Positions 1-64,000 of a DNA stretch of 64,000 nucleotides are shown in pieces. The first letter of the stretch is position 1. Each line of letters begins with the position of its first letter. This DNA is from Virgibacillus phasianinus (GTDB lineage Bacteria > Bacillota > Bacilli > Bacillales > Amphibacillaceae). A program made the translations under genes and the position numbers. The stretch lies in the NCBI RefSeq assembly GCF_002216775.1, contig NZ_CP022315.1, positions 1,798,001 through 1,862,000 on the forward strand. The letters are read 5' to 3'. The notes under the pieces are model-generated. The model had not been told where the DNA came from. It saw only the letters and a list, made by a program, of their open reading frames with translations, and did no database searches.

Positions 1-69
1 AGTTTTTTGGATTCAATTACGGGGAAAGAATATAGAAAGTGACTAAAAGAAACCATGGGAGGTGACACG

Positions 70-216
70 ATGCTTTGGACCATCTTGATAGTTTTATTGA
101 TTTTATGGGTACTGGGATTCTCCTTTCACATACTCGGTGGGTTGATTCATATTTTGCTAGTTATTGCAGCAATTTTACTGGTGATTAAAGTAATTCAATC
201 CATAGCAAAAGGTTAA
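70..216 (+). CDS. lmo0937-type small membrane protein
   Basis: This 48-residue protein begins MLWTILIVLLILWVLGF and is almost entirely hydrophobic. Two membrane-spanning stretches (about residues 2-18 and 25-42) flank a Gly-Gly-Leu-Ile-His turn, and the chain ends in a short basic tail. The layout matches the small 'lmo0937 family' membrane proteins common in Firmicutes, whose function is not established. A GGAGGTGACACG ribosome binding site sits directly before the ATG. The gene is too short for most ORF callers but has a clear start, stop and composition. No operon partner is visible; the next gene lies 134 bases downstream in the same direction. Confidence 0.75.
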   Translation: MLWTILIVLLILWVLGFSFHILGGLIHILLVIAAILLVIKVIQSIAKG

Positions 217-350
217 TCTCAGAGGTTGCACTCTGGTGGAATAATAGAACGAGTGGATTCTTAAAAAAACGCAGACAGGGTACTTTATCTATGTAATTGT
301 GTCGTTAACGTATTTACATGGCAGATTATATCAAAATGGAGGTGAGGTAG

Positions 351-1523
351 TTGGCAGAAATAATACTCGGGTTAGTCCCATCGCCCGATACCCCGGAGAA
401 GTTAGCAGATAACTTTATGGAACAATTATCTGATCTCTTAGCCGAAAAGGTTTCAAATCAAGTGGATTGGTCATTAAGGGTTAAAACGGATGTGTTAATT
501 GGCGCAGCTGAAGACGCCAAAGAATTATTGGATGAAACAGCCGATTTGAAAGAAAAGGAAGGATGGGATATGGCAATATGCCTGACCGACCTCCCGTTAT
601 TTGATGGTAAGGATTTAGTGTTGGCGGATGGCGATTTCGAACGTGGAGTTGGACAATTATCCATTCCGGCGTTCGGATCCCTGCCAATAAATCGCCGGGT
701 AAAGAAAGTACTCATCCAGGTTGTAAAGGAAATATACGATCATAAGTTCAATATGTCTTGTAAGGAAACAGATTCCACAACACAATATGGTATGTCAGAT
801 AATAAAAAAGCCAATGTATCGAAACAATTTTTCCTATCATTTATTCGGAGGAACCATTCCACTCCCATCGGGAAACAGATGGACTTACACCTGATGATTC
901 GTCCTCGTTTTCATGCGAAATTGCGGGTACTATCGGGAATGACAATCGCCAATCGGCCGCAAAGTATTATTCCATCCTTTAAGCCAGTGGTGGCTGTCGC
1001 CTTTGCCACAGGAGCATATGGACTGATATTTCCCACCCTGTGGAAGTTAAGCGGTGCATTTGAGAACTGGCGTTTTTTCGGGCTAATGATTGGCGCAATT
1101 TCGAGTATCGTTATTTGGATTATCGTTTCACATAACTTATGGGAAAAGTCGACGGAACATAATGAAAAGCATATAAGAAAGTTATATAACCGTACAACTG
1201 TAGCTACATTAGTTGTAGCTGTACTATGTTATTATGGAGCGTTATTCTTTTTATTTCTATTGACGGTGTTATTGTTTGTACCGCCTGATCTATTTCATTC
1301 ACTAGCACAGTTGAAAGATCCGATTGATTTCTGGAATTATGCCAAGCTTGCATGGCTTGCCACTTCGATCGCGACATTCGCAGGCTCCATTGGTGTTGGG
1401 CTAGAAAATGACGAAAAGGTCCGAAACATTATGTATGGTTATCGGCAGGCCAATCGTTCTAAGAAATATCAACGTGAAGAACAGGAAAAAAATCAATATG
1501 AGAATAAGAATGCTGAAGGTTAG
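351..1523 (+). CDS. uncharacterised four-helix membrane protein
   Basis: This is a 390-residue protein of unknown function, starting at TTG behind GGAGGTGAGG. The soluble N-terminal part (residues 1-205) is rich in Asp/Glu and contains PLFDGKDLVLADGDFE. The C-terminal half carries four predicted membrane helices, near residues 206-230, 242-262, 285-312 and 330-352, and ends in a charged tail. I recognise no catalytic motif. A truncated relative lies at 4101-4262: its TYANRPWRIILALKSVVAVA matches TIANRPQSIIPSFKPVVAVA here, so this family has been duplicated and partly lost locally. A strong hairpin terminator follows directly, so it is probably transcribed alone. I infer a membrane location and nothing further. 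Confidence 0.7.
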   Translation: MAEIILGLVPSPDTPEKLADNFMEQLSDLLAEKVSNQVDWSLRVKTDVLIGAAEDAKELLDETADLKEKEGWDMAICLTDLPLFDGKDLVLADGDFERGVGQLSIPAFGSLPINRRVKKVLIQVVKEIYDHKFNMSCKETDSTTQYGMSDNKKANVSKQFFLSFIRRNHSTPIGKQMDLHLMIRPRFHAKLRVLSGMTIANRPQSIIPSFKPVVAVAFATGAYGLIFPTLWKLSGAFENWRFFGLMIGAISSIVIWIIVSHNLWEKSTEHNEKHIRKLYNRTTVATLVVAVLCYYGALFFLFLLTVLLFVPPDLFHSLAQLKDPIDFWNYAKLAWLATSIATFAGSIGVGLENDEKVRNIMYGYRQANRSKKYQREEQEKNQYENKNAEG

Positions 1524-1557
1524 CTACTTCAAAGGATAATATTATTTACTAATAGAA

Positions 1558-1591
1558 TAGAAGGGTCCTATGCTAACGTAGGACCCTTCTT
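1558..1591 (+). terminator. rho-independent terminator after the membrane protein gene
   Basis: The arms AGAAGGGTCCTA and TAGGACCCTTCT pair perfectly around a short loop, 35 bases after the stop codon. The arms are symmetric, so it could also act on the other strand. Confidence 0.8.
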
Positions 1592-1631
1592 AACTCATCT
1601 TATTATCTTTGGGAAGGGAGTTAGGAACAAC

Positions 1632-1757
1632 ATGAAAGAACTATCAGATAAGGTATTAGTAGAGACCTTAGCTGAGGCAAAAGCATTAAACTTGGACTCG
1701 GAGTTTATTTCAATAGTTGAAAACGAATTGAAAAGACGCAGAATAGTGGGGACGTAG
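1632..1757 (+). CDS. sda: sporulation checkpoint inhibitor Sda
   Basis: The 41-residue product (MKELSDKVLVETLAEAKALN, then LDSEFISIVENELKRRRI) matches the Sda helical hairpin. B. subtilis Sda has the same LSDELLIE and FIELIENEIKRR segments. In that organism Sda binds the KinA dimerisation/phosphotransfer domain and blocks the sporulation phosphorelay when replication is perturbed. An AAGGGAG ribosome binding site lies nine to ten bases before the ATG. The last residues (VGT) and the TAG stop are supplied by a short palindromic repeat that begins inside the gene, so the native C-terminal tail has probably been replaced. The core hairpin is complete, so the protein is likely functional. Confidence 0.85.
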   Translation: MKELSDKVLVETLAEAKALNLDSEFISIVENELKRRRIVGT

Positions 1758-1925
1758 GGACAGGTTCCTTGTCCCGCTCCGGCCCGAAAGACAATTTAAT
1801 AAAAAACCAGGTATTCGAAGACGATCGAAAGGGTTTCTGCTGACGCAGAAACCCTTTTTAAACTTGGCTTTTTGTTAAGCCTAGTACTTGAAGTTGGGAG
1901 AGAAGTGGTTCAACTGGGAGATAAC
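1746..1925 (+). repeat. composite dispersed repeat, copy 1
   Basis: The unit has three parts in order. First is a palindromic GGGACAGGTTCCTTGTCCC element. Next comes an AATTTAATAAAAA.CCAGGTATT stretch leading into a strong hairpin (GAAAGGGTTTCTGC / GCAGAAACCCTTT, 1828-1859). Last is a tail containing CTAGTACTTGAA.TTGGGAGAGAAG. Copies 2 and 3 (from 2193 and from 4262) keep the same order. The hairpin ends in a T-run and may terminate sda transcription. Confidence 0.8.
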
Positions 1926-1927
1926 TA

Positions 1928-2161
1928 CTATTGGTTATTCAATGCTCGAACTTCTTCCTGCTCAAGATCTGTCACTCTAGCAATTACATCAGAAGATAAT
2001 CCTTCCCTAAGCAGTTCAGTAGCAATTTTTCTTTTCTCTTCTTTTTTTGTTTTTTCTTCCCAGGAGATAGGTTGATTTAGTATTTCATCTTTATCATCTG
2101 CATATTTAACATCTTCCATCATATTTCCTCCTCTTGTTCGTCTAATTAAAAAGAATACCAT
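1928..2161 (-). pseudogene. C-terminal fragment of an Rpn-type recombination nuclease
   Basis: The 77-residue reading frame contains DEILNQPISWEEKTKKEEKR followed by ATELLREGLSSDVIARVTDLEQEEV. These match the C-terminal tail of the neighbouring nuclease remnant (DEILKLPISWEEK, then LDMLREGLPIDVIARITELD). In this family (PD-(D/E)XK, COG5464, sometimes called Rpn or 'putative transposase') the tail follows the nuclease domain. No nuclease motif is present here, so this is the end of a lost second copy. It lies between two composite repeats. Confidence 0.75.
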
Positions 2162-2192
2162 ATAATTTTATTACGAACAAATGATCTAAAAA

Positions 2193-2400
2193 GGACGAGG
2201 GGACAGGTTCCTTGTCCCGCATTTTACTTCGGGAGCGAAACAAAGAACCTGTTAAAAAAACAGTTTAATAAAAATACAGGTATTAAAAGACTAAGGAAAG
2301 GGTTTCTGCTGCCGCAGAAACCCTTTCCTTAACTTGGCCCTTTATTAACTCTAGTACTTGAACTTGGGAGAGAAGTTGCTCAACTCGGGAAAGGCACACT
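2193..2400 (+). repeat. composite dispersed repeat, copy 2
   Basis: Same order as copy 1: GGGGACAGGTTCCTTGTCCCGC at 2199-2220, an AGTTTAATAAAAATACAGGTATT stretch, the hairpin GGAAAGGGTTTCTGC / GCAGAAACCCTTTCC at about 2296-2331, then CTCTAGTACTTGAACTTGGG and two 21-bp-spaced CTYGGGA motifs. It lies between the two nuclease remnants. Confidence 0.8.
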
Positions 2401-2408
2401 AACACATG

Positions 2409-3273
2409 CTATTGTTTCTTTAAAGCTCCAATTTCTTTCGTATCCAGTTCCGTAATCCTTGCAATAACGTCAATGGGCAAGCCTTCTCTGAGCATGTCTA
2501 AGGCAATTTTCTTTCTTTCATCCATTCTTCCTTTTTCAATTCCCTTTTCTTCCCAAGAAATAGGCAGTTTCAATATCTCATCTTTTTCATCCACACGTTT
2601 AATCTCCTCCATCAACCTTTCCTCCTCCTGTTCATCTAATTTCAAATAGCTTTCAAAAAAGCCAAAGATTAACCTTGTCTTAGCGGGATTTATATCGACT
2701 TTTGTCATTATACGTAAAAATTCTTTTCTGACCTGTACTCTTTCTTCATCAGTATACCCCATTTTACTTAGTAATGCTGCTGCAACGGGATTATTTGAAC
2801 TAATGTACTTTCTCCAGTTTTCTTTTTTTAACTCCAGCATCAGAAAGTTAAAAGTTAGTACATGAAAGAAAGGAAATTCAATGTTTTTCATCGTAACTAA
2901 AAACCGCAATTGGTAGGATAGGCTTCCTATATTTATTGTACAAAAGGCTAAAATATTCATACATCCGTTCATGAAAATTAGTTTGACCATAACTCTGTGG
3001 TTCAACATGAATAATTAGCAGTGTATCTGTTTCCTTTAGCTTAGTTTCAATGACTATATCTGCTTTTCGACTTTTCCCTTTTAGAAGATCGGTAAACATT
3101 TCATCTGGAAGGGGATTGGAAGACGTGAAGTCGATATGGTGATGGACATCAGGAAAAAATACCTCTAAAAACTCTTCGAAAAATGTGTGGATTAATTCCT
3201 TAAACAATTGATCATGTGGCAAGTACTGGGTGGTGTGTTCACGTACTAATGTCATTGGTGACATTTTCAACAC
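2409..3273 (-). pseudogene. Rpn family recombination-promoting nuclease, frameshifted
   Basis: Two overlapping minus-strand frames together make one PD-(D/E)XK family 'Rpn/putative transposase'. The N-terminal part (3273 down to 2878) carries HDQLFKELIHTFFEEFLEVF, ADIVIETKL and the nuclease-like IIHVEPQSY segment, and ends abruptly after VFSYDEKH. The C-terminal part continues in another frame from about 2890 with IEFPFFHVLTFNFLMLELKK and runs to the charged tail. The residues that normally join these parts appear missing, so a small deletion together with a frameshift near 2880-2890 is the likely lesion. Intact relatives are about 290 residues and promote recA-independent recombination in E. 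coli. This copy should be inactive unless the frameshift is a sequencing error. Confidence 0.75.
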
Positions 3274-3456
3274 GTCCTTTGCAGGTATTATAGAGGAAGT
3301 CGCTGAGGTGTGAATCTATTTTAATAATACCATAGTATCGGTATGCGAACGAATGTTTTGTGTTTTTTCTGCGCTAGCAGAAAGCTTCTCGATAATGGTG
3401 TAAAACCAAAGGGAAAAGGGAGGATTAAGCCCCACCCTTCAAGCTCAACAGGAATT

Positions 3457-4008
3457 TTATTGAAATCCACCATCTTTGAAAGAATCATAAATAATAATTC
3501 CATCCGATACTAATAGTAATACTTTGTCTGAATTGACAGGGTTCATTACTGCCACCCCATATCCTTTACCTAGTACTTTCGTTACTGATTCTGACATGCT
3601 TGCCATACTGGATGCCATTTCATTCCAATCATCAAAGCTTTTCTTTCCTTGAATCATCAAATCCAATTCTATTATAAATTCAGAATCAGTCGGTGTGAGT
3701 TTGTATATTTTGCTTTCTTCGTCAAAACTGACGGTCATGGTTTCTGCAAAGGTATCCTCCAGTAATCCCGTAACCGTCTTTTCCAACGAAGCTACATCTT
3801 CGTCCGCTGTTACCACTTCTTCTTCCGTTTCCGATTGAACATCACCCGTTGATTCATCTTTTTGTTCTGATTGAATATCACTCGTTGATTCTTCTTGTTC
3901 CGGTTGAGCATCACCAGTTGTTGCCTCCTTACTGTTGTCTTCAGAACAAGCACCTAACATAATACCAATAGCCAATAAAACACCTGACACACAAAATAGT
4001 TTTTTCAT
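3457..4008 (-). CDS. secreted lipoprotein of unknown function
   Basis: The 183-residue protein starts MKKLFCVSGVLLAIGIMLGA with a lipobox (LGAC, Cys21), so it should be lipidated and held on the outer face of the membrane. Residues 22-75 are a low-complexity acidic linker with three degenerate repeats of the type EQ.ESTSDIQSEQKDESTGD. Residues 80-183 form a compact domain with TVSFDEESKIYKLTPTDSEF and GKGYGVAVMNPVNSDKVLLL. That domain resembles small globular domains of many Bacillus lipoproteins, but I cannot name a family. It is monocistronic, with composite repeats on both sides. Confidence 0.7.
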   Translation of the reverse strand: MKKLFCVSGVLLAIGIMLGACSEDNSKEATTGDAQPEQEESTSDIQSEQKDESTGDVQSETEEEVVTADEDVASLEKTVTGLLEDTFAETMTVSFDEESKIYKLTPTDSEFIIELDLMIQGKKSFDDWNEMASSMASMSESVTKVLGKGYGVAVMNPVNSDKVLLLVSDGIIIYDSFKDGGFQ

Positions 4009-4100
4009 AGCTTACCATCCTTCGTTTTAAATTTTCCTAAACCAGTTAAATATTGTGGTAATCTATTACAATCAAAAAGGTGAATACTTAGGACTTTCTA

Positions 4101-4331
4101 ATGACATACGCCAATCGTCCGTGGAGAATAATTCTGGCTTTAAAAAGCGTTGTAGCTGTAGCTGTAGCTGTTGCGACAGATGCTTATGGGTTGGTGTTCA
4201 CGACACTATGGAGTAATAGAGTATCTTATGGATATTTGCGGTTTATGGTGCTTATGGCTGACGGGGGACATGGGGACAGGTTCCTTGACCCGCTCTTGTA
4301 CATAAAACGTGGAATAAAGATCTTGCTGTAA
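4101..4331 (+). pseudogene. fragment of a paralogue of the 390-residue membrane protein
   Basis: Residues 1-50 (TYANRPWRIILALKSVVAVA, then TDAYGLVFTTLW) match the start of the membrane region of the protein at 351-1523. The frame then runs straight into the palindromic repeat at 4262, which encodes GGHGDRFLDPLL, and stops soon afterwards. Neither the soluble N-terminal half nor the remaining helices are present. A duplicated gene has therefore been cut down to about 160 bases, and one breakpoint coincides with a repeat. Confidence 0.65.
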
Positions 4332-4440
4332 AAAACTAATTTAATAAAAATCCGGTTATTAAAAACATCAAAAGGGTTTCTGCGCTAGCAGAAACCCTTT
4401 CTTCACTTACAACCGGCTCTATTATTAACTTTAGTGTTCA
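4262..4440 (+). repeat. composite dispersed repeat, copy 3
   Basis: The palindromic element (GGGGACAGGTTCCTTGACCCGC, slightly degraded) is followed by AATTTAATAAAAATCCGGTTATT and the hairpin AAAGGGTTTCTGC / GCAGAAACCCTTT (about 4372-4402), then a tail with TATTATTAACTTTAG. Same arrangement as the copies from 1746 and 2193. Confidence 0.75.
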
Positions 4441-4457
4441 TAAGATAGGCAAGTGCC

Positions 4458-4594
4458 CATAAACGGGAGACAGCCTACACAACCCGGGAGAAAATCCCAC
4501 TCACTTGGGAGAGAACCCCACCCACTCAGGCCACAGCATACCATACTCGGGAGACAACTGCCTCAACTCGGGCCACACCACCCCAAACTGAGGA
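4458..4594. repeat. degenerate 21-bp tandem array
   Basis: The motif CTCGGGAGA (variants CCCGGGAGA, CTTGGGAGA, CTCAGGCCA, CTCGGGCCA) recurs with its GGG at about 4465, 4486, 4507, 4528, 4549, 4570 and 4590, a period of 21 bases. Similar two-unit stretches follow the hairpins of composite repeats 1 and 2. A further stretch resembling the array (CCCGGCCATCCCCGGGCACC) lies on the far side of the adjoining MITE at about 4815-4845. The array contains no gene. Confidence 0.65.
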
Positions 4595-4804
4595 CACTGA
4601 AAAAGGTAAATGTAGTACAAAATAGATAGATCTATCACCGCATCTTAAATATACTGCGCTTTCCGCGGGCGAGTGCCGAGCCTCCTCGGACTGCCGTCCT
4701 CCGGGGTCTCGCCGATCTCTCACTTCCCGCAGGAGTCTCCGTATATTCAAGATGCTAGGTAAAGGTGAAAAGCTAAATTTGTAAAATCCACCACTTTTTC
4801 AGTG
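4595..4804 (-). mobile_element. 210-bp MITE with CACTGAAAAAG ends, copy A
   Basis: The ends form an inverted repeat, CACTGAAAAAGG at the left and CCACTTTTTCAGTG at the right. A second, inner inverted repeat is GCATCTTAAATATA / TATATTCAAGATGC. Between them lies a GC-rich core with GGAGACTCCTGCGGGAAGTG on the minus strand. There is no transposase. Three more copies lie at 7684, 48280 and 61973. The core can be read as an ORF beginning MNIRRLLREVRDRRDPGGRQ, but this is an artefact of the repeat. Confidence 0.85.
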
Positions 4805-4851
4805 GCCTTCCCCAAACCCGGCCATCCCCGGGCACCCCCACAACCCCACAT

Positions 4852-4881
4852 AAAAAAACCCCCCGCCGTAACGACGAGGAG
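4852..4881 (-). terminator. terminator of the LysM-NlpC/P60 gene
   Basis: Twelve bases beyond the stop codon on the minus strand, CCTCGTCG and CGGCGGGG can pair around GTTA, followed by a run of seven T. Confidence 0.65.
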
Positions 4882-4892
4882 CTTCCCAAAAA

Positions 4893-5918
4893 TTAATAAA
4901 ACCGTTTATAACTATCGAAATGTTTACCCCAATAATACTTACCATGCACTGGGCTAATTTCAACACCGCTTGATCCGGCGTGAATGAACTCACCATTGCC
5001 AAGGTAGATTCCCATGTGAGAGATCCCAGCCTTGTAGGTATTTTCAAAGAATACTAGATCGCCAACTTGTGGATTGTTCACGTAGTAAGAGCGGTTGAAA
5101 TAACCGGCGCTTGATGTACGTGAAATATCCATGCCAGCTTTCTCATACACATATTTGATGAAGCCACTGCAGTCGAATCCGGCTGGTGTGGTGCCGCCCC
5201 ATTGGTAGTCGACGCCTAACATGCTTTTTGCGATGCTGACAACTTTGCTCGCGCTATAGTCAACGTCAGCGCTAGGCGTTTCAACAGAGCCAGTGCTGCC
5301 GCCAGAGCTAGTACCCTTCGAACCAATGTTCAACTTCTGTCCAACAATAATTAAATCAGACGACAAGTTATTCCACTTCTTCAAAGCAGATACGGTTACA
5401 TCGTGGCTGTAGGCAATTCCGCTCAATGTATCGCCAGAACGCACCGTATAGACAGAAGCTGATGCAACATCCTTCTCCGGCTCAGGCGCTGGTGTGTTTT
5501 CCACCTTGCCACTCTTCGAAACAACAAATTTATCGCCAGGATAAATCAAGTATGTATCTAAATTGTTCCAGTCCATTAAGTTTGATAAAGAAATGTCATA
5601 TTTTGCAGCGATACCACTTAGTGTGTCGCCGCGTTTCACTGTATATGTAGTAGATGTGTTAGCAGATGGTTTTGATTCAACTTTTCCGCTGTTGCTAGAT
5701 TTAGAAGTTTCGATGATTTGGTTTGGAAAAATGAGATCACTAGATAAATCGTTAATAGATTTCAACTGTGAAACACTGGTGTTATATTTCTGTGCTATGC
5801 CCCATAGTGAGTCACCGCTCTGAACTTTGTACGATGCTGCCTCCGCTTGCGTTGCGGCAAAGGTTGAAGCTATTACTGCACTTGCTGTTACCGACATAAT
5901 AATTTTCTTATTTGCCAA
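4893..5918 (-). CDS. LysM-NlpC/P60 cell-wall endopeptidase, LytE-like
   Basis: The 341-residue secreted protein has a signal peptide ending near TQAEAA. Three LysM modules follow (SYKVQSGDSLWGIAQKYNTS, TYTVKRGDTLSGIAAKYDIS, VYTVRSGDTLSGIAYSHDVT; about residues 28-70, 90-133 and 155-198) joined by Ser/Pro-rich linkers. The C-terminal NlpC/P60 domain (about 225-341) shows the catalytic Cys in FDCSGFIKYVY and the His in ISHMGIYLGNGEFIHAG. This matches B. subtilis LytE (three LysM plus NlpC/P60), a D,L-endopeptidase needed for cell elongation. I place the start at TTG 5918, ten bases after GAGAGGGG; an upstream ATG would lie before the ribosome binding site. A WalR-type box lies about 110 bases upstream, matching the known control of lytE by WalRK. 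Confidence 0.9.
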   Translation of the reverse strand: MANKKIIMSVTASAVIASTFAATQAEAASYKVQSGDSLWGIAQKYNTSVSQLKSINDLSSDLIFPNQIIETSKSSNSGKVESKPSANTSTTYTVKRGDTLSGIAAKYDISLSNLMDWNNLDTYLIYPGDKFVVSKSGKVENTPAPEPEKDVASASVYTVRSGDTLSGIAYSHDVTVSALKKWNNLSSDLIIVGQKLNIGSKGTSSGGSTGSVETPSADVDYSASKVVSIAKSMLGVDYQWGGTTPAGFDCSGFIKYVYEKAGMDISRTSSAGYFNRSYYVNNPQVGDLVFFENTYKAGISHMGIYLGNGEFIHAGSSGVEISPVHGKYYWGKHFDSYKRFY

Positions 5919-6026
5919 TTTACTATTTCCCCTCTCACAATTCAATGTTACAAATTTCTACCATTATAGCATTAGTTTGGTAGATTTGTGGCAAATGTTA
6001 CAAATATTATGCAATAGTTACCAACT

Positions 6027-6043
6027 TGTAATATAACTGTAAT
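6027..6043 (+). promoter_or_regulatory. candidate WalR box
   Basis: TGTAAT-ATAAC-TGTAAT fits exactly the published WalR direct-repeat consensus TGTWAH-N5-TGTWAH. It sits between the divergent wall hydrolase and exopolysaccharide genes. Confidence 0.55.
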
Positions 6044-6111
6044 AGTACAACCCCTAAATCGACAATTTCATAAAATTTTTTCAAAAAAATAGAATCGGAC
6101 GGTCATAAATA

Positions 6112-6120
6112 TGTTATAAT
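6112..6120 (+). promoter_or_regulatory. extended -10 promoter of the polysaccharide operon
   Basis: TGTTATAAT is a perfect extended -10 element (TGnTATAAT), 66 bases before the first start codon. The -35 region is poor, as is usual for extended -10 promoters. Confidence 0.6.
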
Positions 6121-6185
6121 TTCGTTTGTGATTGTCGAAGAATGGTAGAATAGAAGAAATATACCTGATTATTGGAGGTTCACAA

Positions 6186-6947
6186 ATGGAAGAAACGATA
6201 TCCCTCAAGGAAATTTTTGAGGTTATTAAGAAACGTCTCTTGTTGATTATTTCATTAATAGTAGGGGCTGCCTTGATTGCTGCTGTTGTCAGCTATTTTG
6301 TCCTGACGCCTACTTATCAAGCAAGTACACAGTTTATTGTAAATCAGGAGGCACAGGATCCGAAAGTTCCATATAGTACGACTGATATACAGACAAACAT
6401 CGAACTGATTAATACGTATAATGTCATTATTAAGAGTCCTGCCATATTAGAGGATGTTGTCAAGGAGCTGGATTTACCATATACGGCGGATACGCTGAAA
6501 TCGAAGCTTGCGGTTTCGAGTGCGGAGAAATCCCAGGTAGTGAATGTAACTGTTACAGATACAGATCCCGAAACGGCGGTTAAGATTGCCAATACAACGG
6601 TCGAAACCTTCCAGGAAAAAATTCCAGATATCATGAGTGTCGATAACGTCAGTATTCTTGCCAAAGCAGATCTTGCTGACAACCCAAGCCAAGTGAGTCC
6701 AAACCCGTTACTGAACATTGCAATCGCGGTTGTACTTGGGGCAATGGTTGGTGTAGGTCTAGCGTTCTTACTAGAGTACTTGGATAATACAATTCGGACC
6801 GAGGATGATATTGAAAATAAGCTCGGCTTGCCGTTATTAGGTGTGGTCACGCATATTAATGACGAGGATGTCCGGGATAGTCGTCTTCCGGAAGCGAACA
6901 GAATGAAACGGGGTGGATACAATGGCTCGCAGAAAAAAACAGTCTAA
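6186..6947 (+). CDS. Wzz-type chain-length regulator / kinase activator
   Basis: The 253-residue protein has the Wzz topology. A short cytoplasmic start (EETISLKEIFEVIKKR) leads to TM1 (about residues 17-40, LLLIISLIVGAALIAAVVSY). An extracellular domain of about 130 residues follows, then the PNPLLNIAIAVVLGAMVGVG segment as TM2 (about 173-197), preceded by the Pro-rich motif SQVSPNP. A cytoplasmic tail follows (RTEDDIENKLGLPLLGVV). Such proteins set polymer length and, in Gram-positives (YwqC, CapA, EpsA), activate the partner tyrosine kinase, here the next gene, with which it overlaps by 26 bases. The ATG follows GGAGG with good spacing; an upstream TTG frame lacks a ribosome binding site. 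Confidence 0.88.
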   Translation: MEETISLKEIFEVIKKRLLLIISLIVGAALIAAVVSYFVLTPTYQASTQFIVNQEAQDPKVPYSTTDIQTNIELINTYNVIIKSPAILEDVVKELDLPYTADTLKSKLAVSSAEKSQVVNVTVTDTDPETAVKIANTTVETFQEKIPDIMSVDNVSILAKADLADNPSQVSPNPLLNIAIAVVLGAMVGVGLAFLLEYLDNTIRTEDDIENKLGLPLLGVVTHINDEDVRDSRLPEANRMKRGGYNGSQKKTV

Positions 6948-7626
6948 AACAACAAGTAAAATCAGACACTTGATCACGAACCTTAATCCGCGTTCGCCAA
7001 TATCCGAGCAATACCGGGCAATCCGAACAAACCTGCAATTTTCATCTGTTGATCAAGAATTAAAAACAATTGTGGTTACGTCATCCGGACCAAGTGAAGG
7101 AAAGTCCATGACAGCTGCGAACCTTGCCGTTGTTTATGCACAGCAAGGAAAACGGGTACTGCTTGTTGATACCGACTTGCGCAAGCCAACGATCCATTAT
7201 ACATTCCGGCTCGATAACCTAGCGGGGTTAAGTAATATCCTTGTTGGCGAGAAGGCGCTTGAGAATGTCATCGTTTCAAGTGAGATTGATAATCTGGATC
7301 TCATTCCATGTGGCCCGATTCCGCCAAACCCGTCAGAACTATTAGCATCAAAAAAGATGCAAAGCACCATCCAGGCTGCAAGTGAAGTGTACGATATCAT
7401 CATCTTTGATACACCACCAGTGCTGGCAGTGACCGATGCGCAAATCCTAGCAAATATTTGTGATGGTTCCGTGCTGGTTATTAAAAGTAAAGATACAGAA
7501 GTAGAAGCGGCCAAAAAGGCGATCGAAACGTTAGAGCAGGCGAATGCGAGAATACTTGGAACGATATTGAATGACCGTGAGAAAAAGGCTTCTAATTATT
7601 ACTACTATTATGGAACGTCGAAATAA
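6922..7626 (+). CDS. ywqD: bacterial tyrosine kinase (BY-kinase) YwqD/EpsB type
   Basis: This 234-residue cytoplasmic BY-kinase carries Walker A (SSGPSEGKSMTAANLAV, about residue 58), Walker A' (RVLLVDTDLRKP, about 87), Walker B (YDIIIFDTPPVLAV, about 160) and a C-terminal tyrosine cluster (NYYYYYGTSK) that is the usual autophosphorylation site. An RxxR-type dimer motif is present near the start (SEQYRAIRTNLQF). These kinases work with the membrane activator encoded just upstream and phosphorylate, among others, UDP-sugar dehydrogenases. The ATG at 6922 has GGGGTGG before it, whereas the GTG at 6913 overlaps that site. The dedicated phosphatase lies about 500 bases downstream, past a terminator and a MITE. 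Confidence 0.92.
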   Translation: MARRKKQSKTTSKIRHLITNLNPRSPISEQYRAIRTNLQFSSVDQELKTIVVTSSGPSEGKSMTAANLAVVYAQQGKRVLLVDTDLRKPTIHYTFRLDNLAGLSNILVGEKALENVIVSSEIDNLDLIPCGPIPPNPSELLASKKMQSTIQAASEVYDIIIFDTPPVLAVTDAQILANICDGSVLVIKSKDTEVEAAKKAIETLEQANARILGTILNDREKKASNYYYYYGTSK

Positions 7627-7630
7627 CAGA

Positions 7631-7662
7631 AACTCCTTGTCCATTGGGCGGGGAGTTTTTTT
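7631..7662 (+). terminator. terminator after the BY-kinase gene
   Basis: AACTCC and GGAGTT pair around a GC-containing loop and are followed by a T-run, five bases after the stop codon. Confidence 0.6.
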
Positions 7663-7683
7663 CGGGGCAAATTGAACTCGAGC

Positions 7684-7893
7684 CACTGAAAAAGGTAAAC
7701 CTAGCACAAAAAAGGTGGATCTATGATCGCATCTTGAATATACTGCGCTTTCCGCGGGCGAGTGACGAGTCTCCTCGGACTGCCGTCCTGCGGGGTCTCG
7801 CCGATCTCTCACTTCCCGCAGGAGTCTTCGTATATTCAAGATGCTAAGTTAAGGTGAATAGCTAAATTTTTAAAATCCGCCACTTTTTCAGTA
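7684..7893 (-). mobile_element. 210-bp MITE, copy B
   Basis: Same structure and orientation as copy A: CACTGAAAAAGG at the left, CACTTTTTCAGTA at the right, inner repeat GCATCTTGAATATAC / GTATATTCAAGATGC, and the same GC-rich core. ATTGAACTC occurs immediately outside both ends (7669 and 7899), so the element sits inside the 21-bp-type repeat found around copy A. It splits the kinase gene from the phosphatase genes. Confidence 0.85.
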
Positions 7894-7989
7894 CCCTTAA
7901 TTGAACTCAGGCGAGGGAGTGAGAAACTCAGGATTTGCCTGTTTAAAGCTTAACACCCCGCTCTGTTTTTACCTTAGTACTGTAAAAAA

Positions 7990-8027
7990 TGACTTTCACA
8001 CCACGAATATGACTTTTTCGTGACTTT
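7990..8027 (+). promoter_or_regulatory. triple TGACTTT direct repeat upstream of the first phosphatase
   Basis: TGACTTT occurs at 7990, 8010 and 8021, just before AAACCGACAAAAA and the -10 element at 8047. Related pieces (CCGACTTTTTGT and CGAAAAAAGTC) occur upstream of the dehydratase gene at 10671-10715. A regulator-binding role is inferred from position only. Confidence 0.35.
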
Positions 8028-8043
8028 TAAACCGACAAAAAAC

Positions 8044-8052
8044 TGTTATACT
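8044..8052 (+). promoter_or_regulatory. extended -10 promoter of the first phosphatase gene
   Basis: TGTTATACT has the TGn extension, 84 bases before the likely ATG. The -35 region is weak. Confidence 0.5.
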
Positions 8053-8136
8053 ATAAAAATAAGAATAGATATACCTAGATACATATAACTAGGAACGAGA
8101 TAGAGAGAGAAAAGAATCGCTATGGGAGTGAACGGA

Positions 8137-8907
8137 ATGATCGATATTAATTGCCATATCCTTCCTGGGATGGATGAAGGCGCAAAGTCTTTAACGGAAA
8201 GCTTGAAGATGGCTGATATCGCGGTTCAACAGGGGATTACACATATTATTGCAACACCGCATCACACGGAAGGGGACGCGGCAACTTCAGCGGATAATAT
8301 AATTGGGGCAGTTGATTATCTGAATGGAAAACTGAAAGAGCAGGATGTGCCGCTAAAGATATTACCTGGTCAGGAACCGAGAGTATATGGGGAAATGCTC
8401 AAGGGGCTGCGGTCAGGGGAAGTGCTGCCGTTAAATCAGACAAGCGAGTATGTATTCATCAACCTACCAAGGGATTATGTACCGCATTATTTGACACAGC
8501 TGCAATTCGATCTGCAAATTGCCGAGTATAAACCAATTATTGTTCACCCGGAGCGAAATCAGGAATTGATCGCGAACCCTGATAAATTATATCGAATGGT
8601 AAAAAACGGGGCATTAACCCAAATCACTGCTGCTAGTATCGTGGGGAAATCTGGAAAAAAGATTCAAAAATTTGCCCACCAAATGATCCAGGCGAACCTA
8701 GGACATTTTATAGCATCTGAGGCAAATAATGGTCATAAAAAGTCCTTCTATCTGAAGCAAGCTTATGGTACTATTAAGAATGGTTTTGGAAATGCGATGG
8801 TTTATCAATTCATGGAAAATAGCCAATATATTGTTGATAACCTTACCGTACCAAAAGAACAACCAGAGCGCATACGAATAAAAAAAGGTTTACGAATCTT
8901 TAGCTAA
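8137..8907 (+). CDS. PHP-type tyrosine phosphatase paralogue with altered metal ligands
   Basis: The 256-residue protein aligns along its whole length with the YwqE/CpsB phosphotyrosine phosphatases and with the next gene. Several residues that bind the metal cluster in this family are changed. The first motif reads DINCHILPGMDEG instead of DIHCHILPGIDDG (His5 to Asn, Asp14 to Glu), and the last reads ASEANN instead of ASDAHN (Asp to Glu195, His to Asn197). The middle motifs ATPHH, GQE and HPERN remain. Such changes should weaken or abolish catalysis, so this may be a pseudo-phosphatase that binds the kinase C-terminus without dephosphorylating it; that is inference. The ATG at 8137 has GGGAGTG six bases before it. 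Confidence 0.85.
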   Translation: MIDINCHILPGMDEGAKSLTESLKMADIAVQQGITHIIATPHHTEGDAATSADNIIGAVDYLNGKLKEQDVPLKILPGQEPRVYGEMLKGLRSGEVLPLNQTSEYVFINLPRDYVPHYLTQLQFDLQIAEYKPIIVHPERNQELIANPDKLYRMVKNGALTQITAASIVGKSGKKIQKFAHQMIQANLGHFIASEANNGHKKSFYLKQAYGTIKNGFGNAMVYQFMENSQYIVDNLTVPKEQPERIRIKKGLRIFS

Positions 8908-8928
8908 GACCACCTATAAGTGATAGAT

Positions 8929-8960
8929 AGGGATCTAATATAAATTAGTTCCCTTTTTTT
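8929..8960 (+). terminator. terminator between the two phosphatase genes
   Basis: GGGATCTAAT and ATTAGTTCCC pair around ATAA, followed by seven T. Confidence 0.75.
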
Positions 8961-8970
8961 ACGGTCTTTT

Positions 8971-9020
8971 ATGTCTAGCTCCAGCCTCCGCTTCTAAACG
9001 GAGCACTTACGCTTTTCTAA
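8971..9020 (+). repeat. GTCTAGCTCCAGC dispersed repeat, short copy
   Basis: ATGTCTAGCTCCAGC leads into CTCCGCTTCTAAACGGAG, a small stem-loop, then CACTTACGCTTTTCTAA. Related copies lie at 44439 and 63801. It is non-coding. Confidence 0.7.
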
Positions 9021-9119
9021 CCACATAGCGACAAAATTCTAGTTTATTATCACAAATAAACATGTTAGAATGTGAGAATAGTTCGAAAAGTTATAATGGA
9101 ATGTTAGGAAGTGATTTTC

Positions 9120-9884
9120 ATGATTGATATACATTGTCATATATTGCCAGGAATTGATGATGGCGCCCAAACGGAATCGGACAGTATCGCGATGGCGAAC
9201 GCTGCGGTTGATCAGGGGATTGATACCATCATTGCAACTCCGCACCATATGAATGGAAAATATGAAAATAGCAAGCAGGATATTATAACGCATGTGAACG
9301 TGTTAAATGATTTATTTCAGGAAGAGGATATTCCGCTAACCATTCTTCCAGGGCAGGAAATCCGCATGAATGGGGAGATCATCGACGAGCTTGAAGATGG
9401 CATTATTCAATCGTTGAACCATTCGAAATACCTGTTTGTTGAATTTCCGTCCAGCAGTGTTCCACGCTATGCGAAGCAGATGCTTTTCGATATCCAGCTT
9501 GCCGGCTATAAACCGGTGATTGTGCATCCTGAGCGTAACCAAGTACTAATCGAACATCCATCGATGCTGTATGAGTTTGTTAAAAAAGGGTCATTAACCC
9601 AAATAACGGCAGGCAGTTTATGCGGCAAATTCGGCAAAAATCTGCAGAAGTTCTCCCACCAACTGGTTGAGGCGAATTTAACCCACTTCATTGCTTCTGA
9701 TGCGCATAATACAACATCACGAGGGTTTACGTTGCAGGAAGGGTACAAGGAATTGATGGATCAGCATGGAGTAGACGCGCGGTATATGTTCATGGAAAAT
9801 GCTCAATTGCTGGTCGAAAGCAAAACCGTGAACCGCCTGGAGCCTGCAGAGGTTAAAAAGAAGAAGTTTCTCGGAATCTTTTAG
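9120..9884 (+). CDS. ywqE: PHP-type protein tyrosine phosphatase, YwqE/CpsB family
   Basis: This 254-residue protein, the same length as B. subtilis YwqE, has all the expected PHP motifs: MIDIHCHILPGIDDGA at the start (His5, His7, Asp13/14), ATPHH (about 40-43), LPGQEIR (about 77-82), HPERN (about 136-140) and IASDAHN (about 191-197). It should be a metal-dependent phosphatase that removes phosphate from the tyrosine cluster of the kinase at 6922-7626. The ATG at 9120 follows AGGAAGTG at good spacing; the GTG at 9111 overlaps that site. It is the intact member of a tandem pair. Confidence 0.92.
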   Translation: MIDIHCHILPGIDDGAQTESDSIAMANAAVDQGIDTIIATPHHMNGKYENSKQDIITHVNVLNDLFQEEDIPLTILPGQEIRMNGEIIDELEDGIIQSLNHSKYLFVEFPSSSVPRYAKQMLFDIQLAGYKPVIVHPERNQVLIEHPSMLYEFVKKGSLTQITAGSLCGKFGKNLQKFSHQLVEANLTHFIASDAHNTTSRGFTLQEGYKELMDQHGVDARYMFMENAQLLVESKTVNRLEPAEVKKKKFLGIF

Positions 9885-9938
9885 GGTGTACACGATTATG
9901 TATGTCCTTTGTACTAGACTAATAGGCGGAGTGTTTGT

Positions 9939-10595
9939 ATGATACATGTTCTACTAGTAGAGGATCAGCAGCTGTTTCGCGAGGGAATAAAGGCCTTAAT
10001 CCATCATGAAGAAGACCTGGAAGTGGTTGGCATGGCAGAGACTGCGGATGATTCTTTTCGATTAATCGAAGAAAAACAGCCACATGTTGTGCTGATGGAC
10101 TTACATATTGCCGGTATCGACGGGGTTAAAGCTACCAGGTATATCAAAGATCACTACCCCGGAACAAAGGTAATTCTGCTTACGACCTATGTCGAGGAAG
10201 ACTTGATTATAGCGGGGTTAAATGCTGATGCGGACGGTTTCCTGTTTAAGAATCTGAACGCAACAAAATTGATACAGGCTATCAGGGATGCATTTTATGG
10301 TGACATGGTTATCTCCGGTCAAGCGGCCAGAATCCTAGCGAGAAGGATTAGACACAACATGTACAATAAGAAGCAGATTCTGGCAAGAAAGCTTGAACAT
10401 CGATCCATCTACTTAACGGAGAAAGAACTCGACATCGCGTATTTGATGATGGAAGGCAAAGCGAATAAAGTGATTGCCGAATACATGTATTTGAGCGAAG
10501 GCACGATCAAGAACTATATCAGCGACATTTATACGAAGGTAAATATGCGAAGACGGTCAAAAGTGATCGAATATTTCCGTGGCTTTTTTCATTAA
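9939..10595 (+). CDS. orphan NarL/LuxR-type response regulator
   Basis: The 218-residue protein has a receiver domain (residues 1-120) with acidic pocket Glu8/Asp9, phospho-acceptor Asp54 in VVLMDLHIAG, Thr in LLTTY and Lys104 in FLFKN. A C-terminal LuxR-type helix-turn-helix follows (about 152-212; LTEKELDIAYLMMEGKANKV, then LSEGTIKNYISDIYTKVNMR). No histidine kinase gene is next to it. It lies between the phosphatase and dehydratase genes, and shared AT-rich motifs occur upstream of both flanking transcription units, so it may regulate the polysaccharide cluster. That is inferred from position only. It starts at ATG after GCGGAGTG. Confidence 0.85.
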   Translation: MIHVLLVEDQQLFREGIKALIHHEEDLEVVGMAETADDSFRLIEEKQPHVVLMDLHIAGIDGVKATRYIKDHYPGTKVILLTTYVEEDLIIAGLNADADGFLFKNLNATKLIQAIRDAFYGDMVISGQAARILARRIRHNMYNKKQILARKLEHRSIYLTEKELDIAYLMMEGKANKVIAEYMYLSEGTIKNYISDIYTKVNMRRRSKVIEYFRGFFH

Positions 10596-10609
10596 AAAAG
10601 CACTTTTTA
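10579..10609 (+). terminator. terminator overlapping the regulator stop codon
   Basis: GTGGCTTTTTT and AAAAAAGCAC pair with the TAA stop codon in or next to the loop, followed by TTTTT. Confidence 0.55.
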
Positions 10610-10669
10610 TTGGTATTGGCCTTACTTTTTGTAATAGAGTCACGTTAAGTATGGTTATGTACGTCATTG

Positions 10670-10715
10670 ACCGACTTTTTGTGTCGGTTATTGCCAAAAT
10701 ATACGAAAAAAGTCT
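10670..10715. promoter_or_regulatory. inverted repeats upstream of the dehydratase gene
   Basis: ACCGAC-N7-GTCGGT (10670-10688) is a perfect six-base inverted repeat. Shortly after it comes TACGAAAAAAGTCT (10702-10715). In reverse complement these resemble AAACCGACAAAAA and GACTTTTTCGTG upstream of the first phosphatase gene. They are candidate operators. Confidence 0.35.
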
Positions 10716-10821
10716 TACTTTTTTCTGTGTAATATGCGAAAATAGAACCAGATAAAACATAAATGAAAATATTTCCAGTAACATCGTAGCATTAACTAAT
10801 TTCAAGAAAGGAGTGGACATC

Positions 10822-12651
10822 GTGACTTATCATAATAGATTGGCATTATTAGTAATCATGGATTCCATTATCGTCAGCACAGCCATATTCATCGCCTCCT
10901 GGATTGTCTATCCATACGTACCCGTCTTCAATATGCCAGCATTGATCATTAGTTCCATCGCACTCTTAATTTTCCATCACGTCTTTGCATCCATCTATAA
11001 TCTTTATAATAAAGTATGGTCCTATGCCAGTGTAGGTGAGCTTACCGCAATTGTTAAAGCCATTACATTCTCTATTATTTCAGCGGGAATTGTTCAATTC
11101 CTGGTAAACGACTTTTCCATTTATAGACGAGCACTTGTCGTTACATGGATGTTACATATTATCTTAATCGGAGGATCACGATTCATATGGAGGATATATC
11201 GTGATCAATTTATGAATAACGCCGAAGACAAAAAACGCACATTGATAATCGGCGCTGGCTCAGCTGGAGCAATGATTGTGAGACAGCTGAAAAATCAAAA
11301 CAACTCGGAGTTATTACCGATAGCGTTTATCGACGATGATCCTTCCAAGCAAAAAATGCAATTATATAATTTACCCGTTTTAGGACAAGCGAAGGACATC
11401 GAAACAGTTGTCAAAAATCACAGCATTGAACATATCGTTATTGCGATTCCGTCACTCAGAAATGGTGAGTTAAATAAACTCGTTACGGAATGTAATAAAT
11501 CATCAGCTAAGGTGCAGATGATACCGAAGATTGAGGACTTGATGACTGGGAAAATTTCTGTTAGCAATTTAAAGAATGTCGAGGTTGAAGATTTACTTGG
11601 GCGTGAACCAGTCGAACTTGATATAAACGCCATATCGGAATACGTAACAGGTAACACAGTAATGGTAACCGGGGCAGGTGGTTCGATTGGATCGGAACTT
11701 TGCCGCCAGCTTATGCGTTTTACCCCAAGTAAAATTGTCTTGCTCGGTCACGGAGAATTTAGTATTTATACGATAGATATGGAGCTTAAAGAAAAATACG
11801 GTGACATGGATATTGAAATTGTGCCGGTTATTGCAGATGTGCAGGACCGCAAACGCATTTTTGAAGTCGTGGAAAAACATAAACCGACAATTGTTTATCA
11901 TGCAGCAGCGCATAAGCATGTTCCTTTGATGGAATATAATCCGCATGAAGCGGTGAAGAACAATGTTATTGGTACGAAAAATGTTGCTGAAGCAGCGGAT
12001 ACATTTGGTGTAAGTACCTTTGTTATGGTATCAACTGATAAGGCCGTTAACCCAACCAATGTTATGGGGGCGACTAAACGTGTTGCTGAAATGGTCGTTC
12101 AGGATATGGCTCAACGAAGTAAGACAAAATTTGTAGCTGTTCGATTCGGGAATGTATTGGGAAGTCGGGGTAGTGTTATTCCACTGTTTAAAATGCAAAT
12201 TGAAAGAGGTGGCCCTGTTACCGTGACTGATCCTGAAATGACAAGATATTTTATGACGATACCGGAAGCATCTAGGCTTGTCATTCAGGCTGGTACCCTT
12301 GCGAAGGGCGGAGAGATTTTTGTCTTGGATATGGGCGAGCCCGTGAGGATTGTGGATTTGGCTAAGAATCTAATAAAACTTTCAGGTTTTACAGAAGATG
12401 AGATTCCCATTAAATTTGCTGGTATCAGGCCAGGTGAGAAGTTGTATGAGGAATTACTTGGTAAGGATGAGATTCACCCTAATCAGGTTTATGAGAAAAT
12501 ATATGTTGGTAGAACGAGTGAAGTTGAGGAAAACATCCTCTTAGATTTAATCGTGAGTTTTAATGGGTATGATTCTGAGGAATTAAAAAATAAATTGATG
12601 GGGATTGTATTTTTGGAAAAGACTTTGTTGGCAGTGAACAGTGGGCTTTAA
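10822..12651 (+). CDS. membrane-bound UDP-sugar 4,6-dehydratase, EpsC/PglF/WbpM type
   Basis: The 609-residue protein has four N-terminal membrane helices (to about residue 125) and then two Rossmann domains. The first has IIGAGSAGAMIVRQ (about 150). The second, catalytic domain starts at VTGAGGSIGSELCRQ (about 285). The motif STDKAVNPTNVMGATKR carries Met where short-chain dehydrogenases have Tyr, the hallmark of this 4,6-dehydratase subgroup. These enzymes convert UDP-GlcNAc to the 4-keto-6-deoxy sugar, the first step to UDP-bacillosamine-type sugars. The later steps are encoded at 23097 and 22463. The GTG at 10822 follows AAAGGAG at eight bases. The B. subtilis counterpart is EpsC (about 600 residues). 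Confidence 0.92.
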   Translation: MTYHNRLALLVIMDSIIVSTAIFIASWIVYPYVPVFNMPALIISSIALLIFHHVFASIYNLYNKVWSYASVGELTAIVKAITFSIISAGIVQFLVNDFSIYRRALVVTWMLHIILIGGSRFIWRIYRDQFMNNAEDKKRTLIIGAGSAGAMIVRQLKNQNNSELLPIAFIDDDPSKQKMQLYNLPVLGQAKDIETVVKNHSIEHIVIAIPSLRNGELNKLVTECNKSSAKVQMIPKIEDLMTGKISVSNLKNVEVEDLLGREPVELDINAISEYVTGNTVMVTGAGGSIGSELCRQLMRFTPSKIVLLGHGEFSIYTIDMELKEKYGDMDIEIVPVIADVQDRKRIFEVVEKHKPTIVYHAAAHKHVPLMEYNPHEAVKNNVIGTKNVAEAADTFGVSTFVMVSTDKAVNPTNVMGATKRVAEMVVQDMAQRSKTKFVAVRFGNVLGSRGSVIPLFKMQIERGGPVTVTDPEMTRYFMTIPEASRLVIQAGTLAKGGEIFVLDMGEPVRIVDLAKNLIKLSGFTEDEIPIKFAGIRPGEKLYEELLGKDEIHPNQVYEKIYVGRTSEVEENILLDLIVSFNGYDSEELKNKLMGIVFLEKTLLAVNSGL

Positions 12652-12795
12652 TTTCGTTTTAAATATAGGAGCAGTACAACAACACAATAAGATTCATGTA
12701 GTCCTGTTTCTAGTTGCAAAACCACATAAACATAGCGATTTCCCGTTTTGAGCATAATTTAATTTTATGATTTTTACTATAAGATGGAGTAATTT

Positions 12796-14022
12796 ATGAG
12801 AGAAAAAATAAGTAATCTAAATAAAGTTATGACATTTGTTAGTCAAATAAATAAGGTAGTGACTTTTGCACTTTTTTTTATTCTATTAGGAAGGTATCTT
12901 GGTCCAGAACAATTTGGAATTTACACAACAATTTTGGCGATTGTCACTATATTTAGTGGTTTTAGTGACTTGGGATATGGACATCTGATTATTCAAAGTG
13001 TAACAAAAAACAAAAAAAACTTTAATGTATACTATGGAAATGGTCTATTTATATTGTTAATTAACATATTACTATTAATCATCTTTCTAACCGTTTTTAA
13101 TAATATTGCATTTGGGTTTCCAACAAATATAGTATTAATGGTTATTATTGCAGATTTATTATTTTTTAAAATAATTGATTTGAATTCTAAATCGTTTCAA
13201 GCATTTGGTAATTTAGCTGTAATGTCCTTGTTCATCATTTCTATTGGGATAGTAAAAGTGGCATCAGTATTCATAATCATTTTAATTACTTCTTTTAAAC
13301 CTAGCTTAGAAGAATTTCTAACGTTGTATATCCTATTGTATGGTGTTGTAACACTATTAACAACCATTTATACAATCAAAACTATAGGAGTTCCTCGTCT
13401 TAAAATAAGGGATATAAGGTTTAATGTGAAGCAGGGCATACATTTTTCAATTGGTGGGATGTCACGAACTATCTATATAGATGTTGATAAAATAATGCTT
13501 ACCAAATTTATTAGTGCTGATGTTACTGGCATGTATTCTGTAGCCTATAAAATTATGAGTCTTGCGTTTTTTCCAATCCAATCATTACTCTTAATATATT
13601 ATAGAAGCTTTTTTGAGGCAGGCAAAAGCCATATAAATAACGCTGTAAAGTTGAGCAAAAAGTTAGGTAAGTTAACAGTAGTTTATGCTGTTGGTGCATC
13701 CATTCTTGTCTATTTTTGCGCACCTTTAATTACATTATTTATGGGAAGCCAGTATGAGGAATCGATAACTATGGTTAGGTTGCTTTTACTAATGTTAATT
13801 ATCCAATCACTATATTATCCATTTGCAGATGCAATGACGGGTTCAGGCCATCAGATGGAAAGAAGTAGAATTCAAATAATAGCAGTAATATTAAATGTTT
13901 TTTTGAATCTAATACTTATACCACTAATATCATGGAAGGGAGCAGTGATTGCTTCTATAATATCTGAATTTAGTATTTTCCTTTTTGTAACTATATTTAT
14001 TATCAAAAAAAGAAACAGGTGA
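12796..14022 (+). CDS. Wzx-type polysaccharide flippase
   Basis: This 408-residue polytopic membrane protein with about 12 helices belongs to the polysaccharide exporter group of the MOP superfamily. Typical features are the N-terminal FALFFILLGRYLGPEQFGIY and a central GIHFSIGGMSRTIYIDVDKI segment. It should move the lipid-linked repeat unit across the membrane for polymerisation. From here to about 18.3 kb the DNA is visibly AT-richer than the upstream regulatory genes, as is common for exchangeable serotype cassettes. The ATG follows GATGGAG. It overlaps the next gene by four bases. Confidence 0.85.
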   Translation: MREKISNLNKVMTFVSQINKVVTFALFFILLGRYLGPEQFGIYTTILAIVTIFSGFSDLGYGHLIIQSVTKNKKNFNVYYGNGLFILLINILLLIIFLTVFNNIAFGFPTNIVLMVIIADLLFFKIIDLNSKSFQAFGNLAVMSLFIISIGIVKVASVFIIILITSFKPSLEEFLTLYILLYGVVTLLTTIYTIKTIGVPRLKIRDIRFNVKQGIHFSIGGMSRTIYIDVDKIMLTKFISADVTGMYSVAYKIMSLAFFPIQSLLLIYYRSFFEAGKSHINNAVKLSKKLGKLTVVYAVGASILVYFCAPLITLFMGSQYEESITMVRLLLLMLIIQSLYYPFADAMTGSGHQMERSRIQIIAVILNVFLNLILIPLISWKGAVIASIISEFSIFLFVTIFIIKKRNR

Positions 14023-15206
14023 ACTTTATTTTGGCACAATTAAAATCATTAGTTTGGATGATCGTAGGAAGAGGAATTGCAAGTGGAACTGGATACTCTC
14101 GAAGGGTGTTCTTTGAATTAGAAATTTTAAAAAAGGAAGGGATAGACTCTATTTTGGTTTATCCGGATGACGTTACATTACCTAAAGAATTTAGTCAATT
14201 GTGTACCCCTGTACCTGTAAAATTGAATTTATCTAGTTATTTAGGAGGTAAGTTAAGCACTTCATTTCATGAAATTATTCATGAACATGGTAAACCAGAT
14301 ATTATTTATGGTCAAAGTTTAGTGCATACTTTTATAGCTTCAAAATTTGCTAAAAAAAATAAAATTAATCTTATATTTGACTACCATGGTAAAGCTCCAA
14401 AAGAAAAGTTTGAATTAGGAGTTTCGAAAAAGTCACCAAAAGATATTATTTTATCTGTGGCTTATAAAATAATTGAAGCAATTAATATTGAAAGATCAAA
14501 TGAAATTGTATTGGTTTCTGAGAACTTCAGAAATAACTTGAAAGTAAAAGACAAAGCTATTGTGCTGCCGATGGTTCCTTCTGAAATTTTTATTAAGTAT
14601 AAAAAGGAACTAGTTCGAACTAGTATAAAAAGTGAACTTGGTATTTCAGAAGACTCGATAGTCTTTTGTTATTTAGGACAAGCACAATTCTATCAAATGG
14701 CTGAAGAAACTGTAAATTTATATAAAAGTATTGAAAAAAAGTTTAACAAAACTCATTTATTAATAATAACTAAGGACCCAGACAATTTCCAAAGTATTAC
14801 AGGTAACCATGAATTGGTAAATTACACTATTATTTCTGCGGACCATAAGGAGGTCCCGAGGTATCTGGATATTAGTGACTTTGGTTTTGTGCTAAGGGGG
14901 CCTTCAGTTTTAAATACAGTTTCATCTCCCACAAAAGTATTAGAGTACCTATCAATGAATGTAGTGCCAATTATGACGCAATATGTAGGTGATTTCCCAG
15001 CCGTTTTACCGGAAAATAGCAAAATAGTGTTAGATTATCATTCTTTAATTTTAAAAACTAACAATAATGTGCTTAATCCCGAAAAAGTTTATGCGAGATA
15101 TAATAATAAAATTGATATAAGTACTTTTGTTCTAGATTATTCCAATAAATACATCGAAAGTTATACTAAAACGATTAAAAAATATATAAAAACTACTGAG
15201 GAATGA
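14019..15206 (+). CDS. glycosyltransferase, probably GT4-like
   Basis: The 395-residue soluble protein has a GT-B-like layout. An N-terminal GRGIASGTGYSRRVFFELEI acceptor-side segment resembles the GG.....L motif of GT4 enzymes. A central ELGISEDSIVFCYLGQAQFY starts the nucleotide-sugar half, and SSPTKVLEYLSMNVVPI resembles the usual E.....E donor-binding region. The sequence is divergent and I cannot name donor or acceptor. It is translationally coupled on both sides (four-base overlaps). GTG 14019 is taken as the start; TTG 14031 is an alternative. It lies between flippase and polymerase, so it probably adds a sugar of the repeat unit. Confidence 0.7.
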   Translation: MNFILAQLKSLVWMIVGRGIASGTGYSRRVFFELEILKKEGIDSILVYPDDVTLPKEFSQLCTPVPVKLNLSSYLGGKLSTSFHEIIHEHGKPDIIYGQSLVHTFIASKFAKKNKINLIFDYHGKAPKEKFELGVSKKSPKDIILSVAYKIIEAINIERSNEIVLVSENFRNNLKVKDKAIVLPMVPSEIFIKYKKELVRTSIKSELGISEDSIVFCYLGQAQFYQMAEETVNLYKSIEKKFNKTHLLIITKDPDNFQSITGNHELVNYTIISADHKEVPRYLDISDFGFVLRGPSVLNTVSSPTKVLEYLSMNVVPIMTQYVGDFPAVLPENSKIVLDYHSLILKTNNNVLNPEKVYARYNNKIDISTFVLDYSNKYIESYTKTIKKYIKTTEE

Positions 15207-16489
15207 TGGGTATGCTTGAATTTTATAACATAATAACTTTTGCATTTTTAAGTATACTTTCTTTATATTATTTAAAAAGTATAATTCAGGGTCAAATTAA
15301 CATAGGGCATATAGCTTATTTTGTATATTATATTGCTTTTGCAATTCCAATTTTACTGGATTTGGTATTAGGAATACCGGTTTATTCAAATCGCCCTGGT
15401 TTTAAATTGGCTACTAATGACACTCATACAATCTTTATATATGATACTTATATGATATTTATAGGAATACTATGGTTTTTATTTAGTACAAAAAAAAAAT
15501 TAAGGTATAGTGATATTGAAAAATCAAATCGCAGACAACAAAAACTATTTAAAGGGATATTATGGATTTTGGTTGTTTTTCCAATACTTCTTGTACTATT
15601 CGCACCTGAAGCGGGTTTCTATCTTGATTACGGTGCAATTAATCAAAAACAATTAGTAAGCCAAAAGATTATCGACTTTCATGGTATTATTCATTTATTT
15701 AGTTTAATTAGTATAGTATCTGGTATTTTAATTTTGCTGATAGATAAAATGAAATTTAATCGCTTTCTGATGCTTGTTATGCCGTGGGTTTTTATTGCTA
15801 TTTGGTTGAACGGTAAACGTTCAGCTGTGGTGATTTTCATTGCTCTACTAATTATTTCCTTAGTAATAAAAGGATATATACAAGGATGGAAGCTTGTTAT
15901 TTTTACTTTTATATGTCTGATTTTGTTTTTAGGGTACAATACTTTTTACACAAATCAAATTAAGTATGAAACCCTAGATGTGAAACTAACCCAAGCCGAA
16001 AAGTATCAAAACTTTCGAATCAATTATGGTAGGGATGATGTAACAAAATTATCGATTTATTCAATGCTTAATGACAAACCCGAAATTCTAGATTACCCTG
16101 GCCAAAGTATTCTATTTTATTTAACCTTTTATGTTCCGAGAGAGCTATGGAATAACAAACCCTGGACCTATCCGGTATATTTAACATCAGCGGTGTTCAT
16201 GAATAGGGTTGATTCCGGTTATATCGGATGGACAATGACTACAAGTTGGTTTGAAGAAGCTATTTCAAACTTTGGGATATTTGGGTTTTTAATCGGGCCA
16301 GCTTTATTATTATTTTTATGTCGTTTAGGTGATCGATATCAAAATCGCATTATTCACACAGCTACCTTGTTAATTGTGATTTTATTTATTATGCTTCCTT
16401 TGAGTAGTTTTATTCCTTTATTTTTAATATGGATGATTATTTTAATTTATTTTCAAAAGTTTAATAACGTAATTAAGGTTTCTAATTAA
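15203..16489 (+). CDS. Wzy-type polysaccharide polymerase
   Basis: The 428-residue hydrophobic protein has about 10-12 membrane helices and one larger extracytoplasmic loop (around residues 255-345, with YYTNQ-like aromatic and charged residues). Neighbouring flippase and glycosyltransferase genes and this topology are the usual basis for calling Wzy, since sequence conservation is poor. The motif NGKRSAVVIFIALLIISLVI is typical of oligosaccharide repeat-unit polymerases. Possible starts are ATG 15203, 15206 or 15212, with GAGG at 15198. It would join repeat units on the outer face of the membrane. Confidence 0.72.
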   Translation: MMGMLEFYNIITFAFLSILSLYYLKSIIQGQINIGHIAYFVYYIAFAIPILLDLVLGIPVYSNRPGFKLATNDTHTIFIYDTYMIFIGILWFLFSTKKKLRYSDIEKSNRRQQKLFKGILWILVVFPILLVLFAPEAGFYLDYGAINQKQLVSQKIIDFHGIIHLFSLISIVSGILILLIDKMKFNRFLMLVMPWVFIAIWLNGKRSAVVIFIALLIISLVIKGYIQGWKLVIFTFICLILFLGYNTFYTNQIKYETLDVKLTQAEKYQNFRINYGRDDVTKLSIYSMLNDKPEILDYPGQSILFYLTFYVPRELWNNKPWTYPVYLTSAVFMNRVDSGYIGWTMTTSWFEEAISNFGIFGFLIGPALLLFLCRLGDRYQNRIIHTATLLIVILFIMLPLSSFIPLFLIWMIILIYFQKFNNVIKVSN

Positions 16490-16507
16490 ATATAAGGTGT
16501 GAGAGAA

Positions 16508-17074
16508 ATGAGCGGTAGATCACTTTTTCAAAAATATAATATTATTTTAAGAATATTTGAATTAACAAGCAAATTAATCCCGAAATTTGTTTTTAATTTG
16601 TTTTGGTTTATATGCGATAATTCGGAATCAAAGCCCTGCCTATTACTAAGATATCTATATTTAAAAAAGTACATAAAAAATTGCGGGGAAAACATTTTTA
16701 TTGGAAAAGGGGTAGTGCTCAAGAACAGTCGTAAACTAAGTATTGGGTCTAATGTAAGTATACATGCTTATTCCTACGTAGATGCAATTGGAGGAATTAC
16801 TATAGGCGATAACGTTTCAATAGCAAATCATACCTCTCTTATTTCTTTTGAGCATACTTGGGAAAACACTGAAATACCGATTAAATACAATAATACAAAA
16901 AAAGGTAGTATAAAAGTAAGTGATGATGTTTGGATAGGATGTGGATGTCGAATTTTATCAAACGTGACTATTCATGAAAGATGTATTGTTGCAGCGGGGG
17001 CCGTTTTGAATAAGGATACTAAATCAAATACATTGATGGGCGGTGTCCCAGCTAGAGATCTTAAACAAATTTAA
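16508..17074 (+). CDS. left-handed beta-helix O-acetyltransferase
   Basis: The 188-residue acyltransferase of the hexapeptide-repeat (LbetaH, WbbJ/CysE-like) family shows repeated turns such as IGKGVVLKNSRKLSIGSNVS and VWIGCGCRILSNVTIHERCI, with the catalytic-type His in SFEHTWENTEIP. The family transfers acetyl groups from acetyl-CoA to sugars. It probably O-acetylates the polysaccharide or a precursor. I start at ATG 16508 (AAGGTGTGAGAG upstream) rather than GTG 16499. The gene end overlaps the leader of the next gene. Confidence 0.8.
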   Translation: MSGRSLFQKYNIILRIFELTSKLIPKFVFNLFWFICDNSESKPCLLLRYLYLKKYIKNCGENIFIGKGVVLKNSRKLSIGSNVSIHAYSYVDAIGGITIGDNVSIANHTSLISFEHTWENTEIPIKYNNTKKGSIKVSDDVWIGCGCRILSNVTIHERCIVAAGAVLNKDTKSNTLMGGVPARDLKQI

Positions 17075-17091
17075 TGAAAGGAGGTGGGATA

Positions 17092-18279
17092 ATGAAAGCA
17101 GTTTTTGTCCATAGTCATATATTTAAATATGATAATGATTACAATTTCTACTCGGATGGAAAATTAACTTATCAAATGTGGGAACAAAGATATTTAAAAT
17201 ACTTTGATAACCTAATTGTTGCCGCTAGAGCCAAAAGAAAGCTAGGGGAAAATTTAAATATTTCAAGTGGTAATCGAGTAGAACATATTATCCTGCCAAG
17301 TCTATCAAAAATAAAAGGTAGATATAAAAACAAAAGTGATTTAAAAAAAAAGTTAAAAACTGTAATTGAAGGATCCGATGCTTTGATAGCAAGAATGCCT
17401 AGCGAACATGCATATCTTGCAATAAAAATTGCCAAAAGATTAAATAAGCCCTATACGGTAGAAATTGTAGGAGATGTTTTTTCATCTTTTTGGACTCATG
17501 GAAGTGTAGTTGGGAAATTACTTGCACCAATTTATTATTTCAAATATAGAAAAGTGATAAAACAATCTGCATACCTAATTTATGTGACAAAAAATAATTT
17601 ACAGAAAAAGTATCCTTATAATTCCAGTGCAAGCTTTACTAATATCTCAAACGTTGACTTACCATCTGTATCAGATTTAATACTATTTAATAGGCTTAGT
17701 AAAATAAATAAACTTGATGTACGAAAAGAAGTCAACATTGGATTAATAGGCTCATATTCCTCAAAATATAAGGGGATTGATAGAGCGATAAAGTCAATTA
17801 AACAATTAAATAGCAAAGGCTTGAAATGTAACCTAATAGTACTCGGAGAAGGAAATAATAGATGGTTATTAGACCTTTCTAAAAAGTTGAATGTCGAAAA
17901 TAACGTTGTTTTTTTAGGAAGTTTACCTGGCGGGAAAGAAGTATTTGAATGGCTTGATAATATAGACTTGTACATTCAACCTAGTCTAACTGAGGGTTTA
18001 CCTAGATCTTTAATAGAAGCAATGAGTCGTGGACTTCCATGTGTTGCTTCATCCGTAGGGGGTATCCCGGAATTAATTGATAAAAAATTTATTCATAACC
18101 CTAAATCATATAAAGAGTTAAGTGAAAAGATTTTTTATTTATTAAGTAACAAAAAGCTTATGCTTGAACAAGCAAAAAAAAATTATTCTTATTCAAAAAG
18201 TTACACTTCTGATGTGCTAAATGAAAGAAGGAAAGATTTTTGGGTTAATTTTAATCATAAGGAGTTTAGTGGAAAATGA
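17092..18279 (+). CDS. glycosyltransferase family 4
   Basis: The 395-residue GT-B glycosyltransferase has [20 protein letters not shown] opening the C-terminal half, then [20 protein letters not shown], then the conserved [20 protein letters not shown] motif with the two Glu of the E-x7-E signature, and VGGIPELI. These are standard GT4 (retaining) features. Donor and acceptor cannot be told. AAAGGAGGTG before ATG 17092 is a very strong ribosome binding site and fixes the start. It overlaps the epimerase gene by four bases. Confidence 0.87.
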
Positions 18280-19286
18280 AAATACTAGTTACAGGAGCAG
18301 CGGGATTCATAGGATCCCATTTATCTAGACGCTTACTTAATGAGGGCCATCAAGTTATTGGAATTGATAACGTAAATGATTATTATGACCCTGAATTAAA
18401 AAAAAACAGGTTAAAACAAATTACTAATGAAAACTTTAATTTCATAAAAATGGATCTAGAAAATCTTGATATAATCAACCAAATATTTGAGAAGTATAGA
18501 CCAGAAATAGCTGTAAATCTTGCGGCACAGGCTGGGGTACGATATAGCCTAGAAAATCCTCACGCTTATATTAACTCAAATATCATTGGTTTTACAAATA
18601 TACTTGAAGCCTGCCGTCATTATAGGGTAGAACATCTAATATACGCTTCATCGAGTTCAGTATATGGGGCAAATACATCTAAGCCATTTTCAACAAGTGA
18701 TAATATTGACCACCCCCTAAGTTTATATGCAGCAACAAAAAAATCTAATGAATTAATGGCTCATACCTATAGTCACTTATATAACTTACCTACAACAGGA
18801 TTACGTTTCTTTACTGTATATGGACCATGGGGGCGCCCCGACATGGCGTTGTTTTTATTTACAAAGGCGATTGTAAATAATGAGCCAATCGATGTATTTA
18901 ATCACGGAAATATGATGCGTGATTTTACGTATGTAGATGATATAGTAGAAAGTATCACAAGGTTAACTAAACGACCAGCTCAGCCAAATCCTGATTGGTC
19001 AGGTGCAAATCCAGATCCAAGTTCAAGTTACGCACCTTACAAAGTCTATAATATTGGAAATAACAGTCCTGTTAGATTGATGGATTTTATAGAGGCTATT
19101 GAAAATAAATTAGGAAGAGAAGCGAAGAAGAACTTTTTACCACTACAAGCTGGGGATGTTCCTGAAACATATGCTAATGTGGAAGATTTATATAGGGATA
19201 TAGACTTTCAGCCACAAACATCTATTCAAGATGGAGTAAATAATTTTATTGATTGGTATTTAGAATATTATGGGGTGAAATTATAA
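18276..19286 (+). CDS. UDP-uronate 4-epimerase (short-chain dehydrogenase family)
   Basis: The 336-residue NAD-dependent epimerase carries the Rossmann motif [15 protein letters not shown] at the start. The catalytic residues appear in ASSSSVYGA and YAATKKSNE (YxxxK), and [19 protein letters not shown] is typical of UDP-glucuronate 4-epimerases (LspL/CapI/GAE type). It should interconvert UDP-GlcA and UDP-GalA, or the N-acetyl equivalents. It is coupled to the UDP-sugar dehydrogenase immediately downstream (TAATG overlap), so together they would make a galacturonate-type donor. Confidence 0.88.
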
Positions 19287-20566
19287 TGGAACAAAAGATA
19301 GCGGTAGTAGGGTTAGGATATGTAGGATTACCATTAGCAGTTGCTTTTGGAAAAAAACAGGATATTATTGGTTTTGATATTAATGAACAGCGCATCGAAA
19401 GTTTAAAACAGGGTTATGACAAAACAAATGAAGTTGAATCTTATGATTTAGAGGATACTTCAGTCACTTTCACCTCAGACCCAACAGACCTTAATAAGGT
19501 AAATTTTATTATTGTTGCGGTACCAACGCCTATTACTGAAAATAAACAACCGGATTTAATACCATTGGTCAAAGCATCTGAAACAATAGGGAAAAACATA
19601 TCTAAAGGAACAATAGTGGTATATGAATCTACAGTATATCCTGGCGCAACTGAAGAAGAGTGTGTACCAGTATTAGAAAAAGCATCAGGTCTGAAGTGTG
19701 GGGTAGATTTCTTTGTTGGATATTCTCCTGAAAGAATTAATCCTGGAGATAAAGAACATACATTTACTACAATTACTAAGGTCGTGTCCGGGCAAAATGC
19801 TGAGGTTCTAGAAATAGTTGCTAATGTTTATGGGTCTGTAGTAGAGGCCGGGGTCCATAAAGCAAGCTCTATTAAAGTAGCTGAAGCAGCGAAAGTAATT
19901 GAAAATACACAACGTGATTTAAATATTTCTTTAATGAATGAGTTGGCAGTGATTTTTGATAAATTAAATATAGACACAACTGAAGTATTAGCTGCGGCAG
20001 GAACAAAGTGGAACTTTTTGAATTTCTCGCCAGGGCTAGTAGGTGGACATTGTATAGGTGTTGATCCATATTATCTAACACATAAAGCACAGAAAGTAGG
20101 CCACCATCCAGAGGTAATTTTGGCGGGTAGAAAGACAAATGATAATGTCGGTAAATTTATTGCAACATCTTTGGTAAAACAAATGATTAAGAAAAATATG
20201 CCTGTTCAAGGCTCTACTGTTACTGTTCTTGGATTTACTTTTAAAGAGAATGTACCGGATTTGAGAAATACAAGGGTAATAGACATAGTAACTGAATTAG
20301 AAGACTTTGATATAAATGTGCAGATTACTGATGCCCATGCCGATAGTGGGGAAGCGTATGAGGAATATGAAATAGATTTAACGTCATATAGCGAGTTAAA
20401 ACCAGCCGATGCTGTTGTTTTTGCAGTGCCTCACAAGGTCTATTTGGAAGAAGGCTGGGGAATGTTTGACCATTTATTAAAACATGGTAAAGGAATTGTA
20501 TTTGATGTAAAGAGTAAACTAAATAAGGTAGAATGTCCAAACAATATTGAGTTGTGGAGATTATAA
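19286..20566 (+). CDS. nucleotide-sugar 6-dehydrogenase, TviB/WbpA-like
   Basis: The 426-residue enzyme has the N-terminal dinucleotide fold VVGLGYVGLPLAVAFGK, the VPTP.TENKQPDL segment, TVYPGATEEECVPVL, and the catalytic Cys in SPGLVGGHCIGVDPYYLTHK, followed by GFTFKENVPDLRNTRV in the C-terminal domain. This matches the UDP-N-acetylglucosamine 6-dehydrogenase branch (TviB, WbpA/WbpO) better than plain UDP-glucose dehydrogenases, but I cannot prove the substrate. Such dehydrogenases are known substrates of BY-kinases in Bacillus. The ATG overlaps the stop of the epimerase gene. Confidence 0.87.
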   Translation: MEQKIAVVGLGYVGLPLAVAFGKKQDIIGFDINEQRIESLKQGYDKTNEVESYDLEDTSVTFTSDPTDLNKVNFIIVAVPTPITENKQPDLIPLVKASETIGKNISKGTIVVYESTVYPGATEEECVPVLEKASGLKCGVDFFVGYSPERINPGDKEHTFTTITKVVSGQNAEVLEIVANVYGSVVEAGVHKASSIKVAEAAKVIENTQRDLNISLMNELAVIFDKLNIDTTEVLAAAGTKWNFLNFSPGLVGGHCIGVDPYYLTHKAQKVGHHPEVILAGRKTNDNVGKFIATSLVKQMIKKNMPVQGSTVTVLGFTFKENVPDLRNTRVIDIVTELEDFDINVQITDAHADSGEAYEEYEIDLTSYSELKPADAVVFAVPHKVYLEEGWGMFDHLLKHGKGIVFDVKSKLNKVECPNNIELWRL

Positions 20567-20569
20567 GAA

Positions 20570-21763
20570 ATGAGAGGCAAAATACTTCAAATATGTGCTA
20601 TTGATTTAACTGTCGATAAGCTGCTGAAACCGCTAATTATGGAGTCGGAACAACAAGGTTTTGAAACGCATGTCGCCTGTACAGACACTGGATTGTTTAA
20701 TAAATTGAATCGGGAAATACCAAATTTGAAAAATATTCCTATTGATCGGTCTATTAATATAGCATCTAATTTAAAATCCATTATTGCGTTGTATAAATTA
20801 ATGAAAAAAGAAAAATATGATATTGTACACGTTCATACACCTATTGCAGCATTACTAGGAAGAATTGCGGCTAAATTAGCTGGCATAAAACATGTTATTT
20901 ATACTGCACACGGTTTCTATTTTCATGATGATATGTCCAAAAAACAGTACAGGTTTTATTATACTATTGAGAAATACGCAGCAAAGTTATTGACTGATTG
21001 GTTACTTCTTCAGAGTGAAGAAGATTATAATTTAGCTTTGCATGATAAATTTTTGAAAGAGGACAGAACTATTCATTTAAGCAATGGAGTAAATGTCAAT
21101 GAAAAGTTTAACCCTGATAAATTAGATGAAAATGACTTGTTGGAAATAAAACAAGAGATAGATATTAAAGAATCCGATGTGGTTTTTACTTTTATTGGAC
21201 GTCTCGTTAAAGAAAAAGGGATAATTGAACTTTTAGAGTCTTTCAAGAATATCTCTGCTAAATATTCAAATGCAAAGCTAGTATTAATTGGAGGACTGCC
21301 TGAAAGTGAAAGAGATACGACATCAATAAAAGAAATTAAGCAATTAATGAATCAAGACAATGTTACTTATCTAGGTTTTCGCGATGATATTCATAATATA
21401 TTGGCTTTAAGCCATGTTTTTGTTTTACCTTCATATCGTGAAGGGTTACCCCGATCCATTATCGAAGCTATGGCAATGAAAAACGCCATCATTGCTACAA
21501 ATATTCGCGGATGTAGGGAGCAGGTAATTGAGAATGAGAATGGTCACTTGGTGGGAAGAAAATCTGTTGATGAACTTACAGATGCAATGGAGAATATGTT
21601 GATTCAACAGAAGCGAATTCAGCAAATGGGAGAACGGGCTAGAGAAATTGCAATTAATAAATTTAATGAATCTATAGTATTGGCGAAGCAGATAGATCTT
21701 TTTGAATGGTTGTTGGAAGAAAATTATAATTACAAAGTTACAGGGTATAATTACAAGAGTTGA
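20570..21763 (+). CDS. glycosyltransferase family 4, EpsD/PglA-like
   Basis: The 397-residue GT-B enzyme has an N-terminal LKPLIMESEQQGFETHVACT segment and VHVHTPIAALLGRIAAKLAG, a classic GT4 acceptor-side motif. The donor half has FTFIGRLVKEKGIIELLESF and PSYREGLPRSIIEAMAMKNA with the E-x7-E pair. It sits directly before the phosphoglycosyl transferase gene, as does PglA-like chemistry in bacillosamine pathways, so it may add the second sugar. That assignment is inference. The gene is four bases after the dehydrogenase stop. Confidence 0.87.
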   Translation: MRGKILQICAIDLTVDKLLKPLIMESEQQGFETHVACTDTGLFNKLNREIPNLKNIPIDRSINIASNLKSIIALYKLMKKEKYDIVHVHTPIAALLGRIAAKLAGIKHVIYTAHGFYFHDDMSKKQYRFYYTIEKYAAKLLTDWLLLQSEEDYNLALHDKFLKEDRTIHLSNGVNVNEKFNPDKLDENDLLEIKQEIDIKESDVVFTFIGRLVKEKGIIELLESFKNISAKYSNAKLVLIGGLPESERDTTSIKEIKQLMNQDNVTYLGFRDDIHNILALSHVFVLPSYREGLPRSIIEAMAMKNAIIATNIRGCREQVIENENGHLVGRKSVDELTDAMENMLIQQKRIQQMGERAREIAINKFNESIVLAKQIDLFEWLLEENYNYKVTGYNYKS

Positions 21764-21843
21764 TTCCATAACATGACTTTACTAAAAAACCATAATATTT
21801 ATTTTTATAAAGATAATAGATTTGAAAAGATTTATAGATAGGC

Positions 21844-22470
21844 ATGGTGATTAAAATTAAAAGGTGCTTTGATTTTATAGTTTCTTTGGGAACCCTAATT
21901 ATTTTATCCTTATTTATTGGAATAACTGCAATAATTGTTAGATTAAAATTAGGATCGCCAGTTATATTTAAACAAAAACGACCTGGATTAAAAGGTAAAC
22001 CTTTTTATGTTTACAAATTTAGATCCATGACAGATGAACGTAACACAGATGGAGAACTATTACCTGACAATGTCCGCTTAACGAAAACAGGAGAAATAAT
22101 CCGTAAATTAAGCCTGGATGAACTGCCACAGCTTTTTAATGTGCTTAAGGGTGATATTAGTTTGGTCGGCCCACGTCCATTATTAATGGAATACCTCCCT
22201 TTATATACTTCCGAACAGGCTCGACGCCATGATTTAAGACCAGGTATTACCGGGTGGGCACAAGTTAATGGCCGTAACGCAATTACCTGGGAAGAAAAAT
22301 TTAAATTAGATGTGTGGTATGTAGATAATCAAACATTTTGGTTAGATATTAAAATATTGTTTTTAACTGTAATAAAGGTTTTTAAGTCTGAAGGTATTAA
22401 TCAGGATGGCCAAGCAACAATGGAGAAATTTAAAGGTAAATATGATAAAAGGGTTTCTGGAAATGATTAA
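21844..22470 (+). CDS. initiating phosphoglycosyl transferase, PglC/EpsL type
   Basis: The 208-residue monotopic sugar transferase has one N-terminal hydrophobic re-entrant helix and then the conserved [46 protein letters not shown] and [20 protein letters not shown] motifs. It should transfer a sugar phosphate from a UDP-sugar to undecaprenyl phosphate. With the dehydratase, aminotransferase and acetyltransferase in the same cluster, the likely substrate is a UDP-diacetamido-trideoxyhexose. The ribosome binding site is weak. The last bases overlap the start of the acetyltransferase gene. Confidence 0.9.
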
Positions 22471-23104
22471 ATTAGTATTAATAGGTGCCGGTGGCCATAG
22501 TAAAGTAATTAAGGATATTGTAGCTGAAAATGATGATTTGGAATTATATGCGATTGTTGATGATGCATTTGATCAAACGAATGAACTAGATGGGATTATT
22601 TATGCTCATCCCAACTTTTTGGATAGTATAAACGTGGATTTATATAAGTTTTGTATAGCTATAGGGAACAATGCCATACGCCAAATGCTATTTAAAAAAT
22701 TTAATATACCCATTGATAAGTATGTTACTTTAATTCATCCAAGTGCTGTAGTTAGTAATACTGCTAAAATTGGACTTGGTAGTGTAGTGATGCCTAATGC
22801 TGTTATTAATGCTGATAGCAGCGTTGGAAACCATTGTATTGTTAATACTAATGCAGTTGTCGAACATGATAATGTTTTAGAAGATTTTGTACATGTTTCT
22901 CCTAACGCTACTTTGTCTGGAGTAGTTAATGTTGGAGAGGGAACCCATATTGGATCTGGTGCTGTAGTAATACCAGTAAAAAATATTGGAAGTTGGAGTA
23001 CTGTTGGGGCAGGTGCAGTTGTTGTCAACGATGTATGTGACGGTATAACAGTGGTTGGAGTGCCAGCTAAAGAATTGATGAAAAGGGATGAACCAAATGA
23101 GTAA
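22463..23104 (+). CDS. sugar O/N-acetyltransferase, PglD/NeuD family
   Basis: The 213-residue protein has an N-terminal nucleotide-sugar-binding fold ([20 protein letters not shown]) and a C-terminal left-handed beta-helix with repeats such as [20 protein letters not shown]. The catalytic-type His lies in [13 protein letters not shown]. This matches PglD and B. subtilis EpsM, which N-acetylate the UDP-4-amino sugar made by the partner aminotransferase. ATG 22463 overlaps the stop of the preceding gene. The following gene starts within its last bases, so the three are translationally coupled. Confidence 0.88.
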
Positions 23105-24266
23105 TAAAGATAGAATCTTCCTCTCATCCCCTCACATGAGTGGAAACGAACAAAAATATATACAAGAAGCATTTGATCTCAACTGGATTGCTCCACTAGG
23201 TAATAATGTCGATGCATTTGAAGGCGATCTTGCTTCTTATAATTTGATAAATGATGCAGCGGTTGTAACATCTGGTACTGCAGCAATACATTTAGCATTA
23301 CGATTATTAAATGTGTGTAAGGGTGACACAGTATTCTGTTCATCACTGACTTTTGTAGCAAGCGCAAATCCTATTCTGTATCAAGGTGCAAAACCAGTCT
23401 TCATAGATTCAGAACCAGATACATGGAATATGTCACCATCTGCATTAAGAAGAGCCTTTCAAGATGCTGCTAAGCAAGGTAAACTTCCAAAGGCTGTTAT
23501 TGTAGTGAACTTGTATGGCCAGAGTGCGAAAATTGACGAATTAATAGAGATATGTGATATTTATGATGTTCCGGTAATAGAAGATGCTGCCGAATCACTA
23601 GGCAGTGAATATAAGGGGAAAAAGAGTGGCACGTTTGGACGATATGGTATCTTTTCGTTTAATGGAAATAAAATCATCACCACTTCCGGGGGTGGCGCGT
23701 TAGTCTCTAATGATGTAGATGCTTTGAAAAAAGCTAGATTTCTAGCAACACAAGCTAGGGATAAAGCTGTTCATTACCAGCACAGTGAAATTGGCTACAA
23801 TTACCGAATGAGTAATATTGTCGCCGGAATCGGACGTGCACAGTTGGAAGTGTTAGATGACCGAGTAGAGCGACGTCGTGAGGTCTTTGATCGATACAAG
23901 GAGGCTTTCGCTGATCAGCTTGGGTTTGAGTTTATGCCCGAATTAGAAGGTACCAAATCCAATCGCTGGTTAACTGCATTAACAATTGATCCTGAAAAGG
24001 CTGGTATCTCTAGGGAAGAAATTATTGAAGCATTAGGAAAAGATAATATTGAGGCACGCCCAGTGTGGAAACCAATGCACTTACAACCTCTTTTTGATGG
24101 AATGGACTATTATTCACATGAAAAAGGCAATAGTGTATCAGACAATCTATTTAAATATGGTCTATGCTTACCATCTGGATCTAATATGACAGAAGAACAA
24201 CAGGATAGAGTAATTACTGGGATTAAAAGTTTGTTAAATAAAAAGACACTATCTAGGAGTTTTTAA
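23097..24266 (+). CDS. PLP-dependent sugar aminotransferase, PglE/EpsN type
   Basis: The 389-residue DegT/DnrJ/EryC1 aminotransferase begins with LSSPHMSGNEQKYIQEAFDL and shows TSGTAAIHLALRLL (cofactor phosphate site), VIEDAAESLGS and the PLP lysine in GIFSFNGNKIITTSGGGAL. It should aminate the 4-keto sugar made by the dehydratase at 10822. I place the start at ATG 23097, because the ATG at 23088 abuts the ribosome binding site AAAAGGG. It overlaps the LytR-CpsA-Psr gene by one base. Confidence 0.9.
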   Translation: MSNKDRIFLSSPHMSGNEQKYIQEAFDLNWIAPLGNNVDAFEGDLASYNLINDAAVVTSGTAAIHLALRLLNVCKGDTVFCSSLTFVASANPILYQGAKPVFIDSEPDTWNMSPSALRRAFQDAAKQGKLPKAVIVVNLYGQSAKIDELIEICDIYDVPVIEDAAESLGSEYKGKKSGTFGRYGIFSFNGNKIITTSGGGALVSNDVDALKKARFLATQARDKAVHYQHSEIGYNYRMSNIVAGIGRAQLEVLDDRVERRREVFDRYKEAFADQLGFEFMPELEGTKSNRWLTALTIDPEKAGISREEIIEALGKDNIEARPVWKPMHLQPLFDGMDYYSHEKGNSVSDNLFKYGLCLPSGSNMTEEQQDRVITGIKSLLNKKTLSRSF

Positions 24267-25189
24267 TGGAACGTTCATCACACAAAAAGTCAAAAAAGCT
24301 TTGGATCAAAATACCACTTATCGTTATTCTGGTTGTTCTACTCGGAGTTGGAATTTATGCATATTCCATTTACAACAATGCAAAACAAACAGTTAATGGA
24401 GAAATGCATAAAAAGGTAGAGTCCATTGATCATGAACTTACAAAGAAAAAAGTGAAAGCAACTAAACCATTGAATATACTGTTACTTGGTGTTGACGAAC
24501 GGGCAAATGATGTTGGTCGTTCCGATGCACTTATGGTTTTATCGCTTGATCCGAAGTATGACAAAATGCAATTGGTAAGCATTCCACGTGATACTAGAAC
24601 ATTGATCGTGGGCAAGGGATATGCGGATAAGATTAACCATGCCTATGCATTTGGTGGTGCCGACATGTCAGTTGCAACCGTGGAGAACTTTCTTGATATT
24701 GAAATGGATTACTATGTCCGAATGAATATGGAAGGTTTAGAAGCACTTATTGATCAATTAGGTACTATCACAGTGAATAATGATGTGGCATGGCAGTATC
24801 ATGAATACAATTTCACAAAGGGTCGTATTGAATTAGATGGAGAAAAGGCCATGCGTTTTGTACGTATGCGGAAAAAGGACCCAGATGGTGGCTTTGGTAG
24901 AACCGAACGTCAACGACAGGTGATACAAGGTATTATCGATAAAGGTGCAAGCATTGCATCCATAAGTAAAATAAATGGCCTAATTGATATACTTGGCGAC
25001 AATATGACCACTAATTTGGACTTTGATGAAATGAAAAAGTTGTTAAGTGGATATAAAGGGACAAGAAAGAATGTCGTAAGTTATATGATGTCAGGGAGTG
25101 GTACTAAGATTGATGGTATTTATTACTTGCAGGTGCCGGATAGTGAAGTTGAGAAAGTGCATGAGATGATTGTTGGGGTGAAGTCTTGA
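24266..25189 (+). CDS. LytR-CpsA-Psr family polymer ligase
   Basis: The 307-residue protein has a short basic N-terminus, one membrane helix (about residues 13-33, IPLIVILVVLLGVGIYAYSI) and an extracellular LCP domain. The domain shows the conserved ILLLGVDERANDVGRSDALM, VSIPRDTR, KINHAYAFGG and the Arg-rich ALRFVRMRKKDPDGGFGRTE-like segment (here AMRFVRMRKK...GGFGRTERQ). LCP enzymes move undecaprenyl-linked glycopolymers onto peptidoglycan. Its place at the cluster end suggests the polymer is attached to the wall. A terminator follows about 70 bases later. Confidence 0.92.
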   Translation: MERSSHKKSKKLWIKIPLIVILVVLLGVGIYAYSIYNNAKQTVNGEMHKKVESIDHELTKKKVKATKPLNILLLGVDERANDVGRSDALMVLSLDPKYDKMQLVSIPRDTRTLIVGKGYADKINHAYAFGGADMSVATVENFLDIEMDYYVRMNMEGLEALIDQLGTITVNNDVAWQYHEYNFTKGRIELDGEKAMRFVRMRKKDPDGGFGRTERQRQVIQGIIDKGASIASISKINGLIDILGDNMTTNLDFDEMKKLLSGYKGTRKNVVSYMMSGSGTKIDGIYYLQVPDSEVEKVHEMIVGVKS

Positions 25190-25261
25190 TAGTAGAAATG
25201 ACGAAGGTTTAGTTAATTCATTACACTAATCTATTATTCTATTAAATCAATAACTAATTTT

Positions 25262-25292
25262 GGGACTATCCTGTTTGGGGTAGTCTCTTCTT
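25262..25292 (+). terminator. terminator of the polysaccharide cluster
   Basis: GACTATCC and GGGTAGTC pair around TGTTTG, followed by a T-rich stretch. The rest of 25190-25633 is AT-rich and holds no gene; TTGACA at 25444 is a possible -35 element. Confidence 0.6.
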
Positions 25293-25633
25293 TGCTTTGG
25301 GTGCTTGTATATACACTGGTCATTAGTGAATTAATCAATTTGGGGAGTAATTTTTTGAACTTGGTAGCTTCAATATAATATGGTAATTCGCGACAAGTCA
25401 CAGCACCGATTCCCTTGAATTTTAAATATTTATAGGATTAATTTTGACAAATATTTATTTTTCTACATGAAATTAATTAAAAAAACGTTTTATGAAGGTA
25501 TTGTGTACGGTAAAATGTAAAAATATAAAATACATAGTAATGAAGGAAAGGGTTTCCATCACTTTTGTCGAATTATTATAGATAATAGATAAAGGAACAT
25601 ATTGGAAACCAATATATTAAAAGGGGGATTTAT

Positions 25634-26341
25634 ATGGATTTCATAGCACTATTGGGCTTTCTTAGTATTATCTTTTCAATTTTTTATCTAATTTTTCATT
25701 TTATTAAAAAGGCAAAACACAAAGAGAAAGTGCTTTCAAAGAAAATATTTTATCCCGCACTAATAGGAGGTTTCGTCTTCCTTATTCTAGGGATAAGCTT
25801 TATGGACACAGGTGTTCAAGGACAATTAAATAAGGCTTTAGAGAAAAATGAAGAGCTAACTAATAAAAACACTAACTTAAAATCAGAAAACAAGGAACTT
25901 AATAAGCAGGTTACGGCACTTGAATCCGAAATAAAGAAAAAGTCTTCAAAGGTTACTAAATACGAAAATAGTTTAAAATCATTAAAGGAGGAAAAAAGTG
26001 AATTTGATAAGGATAAGGAATCGTTAAACGATAAGATTAGTGATTTAACAGAAACAAAAACAAATTTAAAGGATAAAGTAATAAACCTAGAGTCAAAACT
26101 TGAAACCACTAAATCAAAATTAGCAAGTGCGCAATTGGTGTCTTCTAGTTCAAGCAAATCCACTACTGGAAATTCAAATTATGATTCTAGCACAACTAAT
26201 TCATCAGAAGTAAATTCAAACGTTTACTATGATAATTGCACAGCTGCAAAAGAAGCCGGTGCAGCCCCTGTTAGACGAGGTGACCCTGGATATGCTTCAC
26301 ATTTAGACAGAGATGGAGATGGGGTAGGGTGTGAATCTTAG
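25634..26341 (+). CDS. membrane-anchored coiled-coil protein with excalibur domain
   Basis: The 235-residue protein has two membrane helices (about residues 4-25 and 40-60), then a long charged coiled coil (about 70-165, Lys/Glu/Leu/Ser-rich), a Ser/Thr/Asn linker, and a C-terminal excalibur domain (about 198-235). That domain contains YYDNCTAAKEAGAAPVRRGD, then the calcium-binding-like DRDGDGVGCES with the paired cysteines. Excalibur domains occur on secreted nucleases and surface proteins. No catalytic domain is seen here, so the role is unknown. AAAGGGGG precedes the ATG. Confidence 0.82.
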   Translation: MDFIALLGFLSIIFSIFYLIFHFIKKAKHKEKVLSKKIFYPALIGGFVFLILGISFMDTGVQGQLNKALEKNEELTNKNTNLKSENKELNKQVTALESEIKKKSSKVTKYENSLKSLKEEKSEFDKDKESLNDKISDLTETKTNLKDKVINLESKLETTKSKLASAQLVSSSSSKSTTGNSNYDSSTTNSSEVNSNVYYDNCTAAKEAGAAPVRRGDPGYASHLDRDGDGVGCES

Positions 26342-26378
26342 AAAGAACATAACCTGAATTTTCAAGTTAGGTATTAAG

Positions 26379-26412
26379 GCGAGTATCAATTTATTAATTG
26401 ATACTCGTTATT
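26379..26412 (+). terminator. terminator after the excalibur gene
   Basis: CGAGTATCAATT and AATTGATACTCG pair perfectly around TATT, followed by TTATTGT. Confidence 0.75.
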
Positions 26413-26429
26413 GTATGCCAGGTATGCTG

Positions 26430-26522
26430 GGCATGCATCCCTTCGTATGTGCATCACGAAAAGACTGGTAATAATGCTATTCTACTATCATTGATATTGT
26501 AATGTGAAACGATTTTTTCCAT
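26430..26522 (-). pseudogene. comK remnant 1, just downstream of comK
   Basis: On the minus strand this reads MEKIVSHYNINDSRIALLPV and then stops, closely matching the start of the intact ComK (MEKIVTNYTINSNTMALLPA). A few bases further CTYEGMHA matches CTYEGIRCA from the middle of ComK. The stretch between them (about 35 codons in comK) and all of the C-terminal half are missing. It is a decayed tandem copy with an internal deletion. Confidence 0.75.
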
Positions 26523-26645
26523 TTAGAAAGTTGCTTTCTTAATGACTCTGCTTATTACTTATCCTGCACAACCCCTAGAATAATCTCCCTTATCATATAA
26601 GAACGAAGCCATGTTTTGCCTGCTCCGTTCTTATATAGGTTAAAC

Positions 26646-27215
26646 TTACTTCAATTCCAAATCACTATCATCCATAAATTCCTTACCATAATATAACTCT
26701 TTCATCCCTACCCCCATCTCTTGATGAAACATTGGGCCGCTTAAGCGCGAGGGGAATCTTAATAAACACATATTCGTTCGATGCATTTGTTTTTCTAATA
26801 TGTGATACGACTCGTTCATGTCTAGATGTTCTCCATTTTTGAAAGTTATAACTGATTGAATGGTCGGTTTTTCTATAGAATGCCTCCGTTTAATTTCCAT
26901 CACGTGGTTAGAAAAGATCCAAGCACACCGGAAATGTGTCGGAGCGTGGGTTGGAAAGGCGTAAATGCTTTTATTCTTATTGATGGGAATAGGAACTTTT
27001 TTTTGCCAACCGGTATGATGCATGACGGCACACCTTATCCCTTCATATGTGCAGAATTCAGCCAAACAAGCTAATTTGATCAGCTCGAGTGGTGTCTTTC
27101 TAACAAACAACCGCCGAGACTGTTCGATCACAATTGTGTCGTATTCGATATTTTTAGCTGGCAGCAAAGCCATTGTATTACTGTTTATAGTATAATTTGT
27201 TACGATTTTTTCCAT
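26646..27215 (-). CDS. comK: competence transcription factor ComK
   Basis: The 189-residue protein has the ComK pattern: an N-terminal NTMALLPAKNIEYDTIVIEQ, then CTYEGIRCAVMHHTGWQKKV, IYAFPTHAPTHFRCAWIFSN (B. subtilis: IFLFPTLSSTRPQCGWISHV), ITFKNGEHLDMNESYHILEKQ and MHRTNMCLLRF. ComK is the master activator of DNA-uptake genes and binds paired AT-rich boxes in the minor groove. I place the start at ATG 27215, with AAAAGGGG upstream; a longer reading frame has no support. It is adjacent to a sigma factor gene in the same direction and to one comK remnant, with another remnant at 56.3 kb. Confidence 0.85.
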   Translation of the reverse strand: MEKIVTNYTINSNTMALLPAKNIEYDTIVIEQSRRLFVRKTPLELIKLACLAEFCTYEGIRCAVMHHTGWQKKVPIPINKNKSIYAFPTHAPTHFRCAWIFSNHVMEIKRRHSIEKPTIQSVITFKNGEHLDMNESYHILEKQMHRTNMCLLRFPSRLSGPMFHQEMGVGMKELYYGKEFMDDSDLELK

Positions 27216-27645
27216 TGATAATGTTGCCCCTTTTATTTTAAGTAATAGGAAATGAATGTGGTGAAGGATGATGCCAAGGTAAATTGACTCCATTCTTTCT
27301 TTATTTTTTTGTAAACATGGTCAACGATAAAGTTTTAGGGCTGTGTCAGCGTTTAACGCGCAACTTGTTAAGCAGTTTATCGCTTCTCTCAAAATTATCC
27401 AAATGCTTTTCATCCATGTTTGTTTGCGATGCTAGCCGCTATTATGTATTATTGGGCTTTTTACGTCTCAGGTGTAAATGCTTCTCTAGTATAACCTTAA
27501 ACATCCCTTATTCTTCCACTTTTACCTACTTAAGAACTATTATAGCTTCTTTTTCGTCACTTGTGTAATACTTTTGAATTATTGGTTATATATGTAACTA
27601 ATAAAGGCAAAATGTCTTTTTTGCTCCTTATATTTAGCCTTCTTT
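27216..27645. other. gene-poor gap between comK and the sigma gene
   Basis: About 430 bases with no supported gene on either strand. The open frames here lack ribosome binding sites and have biased, non-protein-like composition. A 23-codon minus-strand frame (27346-27417, MDEKHLDNFERSDKLLNKLR) is possible but unsupported. The region probably holds the comK promoter on its left side and the downstream part of the sigma transcript on its right. Confidence 0.4.
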
Positions 27646-28128
27646 TTATTCATTTCGCAGCAATTGCTGAAGTTTTGGTTTCGCCTGTTTTGCCCAGGTT
27701 TTCACTGCTTCAATGCTTACTCCTTCAATCTCTGCAATGGTTTTGAGAGAAAGGTCCTGCAAGACAAACAAGGTGAACCACTTCATCTCTTTGTGCGTTA
27801 AAACCTGTTCAATTCTTTTAAGTTGATAAGGATCAAATTCTGTTTCAAGCACATAGGTTAAGCTCTTATCCGTATACCAATCCATCAATTCTAGCTTCTC
27901 AGGCTCCTTTGGCATTCGAATCAAGCTCAGGAGTGACTTTTCAATGAGGAAATAAGCATAGGTTGAGAGTTTTCCTCGCTTAGCGTTATGAGTTTGTACG
28001 GCCTTCCATAGTGCGATAAGCCCCTCTTGATAAAACTCTTTCTCTGGATCACGGATTTTTAATTTTTTCATCAGAAAATAAATTATAGCTTCATTTTCTT
28101 TTAATACATCATTAAACTCACTAGACAT
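27646..28128 (-). CDS. sigma-70 family RNA polymerase sigma factor
   Basis: The 160-residue protein has a region-2 segment (KKLKIRDPEKEFYQEGLIAL then WKAVQTHNAKRGKLSTYAYF) and a C-terminal region-4 helix-turn-helix (LQDLSLKTIAEIEGVSIEAV then KTWAKQAKPKLQQLL). Region 3 is absent. It is a paralogue of the sigma factor encoded divergently at 28427, sharing the .DP..EFYQEGL.A.W.A.QT motif. Small sigma factors of this type with comK nearby recall staphylococcal SigH, which controls competence genes; whether this one does so is inference. The start is ATG with TGAGG upstream. No anti-sigma gene is seen. Confidence 0.82.
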   Translation of the reverse strand: MSSEFNDVLKENEAIIYFLMKKLKIRDPEKEFYQEGLIALWKAVQTHNAKRGKLSTYAYFLIEKSLLSLIRMPKEPEKLELMDWYTDKSLTYVLETEFDPYQLKRIEQVLTHKEMKWFTLFVLQDLSLKTIAEIEGVSIEAVKTWAKQAKPKLQQLLRNE

Positions 28129-28340
28129 TACAGCCTCATATTCGATAAAGGACCTTTATCCATTTATTCCGCGGTAGGGTTATCATAGTGCAGGATTCAG
28201 CAATGGTCATCCTGGGAAACATAATCTTTCTCATATGAAAGTTCAATTATCTCTAGGAGAAAGTTGAAGAATGTTGGCGAAAATTAGGTTTTGATGCGGA
28301 GAATCTTCTTGTATTGCTGTTTTTACAATTTTTTTGAAAA

Positions 28341-28375
28341 TGATGCCCCCTATTCGATGGTTTCTTACGATTATA
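28341..28375 (+). promoter_or_regulatory. candidate alternative-sigma promoter, copy 1
   Basis: TGATGCC, 20 bases, CGATTATA, then CTAGTAG. The same two blocks at exactly the same spacing occur before the DnaD-type gene (29200-29234). A run of seven T and an AT-rich patch precede both. The element ends 52 bases before the sigma start codon and supports ATG 28427 as the real start. Confidence 0.6.
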
Positions 28376-28426
28376 CTAGTAGGACCACAAAATATGGTTC
28401 GTTCAATATTGGAATGGGGGATAAAA

Positions 28427-28999
28427 ATGGACAAGGACATGAATGTGACGTTTGAAGAAGTTTACGAACAAAATAAGCGGAGGATCCATTACCATATTCA
28501 TAAATTGCATATCCATGATCCACATCAAGAATTCTATCAGGAAGGGCTTTGTGCCATGTGGAATGCTTATCAAACCTATCAGCCTGATAAAGGTGTTATG
28601 TCTACGTATTTCAACTATACGATTCGTAACCGATTAATCGATATACTTAGAAAGAAGACGAGAGAACAGCAGCATGATGACAGTTGTGTACAGGAGGTAG
28701 GGGCTGCCCTCTATAGTGGTAATCGAAATCGAAAAAGTGAAACACCGATTCCCGATTATACCGGTATTTCCGTAGACGATTCATCTGATGAGATGTGGGA
28801 ACAAGTAAAATCCCAGCTAACAGAGGCCCAATGGAATTGGGTTTACCATTACATTATCTTAAACATGTCCATCAAAGAAATAGCCGAGAAACAAGGAACT
28901 ACCATCGACGCCGTAAAAAGCCAAGGCAAACGAGCCCGCCAGAAACTGAAAGAAGTGTGGATTGGGACGGAGGGACAGGTCCCTCGTCCCGCTCGTTAA
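28427..28999 (+). CDS. sigma-70 family RNA polymerase sigma factor, paralogue
   Basis: The 190-residue protein has region 2 (HKLHIHDPHQEFYQEGLCAM, WNAYQTYQPDKGVMSTYFNY, IRNRLIDILRKK) and region 4 (LNMSIKEIAEKQGTTIDAVK, SQGKRARQKLKEV), separated by a Ser/Asn-rich linker. AATGGGGG lies before ATG 28427; an earlier in-frame start would include the promoter-like element. The final residues (GTEGQVPRPAR) and the stop come from a palindromic repeat that begins inside the gene, so the native end has been altered. It may recognise its own promoter and that of the DnaD-type gene, as judged from the shared upstream element. Confidence 0.82.
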   Translation: MDKDMNVTFEEVYEQNKRRIHYHIHKLHIHDPHQEFYQEGLCAMWNAYQTYQPDKGVMSTYFNYTIRNRLIDILRKKTREQQHDDSCVQEVGAALYSGNRNRKSETPIPDYTGISVDDSSDEMWEQVKSQLTEAQWNWVYHYIILNMSIKEIAEKQGTTIDAVKSQGKRARQKLKEVWIGTEGQVPRPAR

Positions 29000-29038
29000 C
29001 CTAAGGGGGTGGTCCGGGGGACGGGTTCCCTGTCCCGT
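28964..29038 (+). repeat. two palindromic GGGACAGG elements at the sigma gene end
   Basis: GGGACGGAGGGACAGGTCCCTCGTCCC at 28964 overlaps the last codons of the sigma gene, and GGGGGACGGGTTCCCTGTCCC follows at about 29016. Both are imperfect inverted repeats of the same family as the elements at 1746, 2199, 4271 and 35566. Confidence 0.7.
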
Positions 29039-29157
29039 TTTGTAAACATAGATAAAGCTAGCATTCCATGCGTTATCAAGGGGTGCTGGTTTTTCGTTAT
29101 ATCTTTATAACTTTAGTAGATATGATTAGGCATCAGACGATAAAAGGCCTGGGAATT

Positions 29158-29180
29158 GTGGGACAGGTAACCCATGTCCC
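29158..29180 (+). repeat. degraded palindromic GGGACAGG element
   Basis: GTGGGACAGGTAACCCATGTCCC, a third member of the family within 220 bases, just before the promoter-like element of the next gene. Confidence 0.6.
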
Positions 29181-29199
29181 TTTAAAATTTTTTTATTTT

Positions 29200-29234
29200 T
29201 GATGCCACCTAATTGGGTATTTCTTTCGATTATA
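29200..29234 (+). promoter_or_regulatory. candidate alternative-sigma promoter, copy 2
   Basis: TGATGCC, 20 bases, CGATTATA, then GATAGTAG, the same as the element before the sigma gene at 28341. It ends 38 bases before the start codon of the DnaD-type gene. The intervening bases also share CCTA, ATT and TTTCTT in register. Confidence 0.6.
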
Positions 29235-29271
29235 GATAGTAGAGAGTTTTTTATAAAAAGGGTGGTTGACG

Positions 29272-30111
29272 ATGAATTATATTAAACAGCTGAACGAATT
29301 TCATTTTAGAATTGATTTGGAGCCGATTTCGGTTAATGCACGCTCACTATGGTATACATTAACGGATATTAATAATAAATTATGCTGGCGCGAGGAATTT
29401 ACAGTTGCTGCATCAAAGTTAAGTGATAAAGCAGGATTGACGGAGAGCAGCTTCAAGCGTGCTCGCAAAGAATTAGAGGAAAATGGATATATTCAGGTGA
29501 CTTCCAGAAATGGAAATCAGTCTGCGTTGTATAAGATGGTTTGTTTATATGCGAATGCGGTTAATAAAACGAATGCCCCTGATCCACAGCATATGCAAAA
29601 AGTGGACCACAATCTGGACGGCAACCTGGACGCATTAACTAAACAGAAACAAAAAAGAAAACAAAACAATACAACAAATACAACTACAACAGACGCGGTG
29701 GTATTTTTCCAAGATAATTTCGGTTTGATCAATCCGTATGTGGCGAATGACATTATTCAGTGGGTTTCGGATGCAGGCGAACCCATTGTTTTGCATGCGA
29801 TGAAGCGTGCTTTGGAACAGGGGAAAGGAAATTGGGGATATGTGAAGGGGATTCTCCAGGCGTGGGCCAAAAAGGGAATTACCGAGGTAGAAGCTGCCCA
29901 GGAAGAAGAGAAGAACTTTCGTGTTGGGCGTGAGAGGAAGCCGCGTTCGTATGGCGGGAGTGGGACAGTTATTAGTGAAGTGATACCAGATTGGTTTAGG
30001 GAACAGAAGCGCAAGAAGCGGAAACAAGTGGTAGAGATGGTGGAAGTGATGGATCCTGTTGCGGAGAAGGAAGAGGTTGAGAGATTGCTGGCGGGGTTGA
30101 GGCAAGGATGA
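29272..30111 (+). CDS. DnaD-domain replication protein, phage/plasmid type
   Basis: The 279-residue protein has an N-terminal winged-helix domain (residues 1-90; ASKLSDKAGLTESSFKRARK then ELEENGYIQVTSRNG), a polar linker with TKQKQKRKQNNTTNTTTTDA, and a DnaD/DnaB_2 domain (about 140-205; FFQDNFGLINPYVANDIIQW, ALEQGKGNWGYVKGILQAWA). A basic tail follows (WFREQKRKKRKQ). Proteins of this kind open or remodel origins and load helicase for phages and plasmids. No other replication or phage genes surround it, so it is probably a leftover or a host-adopted gene. ATG 29272 follows GGGTGG. It shares a promoter-like element with the upstream sigma gene. Confidence 0.82.
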   Translation: MNYIKQLNEFHFRIDLEPISVNARSLWYTLTDINNKLCWREEFTVAASKLSDKAGLTESSFKRARKELEENGYIQVTSRNGNQSALYKMVCLYANAVNKTNAPDPQHMQKVDHNLDGNLDALTKQKQKRKQNNTTNTTTTDAVVFFQDNFGLINPYVANDIIQWVSDAGEPIVLHAMKRALEQGKGNWGYVKGILQAWAKKGITEVEAAQEEEKNFRVGRERKPRSYGGSGTVISEVIPDWFREQKRKKRKQVVEMVEVMDPVAEKEEVERLLAGLRQG

Positions 30112-30148
30112 TTGGTTGGCTGGTGAATGGGTGAGGGTGGAATGATAG

Positions 30149-30240
30149 CAGGAACAATACCGGAACCATTGCAGGAACAATACCCGGAACAATAAAAGGA
30201 ACCATTTCCGGATCAATACCGGAACATACTTATACATAAA
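30149..30240 (+). repeat. 12-bp direct repeat array after the DnaD-type gene
   Basis: Five to seven tandem units of the type GAACAATACCCG (variants GAACCATTGCAG, GAACAATAAAAG, GAACCATTTCCG, GATCAATACCG) recur every 11-12 bases. In one frame they encode a Gly-Thr-Ile repeat (TGTIAGTIPGTIKGTISG) followed by a Lys-rich broken tail. They could be replication iterons or the linker of a decayed DnaD-type paralogue. I cannot decide between these from sequence. Confidence 0.55.
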
Positions 30241-30430
30241 TAAAATAAAAAGAGAAGAGGGGAAGGGGACAGGTGCGAAACAATAAAAAGGTGGGAGTTT
30301 CAGGATAAACCCGAAAAAGATAAAAGCACTGAATGTTTGATGGTGTTAGTGCAAATACAACCATTTCAATTTTTAATTTTAAATTAAAATTATAATTTTC
30401 TAATTTATATATTTCCATAATTTCACATAA

Positions 30431-30439
30431 TGGTATAAT
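30431..30439 (+). promoter_or_regulatory. extended -10 promoter of the CoiA-like gene
   Basis: TGGTATAAT has the TGn extension and lies 23 bases before ATG 30462, inside a strongly AT-rich stretch (30355-30440). Confidence 0.5.
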
Positions 30440-30461
30440 AGTCCTATAACCATTAGAAGGG

Positions 30462-32033
30462 ATGGTGTATAACTTGGATTCTGCCTACCTACATAATTCC
30501 GTTTTTAACATTGAACTGAAAAGAAGAGAATTAGAACAGAAAAAACTAACAAGGTCAGAAGTTATACGTTGGTTCGAAGTCAATTATCGTGTTTTTTCAA
30601 AGAAGAGTGCTTTTACCTGTTTATGCTGCAACAAACCGGTAAATATGAATTTAATCAAAGAAGAAGGAAGACCCTTTTACTTTAGGCATATTGATGAAAG
30701 TGAATGTTCTTATTCTGAAAACACAAACACCTATCATAAGCATGTCTCTAAGCATGAGGATAAATCTAAAAAAGATATTGGACTCACCATTTTTCGTGAG
30801 TTATTAGAGGGAGAGTTGAAACCTTACAATGCAGAAATTGGGAGGGGGTATCATTACAGAAAGAAACTCTCGTTTATTCCGGATTTTATCATAAAGTTTC
30901 CGAATTCTGATGAACGTTGGGCGATTGATTATTTTACTGCCATTAATCAAGGGTTAACATCCGGAAGTTATGCCCGACACCTTTCCAAACGAATGAAAAC
31001 CTATAAAGAAGAGGAATTTAAGCACTTTTCATTTGTTGATAGCAGTTGGCTTTCCTTTTTAGACGAAACGAATAAAGGCACCCTCCTAAAGGCTGAAACC
31101 TATGTAACTAGTAAGACACATGAAGATGATCTTTGGGATACATTTCTAACCGAAAATGTACAGGGTGAACTATTAGACTACTTAACACAAGATACAGGTA
31201 CAGAAGTGGAAGAGTTTAATACGATGAATATTGCATATGTAGATGTTTTTAATCGATTATGTACCATCTTCCGTTTCATACCAATATCGCAACATGATCG
31301 CACTATAACGTTTTATAAATTATCTTCTTCAGAGGTGCCTCTGGATCGGGCTTTGTCGATGAATGCACAACAAAACCATTTTGTATTTTCAAAGGAGAAT
31401 GAGGACGGAAAGAGAAACGATTTTCTTAAGGAACTAATTGAACGGAAAGCACAATTTGAGCTAGAACAAAAAATGTTGGATGAGGAGCAACAAAGAATCA
31501 AAGAAATGGACGAAGAAAAGCAAAAACAAATTCAGAAAGCAAAGTATCTGGAAGATGAAAAATTTGAAAGAGAAAGACAAGAAACGATGAGAATAGCCGC
31601 TCAAAGGCCAATTGAGGTTCATCCAGATTATTGGGATTATCAAAAACAAAGAAAGTTCCAGTTTGGTAAATATACCTATCAACAAAGCCAACCTGAATCC
31701 AGTTACAAGAAAACTGAGGATAGTATAGACAAAAAGAAAGAAAAGAAGGTTAGAGAAGCGCTTCTGTCGCATCCTATTAAGGGTGAACTGTATATTGATG
31801 GGGAAACTAGGGCTTGGCGGAAAGCAATATTGAAATGGATAGATGAAAATCAATCTGGTGAAACGATGGTTGTTTCGTTAGAGAAGTTAATTGGTCATAT
31901 GAAAAGTTCTGGGGTCTCTTTTAATCAAAATGATAACCTTGCAAAGTATCCGGTTAAGGTATTTCTTGAGTTTTATGTGAAGACGATAAAAGCAGAGCTT
32001 AAGAAAAGGATTAATCTTTCTTTTCAGGAATAG
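30462..32033 (+). CDS. CoiA-like nuclease with zinc-finger-like N-terminus
   Basis: The 523-residue protein has a CoiA-like N-terminus: a Cys-x2-Cys (C53/C56) in FTCLCCNKPV, then FYFRHIDESECSYSENTNTY with H76 and C82, and further His residues (about 92-98). A nuclease-like core follows (about 135-165) with FIPDFIIKF (Asp141) and WAIDYFTAI (Asp156), resembling the PD-(D/E)XK core of CoiA. A long charged coiled coil (about 330-390) and a C-terminal helical region complete it. CoiA is a competence-induced protein that promotes recombination; diverged relatives also occur in defence and mobile contexts. It is larger than typical CoiA (about 370). GTG 30465 and TTG 30474 are alternative starts with better spacing. 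A helicase gene follows after 164 bases. Confidence 0.65.
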   Translation: MVYNLDSAYLHNSVFNIELKRRELEQKKLTRSEVIRWFEVNYRVFSKKSAFTCLCCNKPVNMNLIKEEGRPFYFRHIDESECSYSENTNTYHKHVSKHEDKSKKDIGLTIFRELLEGELKPYNAEIGRGYHYRKKLSFIPDFIIKFPNSDERWAIDYFTAINQGLTSGSYARHLSKRMKTYKEEEFKHFSFVDSSWLSFLDETNKGTLLKAETYVTSKTHEDDLWDTFLTENVQGELLDYLTQDTGTEVEEFNTMNIAYVDVFNRLCTIFRFIPISQHDRTITFYKLSSSEVPLDRALSMNAQQNHFVFSKENEDGKRNDFLKELIERKAQFELEQKMLDEEQQRIKEMDEEKQKQIQKAKYLEDEKFERERQETMRIAAQRPIEVHPDYWDYQKQRKFQFGKYTYQQSQPESSYKKTEDSIDKKKEKKVREALLSHPIKGELYIDGETRAWRKAILKWIDENQSGETMVVSLEKLIGHMKSSGVSFNQNDNLAKYPVKVFLEFYVKTIKAELKKRINLSFQE

Positions 32034-32197
32034 GCTCCCCGTTTCAAACAAAACCATCCAAAAGAGATAGTCTATAACTTATGAACTGAATAGGTTTATT
32101 TTGCATTAACACAATAGCAAATTGATAATACAGTTATTGTTCTAAATGAAAGGCCTACAAAATGGAAATGTAAATGCTGTCCTGGGGGATTAGTGTT

Positions 32198-35100
32198 ATG
32201 GAGAAAATTAAAATTAAAAAAAATGTGTTTACTTATAATGTTGATGAAAATAATAAACTTGTTAAGCCCGTTGACGTATTTAAATCATGGATTCAAGGTT
32301 ATCAAGAAAAACGTTCTAGGGCGGAGGAAGAGGAGGGATTGAGGTTTCCTCAATATGGTGCGTTGAATGCAATCAGAGCTCATTGGACAATAAGTAATGA
32401 GACTGCCACTATAGTCATGCCAACAGGTACAGGAAAAACGGAGACCATGTTTGCTACAATTCTTTCAGAAAGACTAAAAACAACCCTAATTGTTGTACCC
32501 TCAAACTTATTAAGGAAACAAATTTATGAAAATGTCCAGCACTTCGGGATATTTCCAAGGATAGGTATGGTGGACCCATCAATTTTAATGCCTAATACTA
32601 CCATTTTGGCTAGTATTCCATCAAATATTGATGAACTAAAAGAACTAGTAGAAAATTCAAATGTCATAGTATCGACAATGTCCTTATTAGCTAAATTTGA
32701 AGGTTCATATAAAGAGCATTTATCTACAATATGTGACACATTAATTATTGATGAGGCCCATCATATTGCAGCAAGCACGTGGTCTAATTTTAAAGAGTAT
32801 TTCAGGGAGAAAAAGATACTTCAATTCACCGCTACACCATATAGAGATGATGGGAAGCGAATAGCTGGTAAACTCATATATAACTATCCCTTGGCTTTAG
32901 CCCAGGATCAAGGGTACTTCAAAAACATAGAATACTATCCCGTTGAAGAATTTGATGAATTAAAAGGGGATATAGCTATCGCAAAAAGGGCTGTAGAGAT
33001 CCTAAAAAAAGATATGGATAAAGGAAATAAACATATAATTTTAGCAAGAGCAGGTAATAGGGACAGAGCAAAGTTTCTTTTTGACAATATTTATAGCAAA
33101 TATTACTCAGAATTTAACCCCGTGTTGGTAATCAGTGGACAACCTAAATCAGTAAATACCTCGTCTATGAAAAAATTACGGGAATACAAATGTCAAATTG
33201 TAGTTTGTGTAGATATGTTTGGAGAAGGAGTAGATATTCCTTCCTTAAAGATTGCTGCTGTTCATGATAAGTATAAAACGCTGCCAATAACGCTTCAATT
33301 TATCGGTAGGTTTGCACGTTCAAAGGAGAACTTAGGTGATGCCAAGTTAATTACCAATATAGCTAATGATGACCTAAAAAATCAAATGGCAGAATTATTC
33401 CAACAGGATTCTGATTGGAACAAACTTCTAAGTGTAGTTTCTACTGAGAAAATTGCCGAGGAGATAAATATACACACCTTGTTAGAAAGTCTAGATAATA
33501 AAGATATTTCTGATATAGATATTTATCAATTACAAATGAAAATTAGCACAAGAATGTTTAACTATTCAAAAAGCGAATGGCTTAATGAAAATTGGACAAA
33601 AGTTTTAGATCCCGATAACGCTATGTGCTACTATTCAAAATCAGAGAAACTAATGGTTTTAGTTGAAAAGGTTGAATCTACTGTTGCTTGGTCAACTCAA
33701 AAAGCTATTACTGAACTAGATTGGAATCTGTTCGTGATTTATTATGATACTGTCAATAACATAATTCATGTTAATGAAACCGATCAAGGAAAAGGAAACA
33801 GACTTATTGAAGCCATGTTTCCTGAAAGCAATAGAATTCAAGGTGATGTAATTTTTAGAATACTAGATGGTGTGAATAGATTGATGATTGGAACATTAGG
33901 GTTGCGAAATGAACTACCTGGGAAAGTAAGTTATAGAATGTTTGCAGGAACAGATGTGGCTGAGGGAGTTTCAAACGCAATTAGGGGAACATCAACAAAA
34001 TCAAACCTATTTGGTAATGGCTTTAATGGGAATGGAAAAATTAGCATTGGTTGTTCTTATAGAGGGAAAGTTTGGTCCAGATGGATTGAATCAATAAATT
34101 ATTGGAAAAATTGGTGTAACCATATGTCAAAGAAAGTTAGAGATAATAATATAAATCCCGTGGATATCTTAGAAGGATCTTTAAGAGGAATAATGGTTTC
34201 TTCTTTTCCAAAGGGAATTTTATATAAAGCTGAATTAGCAAATGATGCTGAACTAGAAAATTCACCAAGAAAGGGATTTATTGTAGAAAAAAGTGATAAA
34301 ATAGTACCCCTATCTGATTGTGAACTGAATATCAATAATGAAAAGAGTGACAATGAAAAGCTCATTTTAACGTTAGAAATTCAAGGTAGAAAAATTGAGT
34401 TTCAGTATTCGTTAACCGAAGACTATTTTAAAATTACTAAGATAAGTAAAACGGAAATATTTTATGTATCGGGGAAGACTAAAATCACTGCACAAGAATA
34501 TTTTATGAATGAGCCTCCAAGAGTTTGGATTATGGGGGAAGGTAAAATATACTCATTAGAGTCAAATATACAGGTGGAATTATATGGACCAACTAGTGGT
34601 AAGTTTGGTGGAAAACAAATCTTTCCAATAGATTGGGAACAACTTAATGTTAATATAAAAAAAGAGTCCCAAGGGAGACATAAAGATTCAACCTCAATTC
34701 AATATTCTATGATTAATCATGTTTTGCAAAAAGATGACTATCAGATTATTTTTGATGATGATGGTTCCGGAGAAGTTGCTGATATTGTAGCAATTAAGGA
34801 AACAAATGAAATGATAGAATTCGACTTTTTCCATTGTAAGTATTCTAGTAAAGAAATTCCAGGTGCGAGAACGAAGGATTTATACGAGGTATGTGGACAA
34901 ACCGAGAAATCCCTACGTTGGGCAAATGATTACGTGTCATTGGTGGAAAGATTGATGTATAGAGAAAATAGGTATTTGGCGAAAACGGGGACAGATTCTA
35001 GAATCGAAAAGGGTTCTCTTAATGACTTGAATACTATCAAAAATAAATTGAAGGCTGGTAAGAAAGCTCGAATAAACATGAATATTGTTCAACCTGGTGT

Positions 35101-35203
35101 ACAAAGTAAAATAATTTCAGATGAAATGAATATTATTTTATTAGCATGTGAATCATTTTTGCGCGATACTTATGGTTCCAATGTAGTTTTGTATTGTAGT
35201 TAG
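32198..35203 (+). CDS. SF2 DEAD/DEAH helicase with nuclease-like C-terminus
   Basis: The 1001-residue protein has a full SF2 core: Walker A MPTGTGKTET (about residue 73), DEAH in LIIDEAHHIAASTW (about 183), FTATPYRDD (about 209), VVCVDMFGEGVDIPSLKIAA (about 340) and LQFIGRFARSKENLG (about 366). A long middle region of unknown fold follows. Near the C-terminus, GEVADIVAIKETNEMIEFDF then FHCKYSSKEIPGARTKDLYE (about 858-895) looks like a PD-(D/E)XK core (Asp862, then Asp/Glu and Lys882). A helicase fused to a nuclease, with no housekeeping counterpart, suggests a phage-defence or restriction-type enzyme. This is inference. GGGGG precedes ATG 32198; an earlier ATG has no ribosome binding site. 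Confidence 0.75.
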   Translation: MEKIKIKKNVFTYNVDENNKLVKPVDVFKSWIQGYQEKRSRAEEEEGLRFPQYGALNAIRAHWTISNETATIVMPTGTGKTETMFATILSERLKTTLIVVPSNLLRKQIYENVQHFGIFPRIGMVDPSILMPNTTILASIPSNIDELKELVENSNVIVSTMSLLAKFEGSYKEHLSTICDTLIIDEAHHIAASTWSNFKEYFREKKILQFTATPYRDDGKRIAGKLIYNYPLALAQDQGYFKNIEYYPVEEFDELKGDIAIAKRAVEILKKDMDKGNKHIILARAGNRDRAKFLFDNIYSKYYSEFNPVLVISGQPKSVNTSSMKKLREYKCQIVVCVDMFGEGVDIPSLKIAAVHDKYKTLPITLQFIGRFARSKENLGDAKLITNIANDDLKNQMAELFQQDSDWNKLLSVVSTEKIAEEINIHTLLESLDNKDISDIDIYQLQMKISTRMFNYSKSEWLNENWTKVLDPDNAMCYYSKSEKLMVLVEKVESTVAWSTQKAITELDWNLFVIYYDTVNNIIHVNETDQGKGNRLIEAMFPESNRIQGDVIFRILDGVNRLMIGTLGLRNELPGKVSYRMFAGTDVAEGVSNAIRGTSTKSNLFGNGFNGNGKISIGCSYRGKVWSRWIESINYWKNWCNHMSKKVRDNNINPVDILEGSLRGIMVSSFPKGILYKAELANDAELENSPRKGFIVEKSDKIVPLSDCELNINNEKSDNEKLILTLEIQGRKIEFQYSLTEDYFKITKISKTEIFYVSGKTKITAQEYFMNEPPRVWIMGEGKIYSLESNIQVELYGPTSGKFGGKQIFPIDWEQLNVNIKKESQGRHKDSTSIQYSMINHVLQKDDYQIIFDDDGSGEVADIVAIKETNEMIEFDFFHCKYSSKEIPGARTKDLYEVCGQTEKSLRWANDYVSLVERLMYRENRYLAKTGTDSRIEKGSLNDLNTIKNKLKAGKKARINMNIVQPGVQSKIISDEMNIILLACESFLRDTYGSNVVLYCS

Positions 35204-35355
35204 ATGTATAGAGATTCTATGTAGAGTTCATTTTGGAAATAAGATTAAATTGTTTTGAATAGGAAGATACAGGTCTAAAAGCAGGCATTTAGGTTTTTAA
35301 TCAATGCCTTTAGTTAATGTGTAAATATCCAAAAATATAATCTATATCCAGGAAT

Positions 35356-35392
35356 GAAGAGGTATTGTAAAAAGCACAATACCTCTTTTTTA
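35356..35392 (+). terminator. terminator after the helicase gene
   Basis: AAGAGGTATTGT and ACAATACCTCTT pair around AAAAAGC, followed by TTTTT. A weaker hairpin (GGCATT / AATGCC, 35283-35310) lies before it. Nothing else is seen in 35204-35565. Confidence 0.75.
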
Positions 35393-35565
35393 ATTAAATC
35401 TATTAATAATCTATTTTAAAGAAATATGGGATTCTCCCAAATATGAAGGAAAGGAAAGAACTTAAACATTAGAACCTATGCTACTAAAACTAAAGTTAAC
35501 CACCCAAATCCAACTCCCTCGTACTATCCCGTAACTTTAATCGTCAAACCTTAAAACAATTCTGT

Positions 35566-35597
35566 AGTGGGACAAGGAACCTGTCCCCACGTCCCAC
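35566..35597 (-). repeat. palindromic GGGACAGG element at the amidohydrolase stop
   Basis: On the minus strand the amidohydrolase stop codon runs straight into TAGTGGGACGTGGGGACAGG and TTCCTTGTCCC. It is the inverted-orientation member of the family found at 1746 and 28964. Confidence 0.75.
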
Positions 35598-36817
35598 TAC
35601 CCTCTATCCACAACTTTTTCTCCACGAAAATAAACCTTTCTTATATCTTCAATATCCACTATTTCCAATCCAGGGATACCTTTGGCTACCAAGAAGTTTG
35701 CATCCATGCCTTTTTTTAACCTTCCAAATCGGTCAGCTTTACCCAATATTTCAGCTGGATTTGCTGTTAGTAATGCAAGAATCTGATTTTCATCATATCC
35801 GTTTTCCTTTAGCTGTTTCATTCCAGGGTTGGCGATTAACATTAGAGTGTCGGGACCTCGCAATTTTTGATCGTCAAAAGGTAGCCATTCAACATTTTGA
35901 TACGGGGGTAAATAGGAATCTGTTGCGATGGATACATCGATATTATTATTTAGCAGTTCTACTATGTTTTTGGGTGAATTTGGTTCTAGATGGGTCCCTC
36001 CTAACGGTGTGGCGACAATTTTTACACCATGTAATGCAGCCTTTTCTATTTGTTTCTTTGAAATACCGTGGGCATGATGAAGCACGTCAATACCGGCCTC
36101 AAGAGCCATTTCTATACCCTCTACACCTGCAACATGGACACCGATTTTTTTATCGTGTTCGTGAAAAATCCTGACAATTTGTTTTAATTCATTCAGGGAG
36201 TATATGATTTCCCCAGCGCGTGGAACCTCATCAGGTGTAAAGTTAGCCGGTGTTGCATTGATGAATAGATTTTCTCCTGGGTAGTCAGTTTGTTCGGCCA
36301 TTATTTTCACTAATAAGGGGTCAGAAAGGTCGGACTGGTGTACTGATTTTGATTTGGTAATCGACGTAAAATGAGCTAATCTATCAAATCCAATGGAAAT
36401 ACTTGTGGCTGCGAATGAAATATCTAGTGGGAAGTCCTTGATAAAACTGCGATAATCATCCATCGCAAAATCACTGTTCGGGTGTCCACAGATTTGTTCA
36501 CCTAAGGCCGTAATTCCAGACATTAGAGCATGGAGCAATATCGATTTACCTGCTAATACATGCGTGCTGGCTGTTATTGGGTATAGGGATGAAGGGGCGA
36601 ATTCTAACAAATGTGTATGACAATCTACCAAAGATGGGGTGATAACGTAGTCAGAATAGTCATGTCTCTGCAATGTCGGGAAGCGTTTTTTTAATGTGAG
36701 CCAATCTCCAACTTCAGCTATTTTTCCATCACTAATCATCATTCCCCCGTCATAAATGGTCCCTAAATCACTTATCGTTACGATTTTTCCTGCGTGAATC
36801 AAATAAGAATCCTTCAT
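35597..36817 (-). CDS. metal-dependent amidohydrolase
   Basis: The 406-residue protein is an amidohydrolase-superfamily enzyme. The metal-binding HxH lies in SLVDCHTHLLEF (His67/His69). Later ligands are in KKIGVHVAGVEG, DVLHHAHGISKK and DVSIATDSYLPPY. The C-terminal ALLTANPAEILGKADRFGRL and KKGMDANFLV segments are typical of the imidazolonepropionase/cytosine deaminase-like branch. The substrate is unknown. Only three bases separate it from the upstream transporter gene, so the two form an operon, probably for uptake and hydrolysis of a cyclic amide or nucleoside-like compound. The transporter comes first. Confidence 0.85.
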   Translation of the reverse strand: MKDSYLIHAGKIVTISDLGTIYDGGMMISDGKIAEVGDWLTLKKRFPTLQRHDYSDYVITPSLVDCHTHLLEFAPSSLYPITASTHVLAGKSILLHALMSGITALGEQICGHPNSDFAMDDYRSFIKDFPLDISFAATSISIGFDRLAHFTSITKSKSVHQSDLSDPLLVKIMAEQTDYPGENLFINATPANFTPDEVPRAGEIIYSLNELKQIVRIFHEHDKKIGVHVAGVEGIEMALEAGIDVLHHAHGISKKQIEKAALHGVKIVATPLGGTHLEPNSPKNIVELLNNNIDVSIATDSYLPPYQNVEWLPFDDQKLRGPDTLMLIANPGMKQLKENGYDENQILALLTANPAEILGKADRFGRLKKGMDANFLVAKGIPGLEIVDIEDIRKVYFRGEKVVDRG

Positions 36818-36820
36818 TTT

Positions 36821-37918
36821 TTACACCACCAAGTAAGGAGTTAAGAAATAACCGAGTATGCAAGCAGTTGCAACACGGATCAGAATCCCGATTAATGAAG
36901 CATAGATAACTTCTCTTTCACATAAGTCCGATGTTTCAGCCCATATAGCGGGTATCTGTCCAATAATGACGTAAATCGGAAGCCCCGAATTTGCTAGAAC
37001 AAATGATCCGACAATTAGGCGTGGGTCAATGGTTGCAGCCAAATCAGCAAGTTGTGCTACTGCTAAGGTTGGGGCAACAAGAAATGAAACAATTCCTGTG
37101 TCTGGCTCAATGCTAACCATTGTAAGTAATGCTGCCATACTCGTTTCAATCGTATCCCAAATGCCCGCAAATTTTAATATTCCAATGAAGAGGAATACAA
37201 CCGAAACTGCGGGAATAATAACCAAAAACAGTAACTCAGTTCCTTCTTTTGCAGATGAAAAGAATGTATTCAACATTGTAGTTTTAGGTGTAAACCTGGG
37301 AAGTTCTTCTAAGGTAACTTTTTTGGTGTCGCGATAAATCGTATTTGATAAAACAAACGGAACAATAATTAATGGTGCAAATATAGATAAAAGGATTAGC
37401 AGAAATGAATCGATACCAAAGATAGATAATGCAATAAGTCCCAATACAAATGTCGCAAAGGATTGCGGGGACTGGATCATGGTTGCTACAGCAATTTTTT
37501 GTTCAGCTTTAGTTGCTTTTGCTTTTACCAGGATTGGCCCAGCAATTTTCCCCGCCGCGTTAATATCACCAAGAATGTTGTAGGCGCTAGGAATAATAAC
37601 AGCCGGATTAATTTTGAACCATTTCATTATAGGGACAAAAAGACGAATTAGCCCGTCAGTAAAACCAAATCGTTCTAATACCCTCCCTACGATCACGCTG
37701 GCAATGACAGCAATCCCAACCTCACTTGTTAAGAAGGTGTCAACAACTACTGGCTTAATTTCCTTCACGATAGTATCAAATAGCCGTGATAGTGAATCTG
37801 GTGCAAAGAAAAGTACTGTGAGGGAACCAATAACGATTAAAATACCTATCACTTCAAAGAGATGCCACTTTGATCGGTTCTGGGGAGTTTTTGAAACAGA
37901 CTCCTGCTCATTAGCCAT
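36821..37918 (-). CDS. gate-domain (nucleoside recognition) membrane transporter
   Basis: The 365-residue membrane protein has about nine helices and two nucleoside-recognition 'Gate' segments, including INPAVIIPSAYNILGDINAA and LVAPTLAVAQLADLAATIDP. The N-terminus is a polar cytoplasmic stretch. Gate-domain proteins include nucleoside transporters and the spore proteins SpmA/SpmB. This one is paired with an amidohydrolase, so uptake of that enzyme's substrate is the likely role. I prefer ATG 37918, seven bases after GGAGG, over ATG 37924, which abuts it. Confidence 0.78.
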   Translation of the reverse strand: MANEQESVSKTPQNRSKWHLFEVIGILIVIGSLTVLFFAPDSLSRLFDTIVKEIKPVVVDTFLTSEVGIAVIASVIVGRVLERFGFTDGLIRLFVPIMKWFKINPAVIIPSAYNILGDINAAGKIAGPILVKAKATKAEQKIAVATMIQSPQSFATFVLGLIALSIFGIDSFLLILLSIFAPLIIVPFVLSNTIYRDTKKVTLEELPRFTPKTTMLNTFFSSAKEGTELLFLVIIPAVSVVFLFIGILKFAGIWDTIETSMAALLTMVSIEPDTGIVSFLVAPTLAVAQLADLAATIDPRLIVGSFVLANSGLPIYVIIGQIPAIWAETSDLCEREVIYASLIGILIRVATACILGYFLTPYLVV

Positions 37919-38059
37919 ATCCATTCCTCCATAACGTTTTATTATAGAGTATGATGGGAGGGGGGATATGTGCCTGGGTGTTAGAAGGGATTAGAATTTG
38001 AATTTAGTCAATATTTAAGCAAAGAGGGGGTTATTGAACAGGTAATTGGAGGAACAATT

Positions 38060-38167
38060 GATGTTACCACAATATCAATTTCCACGAAAAGGATTTAAGG
38101 TTAGGGAAATAGAAGATGATGAGAGGGAGCAAATTTTTCTTTCTAAGAACTTAACAGGAAGGAATTA
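38060..38167 (+). CDS. possible 35-residue ORF
   Basis: A short frame (MLPQYQFPRKGFKVREIEDD, then EREQIFLSKNLTGRN) follows GGAGGAAC with good spacing. The composition is protein-like but I recognise no family. It could be a small gene or the start of a lost gene. It is the only supported feature in the 440 bases between the transporter and the sugar-binding-protein gene. Confidence 0.3.
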
Positions 38168-38363
38168 GATAGTTATGTGCATTAATGACAAAAGAACAGA
38201 GGAGAATCATCTTAGAGTGATCATTGAGAAGCCGAAACAGGCGATGGTAGAAAATAGTACTGTACAAAAAAACCGAAAAATATAAAATTTTATGTTTTTT
38301 TGTAAATACACTTTTTCTATCTCATTGTATTCTAATGTTAAATAATACAAAGGGGTGAAGTTA

Positions 38364-39364
38364 GTGAAAAAGTCGGTACTATTAGTATTTACATCAATGA
38401 TAGTTATGCTTTTGTTAGTTGCATGCAACAACAGTGATACATCTGAAGCGAATAGTGAAAATGGTGGGGGAGATTCATCTGATAAAATAGTTGTAGGTTT
38501 CTCACAAATTGGTGCAGAGAGCGGATGGAGAACCGCTGAGACCGAGTCAATTAAAGAGACTTTGGGGAAAGCCCTGATTTTGAATTAAAATTCTCGGATG
38601 CTCAGCAAAAGCAGGAAAACCAAATTAAAGCTATTAGAAGTTTTATTGCTCAACAAGTTGATTTAATTGCATTGGCACCAGTTGTAGAATCTGGTTGGGA
38701 AAAAGTGCTAACTGAAGCTAAGGATGCAGAAATCCCGGTAATCTTGTTAGACCGTGGTATTGATGTAGAGGATGAATCCTTATACACAAGCTTTATCGGC
38801 TCCGACTTCATAACGGAAGGTGAAAACGCTGCCAAGGAATTAATTAAATTAATGGGTGAAGAGACAAAAGTTAATATTGTAGAGTTACAAGGTACGGTAG
38901 GAGCAAGCTCTGCAAACGACCGTATGGAAGGCTTTGCAAATATAATAAATGAAAATCCAAACTATGAAATAATTAAATCGCAAACAGGTGAGTTCACACG
39001 TTCCAAAGGTAAAGAAGTTATGGAGGCATTTTTGAAATCAGATGGGGAAAACATTGATGCAGTATACGCTCATAATGATGACATGGCTCTAGGTGCTATC
39101 CAAGCTATTGAAGAATACGGGTTAAAACCTGGAGAAGATATTAAAATTGTATCTGTAGACGGTATAAAAGATATTTTTGAAGCTGTTGCTGCAGGAAAGT
39201 CAAATATTATTGTAGAGTGTAATCCGTTATTAGGACCACAGCTTGCTCAAGCTGCAAAAGATCTACAAGCCGGAAAAGAAATTGAACGATGGATTAAAGC
39301 GGATGAAAGTGTTTTTGTAGGAAAAGAAGAAGCTGAAGCTGCATTACCATCACGTAAATACTAG
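38364..39364 (+). pseudogene. ytfQ: YtfQ-like sugar-binding lipoprotein with a one-base frameshift
   Basis: This is an ABC-transporter binding protein. A lipoprotein signal (VLLVFTSMIVMLLLVAC, lipobox LVAC) is followed by VVGFSQIGAESGWRTAETES, then, in the next frame, ALAPVVESGWEKVLTEAKDA, VILLDRGIDV, VELQGTVGAS and YAHNDDMALGAIQAIEEYG. These match E. coli YtfQ (GFSQVGSESGWRAAET, APVVATGWEPVLKEAKDAEI), a galactofuranose-binding protein. Around 38562 the frame breaks at GAGACTTTGGGG: adding one T (ACTTTTGGGG) restores SIKETFGESPDFELKFSDAQ and the rest. It is either a real frameshift or a homopolymer sequencing error. Start GTG 38364 follows AAAGGGG. The transport genes lie at 44.6-48.2 kb, beyond the regulatory genes. 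Confidence 0.85.
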
Positions 39365-39367
39365 TAT

Positions 39368-39402
39368 AAAAACGGAATTGTTTATAGCAATTCCGTTTTT
39401 TA
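39368..39402 (+). terminator. terminator after the binding-protein gene
   Basis: AAAACGGAATTG and CAATTCCGTTTT pair around TTTATAG, followed by T. It separates the binding-protein gene from the kinase gene. Confidence 0.8.
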
Positions 39403-39505
39403 TTTCACCGATAAACTAATGAAATATTACGATAACTATTGAAATATGAATGTAATATTGTTAATAATATAAATAATGAAACAATAAGGAGGGGAGAAGA
39501 AGCCA

Positions 39506-41269
39506 ATTAACCTTGATAAGCTATTAACCCATTTCAATAATAAAAGTATCCGTTTTAAACTGTTATCCTATTTTATTATTATTATTATTTTATCTGTAAT
39601 GACATTGGGTATTTTTGGGGGGAATATGTTCAAAAGTACGCTCGAGGAAGAAACCAATAGAAATACCGATCAAATGATTGATCAGGTATGGAATAATATA
39701 GAGATGCTAATACAAATGAACGACAATATTATGTATTATTTGTCAAAGGAAGAGGCAGTTAAGCAATTTATGAAGAAAAATCCTTCCAAAAAGTTGAAAA
39801 CAGCTGTAAATGAAGAAATGGAAATTTATACAGACAGACATCCGGAAGTTGCCGGCATACTATTAGTTAACAAGTATGGCGATTTTACTAGTAGAGAGAT
39901 CGATCGTATTTCCAGAGACCCGCTTACAAAGGAGTCATGGTATAAAAAAGCCGTCCAATCACCGGAAACAATTCAGTTAATAAGCAACTCTATTGGTAGA
40001 AACATCAAAAATACCTCTAATTATCAAAGAAACAATGTGCTAACACTCGTAAAAGCAGTAGTAAATCCAACAACCAAAGAGGTCCAAGGTGTACTATTAA
40101 TTGATTTAAAATTGGACTCTATAAAAGAGGTTATTGAGTCTGTAAAGATTGGGAAAAGCGGATTTATATTTATCATGGATGAGGATGGAAATGTTGTATA
40201 TTCACCAGTAAATCCAATTGTCTATAGAATTCACCCGGATTGGCTAGCGGCTAAGGAGTCGCCTCCCATTGAAAAAGAGATTGAAGGAAGCAGATACCAA
40301 TTTATTTATAATACGATACCGGATATCGGCTGGAAGATAGTAGGGGTATTTTCAATAGATGAAACGACAGAGGTTGTTTCTGATGTTATGTGGTTCACAT
40401 TTGGTATTGCAGTTATTACGCTGATAATTGGATCAATTGTTTCGGTGTTCTTCGCAAGTACTATAACGAAACCCGTGAATAAGCTGAAAACACTCATGAG
40501 AAATGTTGAAGATGGACGATTCGATATGCGTTTTAATTCAAAGTATAACGACGAGATTGGACAATTAGGTAATAACTACAACAGGATGATTCAGGAAATT
40601 GAAAGGCTTATTCAATTAGTTTATATGGAACAAAAAAGAAAAAGGGAAGCGGAACTTAAAATATTACAAGCTCAAATAAATCCTCATTTTTTGTATAATA
40701 CGCTAGACACCATACAATGGATGGCTTATGAATACAAGGCAAACAAAATTGTGGAATTGGTAAATGCACTTACAACTTTATTTCGAATTGGGCTAAATAA
40801 AGGAAATGAAATTATTTCCGTAGAGGATGAAGTTGAACATGTTGAAAGTTACCTTATCATACAAATGACCCGTTATGAATCTAAACTAGAATATGAAATA
40901 AACGCTGATAAAACAGTAAAAGAATACAAAGTATTAAAGCTTATACTGCAGCCTTTAGTTGAAAATGCCATATACCATGGAATTCGAAACAAAAGGGGCA
41001 AAGGGAAGATTACTATTTTAGTGACTCAAAAGGCCGATATGCTGATATTAGAGGTGAATGATACTGGGATTGGGATTCAAAAAGATGTACTTGACCGCCT
41101 TAACGATACATTGAAAAACAAAACTGATGAACAAAAAAAAGGTTTCGGTTTGTATAACGTAAGTGAACGAATAAAACTTACATACGGGTCTGAATATGGA
41201 TTAGAAGTTTTTAGTGAATATAATGAAGGTACAACCGTTATTGCAAAACTTCCTATCAAGAAAAAATAA
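39506..41269 (+). CDS. YesM-type sensor histidine kinase (start codon unclear)
   Basis: This membrane sensor kinase has a first helix at FKLLSYFIIIIILSVMTLGI, an extracellular dCache-like domain (EIYTDRHPEVAGILLVNKYG; GKSGFIFIMDEDGNVVYSPV), a second helix near 40390-40460, a HAMP domain, and the HisKA_7TM-type core LQAQINPHFLYNTLDTIQWM with the phospho-His. The ATPase follows with LILQPLVENAIYHGIRNKRG and GFGLYNVSERI. It should sense a sugar and phosphorylate the regulator downstream. The first ATG (39599) lies in the middle of helix 1. Upstream the frame stays open to a stop at 39485 and a strong AAGGAGGGG at 39486, but has no ATG, GTG or TTG. I use ATT 39506 as a provisional start. Confidence 0.82.
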   Translation: MNLDKLLTHFNNKSIRFKLLSYFIIIIILSVMTLGIFGGNMFKSTLEEETNRNTDQMIDQVWNNIEMLIQMNDNIMYYLSKEEAVKQFMKKNPSKKLKTAVNEEMEIYTDRHPEVAGILLVNKYGDFTSREIDRISRDPLTKESWYKKAVQSPETIQLISNSIGRNIKNTSNYQRNNVLTLVKAVVNPTTKEVQGVLLIDLKLDSIKEVIESVKIGKSGFIFIMDEDGNVVYSPVNPIVYRIHPDWLAAKESPPIEKEIEGSRYQFIYNTIPDIGWKIVGVFSIDETTEVVSDVMWFTFGIAVITLIIGSIVSVFFASTITKPVNKLKTLMRNVEDGRFDMRFNSKYNDEIGQLGNNYNRMIQEIERLIQLVYMEQKRKREAELKILQAQINPHFLYNTLDTIQWMAYEYKANKIVELVNALTTLFRIGLNKGNEIISVEDEVEHVESYLIIQMTRYESKLEYEINADKTVKEYKVLKLILQPLVENAIYHGIRNKRGKGKITILVTQKADMLILEVNDTGIGIQKDVLDRLNDTLKNKTDEQKKGFGLYNVSERIKLTYGSEYGLEVFSEYNEGTTVIAKLPIKKK

Positions 41270-41299
41270 AGCATTTTCAATGACCGTGGGGGGTTAATT

Positions 41300-42499
41300 A
41301 TGTGGAAATTATTAATTGCCGAAGATGAAACTACAATCAGAAAAGGGTTAAGACATGCTGTTAACTGGGAAGAATACGCAATTCATACAATCGATGAAGC
41401 AGAGGATGGAGAAATAGCCCTGGAAATGGCAAAGGAGAAAAAGCCGGATATATTATTTATCGATATCAATATGCCGTTTCTCAATGGCGTTGAATTGATG
41501 GAACAATTGCGTAAACATCTTCCGAACTCAATTTTTATTGTAATAACAGGCTATGATGAATTTAATTATGCACAAAAGGCATTAAAGGTTGGTGCGTTCG
41601 ACTATTTATTAAAACCTGTTAGAAAAGGAGATCTGGAGAATACTGTTAAAAAGGCAACGGAACAATTAGAAAAAATCGGGATAAGTGGAGATAGGGATAT
41701 TCTGTTAGAGGGCAATCAGCAGTTACTTAAAGAAAAATTCCTTCAAAATTGGTGTTTAGGCTTAAGTTCAGATAATGAAGTCAAAAAACAATGTCGGTTG
41801 CTAAATATTAATTTAGAGGGCAATATTGGTATAAGTATATTTAAAGTGTTACCAGAAATAGATGTCAGTGGAAATGAAACATACTGGAGCGATACCTTAA
41901 TAATATTTTCATTGAAAAATATTATTGGAGATATTGTGAGCGCTTACCCATCTGCTGAACTATTCGAAGATCATTTGGGTAATATTACGGTTCTAATACC
42001 AGAGATTGGAATAGACCAGCTTATTCATATTAATAGAGAAATAAAAGAACAGGCTGAAAGGTTTCTGGGAAAAGTTATTGTTTGTGCTGAGAAGATAATA
42101 GATGACTATCTACGTTTACCAAAGCAATATAAATTTTTAGCAGAGGAGGTGAATCCTGAAAGAAATTTATCTCCAATGGTTGTACTAGCGAAAAATTATA
42201 TTGATCAGCATTATTTTAAACATACTATTTCATTACAGGAAGTTGCTCGCAATGTCCAGATCAATTCTACTTATTTAAGTAAACAAATTAAGAATGAATT
42301 GGGTGTTTCCTTTGTGCAATATCTTACAAAAGTGAGAATAAGGAAGGCGCTTATGTTAATGCAGGATCCTTATTTGAAAATCTATGAAGTAGCAGAGATG
42401 GTTGGATATAGTACACAGCATTACTTTTCCAATGCGTTTAAGAAAATGGTAGGTATTTCACCAACACTTTACAGGGAAGGTGCAATGAGTAATGACTAA
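41300..42499 (+). CDS. YesN-type response regulator with AraC-type DNA-binding domain
   Basis: The 399-residue protein has a receiver domain (1-120) with Glu/Asp at 8-9, phospho-Asp in DILFIDINMPFLNGVELM and Lys in AFDYLLKPVRKGDL. A middle region of about 160 residues follows. The C-terminal AraC/XylS double helix-turn-helix is at about 300-398 (ISLQEVARNVQINSTYLSKQ and IYEVAEMVGYSTQHYFSNAF). It pairs with the kinase 30 bases upstream. Such regulators usually activate nearby carbohydrate transport and hydrolase genes. It overlaps the following binding-protein gene by eight bases. The start ATG follows GTGGGGGG. Confidence 0.9.
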   Translation: MWKLLIAEDETTIRKGLRHAVNWEEYAIHTIDEAEDGEIALEMAKEKKPDILFIDINMPFLNGVELMEQLRKHLPNSIFIVITGYDEFNYAQKALKVGAFDYLLKPVRKGDLENTVKKATEQLEKIGISGDRDILLEGNQQLLKEKFLQNWCLGLSSDNEVKKQCRLLNINLEGNIGISIFKVLPEIDVSGNETYWSDTLIIFSLKNIIGDIVSAYPSAELFEDHLGNITVLIPEIGIDQLIHINREIKEQAERFLGKVIVCAEKIIDDYLRLPKQYKFLAEEVNPERNLSPMVVLAKNYIDQHYFKHTISLQEVARNVQINSTYLSKQIKNELGVSFVQYLTKVRIRKALMLMQDPYLKIYEVAEMVGYSTQHYFSNAFKKMVGISPTLYREGAMSND

Positions 42500-44375
42500 A
42501 AAGGCTATTTACGGGGCTATAGTTACGGGATGCATAGGTTTAGCCGTTTTTTTTGTGTTTAACTACCTAGTAAAGGATAGCTTTGCACATACAGAATCAG
42601 AAATAGATTATGTCATTGGGGTATCACAGCCGAATTTAAGGGAACCGTGGCAAGTTTTGATGAATGAAGAGATAAAAACGGAAGTTGAAAAGCATAACAA
42701 TATTAGGGTTATCTATACTGATGCCGCCCAAAGCACCAAGAAACAGATTGAAAACATTCAAACCCTAAGGTCATATGGGATTGATCTATTAATTGTATCA
42801 ATTGATGATTCTTCGGCATTAAGTCCGGTTATCTCCGATGTCTACCAAGATATTCCTGTTATAGTTTTAGGAAGAGGAGTGGAAGGGTATAATTATACAC
42901 TTTATATAGGTTCTGATAACTACCTGATTGGAGAGATGGCAGCGGAATCCGCAATCGATTTACTAGGTTATAAGCATCGTAAAAATATTATTGAAATACA
43001 AGGATTGCCTAGTACTGCTCAAGCAAGGGAAAGAAGTAATGGATTCAGAAATACAATATTTAAAGAATCGAATAATGTAATTTCCGATGCAATTGTCGCT
43101 AACTGGCAAAGGGATAAGGCTGAAGATGGGCTAAAGAAGTTATTAAAAACTCGTAATAAACCTGATTTGATATATGCACATAACGATGCCATGGCTTTAG
43201 GGGCATATAGAGCAATTAATTCTATGAATCTTTCAGATGTAATAATAATTGGCAGTGATGGCGTAAATAAATCAAATGGTGGTTTACAATTGGTGAAGGA
43301 GAAAAAAATCAATACAACATTTATAACACCTACTGGAGGAAAGGAATCTATAAGATATGCCCTTGACATATTGAGCCAAGAGGTTGAAATACCAAAAAAA
43401 GTTATTCTGAGAAATTACGAGGTAACAAAGAAAAATGTAAGTCATTACCTTAAGGGTGAAAGCGCATTAACGAAGTCGGATTCAGATCAAAAGGTAAATC
43501 TAACCCTAGGTTTTGCGCAGGTTGGTAATGAAAGTGAGTTTCGCTCTGCTAATACAAAGTCCATTATTGCTGCGGCTGAAAAAGAAGGGATAGATCTGAT
43601 ATTTGAAAATGCAGAGAATAATCAAGAAAAGCAGATTGCAATTATCAAAGGTTTTATTGATAAGGGAGTTGATGTAATAGCATTTTCCCCGATAGTGGAA
43701 TATGGTTGGGAAGAAGTACTGCAAGAAGCAAAGGATGCTGGAATACCTGTAATTCTATCCGACCGGGAAATAGAAGTAGAAGACCCATCTTTGTGGACTT
43801 CCTTCATTGGATCTGATTTTGTGGAGGAAGGGAGAAGGGCAGCCAGATGGTTAGTAAATAATATGCGTACATCAAAAGAAAAGATTAATATAATTGAATT
43901 AGAAGGTACAAAAGGTTCTGCACCTGCGTTAGGCAGAAAAGAAGGATTTAATGAAATCTTACGCGATAATCCGAACCTCCAAGTATTGGAATCCCTATCA
44001 GGAGATTTTACGTTTAAAAAGGGAAAAGAAATGATGAAAAATGCATTATTACGTTATGGTAAAGACGTGGATGCCGTTTATGCGCATAATGATGATATGG
44101 CGATAGGTGCAATTGAAGCAATTGAGGAATTTGGTTTAAAGCCAGGGAATGACATTAAAGTTATTTCAATTGATGCAACAAAAAAGGCCTTGTATGCATT
44201 AAGTTCCGAGAAACTAAATTTTTCTGTGGAATGTAATCCATTGTTAGGTCCACAATTAATGAAGGCGGCCATGGATCTAAAGCAAGGAAAAAATATCCCA
44301 ATGAAAGTGATTACCTCAGAAGAAACATTTACACAAGAGGAAGCAAATAAGGAAATAAAAAGAAGAAGTTATTAA
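42492..44375 (+). CDS. membrane-anchored protein with two tandem sugar-binding domains
   Basis: The 627-residue protein has an N-terminal anchor (about residues 5-25) and two complete type-1 periplasmic-binding domains. Domain 1 (about 40-325) carries VIGVSQPNLREPWQVLMNEE and IYAHNDAMALGAYRAI. Domain 2 (about 345-627) carries TLGFAQVGNESEFRSANTKS, SPIVEYGWEEVLQEAKDAGI and VYAHNDDMAIGAIEAIEEFG. Domain 2 is close to the YtfQ-like protein at 38364. A Cys in VTGC could act as a lipobox, but the hydrophobic stretch continues past it, so a membrane anchor is as likely. The gene overlaps the response regulator gene, suggesting a sensory role: presenting sugar to the kinase. The double-domain form is unusual. 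Confidence 0.85.
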   Translation: MTKKAIYGAIVTGCIGLAVFFVFNYLVKDSFAHTESEIDYVIGVSQPNLREPWQVLMNEEIKTEVEKHNNIRVIYTDAAQSTKKQIENIQTLRSYGIDLLIVSIDDSSALSPVISDVYQDIPVIVLGRGVEGYNYTLYIGSDNYLIGEMAAESAIDLLGYKHRKNIIEIQGLPSTAQARERSNGFRNTIFKESNNVISDAIVANWQRDKAEDGLKKLLKTRNKPDLIYAHNDAMALGAYRAINSMNLSDVIIIGSDGVNKSNGGLQLVKEKKINTTFITPTGGKESIRYALDILSQEVEIPKKVILRNYEVTKKNVSHYLKGESALTKSDSDQKVNLTLGFAQVGNESEFRSANTKSIIAAAEKEGIDLIFENAENNQEKQIAIIKGFIDKGVDVIAFSPIVEYGWEEVLQEAKDAGIPVILSDREIEVEDPSLWTSFIGSDFVEEGRRAARWLVNNMRTSKEKINIIELEGTKGSAPALGRKEGFNEILRDNPNLQVLESLSGDFTFKKGKEMMKNALLRYGKDVDAVYAHNDDMAIGAIEAIEEFGLKPGNDIKVISIDATKKALYALSSEKLNFSVECNPLLGPQLMKAAMDLKQGKNIPMKVITSEETFTQEEANKEIKRRSY

Positions 44376-44383
44376 AATTAGAG

Positions 44384-44420
44384 AAACCCTAAGTGTTACT
44401 AAACACCAAGGGTTTTTCTT
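44384..44420 (+). terminator. terminator of the sensor operon
   Basis: AAACCCTAAGTGTT and AACACCAAGGGTTT pair around ACTA, followed by a T-rich tail. Confidence 0.75.
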
Positions 44421-44438
44421 TTTGCACCTTTATAATGA

Positions 44439-44492
44439 ATAAATCTTTCGGTATAAAATATGTCTAGCTTCTGGGCGCTTACGCTTTTCTTG
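44439..44492 (+). repeat. GTCTAGCT dispersed repeat, short copy
   Basis: ATAAATCTTTCGGTATAAAA, then ATATGTCTAGCTTC, then GGGCGCTTACGCTTTTCTTG. The same three segments, in a different order, occur in the long copy at 63801-64000. Confidence 0.65.
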
Positions 44493-44627
44493 GTAATCAT
44501 TGACTGAAAATTGTAAGAAAAGACAACATTTTTTAAATACATTTTGTAATTCGTTCCTTATACTCTAGGTAAACCTTAATTTCACTTGAGGTAAATAGGA
44601 TTAATCATAGATAAAGAGGGTGTACAA

Positions 44628-46157
44628 ATGAGTTCGAATTTGATGTTGAAAGCTGAAGGCATTTCAAAATCATTCCCTGGTGTTAAGGCATTGTCAGATG
44701 TAAGTTTTAATTTGAAAGGGGGGGAAATTCACTCTTTAATGGGAGAGAATGGTGCTGGCAAATCTACATTAATCAAGGTGTTAACAGGTGTTCATGAAAA
44801 GAACGCCGGTACCTTTTATTTAAAAGGCAAGAAAATTGAACCAAAATCACCACAGGAGGCACAAAAGTTAGGGATAAGTACTGTTTATCAAGAAATAAAT
44901 TTATGTGGAAACCTTACTGTTGCAGAAAATATATTTATCGGAAGGGAACCCAAAAAAAACGGAAGAATTGACTGGAAAGAAATAAATAAACGTGCTGGGA
45001 AGATTCTCTCCGAACGATTAAATATTTCTATTGATGTAAGTAAGTTATTGTCATCCTATTCTACGGCTATCCAGCAAATGGTTGCTATAGCAAGGGCAGT
45101 TGATATCTCTAGTGGGGTCTTAATCCTCGATGAACCAACATCCAGTTTAGATAAAAATGAAGTTCAGAAATTATTTGAAGTAATGCGGAACTTAAAAAAT
45201 GAAGGGATGGCCATTATTTTTGTTAGTCATTTTTTGGACCAAGTTTATGAAATAACTGACCGTATTACTGTCTTAAGAAATGGTCACCTAATCGGTGAAT
45301 ATGAAACAAAAAAGCTATCAAAACCAGATTTAGTATCGAAAATGATCGGAAAAGAATTGGGAGAAAATACTAGTCAGCCCAAGAAAAATTCAAAAGGTCT
45401 CAGTGATGAATTATTTCTAGACGCTACTGGCTTTGGCAGAAGAGGGACAATAAGTCCAATTGATTTAAGTTTACGTAAAGGAGAAGTATTAGGTCTAGCG
45501 GGACTATTGGGCTCTGGAAGGACAGAGGTTGCCAAGTTGATTTTTGGTATAGAAAATAACGATCAAGGTGTTCTTGTAATTGATAATGAAAGAATTAGGG
45601 CTATGAATCCAAGAACTGCAATAGAAAAAGGCTTAAGCTTCTGTCCGGAAGATCGAAAAGTAGAAGGCATTGTGAACGATTTGACCATTAGGGAAAACAT
45701 TGTATTAGGTCTGCAAACAAAGAAAGGGTTATTTAAATACATCCCGATGAAAGAACAAAAAGAAATATCTCAAAAATATATTGATTTGCTCAGAATCAAA
45801 ACACCAAGTATGGAACAAAGAATAGATAATTTGAGTGGCGGAAATCAGCAGAAGGTAATTCTAGCAAGGTGGTTAGCCACTAACCCTAAACTATTAATAT
45901 TAGATGAACCAACAAGGGGAATTGATGTTGGTTCAAAGGGTGAAATTAGAAGGCTAATTTTGGATTTGGCAAATGAAGGAATAACCATTTTATTTATTTC
46001 TGCGGAATTAGATGAATTGGTAGCTTGCTGTGACGAAGTAGTTGTACTGCGTGATCGCAAAAAGATTGGGCATTTGGAAAAGCATGAAATCAGTGTATCT
46101 AACATTATGGATATGATCGCAAAAGGGGATGGTCTTATTGAAACAAATCCTGTATAA
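44628..46157 (+). CDS. ytfR: sugar ABC transporter ATP-binding protein, YtfR-like
   Basis: This 509-residue double ATPase has two nucleotide-binding domains. The first has Walker A GENGAGKST, a signature-like segment SSYSTAIQQMVAIARAV and Walker B VLILDEPTSSLD. The second has the variant Walker A GLAGLLGSGRTEVAKL, signature NLSGGNQQKVILARWLATNP and LLILDEPTRGIDVGSKGEI. This is the RbsA/MglA/YtfR (CUT2) family that powers monosaccharide uptake. It overlaps the first permease gene and belongs with YtfQ-like binding proteins. The ATG follows GAGGGTGTAC. Confidence 0.92.
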   Translation: MSSNLMLKAEGISKSFPGVKALSDVSFNLKGGEIHSLMGENGAGKSTLIKVLTGVHEKNAGTFYLKGKKIEPKSPQEAQKLGISTVYQEINLCGNLTVAENIFIGREPKKNGRIDWKEINKRAGKILSERLNISIDVSKLLSSYSTAIQQMVAIARAVDISSGVLILDEPTSSLDKNEVQKLFEVMRNLKNEGMAIIFVSHFLDQVYEITDRITVLRNGHLIGEYETKKLSKPDLVSKMIGKELGENTSQPKKNSKGLSDELFLDATGFGRRGTISPIDLSLRKGEVLGLAGLLGSGRTEVAKLIFGIENNDQGVLVIDNERIRAMNPRTAIEKGLSFCPEDRKVEGIVNDLTIRENIVLGLQTKKGLFKYIPMKEQKEISQKYIDLLRIKTPSMEQRIDNLSGGNQQKVILARWLATNPKLLILDEPTRGIDVGSKGEIRRLILDLANEGITILFISAELDELVACCDEVVVLRDRKKIGHLEKHEISVSNIMDMIAKGDGLIETNPV

Positions 46158-47142
46158 ATTCACTCGAACCAAAATATTTTGGCCAATCCTTGCCCTTGCT
46201 GTACTTCTAATCCTTAACCTTCTGCTAATTCCTGGTTTTTTTTCAATAGAAATCAAGGATGGTCACCTATTTGGAAGTCTAATTGATATTTTAAATCGCG
46301 TTGTTCCATTGTTGATTATTTCTATTGGCATGACCATTGTTATTGCAAAAGAAGGAATTGACATATCGGTTGGATCTGTATTAGCTATTTCAGGGGCATT
46401 GGCTGCTTCTATCATGGAAAGCTCTTCTGTTTGGGTGGCCTTGATTGCCGCAATAGGTATTGGTATTGTCTGTGGGCTATGGAACGGCATGTTGGTATCA
46501 GTATTTGATATACAGCCTATGGTTGCAACTCTTATTTTATTGATTGTTGGCAGGGGAATTGCTCAATTAATTACTGGTGGACAAATCCTAACAATTGACA
46601 ATAAAATCTACGACTATATTGGTTCCGGATTTCTATTAGGTCTTCCTTTCCCGATATTTATAGGTTTAGCTGTTTTTCTCATTTTGCTATATATGAAGAA
46701 AAGAACAGCATTGGGGCTATTTATTGAATCCATCGGAAACAACATGACTGCAAGTAAATTTGCAGGAATTCAGCCTAAAAGAATTATCTTAATCGGATAT
46801 GCAATCTGCGGTGTGTGTGCTGCAATCGCAGGAATTATTGTCAGTGCAAATGTGAGTAGTGCGGATGCCAATAATGCCGGTTTATGGATTGAATTGGATG
46901 CCATTTTGGCGGTTGTAATTGGTGGGACATCCATGCGTGGGGGAAGGTATTTTCTTAGTGGAACCGTTGTAGGAGCATTGTTTATTCAATCCTTAACGAC
47001 GACTATCTATTCTGTTGGAATTAATCCACAGATAATAATGGTAGTTAAAGCTATAGCGGTTATTATCGTATGCCTTTTCCAGTCAGAGAAATTTAGGTTG
47101 GCGTTTTTGCAGTTTGGAAAAAAGAAGGTGCCATTACAATGA
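46138..47142 (+). CDS. ytfT: sugar ABC transporter permease, YtfT-like
   Basis: The 334-residue CUT2 permease has about eight to ten helices and the conserved MTIVIAKEGIDISVGSVLAI and LDAILAVVIGGTSMRGGRYF segments. It should form the membrane channel together with the next gene product. The TTG at 46138 lies nine bases after AAAAGGGG, whereas the ATG at 46129 abuts that site; I therefore prefer TTG. It overlaps both neighbouring genes, as in the E. coli ytfQRT-yjfF operon. Confidence 0.88.
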   Translation: MKQILYKFTRTKIFWPILALAVLLILNLLLIPGFFSIEIKDGHLFGSLIDILNRVVPLLIISIGMTIVIAKEGIDISVGSVLAISGALAASIMESSSVWVALIAAIGIGIVCGLWNGMLVSVFDIQPMVATLILLIVGRGIAQLITGGQILTIDNKIYDYIGSGFLLGLPFPIFIGLAVFLILLYMKKRTALGLFIESIGNNMTASKFAGIQPKRIILIGYAICGVCAAIAGIIVSANVSSADANNAGLWIELDAILAVVIGGTSMRGGRYFLSGTVVGALFIQSLTTTIYSVGINPQIIMVVKAIAVIIVCLFQSEKFRLAFLQFGKKKVPLQ

Positions 47143-48185
47143 AATACTTCAAATTTAACATGAAAGAGAACCATATTTTCATTTTAGCAACGATGATGCT
47201 AATTATACTGATGTATGGATATGGATCTATTTCCTTCACAGGATTTGCAAGTACACAGGTGTTCCTTAATTTATTTATCGATAATGCATATTTAATTATT
47301 GTAGCAACCGGTATGGCATTTGTCATTATTACTGGAGGTATTGATTTATCAGTTGGAGCATTTGTTGCGTTTATCAGTATGGTTTCAGCATCACTATTAC
47401 AACTGGGTTTAAATGCTTATCTAGTTATTTTGATATCTTTACTTATCGGAATTGCATTTGGTGCATTCCAGGGCTATTTAATTAGCCAGTTTGATCTACA
47501 TCCGTGGATTGTAACACTAGCAGGGATGTTCTTAGCAAGAGGCGCAAGTTTTCTTATTAGTACAGACAGTATTGTAATTACAAATGAAACTTATAGCAGT
47601 CTTTCCCAGTTCAAATTGTATTTGTTTGGGGACAGCTACATTTCAATAGGGGTAATAATTGCAATAATTGTTGTTGCTGTTTCCCTCTACATGGCGAAAT
47701 TCACGAAGTTTGGAAGAAATGTATATGCTATCGGCGGAAATGTCGGATCGGCAAAATTAATGGGATTACCAGTTAAAAAGACGACAATTTGGGTCTATAT
47801 CTTTTCGAGCTTTTGTTCAGCATTAGGCGGAATAGTATTTACATTATATATGCTTTCGGGTTATGGGCTGCATTTAATGGGGATGGAAATGGATGCTATT
47901 GCGGCCTGTGTTATTGGTGGCATTCTCTTAACTGGGGGATTTGGCTATCTAATCGGACCAACCCTAGGTGTATTGAGTATGGGAATTATCCAGACCATTA
48001 TTATGTTTCAGGGCACTCTAAGCTCTTGGTGGACTAAAATTGCAATCGGAGTTCTTTTGCTCTTGTTCATCGTATTGCAACGACTTGTTGTCATGAGAAG
48101 AGGAAAAAGGGATGCTATTCAGTTGGAAAAACAGGCAGATACTTTGGAGGTTGAACCCAAGGTTGCTTCCGGTGAATATAAATAG
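47139..48185 (+). CDS. yjfF: sugar ABC transporter permease, YjfF-like
   Basis: The 348-residue second CUT2 permease has AFVIITGGIDLSVGAFVAFI and AIGGNVGSAKLMGLPVKKTT, and a glycine-rich CVIGGILLTGGFGYLIGPTL. Two different permeases in one operon is characteristic of the YtfQRT-YjfF galactofuranose transporter rather than ribose or galactose systems, which use one permease gene. The C-terminal 30 residues form a charged cytoplasmic tail. It overlaps the YtfT-like gene by four bases. Confidence 0.88.
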   Translation: MKYFKFNMKENHIFILATMMLIILMYGYGSISFTGFASTQVFLNLFIDNAYLIIVATGMAFVIITGGIDLSVGAFVAFISMVSASLLQLGLNAYLVILISLLIGIAFGAFQGYLISQFDLHPWIVTLAGMFLARGASFLISTDSIVITNETYSSLSQFKLYLFGDSYISIGVIIAIIVVAVSLYMAKFTKFGRNVYAIGGNVGSAKLMGLPVKKTTIWVYIFSSFCSALGGIVFTLYMLSGYGLHLMGMEMDAIAACVIGGILLTGGFGYLIGPTLGVLSMGIIQTIIMFQGTLSSWWTKIAIGVLLLLFIVLQRLVVMRRGKRDAIQLEKQADTLEVEPKVASGEYK

Positions 48186-48279
48186 ACCTTATCCCGCCTG
48201 GTGCTCCAGCTTTGGGACTTTAACGTGAAACCATCTATATGCATTCCGATACAGGTGGGAAGTCGCAATTTAAAAAGGG

Positions 48280-48491
48280 TACTGAAAAAGTGGTGGATAT
48301 TAAAAAATATAGCTTTTCACCTTCGCATAGCATCTTGAATATACGGAGACTCCTGCGGGAAGTGAGAGATCGGCGAGACCCCGGAGGACGGCAGTCCGAG
48401 GAGGCTCACCACTCGCCCGCGGAAAGCGCAGTATATTCAAGATGCGATGATAGATCCACATATTTGTGTATTAAGTATACCTTTTTCAGTG
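48280..48491 (+). mobile_element. 210-bp MITE, copy C
   Basis: ACTGAAAAAGTGGTGGAT at the left, CTTTTTCAGTG at the right, inner repeat GCATCTTGAATATACG / GTATATTCAAGATGC, and the GC-rich core. It is inverted relative to copies A and B. It separates the transport operon from the secreted enzymes. No clear target duplication is visible. Confidence 0.85.
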
Positions 48492-48590
48492 CCCACCAAT
48501 TTAAAGGGGGTGTTTTATAAGGGGATGGAAATAGATTAGAGGAAGAATTTTGGGTGCATGTTCATTAATCAAAACAGGGAGGGTATTTAT

Positions 48591-51500
48591 TTGGTTACAG
48601 GATTAAAAGCTGGCAGATTCGTCTTTGCAATTGTTCTTACTCTGTTTTTTTCAATTGCAATATATTCGCTAGGATTAGCACATGTGCAGGCGAAAGAGGA
48701 TAGTTCTCAACAGAATGGATTAAAGGGAGACTTTTATATTAGCTCGGAACCCGGAGCCTTTGACTTTTCAGAGAAAAAGGCAACCATTGTTTCTCCGAAT
48801 ATTAATTTTGGAAACTTAAATCCAACGTTAAAAACGTTAACAGGACAGGAGGATGACGTTACAGTAAGATGGACCGGTCAAATTAAACCTGAATACACAG
48901 AAGACTATACATTTTCAATGATTGGCGACAACGGCTTTAGACTATGGATAGATAATCAACTAGTTATTGATCACTGGGTAAATGATTGGGACATTGAGCA
49001 GGTCAGTGAACCTATTTCTTTAGAAGCGGGAAAAACGTATGACATAAAAATTGAATACTTTGAGGACCATGGGGGCGCGCATTTGAAATTAAATTGGTCC
49101 AGTGCCAGTCAGGAGAAAGAAATTGTGCCTAACAATAGATTGTATCTCCCTGAAGGTTTTACTAATGAAGGACCTATCAGCTCAAGCGTTTCCGAAAGCG
49201 GAAAAACAATTGAGATGAATTTTCAAAGCGAATTAAATGAAGTCCCGGAAAATGCAAATGATCACTTTACGACAATTGGAAATAGCAAGCCTACATCTAT
49301 TTCGCTAAAAGAAGATGATCCTTCCACACTTATACTCGAATTGGACTATCCAATTACCAGCAAGGATGATGAAAACTTATTGGTGACTTACGATGGCGAG
49401 GGTCAACTAACAAAAAAGGATGGGGATGTGCTTCCTTCATTTAGCACCATGGTAAAAAATAACTCTACCTTTATTATTTCATCAAAATGGGCAGATGAGG
49501 TTACGGCTGATAATGTTCTCCCTGAATATCCGCGTCCGCAAATGGTGCGTGAGGATTGGATGAATTTAAACGGCGAATGGGAGTTCCAAGAGGCTTCTGA
49601 AGGTGATGATTTACCTGCTGGGAAGACTTTAGATGAAAAGATTCTAGTCCCGTTTGCAGTTGAGTCCAGGTTATCAGGAGTTGAACGCCACGAAGATCAT
49701 GTGTGGTATAAGCGTAACTTTACTATACCAGAGGGGTGGACCGGTGACGATATCCTATTACATTTCGGTGCAGTTGATTGGAAGACTGTAGTCTATGTAA
49801 ATGGAGAAGAAGTTGGTTCCCATAAAGGTGGTTATGATTCTTTTGATTTTAACATAACCGATTTCCTTAAAGAAGGAAATAATGAATTAATTGTTGAGGT
49901 TTACGATTCTACATCAACAAGCAGAGCTCTGGGAAAACAACGGCTGAATCCAGGAGGTATCTTTTATACTTCGGTAACAGGAATCTGGCAAACTGTTTGG
50001 CTTGAGCCAGTATCAAATGCGCATATCGAAAACCTTAAAATGACACCGGAGATTAATGAAGAATATTTGGAATTAGTTGTTGAAGGTTCGGAACTTAACG
50101 GTGAAACTATCGAAACGATTGCCTATAAAGATGGAGAAGAGGTTGGTAGAGCTACTGGTGCTGTAGGTGAGGAAATTCAAATACCGGTTCCAGATCCTAG
50201 GTTATGGTCCACTACCGATCCATTCTTATATGATCTTAAAGTTAAATTAAAAGATGGTCAGAATACGATTGACGAAGTTTCAAGTTATTTTGGAATGAGG
50301 GAAATTTCGCTTGGTAAAGTGGACGGTACACTTCGTCCATTATTGAACGGCGAATTTGTTTTTCAAATGGGGCCGCTTGATCAGGGATACTGGCCTGCAG
50401 GACTCTATACTGCACCTACAGATGAAGCCTTAAAATTTGATATTGAGGCTGCTAAGGAACTAGGGTTTAACATGATTCGAAAGCATGCAAAAGTGGAACC
50501 ACAGCGTTTTCACTATTGGGCGGACAAGTTGGGTATGCTCGTATGGCAGGATATGCCTAGCATGTTTGACAATAACCCTTCCGATGAAGATGCTGAACAA
50601 TTTGAGCATGAATTTGATGAAATAATCAAAGAGCACTACAACTCGCCATCTCTAATCGTATGGACTGTTTTTAACGAAGGATGGGGACAGTACGATACAG
50701 AAAGAATTACGGAATGGGTAGAAGATACTGATCCTACACGTCTTGTTAATAATGCCAGTGGTTGGACAGATAAGGGAGTCGGGGACATGATAGATTTTCA
50801 TTGTTATGTAGGACCATGTTCACCTACACCGACAGATGATAGGATTGCTGTTCTAGGTGAATACGGTGGACTTGGTTTGCATGTTCCTGGACACGAATGG
50901 AATTCAAATGTATTTAATTATGAAATGCAGGATAGTAAGGAACAGTTAACCAATCGTTATCTCGGGTTGATTGAACAGATAAAACAATACAAAGAAAATT
51001 CTGGCCTAAGTGCAGCAGTTTACACGCAAATTACTGATGTTGAGATAGAAATTAATGGTTTGCTAAGCTACGATCGTAAAGTGGAGAAGGTTGACTTTGA
51101 CAAGCTGAGAAAAGCCCATAAAGAACTAATTGGTCAAGTAAATGTTAGCGACCTTCTTGAACTAATTAATCAAACCCAATCGTTACTGGATAATGCAGAA
51201 GCAGGTGAAGAACCGGGTCAATATCCACAGGATTCCATTGATGCATTAGCAGCTGCGATAACAAAAGCACAAGATGTAGCGAACAAAGACGATGCAACAC
51301 AAAGTGAAATAAAAAATGCTATTCATGCGCTGAAAGACGCAGTATCTTTATTCAAGGACCAAATCAATCCACCGATTCCTGAAGGGGCTGAAGTAGATCA
51401 TTTTAACAATGGCACTTTAGCTGAGGAATGGATGATTTACAATGAAACGGAAGAGAAAAAATGGAGTCTGACTGATGTTGCCGGTAAATTGCGGCTTCAT

Positions 51501-52238
51501 ACATCACAAGGAGATTCCTATCAGGAGCAGAATCAATTAAAGAATGTTTTCTTAAGGGGAGCTCCTTCCGAAGATTTTGAAATAACAACAAAGGTAACTG
51601 CTCCAATCAATCAAAATCATCAACAAGCAGGTCTGTTTGTTTGGGAAGACGAAGATAATTATGTGAGGTTTGGCCACGTCTGGGATACAATTGCAAATAC
51701 AGGATATAGCTTAGAAACTGCAAAAGAAGAGGGCGGGCAATATTCCAAAGCGGAAAACATGGTCTCCCATCCAGGTAACGATACGATGTATTTAAAGATT
51801 AAGAAAGAAGGTAATCTATTTACTACGTATTATTGGGATGGAAGCGAATGGGTACAGGCAGCAGATTCGATTACGGCTTCACTTGACGATATTAAGATAG
51901 GATTCTATGCAACCTCTACTTTTGCTGATGACATCTATGCTGACTTTGACTACTTTACTATCAAATCACCAGAGGACGTAAGCATTGAATCGATACAGAC
52001 TCTTATTAATGAGTATGAAAATGGAGGCGAAATTGAGCAGCCATTGGCTAAAAAACTAAGTAATAAACTAGATCAGGCTGAGCACCAATTAGATAAGGGC
52101 CACATAAATCAAGCTATTAAGAAGATGAATGGCTTCCTGAAGCATTTGAACAATAAAGCGATGGATAAATTTATAACAGATAACGCGAAGGAGAACCTTA
52201 ATAAGGTGGCCAATAAATTAATAGATTCATGGAAATAG
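48591..52238 (+). CDS. secreted multidomain glycoside hydrolase family 2
   Basis: The 1215-residue secreted enzyme has a signal peptide ending near AHVQA. A PA14 domain (about 45-190; TVRWTGQIKPEYTEDYTFSM) and a Big-like linker follow. The GH2 catalytic unit (about 325-860) has the sugar-binding, Ig-like and TIM-barrel parts, with acid/base Glu696 in TVFNEGWGQYD and likely nucleophile Glu757 in VLGEYGGLG. After a short helical repeat comes a DUF1349/concanavalin-like domain (about 945-1130; VDHFNNGTLAEEWMIYNETE) and a C-terminal FIMAH domain (last 85 residues). GH2 covers beta-galactosidase, beta-glucuronidase and also galactofuranosidase. The neighbouring YtfQ-type transporter makes a furanosidase attractive but unproven. 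TTG 48591 follows AGGGAGGG at seven bases; the upstream ATG frame adds a polar leader. Confidence 0.87.
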   Translation: MVTGLKAGRFVFAIVLTLFFSIAIYSLGLAHVQAKEDSSQQNGLKGDFYISSEPGAFDFSEKKATIVSPNINFGNLNPTLKTLTGQEDDVTVRWTGQIKPEYTEDYTFSMIGDNGFRLWIDNQLVIDHWVNDWDIEQVSEPISLEAGKTYDIKIEYFEDHGGAHLKLNWSSASQEKEIVPNNRLYLPEGFTNEGPISSSVSESGKTIEMNFQSELNEVPENANDHFTTIGNSKPTSISLKEDDPSTLILELDYPITSKDDENLLVTYDGEGQLTKKDGDVLPSFSTMVKNNSTFIISSKWADEVTADNVLPEYPRPQMVREDWMNLNGEWEFQEASEGDDLPAGKTLDEKILVPFAVESRLSGVERHEDHVWYKRNFTIPEGWTGDDILLHFGAVDWKTVVYVNGEEVGSHKGGYDSFDFNITDFLKEGNNELIVEVYDSTSTSRALGKQRLNPGGIFYTSVTGIWQTVWLEPVSNAHIENLKMTPEINEEYLELVVEGSELNGETIETIAYKDGEEVGRATGAVGEEIQIPVPDPRLWSTTDPFLYDLKVKLKDGQNTIDEVSSYFGMREISLGKVDGTLRPLLNGEFVFQMGPLDQGYWPAGLYTAPTDEALKFDIEAAKELGFNMIRKHAKVEPQRFHYWADKLGMLVWQDMPSMFDNNPSDEDAEQFEHEFDEIIKEHYNSPSLIVWTVFNEGWGQYDTERITEWVEDTDPTRLVNNASGWTDKGVGDMIDFHCYVGPCSPTPTDDRIAVLGEYGGLGLHVPGHEWNSNVFNYEMQDSKEQLTNRYLGLIEQIKQYKENSGLSAAVYTQITDVEIEINGLLSYDRKVEKVDFDKLRKAHKELIGQVNVSDLLELINQTQSLLDNAEAGEEPGQYPQDSIDALAAAITKAQDVANKDDATQSEIKNAIHALKDAVSLFKDQINPPIPEGAEVDHFNNGTLAEEWMIYNETEEKKWSLTDVAGKLRLHTSQGDSYQEQNQLKNVFLRGAPSEDFEITTKVTAPINQNHQQAGLFVWEDEDNYVRFGHVWDTIANTGYSLETAKEEGGQYSKAENMVSHPGNDTMYLKIKKEGNLFTTYYWDGSEWVQAADSITASLDDIKIGFYATSTFADDIYADFDYFTIKSPEDVSIESIQTLINEYENGGEIEQPLAKKLSNKLDQAEHQLDKGHINQAIKKMNGFLKHLNNKAMDKFITDNAKENLNKVANKLIDSWK

Positions 52239-52254
52239 ATTTATAAAATGAAAA

Positions 52255-52281
52255 GCCCCTCATCTTAAAAAGATGAGGGGA
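52255..52281 (+). terminator. terminator between the GH2 and GH43 genes
   Basis: CCCCTCATCTT and AAGATGAGGGG pair around AA, followed by a T-rich stretch. The GH43 gene begins 35 bases later, so read-through or a promoter inside this gap would be needed. Confidence 0.75.
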
Positions 52282-52315
52282 AATATTTTAATGGGTTAGT
52301 GAAGGAGGAACAATA

Positions 52316-55300
52316 GTGAAAAGAGTATTTGGAATACTTACAGCAATCATCCTCTTAACGGGCATGTTTAGTGCAACTCCAGATGTTCATGCTGCTGATA
52401 CAACGATAGAGGGCCATGGATTGTTGGGTGAATTCTTTAATTGTGAAAGAAACCCTGATAACCGAGAAGATATTAATGTATTTAATTTTGACGATTTTCG
52501 TGGAGAAAGTACTGTAGAAAATTTAAATGGTGACTCTTTTATAGGCATTTTTAATGAATTAATAGGAAAACCTGATTATAATACTGCGCGTTTTACAGGG
52601 ACCATCGTACCAGAATATACGGAGGATTATACCTTCTATATGGAAGGTGATGATGGGTTCAGGCTATGGATTAATGGAGAGTTAGTCATTGACTTTTGGG
52701 AGCAAAAGTGGGAAATCGAACAAAGTAGTGCTCCGATATCCTTAGAAGCTGGAAAACATTATGATATCAAGGTTGAATATTTGCAAGGATGGGGTGGTTC
52801 TTGGCTTCGTATGGGCTGGGAAAGTGCAAGCCAGGAAAGAGAAATTGTTCCAGAATCTGCACTATATTTACCGTTAGATCATATTATTTCAACTCAAAAG
52901 GATGAATTAAGTGGAGAAATCGGAAAGATAGATTACCTGATGGAAAACTTTGCCGATAAAGTAAATGAAGGTGCATTAAATAACTTAAATACAGTGAAAC
53001 TAACCACGCAGGAATTGCTTGATACAATTGATGACAAAGCGATTAGTGATAGGGAAAAGGCAGACCTATTAATAGATGCTACTGAAAACGCATCTATCGC
53101 TCGTTCCGATTTTATGAAAGAAATGGGAGTCACAAGTTCGTCTGTACACGACAAATTTAACAACCCTTTATATCAAGGACAGGACCCATTTGTAACCTAT
53201 AAAGACGGGTTTTATTACTTTGTATCCTCTAGTAACTTAGACTCTAACAATAAAATTTATGTGTCCAAATCCCGTACCTTGACAGACCAAGGTGAAAAGG
53301 TAATGGTATTTGATTCACAGGGAACACAGACCCGTATTTTTGCTCCAGAAATCTTCTTCTTTGATGGCAAATGGTATATTTATTACTGTGCCGACTTGGA
53401 AGATTATGATTACAGACATATGGCAACTGTATTGGAGTCTGTCACTGATGACCCACAAGGGGAATATGTGAATAAAGGTGCCTTATATACTGGTGAAGAT
53501 GGTCAGTATAAACAAGCAAACGACTTTACGGTACTAGACTATAATGGACAATTATATGCTATTTGGGGTACTTTGGGATCCGGAGAACCAATTGGCCCGG
53601 CAATTGCTCCAATGGATAATCCTTATACGATTACAGCAGACCGCTCTATCATAGGTGGTGGTGGGGAAGGTCCTCGTATATTACAAAGAGATGGAAAAGT
53701 ATTTATCGTAGTTTCCGAAGGTGATTATCAATCAAATGATTATCGTTTATCTTATTTAATGAATAAAGATGGGGACATTTTGAACAAGGATTCTTGGACC
53801 CGTACAAATGATGTTTTCCTTTCTACTGATGATGTATCAGGACCTGCCAGGGCAAGTTTTGTGAAATCGGCAGATGGTACAGAAGATTGGATGATGTACC
53901 ATTCACGTGTGTATAAAGATACGGAACGAAACTGGTGGCGTCAAGTAAACATTAAGGAATTCGGTTGGAATGAAGATGGAACTCCTGATTTTGGCGAGCC
54001 CGTTTCTCCATATGAATGGCAAGACTTGCCTTCTGGCGATTTGGGACAAGGCGATATGTATCAAGCAGAAGATGCAATTCATTATGGCGATATTACAAAA
54101 GACGACAGCCATGCAAATTATCAAGGAACTGGTTATATTAACCTGCCTAACAAATCTGGCGCGGAAGCAAGTTTTGTAGTAAATGCGGAAGAAAAAGGTG
54201 ATTATATTGTAGGTGTGAGATATGCCTATGGTGTACAAGTGGATGGAGAGTCGACAAGTAATCCCACGACACAATTACCTGCAAGAGCAAAAGTCAATGT
54301 ATATGTAAATGGTGCACATGTGAAAACAATAACACCAGATAAAACAGCAATCAGCTGGGAGGAATGGTTTACCGCATCTGAACGTTTGGCCTTAAAAGAG
54401 GGTAAAAATGTAATCAGTTATCGTATCGATAATGACAGTATAGGTAATGTAAATTTAGACTACTTAACTATGTACAAAGCAGATGTACCAAATCAAATTG
54501 CTCCAACAGTACCTGCAACGGATTTGGCTATGGATTCACATGCACAGGTAAATGTAGGTAAAACATTGCAACTAAATGCAACAGTAGAGCCGGCAAATTA
54601 TACAAATAAAATTATTTGGACTTCCGACAATCCAGATGTAGCAGTTGTAAATTCAGCAGGCATGGTAACCGGTAAAGCAGCAGGAACTACTACGATCAAA
54701 GCAACCATTGATGGTCATGAAGTATCCTGTGAACTGACAGTTCTAAATCCCGTTAATGTTAGTTCTCTCGAAATCATGGGTGAACATGGAGATTCGGAGA
54801 TTAGAACTAAAGGTGGAACACTTCAATTATCAGCAAATGTTCTGCCGGAAAATGCAACTGAAAAGTCAGTAACATGGACAATTGAAGAAGGTGGTAAGTA
54901 CGCAAGCATATCGGAAACGGGGCTAGTGACTGCAAAAGGAAAGGGAACTGTGGTCGTCAAAGCAGCATCTGTCAGTAATCCTGACATTACGGACACCTTT
55001 GAAGTGAAAATAATCGGGTTGGATTCCGTAACTGTTACTGTCGATGAATCAACATTAGTTAGAAACCAGACAATAGACCTAGAATTAAATGGAAAAAACA
55101 ATAAGAATGCGACAGTTGATTTAACGAAAGCAACCGTTAATTATGTTAGCAGCAATGAGAATGTTATAACTGTTGAAAATGGAAAAATAATCGCACATAA
55201 TACTGGAACAGCTGAAGTATATGCGGATGTAACGCTAAATGGTTATTCTGTTCAATCGAACAAGCTGAAAATAACCGTAACAACCAATATCAAATCCATA

Positions 55301-55543
55301 CAACAGCTCATTGATCAATATGTGGATGCCGGGGAAATAGGTCATCCTCTGGCTAAAAAACTAAGCAATAGGCTAAATCAAGCTGAACACCAATTGGTAA
55401 AGGGCCACATAAATCAAGCTATTAAGAAAATGAACGATTTCTTGAAACACTTGAACAATGATGCGATGAATAAATTTATTACCGACAAGGCGAAGGAAAT
55501 TCTTAATAAGGATGCTGATGCTTTAATTAAGTCTTGGGAATAG
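52316..55543 (+). CDS. secreted multidomain glycoside hydrolase family 43
   Basis: The 1075-residue secreted enzyme has a signal peptide ending at VHAA, then PA14 (about 35-180), a helical linker and a GH43 five-bladed propeller (about 275-575). The candidate catalytic set is Asp290 (YQGQDPFVTY), Asp403 (QANDFTVLDY) and Glu451 (GGGGEGPRILQ). A CBM6/35-like domain (about 580-725; YQAEDAIHYGDITKDDSHAN), three Big_2-type Ig modules (about 730-990; LQLNATVEPANYTNKIIWTS) and a FIMAH domain follow. GH43 enzymes cleave arabinofuranosides, xylosides and, in some subfamilies, galactofuranosides. The PA14 and FIMAH modules closely match those of the GH2 neighbour, so the pair probably acts on the same polymer or glycan. 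GTG follows GGAGG. Confidence 0.87.
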   Translation: MKRVFGILTAIILLTGMFSATPDVHAADTTIEGHGLLGEFFNCERNPDNREDINVFNFDDFRGESTVENLNGDSFIGIFNELIGKPDYNTARFTGTIVPEYTEDYTFYMEGDDGFRLWINGELVIDFWEQKWEIEQSSAPISLEAGKHYDIKVEYLQGWGGSWLRMGWESASQEREIVPESALYLPLDHIISTQKDELSGEIGKIDYLMENFADKVNEGALNNLNTVKLTTQELLDTIDDKAISDREKADLLIDATENASIARSDFMKEMGVTSSSVHDKFNNPLYQGQDPFVTYKDGFYYFVSSSNLDSNNKIYVSKSRTLTDQGEKVMVFDSQGTQTRIFAPEIFFFDGKWYIYYCADLEDYDYRHMATVLESVTDDPQGEYVNKGALYTGEDGQYKQANDFTVLDYNGQLYAIWGTLGSGEPIGPAIAPMDNPYTITADRSIIGGGGEGPRILQRDGKVFIVVSEGDYQSNDYRLSYLMNKDGDILNKDSWTRTNDVFLSTDDVSGPARASFVKSADGTEDWMMYHSRVYKDTERNWWRQVNIKEFGWNEDGTPDFGEPVSPYEWQDLPSGDLGQGDMYQAEDAIHYGDITKDDSHANYQGTGYINLPNKSGAEASFVVNAEEKGDYIVGVRYAYGVQVDGESTSNPTTQLPARAKVNVYVNGAHVKTITPDKTAISWEEWFTASERLALKEGKNVISYRIDNDSIGNVNLDYLTMYKADVPNQIAPTVPATDLAMDSHAQVNVGKTLQLNATVEPANYTNKIIWTSDNPDVAVVNSAGMVTGKAAGTTTIKATIDGHEVSCELTVLNPVNVSSLEIMGEHGDSEIRTKGGTLQLSANVLPENATEKSVTWTIEEGGKYASISETGLVTAKGKGTVVVKAASVSNPDITDTFEVKIIGLDSVTVTVDESTLVRNQTIDLELNGKNNKNATVDLTKATVNYVSSNENVITVENGKIIAHNTGTAEVYADVTLNGYSVQSNKLKITVTTNIKSIQQLIDQYVDAGEIGHPLAKKLSNRLNQAEHQLVKGHINQAIKKMNDFLKHLNNDAMNKFITDKAKEILNKDADALIKSWE

Positions 55544-55726
55544 GCATACGGAAAGTACGGGTTTTGGGATTCCGTTAATTTAGAACTGCGGAAGAAACGT
55601 TTTCTATTCTTGATGAAGAAGATTAAATAGAGCAGGAAAAGGGGAAGCAATTTTAGCATTGTCTCTATAAACGAGGGTGTTTCGATAGTTTAACTAGGGG
55701 TATTAAAAAAGTTTCCTATAACTAAA

Positions 55727-55769
55727 ATAACTGAGCGCAGGTGATTCATTGCGCTCAGTTATTTTTTTG
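55727..55769 (+). terminator. terminator after the GH43 gene
   Basis: AATAACTGAGCGCA and TGCGCTCAGTTATT pair perfectly around GGTGATTCAT, followed by six T. Between 55544 and 55870 I see no gene. Confidence 0.85.
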
Positions 55770-55870
55770 CTTAGTCAAACGGGATCCTCCACATTCCAAT
55801 CCATGTAATTGTATTCGAGTGGGGCAGGGGCCGTCCATATTAGTGTTTGCATTAGTTAGAATGGAACAAT

Positions 55871-56077
55871 CTAATTTATCAATTCATGGAAAAAATCATA
55901 TTTTTCGATTGTACTTCGGTAAGTTCCTTGGTCAAGAATAGCTTGGGCACTAGTATATCGTCCATAACAACTTTGATGAACAACAGTATTAAATTCATCT
56001 AAAAACACTTTGTCTTTATTTTTGTAAAACCTTTCACATACAGGACATTTTAAACGGTAGAAGTCATTATTATTCAA
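55871..56077 (-). CDS. small zinc-ribbon-like protein
   Basis: The 68-residue protein starts at TTG 56077, eight bases after GGGGG. It contains CPVC (YRLKCPVCERFYKNKDKVF) and, 18 residues later, VVHQSCYGRY, a Cys2-(His/Cys)2 arrangement like a small treble-clef or zinc ribbon. A C-terminal segment (STIEKYDFFHELIN) follows. I recognise no family. It could be a stand-alone adaptor or a trimmed gene. The downstream flank has no terminator. Confidence 0.6.
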   Translation of the reverse strand: MNNNDFYRLKCPVCERFYKNKDKVFLDEFNTVVHQSCYGRYTSAQAILDQGTYRSTIEKYDFFHELIN

Positions 56078-56100
56078 TTCGTTTTCCCCCATTGGTTTCG

Positions 56101-56301
56101 TTATTTTTGTGTTACGTTGTTACTAAGTACACGACGAGTCCCTTCTTTATTATGCTTCAAGGAAAAATTCCCAGTACTACCTTCATGATAAGTAATCAGT
56201 TCCTCTTCATTTGAAAAGAATAGTTTGATTATGTATTTCGCGAAGTAGTCGCCAATACATTTATCTAAATATTTATCTCTATAAAACTGGTTGACGGTTT
56301 T
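56101..56301 (-). pseudogene. C-terminal gene fragment without a start codon
   Basis: The minus-strand frame is open for 66 codons from just after a TGA and ends VLSNNVTQK. It contains VNQFYRDKYLDKCIGDYFAK, then YIIKLFFSNEEELITYHEGS. It has no start codon or ribosome binding site. It joins directly onto the comK remnant at its upstream side. The family is not recognised. It is probably the tail of a gene lost in the rearrangement that also left the comK fragment. Confidence 0.35.
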
Positions 56302-56415
56302 TCAAACAACCACTGATTCTGCTCAATCACAATTGTGATGTAGTTCATATTTACCACTTGCACTAATACTATTGTACTATTTATCTTTGTAATGTGAAAG
56401 GATTTTTTTAAGAAT
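56265..56415 (-). pseudogene. comK remnant 2
   Basis: The frame reads SFHITKINSTIVLVQVVNMN then YITIVIEQNQWLFEKPSTSF, clearly related to ComK residues 5-45 (YTINSNTMALLPAKNIEYDTIVIEQSRRLF). Nucleotides TTTCACATTACAA match comK remnant 1 exactly. The initiator region has become TTAAAAAAATCC, and the match ends before the DNA-binding part. Together with the copy at 26430 this gives two decayed comK copies beside one intact gene. Confidence 0.6.
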
Positions 56416-56697
56416 GTTTTTTCGTAATGATCACGCTGATTCATTACCATACTTAGCTCAAAAGAAACCCTAGAAACTTCTATCCGGTAATTTGATTACG
56501 GCCAAGGAAATGTATCGGCAGACAGGTGATTACCACCTCACATCTTCTGTTAAAAAGTCATACGTATATAGAATTATAAATGTTATACTTGTTGTACTAT
56601 TTTGACCAATTTTCAGTTGGTCAATCTTTATCAATCAAGCCAGATTGTATGAGTTACCTTATTTGTGTTTTGGACAAAAATACGGGGAGGAATCCAA

Positions 56698-56883
56698 ATG
56701 CAAAATAAATTAAGAAAATCTGCAAAAGACAAATCTATATCTGGAGTTTGTGGAGGCATTGCCGAATATTTTGGTATATCTTCCCTTGGGGTAAGGATTA
56801 TCTTCATTGTTTTAACTCCTGCCAATCTGCTCATATATATAATTCTAGCAAACACAATCCTCGATAGTCCGCCGTCACTGTAA
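56698..56883 (+). CDS. PspC-domain small membrane protein
   Basis: The 61-residue protein has a basic N-terminus (QNKLRKSAKDKSISGVCGGI) and the PspC core GGIAEYFGISSLGVRIIFIV with one hydrophobic helix and a second half-helix. PspC proteins are associated with membrane stress; stand-alone small versions such as this are common in Bacillaceae and their role is unclear. GGGGAGG precedes ATG 56698. A terminator follows about 40 bases later. Confidence 0.8.
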   Translation: MQNKLRKSAKDKSISGVCGGIAEYFGISSLGVRIIFIVLTPANLLIYIILANTILDSPPSL

Positions 56884-56941
56884 GTAGTACTTTTTTCAGT
56901 GGCGCGATTGTTGAAGACCAAAGCCTAATTAGGCTTTTTTA
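56884..56941 (+). terminator. terminator after the PspC gene, with a solo MITE end
   Basis: AAGCCTAATTAGGCTT (56921-56936) is a perfect palindromic stem followed by TTTTT. Just before it, CTTTTTTCAGTGGC (56890-56903) matches the right end of the 210-bp MITE, so a solo end may have been left there. The rest of the gap to 57255 holds only the repeat at 57160. Confidence 0.6.
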
Positions 56942-57159
56942 TCCTTCTTTATTTTAAAAATATCCCATTGTTAGTATAAAAAATATTGCTCCCTAGGCTA
57001 AACTTATTTTCTTTGTAGACAGTAAATACAGTTGAATAGGAAACAAGCGATTTCCTCTGCTAATGACTCATCAAGATACATGAAAGTAGTAAACGGTACA
57101 TAAATATGAAGGTATACTGAACATTAATGAATTTAGTCAAGGTTGTTTTTTGCACATTA

Positions 57160-57232
57160 GTATAAAAATAAATATCTTAGGCTTTCGCCATTCATTCTTG
57201 GCGATAAGCCAAGATTTTCTATCATAAATATC
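57160..57232 (+). repeat. partial copy of the GGCTTTCGCCATT dispersed repeat
   Basis: AGTATAAAAATAAATATCTTAGGCTTTCGCCATT, followed by TCTTGGCGATAAGCCAAGAT, matches the last bases of the window (63965-64000). GGCTTTCGCC and GGCGATAAGCC form an imperfect stem. Confidence 0.6.
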
Positions 57233-57255
57233 AAAGTATTACAGGGGGAATAGCC

Positions 57256-57654
57256 ATGAGCATTGAACTTTTTTCACAGGCTCCAACAGCTCTTCAGGTA
57301 TATAAAGCTGGAGATCCAAATCCCAAAAAAATAAAGCGAATTGTTTATGGACAGGCTACATCAGACGCAAATGGCATAGCTAAACTTTATTTTACAGACA
57401 ATGGATTGGCTAATGGTAATTCGTTATTGCAAACTATTGACCATGCGACATCAAGTGTATATTCTACAAGTTCTACTATAAACGCAAGACCAAGAGTACA
57501 AATGCGAGAGAAGAATGTTACTGCAAAATATGTGTCTGCCAATGTTACCAATATTAGTGGTGTAACATTGTTGGGAATTAAGGTATTAGGTTCAGAAAAC
57601 CCAGTAAGTGGAATTGTTGTAGATTTTATGATTCTAGGTAGTTTTAATGGTTAA
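57256..57654 (+). CDS. hypothetical protein, possibly spore-surface structural
   Basis: The 132-residue protein starts MSIELFSQAPTALQVYKAGD and is rich in Ser, Thr, Asn and Val with a beta-strand-like pattern. It ends with a hydrophobic GIVVDFMILGSFNG. Cys is absent. I recognise no family. It has a good ribosome binding site (CAGGGGG). It converges on a DUF4183 gene with a shared terminator, and a second DUF4183 gene lies nearby, so a role in spore or surface assembly is possible but inferred only from context. Confidence 0.6.
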   Translation: MSIELFSQAPTALQVYKAGDPNPKKIKRIVYGQATSDANGIAKLYFTDNGLANGNSLLQTIDHATSSVYSTSSTINARPRVQMREKNVTAKYVSANVTNISGVTLLGIKVLGSENPVSGIVVDFMILGSFNG

Positions 57655-57705
57655 AAAAAACGCCAAAGGGTTTGAGTTGTTTGGCCAACCCCAGCTTGAA
57701 GCGCT

Positions 57706-57745
57706 AAAAACCGATTCCCCTAATGTAAAGGATAATCGGTTTTTC
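57706..57745. terminator. bidirectional terminator between convergent genes
   Basis: AAAAACCGATT and AATCGGTTTTT pair around a 17-base loop. The A-run on one side and T-run on the other let it end both converging transcripts. Confidence 0.75.
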
Positions 57746-57768
57746 GTTATATCATAGGATGATGTGAT

Positions 57769-58164
57769 TCACGTTGTAAAATCGGTGGTAGATGTTGGTG
57801 TGAAATTGACAACTTGCAAGACCACAGGACTATCAGCGATGATCGGATCGCCTCCGGCCGGAACATCGATTGCTAATGAACCAACGCCAGTAGCTCCGGG
57901 TGTGTACGTTGACAAACCTTCCATTTGGGCCACACCATTAACATACACAGTAAAATAACTGTTATCCGTTGCTAATTGTGGAAGCTCAGTTACTGCTGAA
58001 CCATCATCTTGGAAAAAGTCAGCTGCATCAATGGTTAATGTGCTCCCGGGAGCGGTATCGGTGGTTGTGACATTGAAAAAACTGGCTGCATTAGGTTCGA
58101 CATTGGTCGTGACTGTCCCCCCAATTTGCAACTTCATTAATTGAAGAGCTATATCTATTTTCAC
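57769..58164 (-). CDS. DUF4183 domain protein (spore-surface type)
   Basis: The 131-residue protein is a single DUF4183 domain: ALQLMKLQIGGTVTTNVEPN, FFNVTTTDTAPGSTLTIDAA, NSYFTVYVNGVAQMEGLSTY, TPGATGVGSLAIDVPAGGD and VVLQVVNFTPTST. Members in the Bacillus cereus group are found in or near exosporium loci. GTG 58164 is the only standard start near the front, but it overlaps the ribosome binding site GAGGTG. Relatives start MALQLMKL, which here would correspond to ATA (isoleucine) nine bases after that site, so the real start may be non-standard or mutated. Confidence 0.78.
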   Translation of the reverse strand: MKIDIALQLMKLQIGGTVTTNVEPNAASFFNVTTTDTAPGSTLTIDAADFFQDDGSAVTELPQLATDNSYFTVYVNGVAQMEGLSTYTPGATGVGSLAIDVPAGGDPIIADSPVVLQVVNFTPTSTTDFTT

Positions 58165-58377
58165 CTCGCTAATTGTGATTTAACTATTACCACTATTAAC
58201 TTATGAAAATGAAAACAAGGATGTTTGGACAGTAGCTGTGTTTTATCAAAATCCACCCATATCCATTAATCATATAATAAATAGGGAAGAGAACTGCATG
58301 GAATAAGTGGGGTCATCCTTTAACAATTACAAATAAAAGAATAATGGGAGCATCGGTTGGGGGAGGGTCGCTTGATT

Positions 58378-58776
58378 TTAAGTGAAGGGCGCTTCCTCCA
58401 GATCGTAAATGGATGGGGGCTGTAAAACGCCATTTACAAACAAATTTGTATAGGAAACGTTGTTAGGATTTAGTATGTCGCCACTTCCGTATTGTTTTAA
58501 AGCGTCCTGATTCGTATAAATCTTTTTATCCTCTTTAGCAAGCGCAATATATTGGACAGTCTCCAAGCCAATACTGGGATTTGGAGTGGATCCCGTGGAT
58601 ACATTGATTGTGATGGAAGGGTTAAATGACGGATTGAATGTATTTGTATTTACAGGGCTGTTTTTGGGACTTCCCCTGCACTCCTTACAGCAATGCTCGC
58701 ATGTCCCTTTGCAACGAAGGTCTTCGTCAAATGAACTTTTTTTGGTATATCTGGGATGACAATATTTCTTTTTCAA
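58378..58776 (-). CDS. DUF4183 domain protein with Cys-rich start
   Basis: The 132-residue protein starts at TTG 58776 behind AAAGGAG. The N-terminus is basic with paired Cys residues (RCKGTCEHCCKECRG). A Ser/Thr/Asn-rich linker follows (PSFNPSITINVSTGSTPNPS), then a DUF4183 segment (YIALAKEDKKIYTNQDALKQ, YGSGDILNPNNVSYTNLFVN, GVLQPPSIYDLEE). The domain pattern matches spore-surface DUF4183 proteins. The frame stops soon after PPSIYDLEE, shorter than I expect for the full domain, so it may be slightly truncated. It is the second DUF4183 gene of a pair on this strand. Confidence 0.75.
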   Translation of the reverse strand: MKKKYCHPRYTKKSSFDEDLRCKGTCEHCCKECRGSPKNSPVNTNTFNPSFNPSITINVSTGSTPNPSIGLETVQYIALAKEDKKIYTNQDALKQYGSGDILNPNNVSYTNLFVNGVLQPPSIYDLEEAPFT

Positions 58777-58973
58777 TTTGAGTGTCTCCTTTCCTCAACG
58801 TGTTGTTTTAATTATCATATTTAAGCAACAAAGGCAATGCTTGTGCGGATGCCAAGATTGTAGAGGAAAGTGCAGTCTGATGACGGAGTATTTGTTTTAC
58901 ATAGTAAAAACCAGGATTGTTTGCTATAAAAAACCGATTTTATCCGTTTGTCCAGACTCTATTTTAAAATCAA

Positions 58974-59669
58974 TTATTCTACCATCTCCTCATTGTTTTT
59001 AATCATCTGCTGAACCAGCGTACTGGAGTTAAAGTCGGTGTTACCACGCAGTAATTCCAAGTAGAAGTTATGTGTTTGTAACGTCCGCTTGATGTTGCTT
59101 GTGTGTTTGAAATGGATCATATTCGGCTTGATAATTTCATAAATAGTTTTACCGATTTCGATGACAAATGGGTTATTTGTTGCTTCCAGAACTGCATGAT
59201 GAAATTCTAAATCTATCTCGGCGAGTTCCTCAGGACTTAAGCTAGAATTCATTCTTTCCTTTTGCGACTGATAGACTTCTTCAATTTTACTGATATCCTT
59301 GTTTCCATCTGTGATGATCATGTTTATTAATAGAACCTCAAAGTGCTGGCGAAACTCGATAAGCTGCTCCATGCTGTTACTATGCATAATCAAACTGAAT
59401 ATTAGCGGATTTAATGAAAAGTGAGAGGGGTTATTTGTAATAAACATTCCTTCGCCACGTTTAATTTGGATTACCCCAATAGCTTCTAAAATCTTAATTG
59501 CTTCTCTGACAGGGGTTCTGCTTACCCCTAATTTCTCCATTAATTCCTTTTCAGTGGGCAGTTTGTCACCTGGTTTTAATTCTCCGCTGAGAAGATTATC
59601 TTTAATAATTAATACAATTTCTGAGGATATGGTGCGATTTAAGCTGATTTTATCAATGGAAAAAGTCAT
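58974..59669 (-). CDS. GntR/FadR-family transcriptional regulator
   Basis: The 231-residue regulator has an N-terminal winged helix (about residues 10-70; GDKLPTEKELMEKLGVSRTP, VREAIKILEAIGVIQIKRGE) and an all-helical FCD ligand domain (about 85-225). That domain has the Asp/His residues typical of the FadR branch (DLEFHHAVLEATNNP; the metal-type His appears in FHHA). It is transcribed away from the yhdT-panF pair, with a short inverted repeat in the shared gap, so it is likely their repressor or activator. I use ATG 59669, with AAGGAGATG at good spacing. Confidence 0.85.
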   Translation of the reverse strand: MTFSIDKISLNRTISSEIVLIIKDNLLSGELKPGDKLPTEKELMEKLGVSRTPVREAIKILEAIGVIQIKRGEGMFITNNPSHFSLNPLIFSLIMHSNSMEQLIEFRQHFEVLLINMIITDGNKDISKIEEVYQSQKERMNSSLSPEELAEIDLEFHHAVLEATNNPFVIEIGKTIYEIIKPNMIHFKHTSNIKRTLQTHNFYLELLRGNTDFNSSTLVQQMIKNNEEMVE

Positions 59670-59785
59670 TATGATCATCTCCTTATTTCACAATGGCTGC
59701 GCCTACAATTGCGCACTTCAATATTTGATAAATAAAATTTTTCAGTCAATTTATATTTACAAACGAAATTTAATTTGGTAGGATG

Positions 59786-59801
59786 TGTACAACATAGTAC
59801 A
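59786..59801. promoter_or_regulatory. candidate GntR operator
   Basis: TGTAC-AACATA-GTACA is a perfect five-base inverted repeat in the gap between the gntR-type gene and yhdT-panF, about 120 bases upstream of the regulator start. The spacing suits a dimeric FadR-type factor. The rest of 59670-60127 shows no gene. Confidence 0.45.
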
Positions 59802-60127
59802 TCATACGTAGTAAGTAGATATCCCTAAATATACTATATATTTTGATTTCTGTATAGGGGAAGAAAATTCGCTAGTATGTGAGCGTACAAGAATCACATT
59901 AAAAATGGGGAAGGAAGCTAAATTATACGTAACTTTGGATTAGTAATTTGTGCCTTTCTGTAAGCGTTGCCAATAAGTAATCACTTTTTTCTTTGGAAGG
60001 GGTTGAAGTCTTTCTCAAATGATTAGGATAAAGGCTTTCGTGTCAATTAACATCCAAGATCAAATTCCATAATAGTTACTCATATTACATTGTGAAATCA
60101 CATGAATTTACGAAGGGAGTATTGACT

Positions 60128-60436
60128 TTGGAGAATAAAAAAAGAAAGCAGGAACGCCGTTTTGCAATAGCTAACCGGGAAGCCATTATTGGTTGTATAT
60201 TGGCCGTCATTAATTTTGTATGGTGGTACGGTTTTGCCTATGGACTGGGTTCGAAACCGCCTGAAGAATATACTTACATACTGGGGTTTCCGGCATGGAT
60301 CTTTTTCAGTTTGATTTTGGGAACGCTTTTCATGTTTGTGCTGGTTTTTATCGTGGTTAAGTTTTTACTGACAGATATATCGCTGGAGGATGAAGATGAA
60401 AACGAAGAAGACGAAGATGAGGTGATGAACGTATGA
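60128..60436 (+). CDS. yhdT: YhdT-family small membrane protein
   Basis: The 102-residue protein has a basic N-terminus (MENKKRKQERRFAIANREAI), two membrane helices (about 20-45 and 57-85; GCILAVINFVWWYGFAYGLG, FSLILGTLFMFVLVFIVVKF) and a very acidic tail (EDEDENEEDEDE). YhdT (DUF997) proteins are often encoded directly before panF and may form a complex with it. TTG 60128 lies eight bases after AAGGGAG; TTG 60122 is closer than usual. It overlaps the panF gene by four bases. Confidence 0.8.
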   Translation: MENKKRKQERRFAIANREAIIGCILAVINFVWWYGFAYGLGSKPPEEYTYILGFPAWIFFSLILGTLFMFVLVFIVVKFLLTDISLEDEDENEEDEDEVMNV

Positions 60437-61902
60437 ATTGGAATGTGATTACCCCATTATTATTATTTCTAGTGGTGATTTTCCTGATCGGAATCTGGTC
60501 GAACCGGAAATTATCGAAGGCAGAGGGCTTTCTAAGCGATTATTTTCTTGGGAGCCGTGAGTTTGGAGGATTGGTTCTGGCCATGACCATGGTAGCAACC
60601 TATGGCAGTGCATCCAGTTTCTTAGGTGGGCCGGGTGCAGCGTATACCATTGGATTTGGCTGGGTTTTGCTTGCGATGACCCAAGTGGCAACAGGATATT
60701 TTGTGCTGCTGATATTGGGAAAGAAGTTCGCAATTGTAGCAAGGCGGTATAATGCCGTAACGCTGATTGACTTCTTGAAAGAAAGATATAAAAGTACAGC
60801 AGTTGTCCTGTTAGCAGCTTTCAGCATTATCGTCTTTCTTTTCTCTGCAATGGCCGCCCAATGGGTTGGGGGAGCATATCTCATTCAGTCGGTGACAGGA
60901 ATTAATTATACGGCTGCTTTGTTTATTTTTACGGCATCTGTCTTGGTATATGTAACGATTGGCGGTTTTCGCGCTGTTGTTATCACAGATACGGTTCAGG
61001 GAATTGTCATGCTTTTTGGAACAATACTATTGCTTGTTGCTGTAGTCATCGCTGGGGGCGGATTATCCACTATTTTTTCTGATTTGGTATCTATTAATCC
61101 AAATTTAATTACACCTTTTGGTCATGACGGTTCATTAACAGCTTCCTACGTATCTTCTTACTGGATCCTTGTCGGTGTTGGTGTTGTTGCTGTACCACAG
61201 GTTGCCGTTAGGGCAATGTCCTATAAAAATTCTAAATCCATGCATCGAGCAATTATGATAGGGACTGTTGTAGTAGGAACGATTATGCTTGGGATGCATT
61301 TAATCGGTGTGTTTGCGAGACCGGTGCTGCCAGGGATTGAAGTAGCGGACAAGGTTATTCCATTTATTGCTTTAGAGGTAGTGCCGCCATGGCTTGCCGG
61401 TATCCTCCTTGCTGGTCCTTTAGCAGCAATTATGTCGACGGTAGACTCGTTGTTGTTGTTAGTCAGCTCATCGATTGTCAAGGATGTTTATTTAAATTAC
61501 CTCAAACCAAAGGCAACGGAAAAACAGATTAAAACAGTAAGTATGAGTGTGACTGCGGTAATCGGTATTGTTGCTTTTCTGCTAGCCATTAGTCCGCCTG
61601 ATTTGTTAATCTTTTTGAACCTATTTGCATTTGGCGGGTTAGAAGCTGCGTTTATGTGGCCGCTTATATTAGGGTTGTATTGGAAATATGCCAATAAAAC
61701 TGGAGCGATTGCTTCGATGATTACCGGTATTGGTTCTTATATTGCCATTCACTTTTATAATCAGGCTTTTGGCGATTTATTCGGCGTACATACCGTTACA
61801 GTTCCGGTGTTTCTTTCGTTGATTGTATTTGTGGTGTTTAGTTTGATCTTTAAGCAGGAAGCCTATGAATTTCCGACACGGAATATTAGAAAGGGAGCGT
61901 AG
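60433..61902 (+). CDS. panF: sodium/pantothenate symporter PanF
   Basis: The 489-residue solute:sodium symporter (SSS family) has about 13 helices. Features are SDYFLGSREFGGLVLAMTMV, ATYGSASSFLGGPGAAYTIG, AQWVGGAYLIQSVTG and the SSS signature region GPLAAIMSTVDSLLLLVSSS. These match PanF, which imports pantothenate with sodium. Related symporters for other carboxylates cannot be ruled out. The upstream yhdT-type gene and the divergent GntR regulator support a controlled small-acid uptake unit. The ATG overlaps the stop codon of the preceding gene. Confidence 0.85.
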   Translation: MNWNVITPLLLFLVVIFLIGIWSNRKLSKAEGFLSDYFLGSREFGGLVLAMTMVATYGSASSFLGGPGAAYTIGFGWVLLAMTQVATGYFVLLILGKKFAIVARRYNAVTLIDFLKERYKSTAVVLLAAFSIIVFLFSAMAAQWVGGAYLIQSVTGINYTAALFIFTASVLVYVTIGGFRAVVITDTVQGIVMLFGTILLLVAVVIAGGGLSTIFSDLVSINPNLITPFGHDGSLTASYVSSYWILVGVGVVAVPQVAVRAMSYKNSKSMHRAIMIGTVVVGTIMLGMHLIGVFARPVLPGIEVADKVIPFIALEVVPPWLAGILLAGPLAAIMSTVDSLLLLVSSSIVKDVYLNYLKPKATEKQIKTVSMSVTAVIGIVAFLLAISPPDLLIFLNLFAFGGLEAAFMWPLILGLYWKYANKTGAIASMITGIGSYIAIHFYNQAFGDLFGVHTVTVPVFLSLIVFVVFSLIFKQEAYEFPTRNIRKGA

Positions 61903-61972
61903 GGGAGATATTCTGGTGGTCCATCCGGGCATTTAGATTGAAAAGTGTACTCCCATCCTTTTTCATCGAGTG

Positions 61973-62182
61973 CACTGAAAAAGTGGTGGATGTTAATAAT
62001 TTCATTTTTCACCTATACTTAGCATCTTGAATATACGAAGACTCCTGCGGGAAGTGAGAGATCGGCGAGACCCCGGAGGACGGCAGTCCGAGGAGACTCG
62101 ACACTCGCCCGCGGAAAGCGACGTATATTCAAGATGCGATGATAGATCCACATATTTTGTTCTAAATTTCCCTTTTTCAGTG
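61973..62182 (+). mobile_element. 210-bp MITE, copy D
   Basis: CACTGAAAAAGTGGTGGAT at the left and CCTTTTTCAGTG at the right, inner repeat GCATCTTGAATATACG / CGTATATTCAAGATGC, same core, same orientation as copy C. It lies between panF and the amidase gene. Confidence 0.85.
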
Positions 62183-62260
62183 GTCTCTTTTCATCCACTG
62201 TGGAAACCCTACCATATTTTATACTATAAAAACTATCAAACTAGTAAGGAGTGATGTTTC

Positions 62261-63736
62261 ATGAAATTAGTGATGGACTGGAATGAATGGTCTGATCTTG
62301 ATGCCATGGGTATTGCGGAATTGGTACGGAATGGTGAGATTACCCCGCGGGAAGTGGCCCAACAGGTTTCCGCTGGCGTCGAGGCCTTAAACCCTGAGAT
62401 CAACTCCGTCATTGAGATTTTTGATGACGTTGTCAAAGATCCCTTGAAGGATGGGATGGATCCTGAAGGGGTCTTTGCGGGCGTGCCATTTTTAATGAAG
62501 GATTTAAGTTCAACTGTCAAAGGCCGCCTGCAGGAAATGGGTTCGCTTATGATGAAGGGAAACCGCGCTACTGCTGATAGTTTCCTGACCAAACAAATCC
62601 GTAACGCTGGTCTTAACATTATCGGTCGAACGACAACGCCAGAGTTTGGCCTTTGCAGTTCGGCAGAGAACCCGGACGTCTATATTACGCGAAATCCGTG
62701 GAATCTTGACTATACAACTTGCGGCTCCTCGGCTGGTACGGCGGCCTCGGTTGCAGCAGGAATCATTCCAATCTCCCATGCAACGGATGGTGGTGGTTCG
62801 ATTCGAATTCCTGCAGGTGTGAACGGCAACATCGGTTTGAAACCGTCCCGTGGCGTTTTTTCAGCGGCCCCGAACAGTTCCGACCTGATGAATGTAGTTT
62901 CTGCTCAAGGGTGCCATACGCGAACGATCCGTGATACTGCTGCCTTTGTCGATAATTGCAGAGGTGGAGCCCCTGGGGAGTTCATGCCGTATTGGAAGCC
63001 GTCTGAGTCATACACCGAGCAAATCCGGCGCGATCCAAAAAAACTTCGTATCGCTGTTTCACATGAGTGGGGTGATTACCGGGCAACACCGCATATTGTA
63101 GCTGAATTGGAACGTGCGGCTCATTTCCTGGAGGGACTTGGCCATCACGTGGAGTGGGTTGTTCCCGATGTTAATCTTCATGCCGCCTACGAAGCACAAA
63201 CTTCGGCATATATCATGAAATTTGCGCAAACGATTTCGAACATACTGGAGCAAAAGGGCCTGGAACGTCCACCTGCTGATCTGATTGAACCGATGTGTAT
63301 TCGGGTCTTTGAAGAGGGACGATTTGCCAGCTATGCGGAACGCGCCAGGATGCAGGGAGTATTTAATAAAACCTCCCGGGAGCTTGCAACCTTCTTTGAG
63401 GACTGGGATATTATCCTGACACCGGTAATGGCCTCGCCCACGCCATTACTTGGAACGAAAGAGTATTTGACGATTAGTGATAACCCCTCCGTCTATAATT
63501 GGTTCGAGAATCTCTGGGGCATATTCGCGTATACTTCGATTGCCAATCTCTGCGGTCTTCCGGGCATTTCGCTGCCAATGGCTGAGATGGAAAATGGAAT
63601 GCCGTTTGGAATTCACGCACTCGCGCGGCAAGGAGACGATGGATTGCTGCTTCAGCTGGGTGCCCAAATCGAGCGTGCACTAGATGGGAAATGGAATCAT
63701 GGCAGGAAACCCGCTGTCCATGTTTCAGAAATTTAA
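62261..63736 (+). CDS. amidase (amidase-signature family)
   Basis: The 491-residue enzyme has the Ser-cisSer-Lys triad layout of the amidase-signature family: Lys in GVPFLMKDLSS (about 88), cis-Ser in ATDGGGSIRIPAG (about 181), and the nucleophile Ser in TTCGSSAGTAASVAAG (about 157). GRTTTPEFG and GLKPSRG are also conserved. The GatA-type aminoacyl-tRNA subunit is normally encoded with gatB and gatC, which are absent, so this is more likely a stand-alone amidase (for example glutamine amidase or 6-aminohexanoate-type). The substrate is unknown. AAGGAG precedes the ATG. Confidence 0.87.
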   Translation: MKLVMDWNEWSDLDAMGIAELVRNGEITPREVAQQVSAGVEALNPEINSVIEIFDDVVKDPLKDGMDPEGVFAGVPFLMKDLSSTVKGRLQEMGSLMMKGNRATADSFLTKQIRNAGLNIIGRTTTPEFGLCSSAENPDVYITRNPWNLDYTTCGSSAGTAASVAAGIIPISHATDGGGSIRIPAGVNGNIGLKPSRGVFSAAPNSSDLMNVVSAQGCHTRTIRDTAAFVDNCRGGAPGEFMPYWKPSESYTEQIRRDPKKLRIAVSHEWGDYRATPHIVAELERAAHFLEGLGHHVEWVVPDVNLHAAYEAQTSAYIMKFAQTISNILEQKGLERPPADLIEPMCIRVFEEGRFASYAERARMQGVFNKTSRELATFFEDWDIILTPVMASPTPLLGTKEYLTISDNPSVYNWFENLWGIFAYTSIANLCGLPGISLPMAEMENGMPFGIHALARQGDDGLLLQLGAQIERALDGKWNHGRKPAVHVSEI

Positions 63737-63800
63737 TTAAGTATATGGATTCGGATTGCTGGAAGGGGCAGTTCTTATCTTAAAGGATAAGAATGTATAA

Positions 63801-64000
63801 AATATGTCTAGCTCCAGCGCCCAGAAGCTGCCGTCATAAGCAATGGACACTACGAACGCGAAACCCATGCGTTCTACGGTCCCTTGCTTATGCGTCCGCT
63901 TCTAAACGGGGCGCCCTGAGCTTTTCTTACACTTTAAGAAAGCATAAATCTTTATCGGTATAAAGTATAAAAAAATCTAAGGCTTTCGCCATTAGTTCTT
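63801..64000 (+). repeat. GTCTAGCTCCAGC dispersed repeat, long copy cut by the window end
   Basis: AATATGTCTAGCTCCAGCGC, an arm CATAAGCAATGG that pairs with CCCTTGCTTATG, the segment CTTCTAAACGGGGCGCC, then AATCTTTATCGGTATAAAGT and finally CTAAGGCTTTCGCCATTAGT at the edge. Short copies lie at 8971, 44439 and 57160. The full element is longer than the window shows. No gene is seen from 63737 on. Confidence 0.75.

Follow-up and report, generated by a model that had tools for sequence, protein, structure and literature searches.

The two-block element that precedes a small sigma-factor gene (sig1) and a DnaD-type gene (dnaD1) in Virgibacillus phasianinus is probably the promoter of a small group of region-2/region-4 sigma factors, which would activate its own gene together with a phage-type helicase-loading set. 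The element is conserved in relatives, where it recurs before the same set of genes and co-occurs with this sigma family. From these comparisons of sequence, we infer that it is a promoter and that the sig1 product is its reader.

Layout of the element and the genes around it

In the window, that is, the whole 64-kb stretch of DNA that was analysed, TGATGCC-N20-CGATTATA occurs twice with identical spacing, as exact + strand matches at 28341-28375 and 29200-29234, just as the sequence-only reading had described it. There is no third exact match elsewhere in the window, and allowing up to 3 mismatches yields 5 window sites against 1.99 expected. The same reading had pointed to agreement within the spacer, and 12 of the 20 spacer bases are indeed identical between both copies, notably CCTA, so that the left block is better written as ATGCCNCCTAWT, giving the sharpened core ATGCCNCCTAWT-N13-CGATTATA. 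Read as a promoter, copy 1 would present a -35-like GCCCCC (28345-28350) and a -10-like CGATTATA (28368-28375), and copy 2 a -35-like GCCACC (29204-29209) and the same -10-like block (29227-29234), in each case 17 bp apart. Copy 1 is kept before sig1 orthologues and copy 2 before relatives of dnaD1, and a conserved, promoter-like two-block signal of the form GCCNCC-17 bp-CGATTATA is supported. An A/T-rich tract, read from the sequence, abuts copy 1 upstream (28321-28340, + strand), and similar tracts accompany copy 2 (29180-29199) and the aligned relatives. From the 3' end of the element to the ATG there are 51 bases at sig1 and 37 bases at dnaD1. The hexamer TAGTAG, which had been counted as part of the arrangement, does stand behind both copies, at an offset of 1 base for copy 1 and 2 bases for copy 2, but is not constant in relatives.

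The gene behind copy 1, sig1 (28427-28999, + strand), encodes a 190-aa sigma factor whose regions 2 and 4 both exceed the Pfam cut-offs (Sigma70_r2, 41.8 bits, cut-off 24; Sigma70_r4_2, 27.4 bits, cut-off 25.7); its best NCBIfam match, PRK06759, falls under the cut-off of that family. Behind copy 2, dnaD1 (29272-30111, + strand) encodes a 279-aa DnaD-domain protein (Pfam DnaB_2; TIGR01446) that is a relative of phage-type helicase loaders (PHROG 186, DnaD-like helicase loader). Head to head with sig1 lies a second small sigma gene, sig2 (27646-28128, - strand; 160 aa; Pfam r2 and r4_2), which belongs to a clade distinct from sig1 in the tree (support 100/99), and beyond sig2 lies a comK homologue (26646-27236, - strand; Pfam ComK E=2.8e-35), the start given here being provisional. 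A plasmid or phage origin of sig1 was considered and rejected, since none of the matching records (3 from plasmids, 1 from a phage) exceeded 32% identity. PADLOC gave no match for sig1 or dnaD1.

Several further features mark this region. Between sig1 and dnaD1, a terminator-like hairpin followed by GTTTTG (29018-29036, + strand) was picked up by pattern scan only, and such hairpins are not in excess in the region (2 against 1.8 expected from shuffles). Several GGGACAGG...CCTGTCCC-like repeats are spread over 28974-29183, from within the end of sig1 into the stretch ahead of dnaD1. Upstream of sig2 stands an inverted repeat, GATAAAGGACCTTTATC (28144-28160), read from the sequence, with related sequence upstream of sig2 orthologues. 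Across 28144-28178 on the - strand, ACCGCGGAATAA is followed by the inverted repeat GATAAAGGTCCTTTATC, with similar blocks at the sig2 orthologues L045-L053; these blocks are a separate putative control site. At 30462-35203, a 523-aa protein (DUF7830, below cut-off) and, after it, a 1009-aa ResIII/DEAD helicase may form a defence pair; the helicase has weak matches to PbeA and to restriction-type proteins. An Rfam search of 26000-31000 returned no match at gathering score. A housekeeping promoter was rejected as a candidate, a consensus scan having placed no + strand site over either element (9 sites in all against 7.1 expected).

A recent local duplication of the upstream region had been put forward as the alternative source of the two copies, which lie 859 bases apart and have 27 of 35 bases in common. 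Alignment of their flanks, however, gives scores of 13 and 15, which do not stand out from shuffles (medians 14 and 14), and the two copies are therefore no fresh local duplication. Unlinked and cross-genus copies exist as well, and we discard the duplication proposal; together with chance, it strikes us as extremely improbable.

Recurrence in the genome and in relatives

The genome (G000) is a single contig (C1) of 4,071,214 bases, and searching all of it for TGATGCC-N20-CGATTATA with up to 3 mismatches gave 94+92 matches against 52+40 in a backwards control, mostly noise. Five one-mismatch matches are one identical 35-mer, and since the copy at L003, the only one opened, sits in an ORF that we take to be transposase-like, these five were not counted. 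With the sharpened core, there are 3 exact matches and 7 with 2-3 mismatches (backwards control 4). The genome-wide search that the sequence-only reading had proposed thus did produce a further hit, namely a third exact copy of the core at C1:4029883 (- strand), unlinked to the window, behind which lie an excisionase-like HTH ORF, a second DnaD gene, a helicase-loader-like gene and a DnaB-family helicase gene. A variant with a gap one base shorter, at C1:1778676 (+ strand), precedes a DUF1659-DUF2922 pair; this N13 form has 1 exact match in the genome and 0 in the control. Relaxed patterns with up to 2 mismatches stay near the control (13 against 10 and 15 against 10), and we used matches with 0-1 mismatches, one of which (C1:2854779) falls within a coding region. 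A regulon of just the sigma and DnaD genes, as initially envisaged, is too small: both genes are included, but there are four sites in this genome, all of which precede gene families that recur behind the element elsewhere. Near C1:2196000 of the same genome, an 87-aa ORF (L333:1547-1807) weakly resembles a sigma factor, in region 4 only and with a score below the Pfam cut-off.

A check in relatives bore out the original observation, as the element recurs across genera before the same kinds of genes, with GMCMCC-N16/17-CGATTATA preceding sigma orthologues, DnaD genes or operons, DUF1659-DUF2922 operons and amidases. In G001, a genome of the same genus, there are seven exact GCCNCCNAA-N14-CGATTATA sites. 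Two of them lead sig1 orthologues (70% identity) and three lead dnaD1-like genes, of which one is whole, one is interrupted and one is a short fragment; the other two precede excisionase-like HTH ORFs, in one case with dnaD fragments behind the ORF. The N13-type sites of this genome lead two DUF1659-DUF2922 pairs (so named because they resemble L283), an amidase, two HTH or HTH-DnaD loci and a further dnaD-like gene, and a YvrJ ORF comes after an element-led DUF1659-DUF2922 pair both here (L282) and in G024. An exact scan of 397 genomes for GMCMCCWAW-N14-CGATTATA found 34 sites in 24 genomes against 1 backwards. We opened 32 of these 34 sites, leaving out one each in G230 and G124. Behind 13 of them lie sig1-type genes, behind 6 DnaD-type genes or the HTH-DnaD operon, and behind 1 each an amidase, a holin-like ORF (PHROG E=9e-4) and an HTH_36 protein; 3 more lead short ORFs, of which the one scanned has no Pfam family, and the remaining 7 do not precede any gene of the set.

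A contig scan with the sig1 protein alone found no relative; the alignment-based scan yielded sigma loci chosen by protein similarity, of which the best 80 of 136 were used. A matrix built from 28 sites was applied to these loci, one of which (L185) was in the training set. Scores lie above the 99th percentile of 1500 background segments in 32 of the best 80 of 136 loci and above the background maximum in 29, with 48 of the 80 having no matrix match; in the 32 scoring loci, the gap after the 9-mer is 13 bases in 25 and 14 in 7. Over the 586 kb scanned for these best 80 of 136 loci, 30 of the 47 matches scoring at least 12 fall in the 160 bp ahead of a gene homologous to one of the ten reference genes. 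Such windows cover 1.6% of positions, and the reversed control gave 4 matches. The regions of three ordinary dnaD genes, by the same measure, contain no element (best score 7.4 against a threshold of 7.6).

Candidate readers of the element and the link to comK

The N13 form is found as an exact match in 13 of 21 sig1-type genomes, a grouping for which G006 and G015 are borderline, against 4 of 40 others (P=4e-5). Match totals are 49 against 4 (backwards controls 1 and 7), and G002 (17) and G029 (11) give the majority of the 49. Among these 53 matches, those in G000, G001, G002, G006, G013, G019, G024, G025 and G029 were opened, and single matches in G005, G009, G010, G012, G030, G032, G049 and G051 were left unopened. 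This co-occurrence, which was tested for the N13 form, favours sig1 as the reader. The element might instead be read by a sig2-type factor (27646-28128), alone or together with sig1, which would place sig2 upstream and make sig1 a target; we consider this rather unlikely. In four relatives (G011, G016, G017 and G030), the N14 form leads HTH-DnaD operons or DUF1659 and, of the two sigma types, only sig2 was found, and in the window sig2 stands head to head with sig1 and adjoins comK. Conversely, sig1-type genes of G002 and G042 carry the element and neither genome gave a sig2-type match, the N13 form tracks sig1-type genomes, and sig2 orthologues carry a different upstream block, ACCGCGGAATA. 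Given the four sig2-only relatives, either sigma may read the element, and on the simplest view both types would be able to read this promoter class. Of the earlier proposal that the sigma factor at 28427 directs its own gene and the DnaD gene, a shared signal that tracks the sigma family stands, with sig1 as the probable reader and sig2 as its rival.

There is also a slim chance that another conserved sigma factor, for example SigI, reads the element and that sig1 is merely a target. SigI exceeds its family cut-off in 46 of 61 relatives, including this genome, where it has a separate gene (C1:226309-226974), and the Bacillales SigI consensus given in a passage of PMC4711584, ACCCCC--AA-N15-CGAA----T, has similar blocks, namely a C-rich -35 and a -10 starting CGA. 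The -10 of the element is nevertheless CGATTATA rather than CGAA, the blocks are 23 rather than 25 bases apart, and many relatives with SigI have no N13 or N14 matches. That sig1 is itself SigI was rejected: sig1 does not pass the SigI cut-off, the SigI gene lies elsewhere, and the consensus as printed in that passage is unmatched.

The many copies in G002 and G029 bear on whether the element is a promoter at all. Of their 28 N13 sites, 5 precede DUF1659, amidase, DnaD or sigma genes and 2 precede LCP-like genes, many others having no obvious target, and the element alone is no proof that its neighbour is regulated. Such numbers (17 and 11 exact copies, many targetless, three of them near-palindromes) would fit a dispersed repeat, a hairpin or a protein-binding site. 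We nonetheless hold a non-promoter role to be improbable, since the element, where it leads genes of the set, is on their coding strand and at much the same short distance from the start codon, its one-base gap variation is promoter-like, and the spacers are unrelated between copies. The near-palindromic copies are at L384:3544, L387:815 and L389:856, and in L384 and L389 the -10 blocks share CGAT on both strands. In L374 and L392, from the same two genomes, a DUF1659-DUF2922 operon is divergent from a second gene, presumably LytR-CpsA-Psr-like, and each has its own copy of the element.

Among the best 80 of 136 sigma loci, 23 have a comK homologue in the flanking sequence analysed, 22 times upstream on the opposite strand and once downstream (ComK was Pfam-confirmed in three), and 34 have a DnaD-type gene there. 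The element is found in 0 of these 23 comK-linked loci against 32 of the 57 others (P=5e-7), whereas AAGTTA[GC], often then followed by TATGAT-like sequence, is found upstream in 15 of the 23 against 6 of the 57 (P=2e-6), again among the best 80 of 136. The lack of the element from all 23 comK-linked loci suggests a two-tier circuit, in which an entry sigma would lie near comK and an amplifier sigma would carry the element. Loci with the element turn up here and there across several subclades of the tree, even among close paralogues of comK-linked genes, as for L212 beside L182, both from Virgibacillus subterraneus; L043 groups with the sig1-type sequences. The window is exceptional, in that sig1 has the element and yet lies 1.2 kb from comK, with sig2 in between. 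At L137, L138, L147, L153, L184 and other comK-linked loci without the element, AAGTTAG and a TATGAT-like sequence lie at about 3400 in the locus, and some comK-linked loci without the element have a TGCCGGCA palindrome before the sigma gene.

The proposed circuit and its known counterparts

In region-2/region-4 sigma factors, region 4 contacts the -35 and region 2 the -10. Going by such factors in general, region 4 of sig1 would read GMCMCC and region 2 would read CGATTATA in a promoter of the form -35 GMCMCC, 16-17 bp, -10 CGATTATA, with an A/T tract upstream. Polymerase carrying sig1 would then transcribe sig1 itself, in a positive feedback, would also raise dnaD1, and would drive both the distant operon (excisionase-like HTH, second DnaD, loader and DnaB-like helicase) and the DUF1659-DUF2922 pair, the likely outcome being a surge of spare helicase-loading proteins. 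The sigma copies that lie close to comK in relatives may set off the circuit, which the element-bearing copies would amplify. The PHROG matches of the targets (DnaD-like loader, helicase loader, DnaB-like helicase and endolysin) suggest that these are of phage type, and the proximity of comK hints at a role of the programme in competence or DNA handling. A more specific reading, which we offer tentatively and think doubtful as a whole, is that a comK-linked small sigma starts an autoregulated paralogue, which in turn would switch on a second, phage-derived helicase-loading machine (HTH, DnaD, loader and DnaB) and DUF1659-DUF2922-YvrJ, with a cell-wall amidase in relatives, as a domesticated, phage-like replication and wall-lysis programme for competence or DNA release. 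The comK-linked sigma of that reading would be sig2 here and sig1-type genes in Oceanobacillus, Ornithinibacillus, Lentibacillus and Virgibacillus.

The system appears to work like an autoregulated regulon of an ECF-type (group IV) sigma factor, in that sig1 has regions 2 and 4 only, as judged by Pfam, and genes of this sigma type are themselves repeatedly preceded by the promoter-like element that the putative targets also carry. It differs in its -10, CGATTATA, and in targets that include replication-initiation proteins. Among the listed ORFs of the window, no anti-sigma gene was recognised beside sig1. The targets resemble phage replication modules in matching PHROGs 186, 2289 and 19; here, however, no phage genes were recognised around the loci read, and the genes are scattered in chromosomes and seem to share a sigma-type promoter. 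With the competence sigma factors ComX/SigX and SigH, the system has in common a small sigma whose gene neighbourhood links it to a competence regulator, but their -10-type box, TACGAATA, is unlike CGATTATA. Among the sites opened, no late competence operon was recognised behind the element. SigO-RsoA of Bacillus subtilis starts the yvrJ operon, according to a passage of PMC8103513, so that YvrJ is a target family common to both systems, and a table of differentially expressed genes for sorted competent B. subtilis cells in PMC7317962 lists rsoA at 8.7 and sigO at 3.9. SigO-RsoA is split into two proteins, whereas sig1 holds both regions in one.

Among the matches listed from the open-access literature, none dealt with the sigma-DnaD-comK set. 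An autoregulated sigma factor is in itself ordinary; what is unusual is that the recurrent targets are duplicate replication-initiation proteins and that the sigma genes often lie near comK. If the reading in which a comK-linked sigma starts the programme were true, there would be a competence-linked sigma system distinct from ComX and SigH. If the element is the promoter that we propose, it would provide a rule for predicting which genes make up the regulon of a sigma group that has received little study, in Bacillaceae such as Lentibacillus and Virgibacillus. The roles of the spare DnaD/DnaB proteins, like those of the DUF1659, DUF2922 and YvrJ families, would then become testable.
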